Notes under the pieces: model-generated
Told to the model about the DNA's origin: nothing
The model's database searches: none
What the model saw: only the letters and a program-made list of their open reading frames with translations
Made by a program: the position numbers and the translations under genes
In this document: piece by piece, positions 1 to 9,952 of the stretch
Layout: each line of letters opens with the position of its first letter
Position numbering within the stretch: the first letter of the stretch is position 1
Assembly (NCBI GenBank): GCA_003660555.1
Contig: QMUK01000044.1
Location: 1-9,952 of the forward strand
Origin: Thermococci archaeon
GTDB taxonomy: Archaea; Hadarchaeota; B88-G9
Reading direction: 5' to 3'
Length of the DNA stretch: 9,952 nt

Positions 1-22
1 GGTACTCAGACGTCCTGTTCAT
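1..22 (-). CDS. First codons of a further downstream gene, cut by window edge
   Basis: An ATG at 22 overlaps the DHH gene's TGA as ATGA, the junction used several times in this operon. It opens a frame reading MNRTSEY to the edge. Seven residues are too few to identify a product. The call rests on the junction pattern alone. Confidence 0.5.
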
Positions 23-1017
23 TTCAGACCCCTTATCTCACGGATTATTTCAAGTATTCTCTTCTTCAGTTTTTCCTTACTCGTTTCTCTCCTCAATATG
101 AGTCCTGCAGCACCGGAATGGCCGCCTCCTCCACCACCGAATTCCACAGAGAGCATCCTTATTATTTCACCAGAGTTGACTCTTCCGCTTAATGACAACT
201 CGTCTCTACATCTAGAACTTATCCTAATCTCCTCCTTTAGCTCCGAAATTACGAAGCTTATGTCTGCTCCAAGCTTAACTAAAGACTTGGCCACTTCTCC
301 TCCGAAAGAGCTTACCTCGGTTATTGCAACTATCAAGTCATCAAGTCTGTGTATTTCCATTCTTTGGGCACCTTTTAGCTTCGCCATTCTAAGGGACAGA
401 TCATCTTCATCCTTAACTTCAATCTTGTCTCTTATTTCGTGCATTCTTATTTCGTACTCCATCATATACTTCCCGAATTGGATTAGCGTCTCTGCGCTGG
501 AGAACCTGAAGTTTCCAGTATCAGAAAGTATCCCAGACAGCAGTATTAGGACAGTTTCCCTATCGGGCTTCATCCCAAACTCTTTCCACAGATCTAGTAT
601 TACCATCGATAAGGAATCTCTGTCAAATAGGAAAGTCTTGTATTTCCTCGACAGATCTCCTTGGGATGAGTGATGGTCTATGACGATCCCCCTCCTAGGG
701 AGTTGAATGGGAGATACGTGCTCTGTGCTAGACGTGTCTAAGACTATACTGAACTCCCTTACCTCGTCTTGGGAGAACTGAATTTCCTCCTCCTGAGATA
801 TTGCTCTAGCCGACTTGGATATGGTATCTGGGACTACTATGTTTGACTCTATTCCAATTCTAGACAGTAGTCTCTTTAACCCGATTGAACTAGAGACGGC
901 ATCCACATCAGCATTCCTATGGGTTACTATGGATACCTCCCTAGGGAGACTGAGAATTTCCTTTGATAGTTTCTTCACGTCATCTACTATGAGGTCACCC
1001 AGCTCCAACTCCCCCAA
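19..1017 (-). CDS. DHH/DHHA1-family phosphoesterase
   Basis: This is a two-domain DHH-superfamily phosphoesterase of NrnA/RecJ-like architecture, 332 residues, expected to bind Mn2+ or Mg2+ in the cytosol. The metal motifs are complete: VTHRNADVDA (H33, D37, D39), VLDTS (D94), IDHH (114-116) and LSDTGNF (D166). The C-terminal DHHA1 domain carries a glycine-rich substrate loop, GGGGGGHSGAAG, around H300; the six-glycine run is longer than the usual GGGHxxAAG form. Related enzymes degrade oligonucleotides of a few residues or cyclic dinucleotides; which one is made here cannot be told. The 5' end is uncertain: TTG 1017 (23-nt overlap with pfdB), TTG 1008 and GTG 978 are all possible, and none has a clear SD. 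Its stop overlaps the next ATG (ATGA). Confidence 0.85.
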   Translation of the reverse strand: MGELELGDLIVDDVKKLSKEILSLPREVSIVTHRNADVDAVSSSIGLKRLLSRIGIESNIVVPDTISKSARAISQEEEIQFSQDEVREFSIVLDTSSTEHVSPIQLPRRGIVIDHHSSQGDLSRKYKTFLFDRDSLSMVILDLWKEFGMKPDRETVLILLSGILSDTGNFRFSSAETLIQFGKYMMEYEIRMHEIRDKIEVKDEDDLSLRMAKLKGAQRMEIHRLDDLIVAITEVSSFGGEVAKSLVKLGADISFVISELKEEIRISSRCRDELSLSGRVNSGEIIRMLSVEFGGGGGGHSGAAGLILRRETSKEKLKKRILEIIREIRGLK

Positions 1018-1357
1018 TTTCCGTTCTTATTTTCTCCTGAAGGTCCTGTATCTTCTTCATTATCCTAGATTCTTGGTTGCTAAGAGTCTTTATTCTAGTT
1101 TCCAGGCTTTCTTTTCTATCTTCTAGCTCGTTAATTATTTCATTTACGCCTTTAGTAACGAGAACATTTCCTATCATTTTGTAGGCTCTTACCTCTGCAT
1201 CGTCCTTTACCTTGTTCAGCTCCTCCAAGGCTCTCTCAGTCTCTGCCAACTGTATTTCGTATTGTCTTCTCTGGGTATGGATGACTTGAGCCTGCTGCTG
1301 CAGCTGTTGAAGCTGGGAGACCATGTTCCTCAACCTAGGTGGCAATTCCTCAGTCAT
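995..1357 (-). CDS. pfdB: Prefoldin beta subunit
   Basis: This is the beta subunit of the alpha2-beta4 jellyfish-shaped prefoldin chaperone, which captures unfolded proteins and hands them to the thermosome. The 120-residue product is standard length. It begins MTEELPPRLRNMVSQLQQLQQQAQV, followed by a first coiled coil (~5-50), a short beta-hairpin segment around VRAYKMIGNVLVTKG (~56-70), and a second coiled coil (~75-112), ending in Gly-rich GGVGAG. ATG 1357 overlaps the pcc1 TGA (ATGA) and has TGGAG 8 nt upstream. A start at 1396 would add 13 residues unlike other prefoldins. The alpha subunit gene is not here. Confidence 0.95.
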   Translation of the reverse strand: MTEELPPRLRNMVSQLQQLQQQAQVIHTQRRQYEIQLAETERALEELNKVKDDAEVRAYKMIGNVLVTKGVNEIINELEDRKESLETRIKTLSNQESRIMKKIQDLQEKIRTEIGGVGAG

Positions 1358-1611
1358 TTTACCAACTCCAGTACCTCTAAAGAGACTATAACCCACCTTA
1401 GATATGAGTTCAGAGTAGCCCTTAAGGCCGAAGTGTCTTCGGCCTGGACGTCTATGACGAGACTTTCACCCACTACTTTCAAGGAGACTCTCCCCCTCTT
1501 GTAGGGAGTCGATTTAACCTCTGGAAGTATTGCCTTATAAATCACTTTTGCCTTCTCCCCGAGAGGAAGTTCCAATCTAGCTTCAGCCTTAGTGGAGACG
1601 CTCCTTAGCAA
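1354..1611 (-). CDS. pcc1: KEOPS complex subunit Pcc1
   Basis: Pcc1 is the small dimerising subunit of KEOPS, which makes the t6A37 modification of ANN-decoding tRNAs. The 85-residue product has the family's strand-helix pattern: EARLELPLGEKAKVIYKAILPE (~10-31), then GRVSLKVVGESLVIDVQAED (~40-59), and a long C-terminal helix TSALRATLNSYLRWV. TTG 1611 is the only usual start near the family N-terminus. GGGGTGG lies 7 nt upstream, and the start overlaps the Brix gene by 23 nt. The stop overlaps the prefoldin ATG (ATGA). The partners Kae1, Bud32 and Cgi121 are not in the window. DUF3194 proteins resemble Pcc1 in size, but the sequence pattern and position before pfdB favour Pcc1. Confidence 0.82.
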   Translation of the reverse strand: MLRSVSTKAEARLELPLGEKAKVIYKAILPEVKSTPYKRGRVSLKVVGESLVIDVQAEDTSALRATLNSYLRWVIVSLEVLELVK

Positions 1612-2125
1612 CTATTTTCCACCCCGTTATGGAGAAGCTGGGTCCAACTCTCTCTCTAGGCACCTCTCTTCTGTAAAACGTACATCTAACAACGTCCTCT
1701 TCAGTCCAAATACGCATGATCGACTCAAATTCACGCAAGTTCAGTTCATTGGTTTGTTCTCCGCCTAGAAACTCAGAGACGATTTCTCCGATCTCTCCAG
1801 CTTCATTTAAAACACCGAACCTCCCCCTAGCTTTCTTGAACCTCACTGGTAGATGTTCTCTCTGTAATTTCACGTTATTTATCGATAGGAAGGCCACCCA
1901 TCTCCATTCATAATTTACCTCTAGGAAGAGTAGCTTCCCTGGATTTCCCTTAGTGACTCCTACCACTAGTACTTTGTTGACTCCGTGAGACAGTGCCAAA
2001 TCAGCGAGATCTCTTATTCCCTTTTTTCCTCTGGTGATGTACGTGGAACCAGGTATATTCCTCTCCAAATCCCTTCCGAATGTCCTAACTCTTCTTGTGG
2101 GCCTCCTAGAAGTAGTTATTATCAT
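1589..2125 (-). CDS. Archaeal Brix-domain (IMP4-like) ribosome biogenesis protein
   Basis: This is a single-domain archaeal relative of the eukaryotic Brix proteins (Imp4, Rpf1, Brx1 and others), which bind pre-rRNA during ribosome assembly; the same role is inferred here. The 178-residue product opens [27 protein letters not shown], with the Brix-type TTSRRPTRR…FxxDL core in its first ~20 residues. Next comes TRGKKGIRDLADLALSHG (~32-49), then VLVVGVTKGNPGKLLFLEV and VAFLSINNVKL strands. The ATG at 2125 is chosen because it overlaps the rpoP stop (ATGA). A start at 2185 would put 20 unconserved residues over most of rpoP. The last 23 nt overlap pcc1. Confidence 0.88.
   Translation of the reverse strand: MIITTSRRPTRRVRTFGRDLERNIPGSTYITRGKKGIRDLADLALSHGVNKVLVVGVTKGNPGKLLFLEVNYEWRWVAFLSINNVKLQREHLPVRFKKARGRFGVLNEAGEIGEIVSEFLGGEQTNELNLREFESIMRIWTEEDVVRCTFYRREVPRERVGPSFSITGWKIVAKERLH
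1619..1625 (-). promoter_or_regulatory. Shine-Dalgarno-like site of pcc1
   Basis: GGGGTGG on the minus strand, within the end of the Brix gene (Thr-Gly-Trp codons), is 7 nt before the TTG at 1611. It supports that start despite the 23-nt overlap. Confidence 0.5.
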
Positions 2126-2259
2126 CTCGCTTTTACCCTCTTTATTACGGGAGCCCTCTCCTTGTAAAATATCCTGTAGCCACAATTAGAACATCTTATT
2201 ATACCGAAGGTCTCTTCTAGTTCTACCTCCTTTCCGCACTTTCCGCATCTATATCTCAT
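2122..2259 (-). CDS. rpoP: DNA-directed RNA polymerase subunit P (Rpb12 homologue), 45 aa
   Basis: This zinc-ribbon subunit of archaeal RNA polymerase corresponds to eukaryotic Rpb12. I translated it by hand because the gene is too short for most length cut-offs: [16 protein letters not shown], then [20 protein letters not shown] and a basic end KRVKAR. The C4 zinc site is C5-x2-C8 and C23-x2-C26. Length (45) and the [12 protein letters not shown] motif fit the family closely. The ATG at 2259 overlaps the L37Ae stop as ATGA, with GAGGTGAT at 2263-2270. Its own TGA overlaps the ATG of the Brix gene in the same way. Placing a polymerase subunit beside ribosomal and exosome genes is a known archaeal arrangement. 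Confidence 0.95.
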
Positions 2260-2531
2260 TCTATCACCTCTTCTGTAACTCTCTTTATTGTTCTCAGAGC
2301 AACTCTTCCACCCTCAGTTTGAGGAAGATAAGCACCTCCTGCGAACTTAGCGCCGCATTTTCTGCATCTCCATATTGACGTTGAGACCCTCCTAACTCTG
2401 AGATATCCACAGGATGGACATCTGTGATACCTCCTCATTTTGGCCTCGATGGAGGCAACTCTTCTCCTAACTCTGAGACCATATCTCGGACCATATCTTC
2501 CAGAGGAGCCGACTTTCTTGGTCTTACTCAA
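2256..2531 (-). CDS. rpl37ae: 50S ribosomal protein L37Ae
   Basis: This is a zinc-ribbon large-subunit protein of archaea and eukaryotes. The 91-residue product begins [20 protein letters not shown], matching the family start (x-T-K-K-V-G-x-x-G-R-x-G-P-R-Y-G). It has a C4 zinc site, C38-x2-C41 and C56-x2-C59, followed by [10 protein letters not shown]. The TTG at 2531 is preferred to the GTG at 2540: the GTG lies within the SD itself (GAGGTGATT), and the family motif fits the TTG start without extra residues. The gene starts 1 nt after the rrp42 TAA, and its TGA overlaps the rpoP ATG (ATGA). Confidence 0.95.
2263..2270 (-). promoter_or_regulatory. Shine-Dalgarno site of rpoP
   Basis: GAGGTGAT on the minus strand lies in the final codons of rpl37ae, 3 nt before the rpoP ATG (2259). 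It supports translation of this very short gene. Confidence 0.7.
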
Positions 2532-2532
2532 G

Positions 2533-3351
2533 TTAATCACCTCTTCTGCTTATTACCTCGGAAATAGCCTCTTTAACTTCTTTGAATCTATTTCTGGCTA
2601 TTTCAAGAGATTCTAATACATCTCTCTCCGAAATAGTTCCAGAACCACCTTTTTGTATTGAACAAACCTCGTTTTCCTCTGAGAGTGTTACTGTTATTCT
2701 AGAATCCATGACTAGCTCCTCCTCGTGGTTAGGATCGAGAACTAGTTTATTACCAACTTTGGCAATAGTTACTGAGATAGGAGTCTTTCTGACAGTCAAT
2801 GGTTCATATTCATCTAGTATCTCTACTTTCCCATTTTCGACCAGTGTTTTGGGGACTTTAGTGTCATAAAGAGCTGCTATTGAGGCTATGGAAGAAGCGT
2901 CCATGATGTTTCCATCGTCATCTAGGACGTGTATGTCTATGAAGAGCACCCACACCTTTTCTCCCTCTATTATACACAACGACTCTAAGTCAACTGCTTC
3001 TGAACTTCTTATTCCCCTGTCTATTACTCTAGCCAATTCTATGGCATCTTCGTTTGGAGGACCCGGCTCAAAGACGGGTGACGCTACTGGAAGCAATTCT
3101 GTGCTCGTCGTAAGCACACCTCTGTTCGGAGAGTCGGGAAATGGCTCCCCAATCTCTAGCTTAACTCCAACTAGTACCTGAGTGTCACCTAGTTTGACCT
3201 TAGCGGAACCCTCTGCTTTTCTGATTACTCCAACCTCTATTTCTACGTCCCTTCCCTCGTCAAGTCTTCTACCATCTATCCTTTTGTCGTTTTCAAGTAA
3301 TCTCAATATGTAGTCTCTCCTAACGTCAGATATTAATTCCTCTTTTACCAA
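2533..3351 (-). CDS. rrp42: Exosome ring subunit Rrp42 (RNase PH family)
   Basis: This is the non-catalytic RNase PH-like subunit that pairs with Rrp41, completing the ring and supporting its active site. The 272-residue product has [20 protein letters not shown] (~22-41), [39 protein letters not shown], a long acidic insert-like stretch [18 protein letters not shown], and a C-terminal helix. The Arg-rich RNA contacts and the phosphate loop of Rrp41 are missing, as known for Rrp42. I choose the TTG at 3351 (MVKEELISD): GGTGATT is 3 nt upstream and the rrp41 TAA is 1 nt upstream. The ATG at 3369 would add MGKVIN and overlap rrp41 by 17 nt, with no clear SD. It ends Gly-Asp-stop, as rrp41 does. 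Confidence 0.96.
2535..2543 (-). promoter_or_regulatory. Shine-Dalgarno site of rpl37ae overlapping the rrp42 stop
   Basis: GAGGTGATT on the minus strand is a near-perfect archaeal SD. It covers the last codons of rrp42 (Gly-Asp-stop) and sits 3 nt before the TTG at 2531. It shows that the in-frame GTG at 2540 is part of the ribosome binding site, not the start. Confidence 0.75.
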
Positions 3352-3352
3352 G

Positions 3353-4108
3353 TTAATCACCTTGCCCATACTTCTCTTTAAGAGCCCTTCTCTGCTCCTT
3401 GTATATCTTTCTACATCCTTCCATACCGAGTTTTAGAGCCTCCTTGAACTCCTCCTCAGTCATTGTTCCATCCATTTGGAGCAGAGTTATTCTATTGTCT
3501 CTCGGCATTATGGCAATGGGCATGTCTGCTTCTCCGAAATTGTCCTCTACTTTAGTTAGATCCAAGACTATCCTACCAGCTACTTTCCCTACAGCACAAG
3601 CAGAAACTAGGTCTCTCATTGGAATTCCAGCATCTGCTAGTGCTAGAGAGGCGGCGGTTATTCCGGTTGTTCTGGTGCCAGCATCCGCTTGCAGAATTTC
3701 TATGAATATATCTATGGAGGTTCTAGGGAAGTACTCTGTGAATATGGCAGGTTCTAGGGCAAGTCTGGTCACCTTAGATATTTCTATTGATCTTCTATCC
3801 GGCCCTGACCTCTTTCTTTCTTCTACAGAGAACGGGGCCATGTTGTATCTACAGTTAACTACAGCTCTGTCGGGTCTCTGTAAGTGCCTAGGGTGCAGCT
3901 CTCTAGGTCCGTAGACAGCAGCTATAACTTTATTGTCACCTATTTCAACATATGCTGAGCCATCTGCTCTTTTAAGAATTCCAACCTCCATTTTAATTTC
4001 TCTAAGCTCGTTTAATTTCCTACCATCTAATCTAGTACCATCTTCATTTATTAGAGGAGGTATCTCTGTCTGATGACTCCTCCACGGTCTCTTGTCTACT
4101 ATCTCCAT
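3353..4108 (-). CDS. rrp41: Exosome catalytic subunit Rrp41 (RNase PH family)
   Basis: This is the catalytic phosphorolytic 3'-5' exoribonuclease subunit of the archaeal exosome, which can also add A-rich tails. It alternates with Rrp42 in a hexameric ring. The 251-residue product has an RNase PH fold: RLDGRK (26-31), [18 protein letters not shown] (71-88, RNA-contacting arginines), [12 protein letters not shown] (138-149, phosphate-binding loop), and the acidic active-site region [16 protein letters not shown] with D183, D189 and D195. The intact acidic cluster and phosphate loop distinguish it from Rrp42. ATG 4108 is chosen, with GGGTGG 5 nt upstream; GTG at 4117 or 4114 would add two or three residues. 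No usual start lies between 4108 and the conserved DGRK region, so the 65-nt overlap with rrp4 is genuine. It ends Gly-Asp-stop, building the SD of rrp42. Confidence 0.97.
3355..3361 (-). promoter_or_regulatory. Shine-Dalgarno site of rrp42 overlapping the rrp41 stop
   Basis: GGTGATT on the minus strand encodes Gly-Asp and the first base of the TAA stop of rrp41. It is followed by aac and the TTG start of rrp42. The SD, stop codon and start codon fit within 13 nt, which argues for direct re-initiation of the terminating ribosome. Confidence 0.72.
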
Positions 4109-4892
4109 ATTCACCACCCAATTTCTTCGACAACATCTCCTTGATTCTATCAGTCAGACCGGAAGTATGAGCCTCTTTCTCAATCTTCTCTATTGCATTC
4201 GATAGTATTTCCATGACTCTCTCCTCACCATTTATCCATACGACACCATTCTGAGCTATTATTATGTCACAACCTGTTACATGCTTCAACATCTTTATCA
4301 TGGAGCCTTTTTTTCCTATTAAACGTGGTATTTTAGTCGGAGAAATTTTTATTAGTTTTCCTCCATTTATCTCTCCAAGCCCATCTTCTTTTATGGTAAG
4401 AGACACTCTTCTCACGGAATCCACACTTTTAACCTTTAGAAGGAGAGTATCTCCTACTCTGAAGTAATCCGAAGTGTCCTCTAGGACTGGGTCGAATTTA
4501 TCTAGAGCATCTTTCACATCCAGAACTCCCAAATACGGAGAATTTATGTCTATCAGCCATGAGGTGAATCCAGAATCTTTCACAACCCCTATGACTAGGT
4601 CTCCGCTTTGGGGAATGTACTTTCCCTCTAGGGCCACTACTCTAGCGAATTCTCCTTCTCTCTTTGCTAGTCCTACTACGGAGGAGTAGACTGATCCTCT
4701 GTCAGAGAAGGTACCAGGCCCTGGAGAGTACCCCACTGCCAATAGATCCCCGGGTATTACTAAGCCTCTCTCCTTAGCGACGAAGTACTTCAGATTCTTT
4801 CTATTAGTTTTGTTTGGGCCTCTCCTTTCGTTACCTCGTTTATTTTCTCGTAAAGTTCCTCTTGCACTCCTGCCGGGATTTCCATCAGACAT
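4044..4892 (-). CDS. rrp4: Exosome complex RNA-binding subunit Rrp4
   Basis: This cap subunit of the archaeal exosome binds RNA and feeds it into the Rrp41/Rrp42 ring. It has a short N-terminal domain (LVIPGDLL), an S1 domain ([20 protein letters not shown] through [10 protein letters not shown]), and a KH domain with a GxxG loop ([13 protein letters not shown]). [15 protein letters not shown] follows, then an acidic Ser-rich tail. The start is unclear. The first ordinary codons upstream are ATG 4892 and GTG 4898, overlapping the SBDS end by about 103-109 nt and adding some 33 very basic residues. No ATG, GTG or TTG occurs between 4892 and 4793. A CTG at 4793 would form a CTGA overlap with the SBDS stop and give 249 residues, near my recollection of crenarchaeal Rrp4 length. 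I report the ATG frame but regard CTG as a real alternative. The 3' end overlaps rrp41 by 65 nt. Confidence 0.9.
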
Positions 4893-5503
4893 AGCCACGA
4901 ACCATCCTTATCCCATTCCTCTTGTTTTATCCTCCCAAATCCTCTTAGAACACCATAGGCCTTACCAGAGTACTCCGGAGGCACCTTTATTGCCAGAATC
5001 ACTCTCTCAATTTTCAGTGGAAGTATGGCTCTTATCTTCTTTATTACTTCATTTGCTTGGTCCTCAACCCCTTTAAATGGATCTATATGAACTCCTGCCT
5101 CATCCAATGCCTTTTCTATTCTACTAGGAGGATGTGGAGCTCCTGTTTTTGGATCAACGGCATTTCTATGTATAAAACTTATTATTTGCTTTTTCTTTCT
5201 CTCCCTCATCTCTCTTATCTGTTCAGATGTTAATTTTATTTCTCCTTGGAGTATTATAGTCTTTGAAATTTCTAAGACATCCAATGTACCGAAAACTCTG
5301 CTCAATACGTCTTCTGATGCTACATCTCCCTTCCTCGCATCTCTGAATACCTTGTCTATTGCTAGTGCCTCCATTAGGTCAATGTCTTCTCCTACATCTC
5401 CTTTCTCTTTTATTTTGATGGCTACTTTTGGGTCCACGAGTATCTCGAACCTCTCTCCACCCTTAGATAGTCTAGCGATGACAGCCTCCTCTAGGCTGAC
5501 CAT
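4790..5503 (-). CDS. sdo1: Ribosome maturation protein SBDS (Sdo1)
   Basis: This is the orthologue of the Shwachman-Bodian-Diamond protein. In eukaryotes, with EFL1, it releases the anti-association factor eIF6 from the 60S subunit; archaea have eIF6 and an EF-2, so a similar late 50S maturation role is inferred. The 237 residues show the three-domain plan: an N-terminal FYSH domain (1-~90, with [11 protein letters not shown] and [12 protein letters not shown]), a helical middle domain (~92-165, with [22 protein letters not shown] and [15 protein letters not shown]), and a C-terminal ferredoxin-like domain (~170-237). The ATG at 5503 directly follows the psmA TAG, with GGTGA 5 nt upstream (5509-5513). 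The 3' end is where the Rrp4 reading frame begins or overlaps. Confidence 0.96.
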
Positions 5504-6232
5504 CTATTTCACCACATACTTTTCTATATACTCTCTCACCTCTTTGTCACTCAGTTTCCTGAACTTCTTATCCTCCTTACTTATTACTGCCATTTCTACT
5601 CTATCTTCGCGAAGTTTTATCTCAGTAGCAACATCTAGTGTTTTCAAGGCCAAATCTATTGCTCCCTCCAGCCCTAGGTCTTCAGAGTAATTCTTCTCCA
5701 AGAAGTCTAGTGCACTGGATTGTCCTCCGCCTATTGCCGTGGCCCTGTATTCATAGAGAGCACCGCTCGGATCAGTCTGGAATAGGTAGACCTCCTCTTT
5801 GTTCACACCACCAATTAGTAAAGCAGCACCAAATGGTCTAACTCCTCCAAATTGAGTATACTGCTGTTTTAGGTCACCTATTTCCTTAGCTAGGAGTGGT
5901 ACACTTATTGGTTCGTCATAGAGTAACCTATGGACCTGTGCTCTAACTCTGGCGTACTCTATCAGAGATCTCGCATCGGCTACCAATCCAGAGGTCGCCG
6001 CTCCAATGTGGTCGTCTATCTGGAATATCTTCTCTATCGATCTAGGCTCGATCAGTCTACTAGTGACCTTCCTCTCAACCAAGAGAACTATACCATCCTC
6101 ACACTTTATTCCTATAGCAGTTTTACCTCTTTTAACAGCTTCTTGAGCATATTGTACTTGGAAGAGTCTCCCATCGGGGCTGAAGACTGTTATTGCTCTA
6201 TCATATCCTGCACCGGGTGGAACGAAAGCCAT
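5504..6232 (-). CDS. psmA: Proteasome alpha subunit (20S core)
   Basis: This subunit forms the outer heptameric rings of the 20S proteasome, gates substrate entry and docks ATPases such as PAN or Cdc48. The 242-residue product matches the family length. It has the alpha-type N-terminal extension with YDRAITVFSPDGRLFQVQYA (about 10-29), the gate and H0 helix signature, followed by EAVKRGKTAIGIK. Later conserved parts are IDDHIGAATSGLVADAR, RPFGAALLIGG and TDPSGALYEYRATAIGGG. It lacks the processed N-terminal catalytic Thr of beta subunits, as expected. The ATG at 6232 has one of the strongest SD sites in the window. It is followed without a gap by SBDS. Beta subunits and the ATPase are elsewhere, as usual for archaea. 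Confidence 0.98.
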   Translation of the reverse strand: MAFVPPGAGYDRAITVFSPDGRLFQVQYAQEAVKRGKTAIGIKCEDGIVLLVERKVTSRLIEPRSIEKIFQIDDHIGAATSGLVADARSLIEYARVRAQVHRLLYDEPISVPLLAKEIGDLKQQYTQFGGVRPFGAALLIGGVNKEEVYLFQTDPSGALYEYRATAIGGGQSSALDFLEKNYSEDLGLEGAIDLALKTLDVATEIKLREDRVEMAVISKEDKKFRKLSDKEVREYIEKYVVK

Positions 6233-6570
6233 TATCTCCCCTCCTGTTGCAACAGGAATTTCTCCTTCAATTTGTTTATGGTCCCACTAACACCCAATAC
6301 GAACAGACTGCCTCTCTTTCCCCCTCTCTCCAATACTTTAGTGAGGGCAACTACTGCCCTAGCCTCATCCACGTATCTGTGATTTACCTGAAGTATTATA
6401 ACTTTTTTCTCTTCAATTAGCTCTCGGAATTTAGGCTCCATTTTGGCTAGGGTTATTTCACCGAGCAATCTTCTGAAGTTCCTAGATAATTCGTATCTCA
6501 TCTCATCGAGACTAACATCCCCCACTAATTTTATCGCCAAATACCTCCTCCTATCCATTAATTTAACCAA
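6232..6570 (-). CDS. rnp2: RNase P protein component 2 (Pop5 family)
   Basis: This is the Pop5 subunit of RNase P, an RRM-like fold protein that forms a dimer-of-dimers with Rnp3 and helps position the catalytic RNA. The 112-residue product has the characteristic RRRYLAIKLVGD first strand (~7-18), a central helix, and a second half with VIILQVNHRYVDEARAVVAL followed by a GSLFVLGVSGTI strand. The best start is the TTG at 6570: GGGGAGGAT (6578-6586) lies 7 nt upstream, whereas it lies 19 nt from the alternative ATG at 6558, which would give MDRRRYL. The gene begins 3 nt after the rnp3 stop. Its TAA shares one base with the psmA ATG (TAATG), so the three genes are tightly coupled. Confidence 0.88.
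   Translation of the reverse strand: MVKLMDRRRYLAIKLVGDVSLDEMRYELSRNFRRLLGEITLAKMEPKFRELIEEKKVIILQVNHRYVDEARAVVALTKVLERGGKRGSLFVLGVSGTINKLKEKFLLQQEGR
6235..6244 (-). promoter_or_regulatory. Strong Shine-Dalgarno site of psmA
   Basis: GGAGGGGAGA on the minus strand, with its GGAGG core 7 nt before the psmA ATG, is written in the last codons of rnp2 (Glu-Gly-Arg-stop). The strength suggests high translation of the proteasome subunit relative to its operon neighbours. Confidence 0.7.
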
Positions 6571-6573
6571 GTT

Positions 6574-7143
6574 TCATATCCTCCCCTTCTTCTTTAGTAC
6601 GAACCTCGGATAAGTGGTTAGGGAGGCTTTCGCGTATTCCCTAGGCACACCTAGCAACTCCAGTAATGCCAAAAGGTCTCTGGGAGAAAACATCTCTTCC
6701 GGAAGCCTAGCAGAGCTAACACATATTACAGGTGCTCTCTTAGAGTAACAAACCAGAAACAGTTTTCTTACCTTTTTGATCCCTCCTAGTTTTCCATTCC
6801 TCAGTGAGGACAGGTCTATCACTAGAGCGGTCTTGTTCTTTGAAGCCTCTCTTACCAATACTTCATCTATTTCTCTGAATATTATTCCATCCACTCTCTC
6901 CAGTTTTACGGAATATCTCAGAACGTTCCTGTTTTCTGAGTAAACGAAATTGACCTCTCCATAGGGAATTTCTCTCAGATCTCTTTTACTCCTCATTTCA
7001 TACTCTCTTATTCTGAAGGTTCCCTCAATTTCCTGGAAATCTCCAACGAATCCCAGCCCCAAGTATCCCATCTCTTTGGCCACTTTTATCATGTCTGCCA
7101 GAGTCTCCCTGTCATCTGGAACCACTTTAAGGTCATAAAACAT
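6574..7143 (-). CDS. rnp3: RNase P protein component 3 (Rpp30 family)
   Basis: This is the TIM-barrel-like protein subunit of archaeal RNase P, which with the catalytic RNA removes 5' leaders from pre-tRNA. In characterised systems it pairs with Rnp2 (Pop5), whose gene follows directly. The 189-residue product starts MFYDLKVVPDD, and its alternating strands and helices fit the family: KEMGYLGLGFVGDF (~24-37), VDGIIFREIDEVLVREA, LVIDLSSLRNG, and APVICVSSARLPEEMFSPRDL near the C-terminus. Length is a little below the usual ~200-230, as in other crenarchaea. The ATG at 7143 has GTGATC 4 nt upstream (7148-7153) and overlaps the COG1325 gene by 11 nt. The other two RNase P proteins (Rpp21, Rpp29) and the RNA are not in this window. 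Confidence 0.9.
   Translation of the reverse strand: MFYDLKVVPDDRETLADMIKVAKEMGYLGLGFVGDFQEIEGTFRIREYEMRSKRDLREIPYGEVNFVYSENRNVLRYSVKLERVDGIIFREIDEVLVREASKNKTALVIDLSSLRNGKLGGIKKVRKLFLVCYSKRAPVICVSSARLPEEMFSPRDLLALLELLGVPREYAKASLTTYPRFVLKKKGRI
6578..6586 (-). promoter_or_regulatory. Shine-Dalgarno site of rnp2
   Basis: GGGGAGGAT on the minus strand lies within the final codons of rnp3 (…Lys-Gly-Arg-Ile-stop). It is 7 nt before the TTG at 6570, which favours TTG over the ATG 12 nt further in. Confidence 0.7.
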
Positions 7144-7507
7144 TTTTGATCACTTTTTCAATCTCCTCATTTGAGTAGAAGACTATTCTTATGGTCTCTC
7201 CCCTGCTGGAAGGCACGAGTCTTCCCAGGTAGGCCTCTACCTTGTCTACTCTAACGTAAAACCTTTTACCCTCCAAGTTAGCTAAACTTGTTCCCTCTTT
7301 GCTCACTATGGATCTCAACAGTTCCAGTGCTTCTTTACCTTGTATCTCTGCCTCCAAAATAACTATTGGATTGTTAAAGTGCCCTTTGGTCTCTTCGCGC
7401 CTGATGTTCTCCTTAGGTACGCCTAGATTCTCCAAAGCTCTCATGACTTTCTCTTCCGACTCAGTTGAATGGACCAATGCTCTTAACTTGGCTTTAATCC
7501 GAGTCAA
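7133..7507 (-). CDS. COG1325-type predicted exosome-associated RNA-binding protein (DUF54 family)
   Basis: This small protein of 124 residues is recognised by its HSTESEEKVMRALENLGV opening (residues ~13-30), a GHFNNPIVILEAEI strand segment near 43-56, and a C-terminal half with RFYVRVDKVEAYLGRL. Archaeal homologues are annotated as predicted exosome subunit or RNA-binding protein, mainly from their fixed place beside RNase P and exosome genes. Direct biochemical proof is limited, so the role is inferred. The start is a TTG at 7507, 3 nt after the L15e TAG; no ATG or GTG gives a conserved N-terminus, and the first internal Met is at residue 21, inside the conserved region. The upstream SD is weak (purine-rich GGGAAATAGGGA), so translation may depend on ribosomes finishing L15e. 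The stop overlaps the rnp3 start by 11 nt. Confidence 0.8.
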   Translation of the reverse strand: MTRIKAKLRALVHSTESEEKVMRALENLGVPKENIRREETKGHFNNPIVILEAEIQGKEALELLRSIVSKEGTSLANLEGKRFYVRVDKVEAYLGRLVPSSRGETIRIVFYSNEEIEKVIKNVL

Positions 7508-7510
7508 TCC

Positions 7511-8086
7511 CTATTTCCCTCTTCTTCCATGCCTCCTTATGCTTGGCCTAATTTTCTCAGCACCTTTTCCTTTGTTTCTCAGTCCTCTAGATTTCTTACC
7601 AGCGCTGGTCAGTCCCCTGAATACTCTACCTTTGTTTGCCCCTCTGCCAATCCAGTTTATCTCATCGTCTGCCTTTATGACAGGATGGTGTGGATCGACC
7701 ATTATGACTTCGAAGTACTTGTATTGCCCGTCTTCTCCAACCCAATATGAGTTCAGCACCTCGAGATTCGGATACTTCCTAGCAGCTCTCTCTTCAGCTA
7801 TCCACTGAAGACTTTTACCTGGAGTGAATTTCACGTGTCCGTATTTACTTGGCTTTCTTCCGCCCTTTATCCTTTCTCTCCTCCTTCCCCCCCTCTTAAC
7901 TCTAACTCTCACCACTATGAATCCGTGTTTAGCTTTATATCCAAGAGATCTAGCCCTGTCCAATCTGGTGGGCCTATCTATCCTGACTACTGATCCCTCC
8001 CTTCTCCACTTCCTCAGTCTCTCTTTTCTTATCTCCTCGTTTTGTCTGAAGTTCTTGGATATGAAGTAATACATGGATTTAACCAA
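7511..8086 (-). CDS. rpl15e: 50S ribosomal protein L15e
   Basis: This is a basic large-subunit ribosomal protein found in archaea and eukaryotes and absent from bacteria. The 191-residue product is close to the usual archaeal length (about 190-195). It begins [13 protein letters not shown] and carries the L15e core ([19 protein letters not shown], then [10 protein letters not shown] and GGRKPSKYG), a [19 protein letters not shown] strand region and a basic [16 protein letters not shown] tail. The TTG at 8086 is preferred to the ATG at 8074 because a strong SD (8092-8100) sits 5 nt upstream, and because L15e proteins normally carry about four residues before the first aromatic (Y). The start overlaps the serA stop by 8 nt (TTG GTT AAA read against GGT TAA), suggesting coupling. 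It opens the RNA/ribosome part of the operon. Confidence 0.97.
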
Positions 8087-8981
8087 GTCCCATCGCCTCC
8101 TTAATCCTGTCTACTAGCTCCAATCCAGCCCTTCTTTGAGATTCTATGGTTGAGGCCCCTATGTGGGGACTAACACTCAATTTCTCCGTTCCAATTGAGA
8201 AGAGCGCATCCTCCCCTGGAGGCTCTCTCTCGAATACATCTAGGCAGGCCCTTATTCTCCCAGACTTGAGGAACTTGAATAAGGCCTTTTGCTCTACTAC
8301 ACCTCCCCTTGAGGTGTTTATGAGTACTGCTCCTTCCTTCATGTTCTTCAAGGTCTCCTCTTTGAAGAGGCCCTTTGTTTCTTCCGTGAGAGGGACGTGT
8401 ATGCTTACGAAGTCACTCTTCCTCACTAGTTCATCTAGGGAATCTACTTGTTCGAATCCCTCGGCTTTGACGTATGGATCAAATACTAATACTCTCATCC
8501 CAAATGCTTTTGAGATTTCAGCGACTCTGGAACCTATTCTCCCAAATCCAACTATTCCCATGGTTTTTCCATATAGTTCTTCCCCAATCAAGTCTTTTTT
8601 TATCCATTCTCCTTTCCTTAGACTCTCATTTGCTTCTGGAATTCTTCTTAAGAGAGAAAGTAGATGAGCGAAGACGAGTTCTGCCACTGCCTCAGTTACT
8701 GCTCCAGGAGTATTCAAGACTTTTATTCCCCTTTCTTTCGCGGCCTCCAAGTCTATGTTGTCTAGCCCCACCCCAGGTCTCGCTATTACCTTTAGCCTCT
8801 CTCCCTTGGAGATAACTTCCCTGTCTACTTTAGTCCTACTTCGCACTACTAGGACTTCTGCTTTCCTAATCTCATTTAGTAACTCTTCTCTACTTATTTC
8901 TGGTCTGAATACTACTTCCCCCAGCTCTCTTAGTTTCTCGAGGGCCTCCTCACTAATATGGTCTGCAACGAGAATTCTCAT
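8079..8981 (-). CDS. serA: D-3-phosphoglycerate dehydrogenase-like NAD-dependent 2-hydroxyacid dehydrogenase
   Basis: The likely reaction is NAD-dependent oxidation of 3-phosphoglycerate to 3-phosphohydroxypyruvate, the first step of phosphorylated serine synthesis, in the cytosol. The 300-residue protein shows the family layout: substrate-binding halves at about 1-95 and 275-300 flank a Rossmann domain with GFGRIG at 145-150 and an acidic residue, D168, suited to NAD. The catalytic triad is visible as R225 (NTSRGG), E253 (DVFEREPP) and H273 (SPHIGAST). [11 protein letters not shown] near 68-77 is typical of SerA. There is no C-terminal ACT domain, so the serine feedback seen in long SerA forms is unlikely; this short form is common in archaea. 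The ATG at 8981 follows the ychF stop by 4 nt, with a GGGGTTGATC stretch upstream. The last 8 nt overlap the L15e start. Related glyoxylate or hydroxypyruvate reductases share the motifs, so the exact substrate is inferred. Confidence 0.88.
8092..8100 (-). promoter_or_regulatory. Shine-Dalgarno site deciding the TTG start of rpl15e
   Basis: GGAGGCGAT on the minus strand differs by one base from the archaeal SD consensus GGAGGTGAT. It ends 5 nt before the TTG at 8086 and 17 nt before the in-frame ATG at 8074, so it supports TTG as the start. It lies inside the last codons of serA. Confidence 0.75.
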
Positions 8982-8985
8982 GGGA

Positions 8986-9952
8986 TCAACCCCTCTTCGC
9001 AGAGACTACTTTTATCACGTCCCCGTCTTTGAGCTCGTAATCCTCTCCGACACGTCTCCCGCTCCTGGCCTCCACAGCATATATGAAGGTATCTCCGAGT
9101 TCGGTATGCACCTTGTAAGCTAGGTCTTTAGCTGTACTACCCCTCTCCATTAGGAAGGCATCTGGAAGTACATTTCCGTCCTTATCAGTTAATTTATTCT
9201 CATCTTCCACAGGGAATACTGAAATGAGTCCTAGAACATCCTTAATTGCCCTATCTATTGTCTCTTGTACTCCTGTTGATCCCCATTCTTCTAGTAGAGC
9301 CTCTATTTTCTTTAAAGCTGACTTCTGTCTATTGTTTAGTCTGCTATCGTCCAATATCTCGAAGTGATTGCTCCCAGGTATGTATTTTATGAGACCAGCT
9401 TTGGCAGCCCTTCTTAGAACTAGCTCTGCTTCGGCACAAACTGGAACTACGTCTATTTCCTCCTCTCTAATTCTATCAATGTTTTCTCTTGATTTATCCA
9501 GATCTATTTTGTTCGCGGCGACTATTATTGGCTTATTTATTTCTCTTAGCTTTCTCACAAGTTTCATGACGTCTTCTTCTTTCCACTTATCTATTGACTC
9601 AGGGTCTAGCTCAGCCTCCATTAGAGCTCTCTTTATCTCATTCTCTTTTACACCAATCCCAGTTAGTTTCCTCTCGAGGAGCGAGACTAGGTCATAGACC
9701 CCCATTTTGACCTGCTTGACAATCTTCCCCCAGTCTTTTTTTATCAGGCCGTAAACCCATAGGTCTATCTCCCCCTCTAGGAACCTTATGTCCTCTATCG
9801 GATCTCTTGTCCCAGGAGGAACGGGATTCCCTTCCGCATCGGTAGATCCAGAGGCATCTACTACGTGAATTAACACCTTAGCATTTCTTAAACTATCTAG
9901 AAACTGATTTCCAAGTCCTCTTCCCTTATGGGCACCAGGTACTAGTCCTGCA
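8986..9952 (-). CDS. ychF: YchF/Obg-like GTPase with C-terminal TGS domain, 5' end outside window
   Basis: This is a P-loop NTPase of the YchF/OLA1 branch of the TRAFAC GTPases, cytosolic and ribosome-associated in characterised homologues. The frame stays open to the window edge. The first visible residues, AGLVPGAHKGRGLGN, are the family's G3-region signature, followed by HVVDAS. The G4-like motif NKID lies near visible residue 147, and the last ~80 residues (about 243-321) form a TGS domain ending in a DGDVIKVV-type strand. With 321 residues visible and a family length near 400, the P-loop and switch I, about 80 residues, are missing off the edge. A GTG at 9876 could be mistaken for the start, but it lies inside the conserved GTPase core. 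The TGA stop is 4 nt before the next gene. Identification is firm; the substrate nucleotide (ATP or GTP) is not readable here. Confidence 0.93.
   Translation of the reverse strand, partial: AGLVPGAHKGRGLGNQFLDSLRNAKVLIHVVDASGSTDAEGNPVPPGTRDPIEDIRFLEGEIDLWVYGLIKKDWGKIVKQVKMGVYDLVSLLERKLTGIGVKENEIKRALMEAELDPESIDKWKEEDVMKLVRKLREINKPIIVAANKIDLDKSRENIDRIREEEIDVVPVCAEAELVLRRAAKAGLIKYIPGSNHFEILDDSRLNNRQKSALKKIEALLEEWGSTGVQETIDRAIKDVLGLISVFPVEDENKLTDKDGNVLPDAFLMERGSTAKDLAYKVHTELGDTFIYAVEARSGRRVGEDYELKDGDVIKVVSAKRG

Follow-up and report, generated by a model that had tools for sequence, protein, structure and literature searches.

An unusual start for the exosome subunit Rrp4, and recurrent candidate near-cognate starts, in the genome of an uncultured archaeon

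Where two genes overlap by 4 nt, the terminating ribosome can reinitiate without loading a new 30S subunit, as shown in Haloferax and E. coli, and the need for a Shine-Dalgarno (SD) sequence in archaeal reinitiation differs gene by gene (PMC6728339). In prokaryotic genomes no spacing comes close to -4 nt in frequency, while long overlaps seldom occur (PMC10666635). Switches from AUG to CUG make up 2/61,358 in annotated genomes (PMC5622118), and the initiation factor aIF1 of Sulfolobus is reported to disfavour non-canonical starts (PMC8211752). The start of rrp4 described here is a variation on these known types of coupling and start.

We analysed a window of 9,952 nucleotides from a draft genome (1.3 Mb in 150 contigs, 91% complete) that is the sole member of its family in our comparison set. 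The minus strand of the window carries psmA, SBDS, rrp4, rrp41 and rrp42 together with more genes of translation and RNA processing. The genes that concern us are:

5504..6232, minus strand: proteasome alpha subunit (psmA), Pfam Proteasome
4790..5503, minus strand: SBDS, 237 amino acids, ATG start; matches Pfam SBDS_N, SBDS_domain_II and SBDS_C
4044..4793, minus strand: Rrp4 as read from CTG, 249 amino acids plus stop; ECR1_N, S1 and KH domains (Pfam); matches PDB Rrp4 chains 2ba0, 8xie and 2je6
3353..4108, minus strand: Rrp41, RNase_PH domains (Pfam)

The proteasome gene is the first of a conserved cluster, psmA-SBDS-rrp4-rrp41-rrp42, with identical neighbours in relatives. Rrp4 lies in its SBDS-rrp4-rrp41-rrp42 neighbourhood and has the complete ECR1_N, S1, KH architecture of its family; ECR1_N_2, ECR1_N, KH_6 and KH_1 exceeded the Pfam cut-off, RRP4_S1 fell slightly under it (23.5 vs 27.3 bits), and PDB Rrp4 chains matched down to 3.7e-50. 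In domains and gene order the protein resembles the archaeal Rrp4 exosome cap subunit (PDB 2ba0, 2je6, 8xie). It differs in lacking a canonical start where one normally stands and in a longer C-terminal tail, which runs 65 nt into rrp41. Rrp41 itself has no alternative to ATG 4108, 65 nt within the rrp4 3' end, and this ATG is preceded by a strong SD, GGTGGTGA, at 4118-4111. The corresponding N-terminal stretch of Rrp41 (4044-4108, minus strand) is absent from relatives. In one of these, G023, Rrp41 has an ACG right behind GGAGGTAATTGA (L019, about 2182), at a start that is ATG in nearly all other relatives.

The Rrp4 start in this genome is truly unusual. The elements that bear on it are:

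4791..4793, minus strand: CTG candidate start in the Rrp4 frame, read from the sequence; same position as the ATG of the ATGA junctions in L023, L029 and L030
4794..4807 (14 nt), minus strand: region upstream of the CTG, lacking GGTG or any other SD
4794..4892, minus strand: candidate basic N-terminal extension, 33 residues from ATG 4892, open frame
4902..4907, minus strand: weak SD-like GGATGG before GTG 4898 and ATG 4892

A preliminary description of this DNA had claimed that neither ATG, GTG nor TTG occurs between ATG 4892 and the Rrp4 core, and the sequence confirms this. Upstream of the conserved domain the frame offers only GTG 4898 and ATG 4892 as canonical starts, and the next canonical codons, TTG 4742 and GTG 4736, fall inside the N-terminal domain. 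At the SBDS/rrp4 junction there is a CTG alone and no ATG, GTG or TTG. SBDS ends in GAA AGA ATC TGA, with its TGA at 4792-4790, so that CTG 4793-4791 and the stop share TG in the CTGA overlap already described, and the resulting Rrp4 does have 249 residues. The Pfam N-terminal domain starts 8 residues past the CTG; in a 284-residue form of Rrp4, ECR1_N_2 spans residues 44-91 and the CTG is residue 36. If the CTG is the start, the overlap is -4 nt, the commonest coupled spacing in the genome (20/45); if ATG 4892 is used, there is no stop-proximal start. The CTG sits at the homologous start position, yet ATG 4892 and GTG 4898 are open in frame. We found none of the ATGA junctions that had been claimed elsewhere in the operon, where the other junctions measure -1, 0, -8, -17 and -65 nt. 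RNA folding at the three candidate Rrp4 starts was unremarkable.

Chance expectations were obtained by holding the SBDS protein fixed and re-sampling its synonymous codons according to the codon usage of the genome. A canonical start was reachable upstream in 38% of the re-sampled sequences, the frame was open across all 34 codons in 5%, and CTGA arose at the junction in 5%. Neither the upstream open frame nor the CTGA is a compelling coincidence by itself. The missing canonical start, at a place where 25/25 loci of the phylum have one, lies far outside chance.

Searching 27 other genomes of the phylum gave 25 loci with a readable junction. In all 25 the Rrp4 start (ATG, in a few cases GTG) is spaced -4, -1 or 0 nt relative to the stop of SBDS, forming ATGA, TGATG, TAATG or a start immediately after the stop, and GGTG occurs within 14 nt before it. 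The GGTG is absent from the window. An ATG exactly at the position of the CTG, which the preliminary description had named as support for a CTG start, was found in L029 and L030 of the phylum and in L023 outside it, and in L023 the number of residues from the start to the conserved VxPG equals that counted from the CTG. In only 2 of the 25 phylum loci does the open Rrp4 frame reach the length of the extension in the window. Given the junction starts of the relatives, their conserved GGTG and the scarcity of long open frames, the ancestral Rrp4 start lay at the junction. A scan of genome contigs for closer relatives returned only a distant Diapherotrites locus.

We next scored SD signals with a matrix covering the 22 nt before starts and trained on 445 ortholog-supported genes of the same genome. 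The scores were -0.8 for CTG 4793, 2.8 for both ATG 4892 and GTG 4898, and 5.5 for the Rrp41 ATG. A score of 2.8 corresponds to the 36th percentile of starts and is exceeded by 12% of background positions. Scores below -0.8 were found for 14% of all chosen starts. None of the 45 chosen coupled starts fell below 0.6, a figure biased by the procedure of start choice; when coupled canonical codons were taken without regard to score, a less biased set in which some are not real starts, 24% scored -0.8 or less. The preliminary description was right that no good SD precedes the CTG. Because GGTG is conserved in 25/25 relatives and missing here, this absence weighs more than was then known. In coupled pairs the end of the upstream gene usually, though not always, carries an SD; the SBDS tail has none for Rrp4. 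The junction therefore resembles the -4 nt NTGA junctions of termination-reinitiation in archaea and bacteria (PMC6728339, PMC10666635, PMC12548453) in its overlapping candidate start and stop, co-directed genes and conserved operon, and differs from them in the C as first base and in the SBDS tail lacking an SD. A CTG at the P site after SBDS termination, with no SD, would be expected to function weakly.

The region upstream of the CTG was also considered as coding sequence for Rrp4. The extension comprises 33 residues from ATG 4892, or 35 if GTG 4898 is used. It contains 10 K/R with a net charge of +7, values that about 15% of open out-of-frame windows attain. Within the overlap SBDS uses its codons in the normal way and shows no trace of an additional constraint, and nothing in PDB matched before residue 31. 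The basic extension has the look of ordinary sequence read out of frame, and nothing singles it out as selected. At 103 nt the forced overlap of Rrp4 would exceed that of every other real gene tested across 960 kb of the genome. The second largest is the 65 nt of Rrp41; with a strong-SD start lying that deep in rrp4 in the same operon, the upstream Rrp4 start is less outlandish.

To compare ortholog frames, we used 960 kb of the window's genome (G000) and 1.2 Mb of G001, both from the same phylum. Candidates were frames with no canonical codon, or no usable one, between the opening stop and the conserved N-terminus, and with a near-cognate codon at the position of the partner's start; families were named by Pfam. 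The following were found:

G000, L072:2448, plus strand: CTP synthase (PyrG), CTG, AAGGAGGgagaaactCTG ACC AAA TAC; no in-frame ATG, GTG or TTG before the conserved N-terminus
G000, L166:3302-4255, minus strand: ornithine/aspartate carbamoyltransferase (OTC), GGTGGTGGT CTG AAG; no in-frame ATG, GTG or TTG before the conserved N-terminus
G000: metallophosphoesterase, CTG, GGTGGGGGAGacc CTG AGA ATA GGA
G000, L035:6553-7551, minus strand: Cbf5/TruB, GGGGTGATaga ATA; no in-frame ATG, GTG or TTG before the conserved N-terminus
G000: CBS-domain protein, ATA, AGGAGGTGATCtca ATA, the ATA following AGGAGGTGATC
G000: ribosomal protein S19e, ATA, AGGAGGTGGttcga ATA
G000, L060:9577-10158, plus strand: Ham1/RdgB, GAGGAGGGGtagat ACG; no in-frame ATG, GTG or TTG before the conserved N-terminus
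G001, L083:705-1943, minus strand: EF-1alpha paralogue, good SD, CTG the sole possible start, GGAGGGTCCGTT CTG TCT AAA AAA CAC
G001, L085:5262-6173, plus strand: SerA, good SD, CTG the sole possible start, AAGGTGAgcaact CTG AAA ATT

The CBS-domain protein has CTG in G001 at the start that is ATA in G000. In some candidates, S19e and the CBS-domain protein among them, a GTG lies within the SD itself. The CTG of SerA occurs in two species, G001 and G003; that of the G001 EF-1alpha paralogue was not found in its sister species. Several ATA, ATT and ATC candidates were dropped, each having a good ATG, GTG or TTG beside it. Lumazine synthase was weakened as proof of a CTG start, the CTG being followed directly by GTG in G001 and G003, with ACG in G004. 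At one aligned position of this gene (L132:5572 and relatives) ATG, TTG, GTG, CTG and ACG all occur within the phylum. Among the starts chosen in the 960 kb, ATG was counted 183 times, TTG 157 times and GTG only 53 times, and TTG was preceded by an SD at least as often.

Across the window's genome, SDs were not enriched before CTG (0.13, equal to background), so any use of CTG must be rare. The recurrence of near-cognate codons at conserved starts, which is a matter of alignments and SD contexts and not proof of use, makes CTG a credible start. It seems tenable, a little short of an even bet, that members of the phylum regularly start about 1-2% of conserved genes (including PyrG, OTC, Cbf5, S19e, SerA and the EF-1alpha paralogue) at CTG, ACG or ATA behind a good SD; Rrp4 of the window would then go further, with a CTGA overlap and no SD. 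Like the rare prokaryotic near-cognate starts (CUG, AUU; PMC5622118), the Rrp4 junction has CTG where relatives have ATG or GTG. Unlike the two switches counted there, the candidates here involve several conserved genes in one archaeal phylum, a comparison biased by the fact that annotation programs rarely allow CTG.

Our preferred reading, with a rough probability of 0.47, is that Rrp4 starts at CTG 4793 by stop-coupled reinitiation. Ribosomes finishing SBDS would reinitiate at the overlapping CTGA, where the starts of relatives sit, and the initiator tRNA would pair with a near-cognate NTG unaided by an SD. The junction of this lineage would have lost both the GGTG and an A, G or T as first base of the start codon, and owing to these losses we infer that output of Rrp4 from the CTG would be low and wholly tied to SBDS translation. 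The reading draws on the ATGA at the same position in three relatives and the common -4 spacing, on the near-cognate codons at other conserved starts in the phylum, on the variable need for an SD in archaeal reinitiation, and on an assembly that looks accurate, since only a few of several hundred conserved frames are split. Against it stands the lack of an SD, which almost all other near-cognate candidates have. The joint loss of GGTG and canonical start also counts against the CTG, as it is what relaxed selection after a shift of the start would be expected to leave. Two further points against are the great rarity of AUG-to-CUG switches in annotated genomes and an intact aIF1 of normal appearance, whose presence also rules out its loss as the reason for a relaxed choice of starts. 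Two tRNA-Met (CAT) genes were found, and nothing odd was seen in them.

Decay of the junction start after an upstream start had taken over is a serious possibility, though on balance doubtful. Rrp4 would then begin at ATG 4892 or GTG 4898 within SBDS and carry the basic extension. The pattern of losses fits this account, both codons are canonical with a middling SD, and Rrp41 provides a comparable overlap in the same operon. The extension would also be structurally tolerable, since eukaryotic Rrp4 chains have roughly 10-55 residues before the homologous domain (PDB chain offsets). Yet no relative has the extension, its composition and the SBDS codons beneath it are ordinary, the overlap would be of record size for the sampled genome, and the CTGA at the junction would have to be a 5% coincidence. 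The preliminary description had posed the question as one between these two starts. That framing stood; our weighing is rough, with odds near even and a slight lean to the CTG.

Two further accounts seem to us improbable. Both starts may be used, giving two forms of Rrp4, or translation may begin at another near-cognate or intradomain codon. Both starts are indeed open and neither is strong. However, starting at TTG 4742 or GTG 4736 would cut conserved residues from the N-terminal domain, these codons score only -1.3 and 1.0, and the sole other near-cognate codon near the junction is an AAG with no SD. About equally improbable is that the CTG is an artefact of assembly or strain consensus, the true junction carrying a base other than C (A, G or T) or being longer by a few bases, an SD among them. 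A single substitution of that C would suffice for a canonical NTGA, and the sequence comes from a many-contig draft with no second genome of its family for comparison. The few split genes nevertheless indicate a low error rate, one base would not explain the missing SD, and CTG starts are seen in independent genomes of the phylum too.

The apparent recurrence of near-cognate starts is a more interesting lead than Rrp4 itself. If such starts are normal in this phylum, core proteins there are given wrong N-termini by standard annotation, and the phylum would offer a setting in which to learn how the initiation factors of archaea control the stringency of start-codon choice. For Rrp4, the choice of start determines whether this lineage's exosome cap bears a new basic arm or contains a poorly translated but ordinary subunit.
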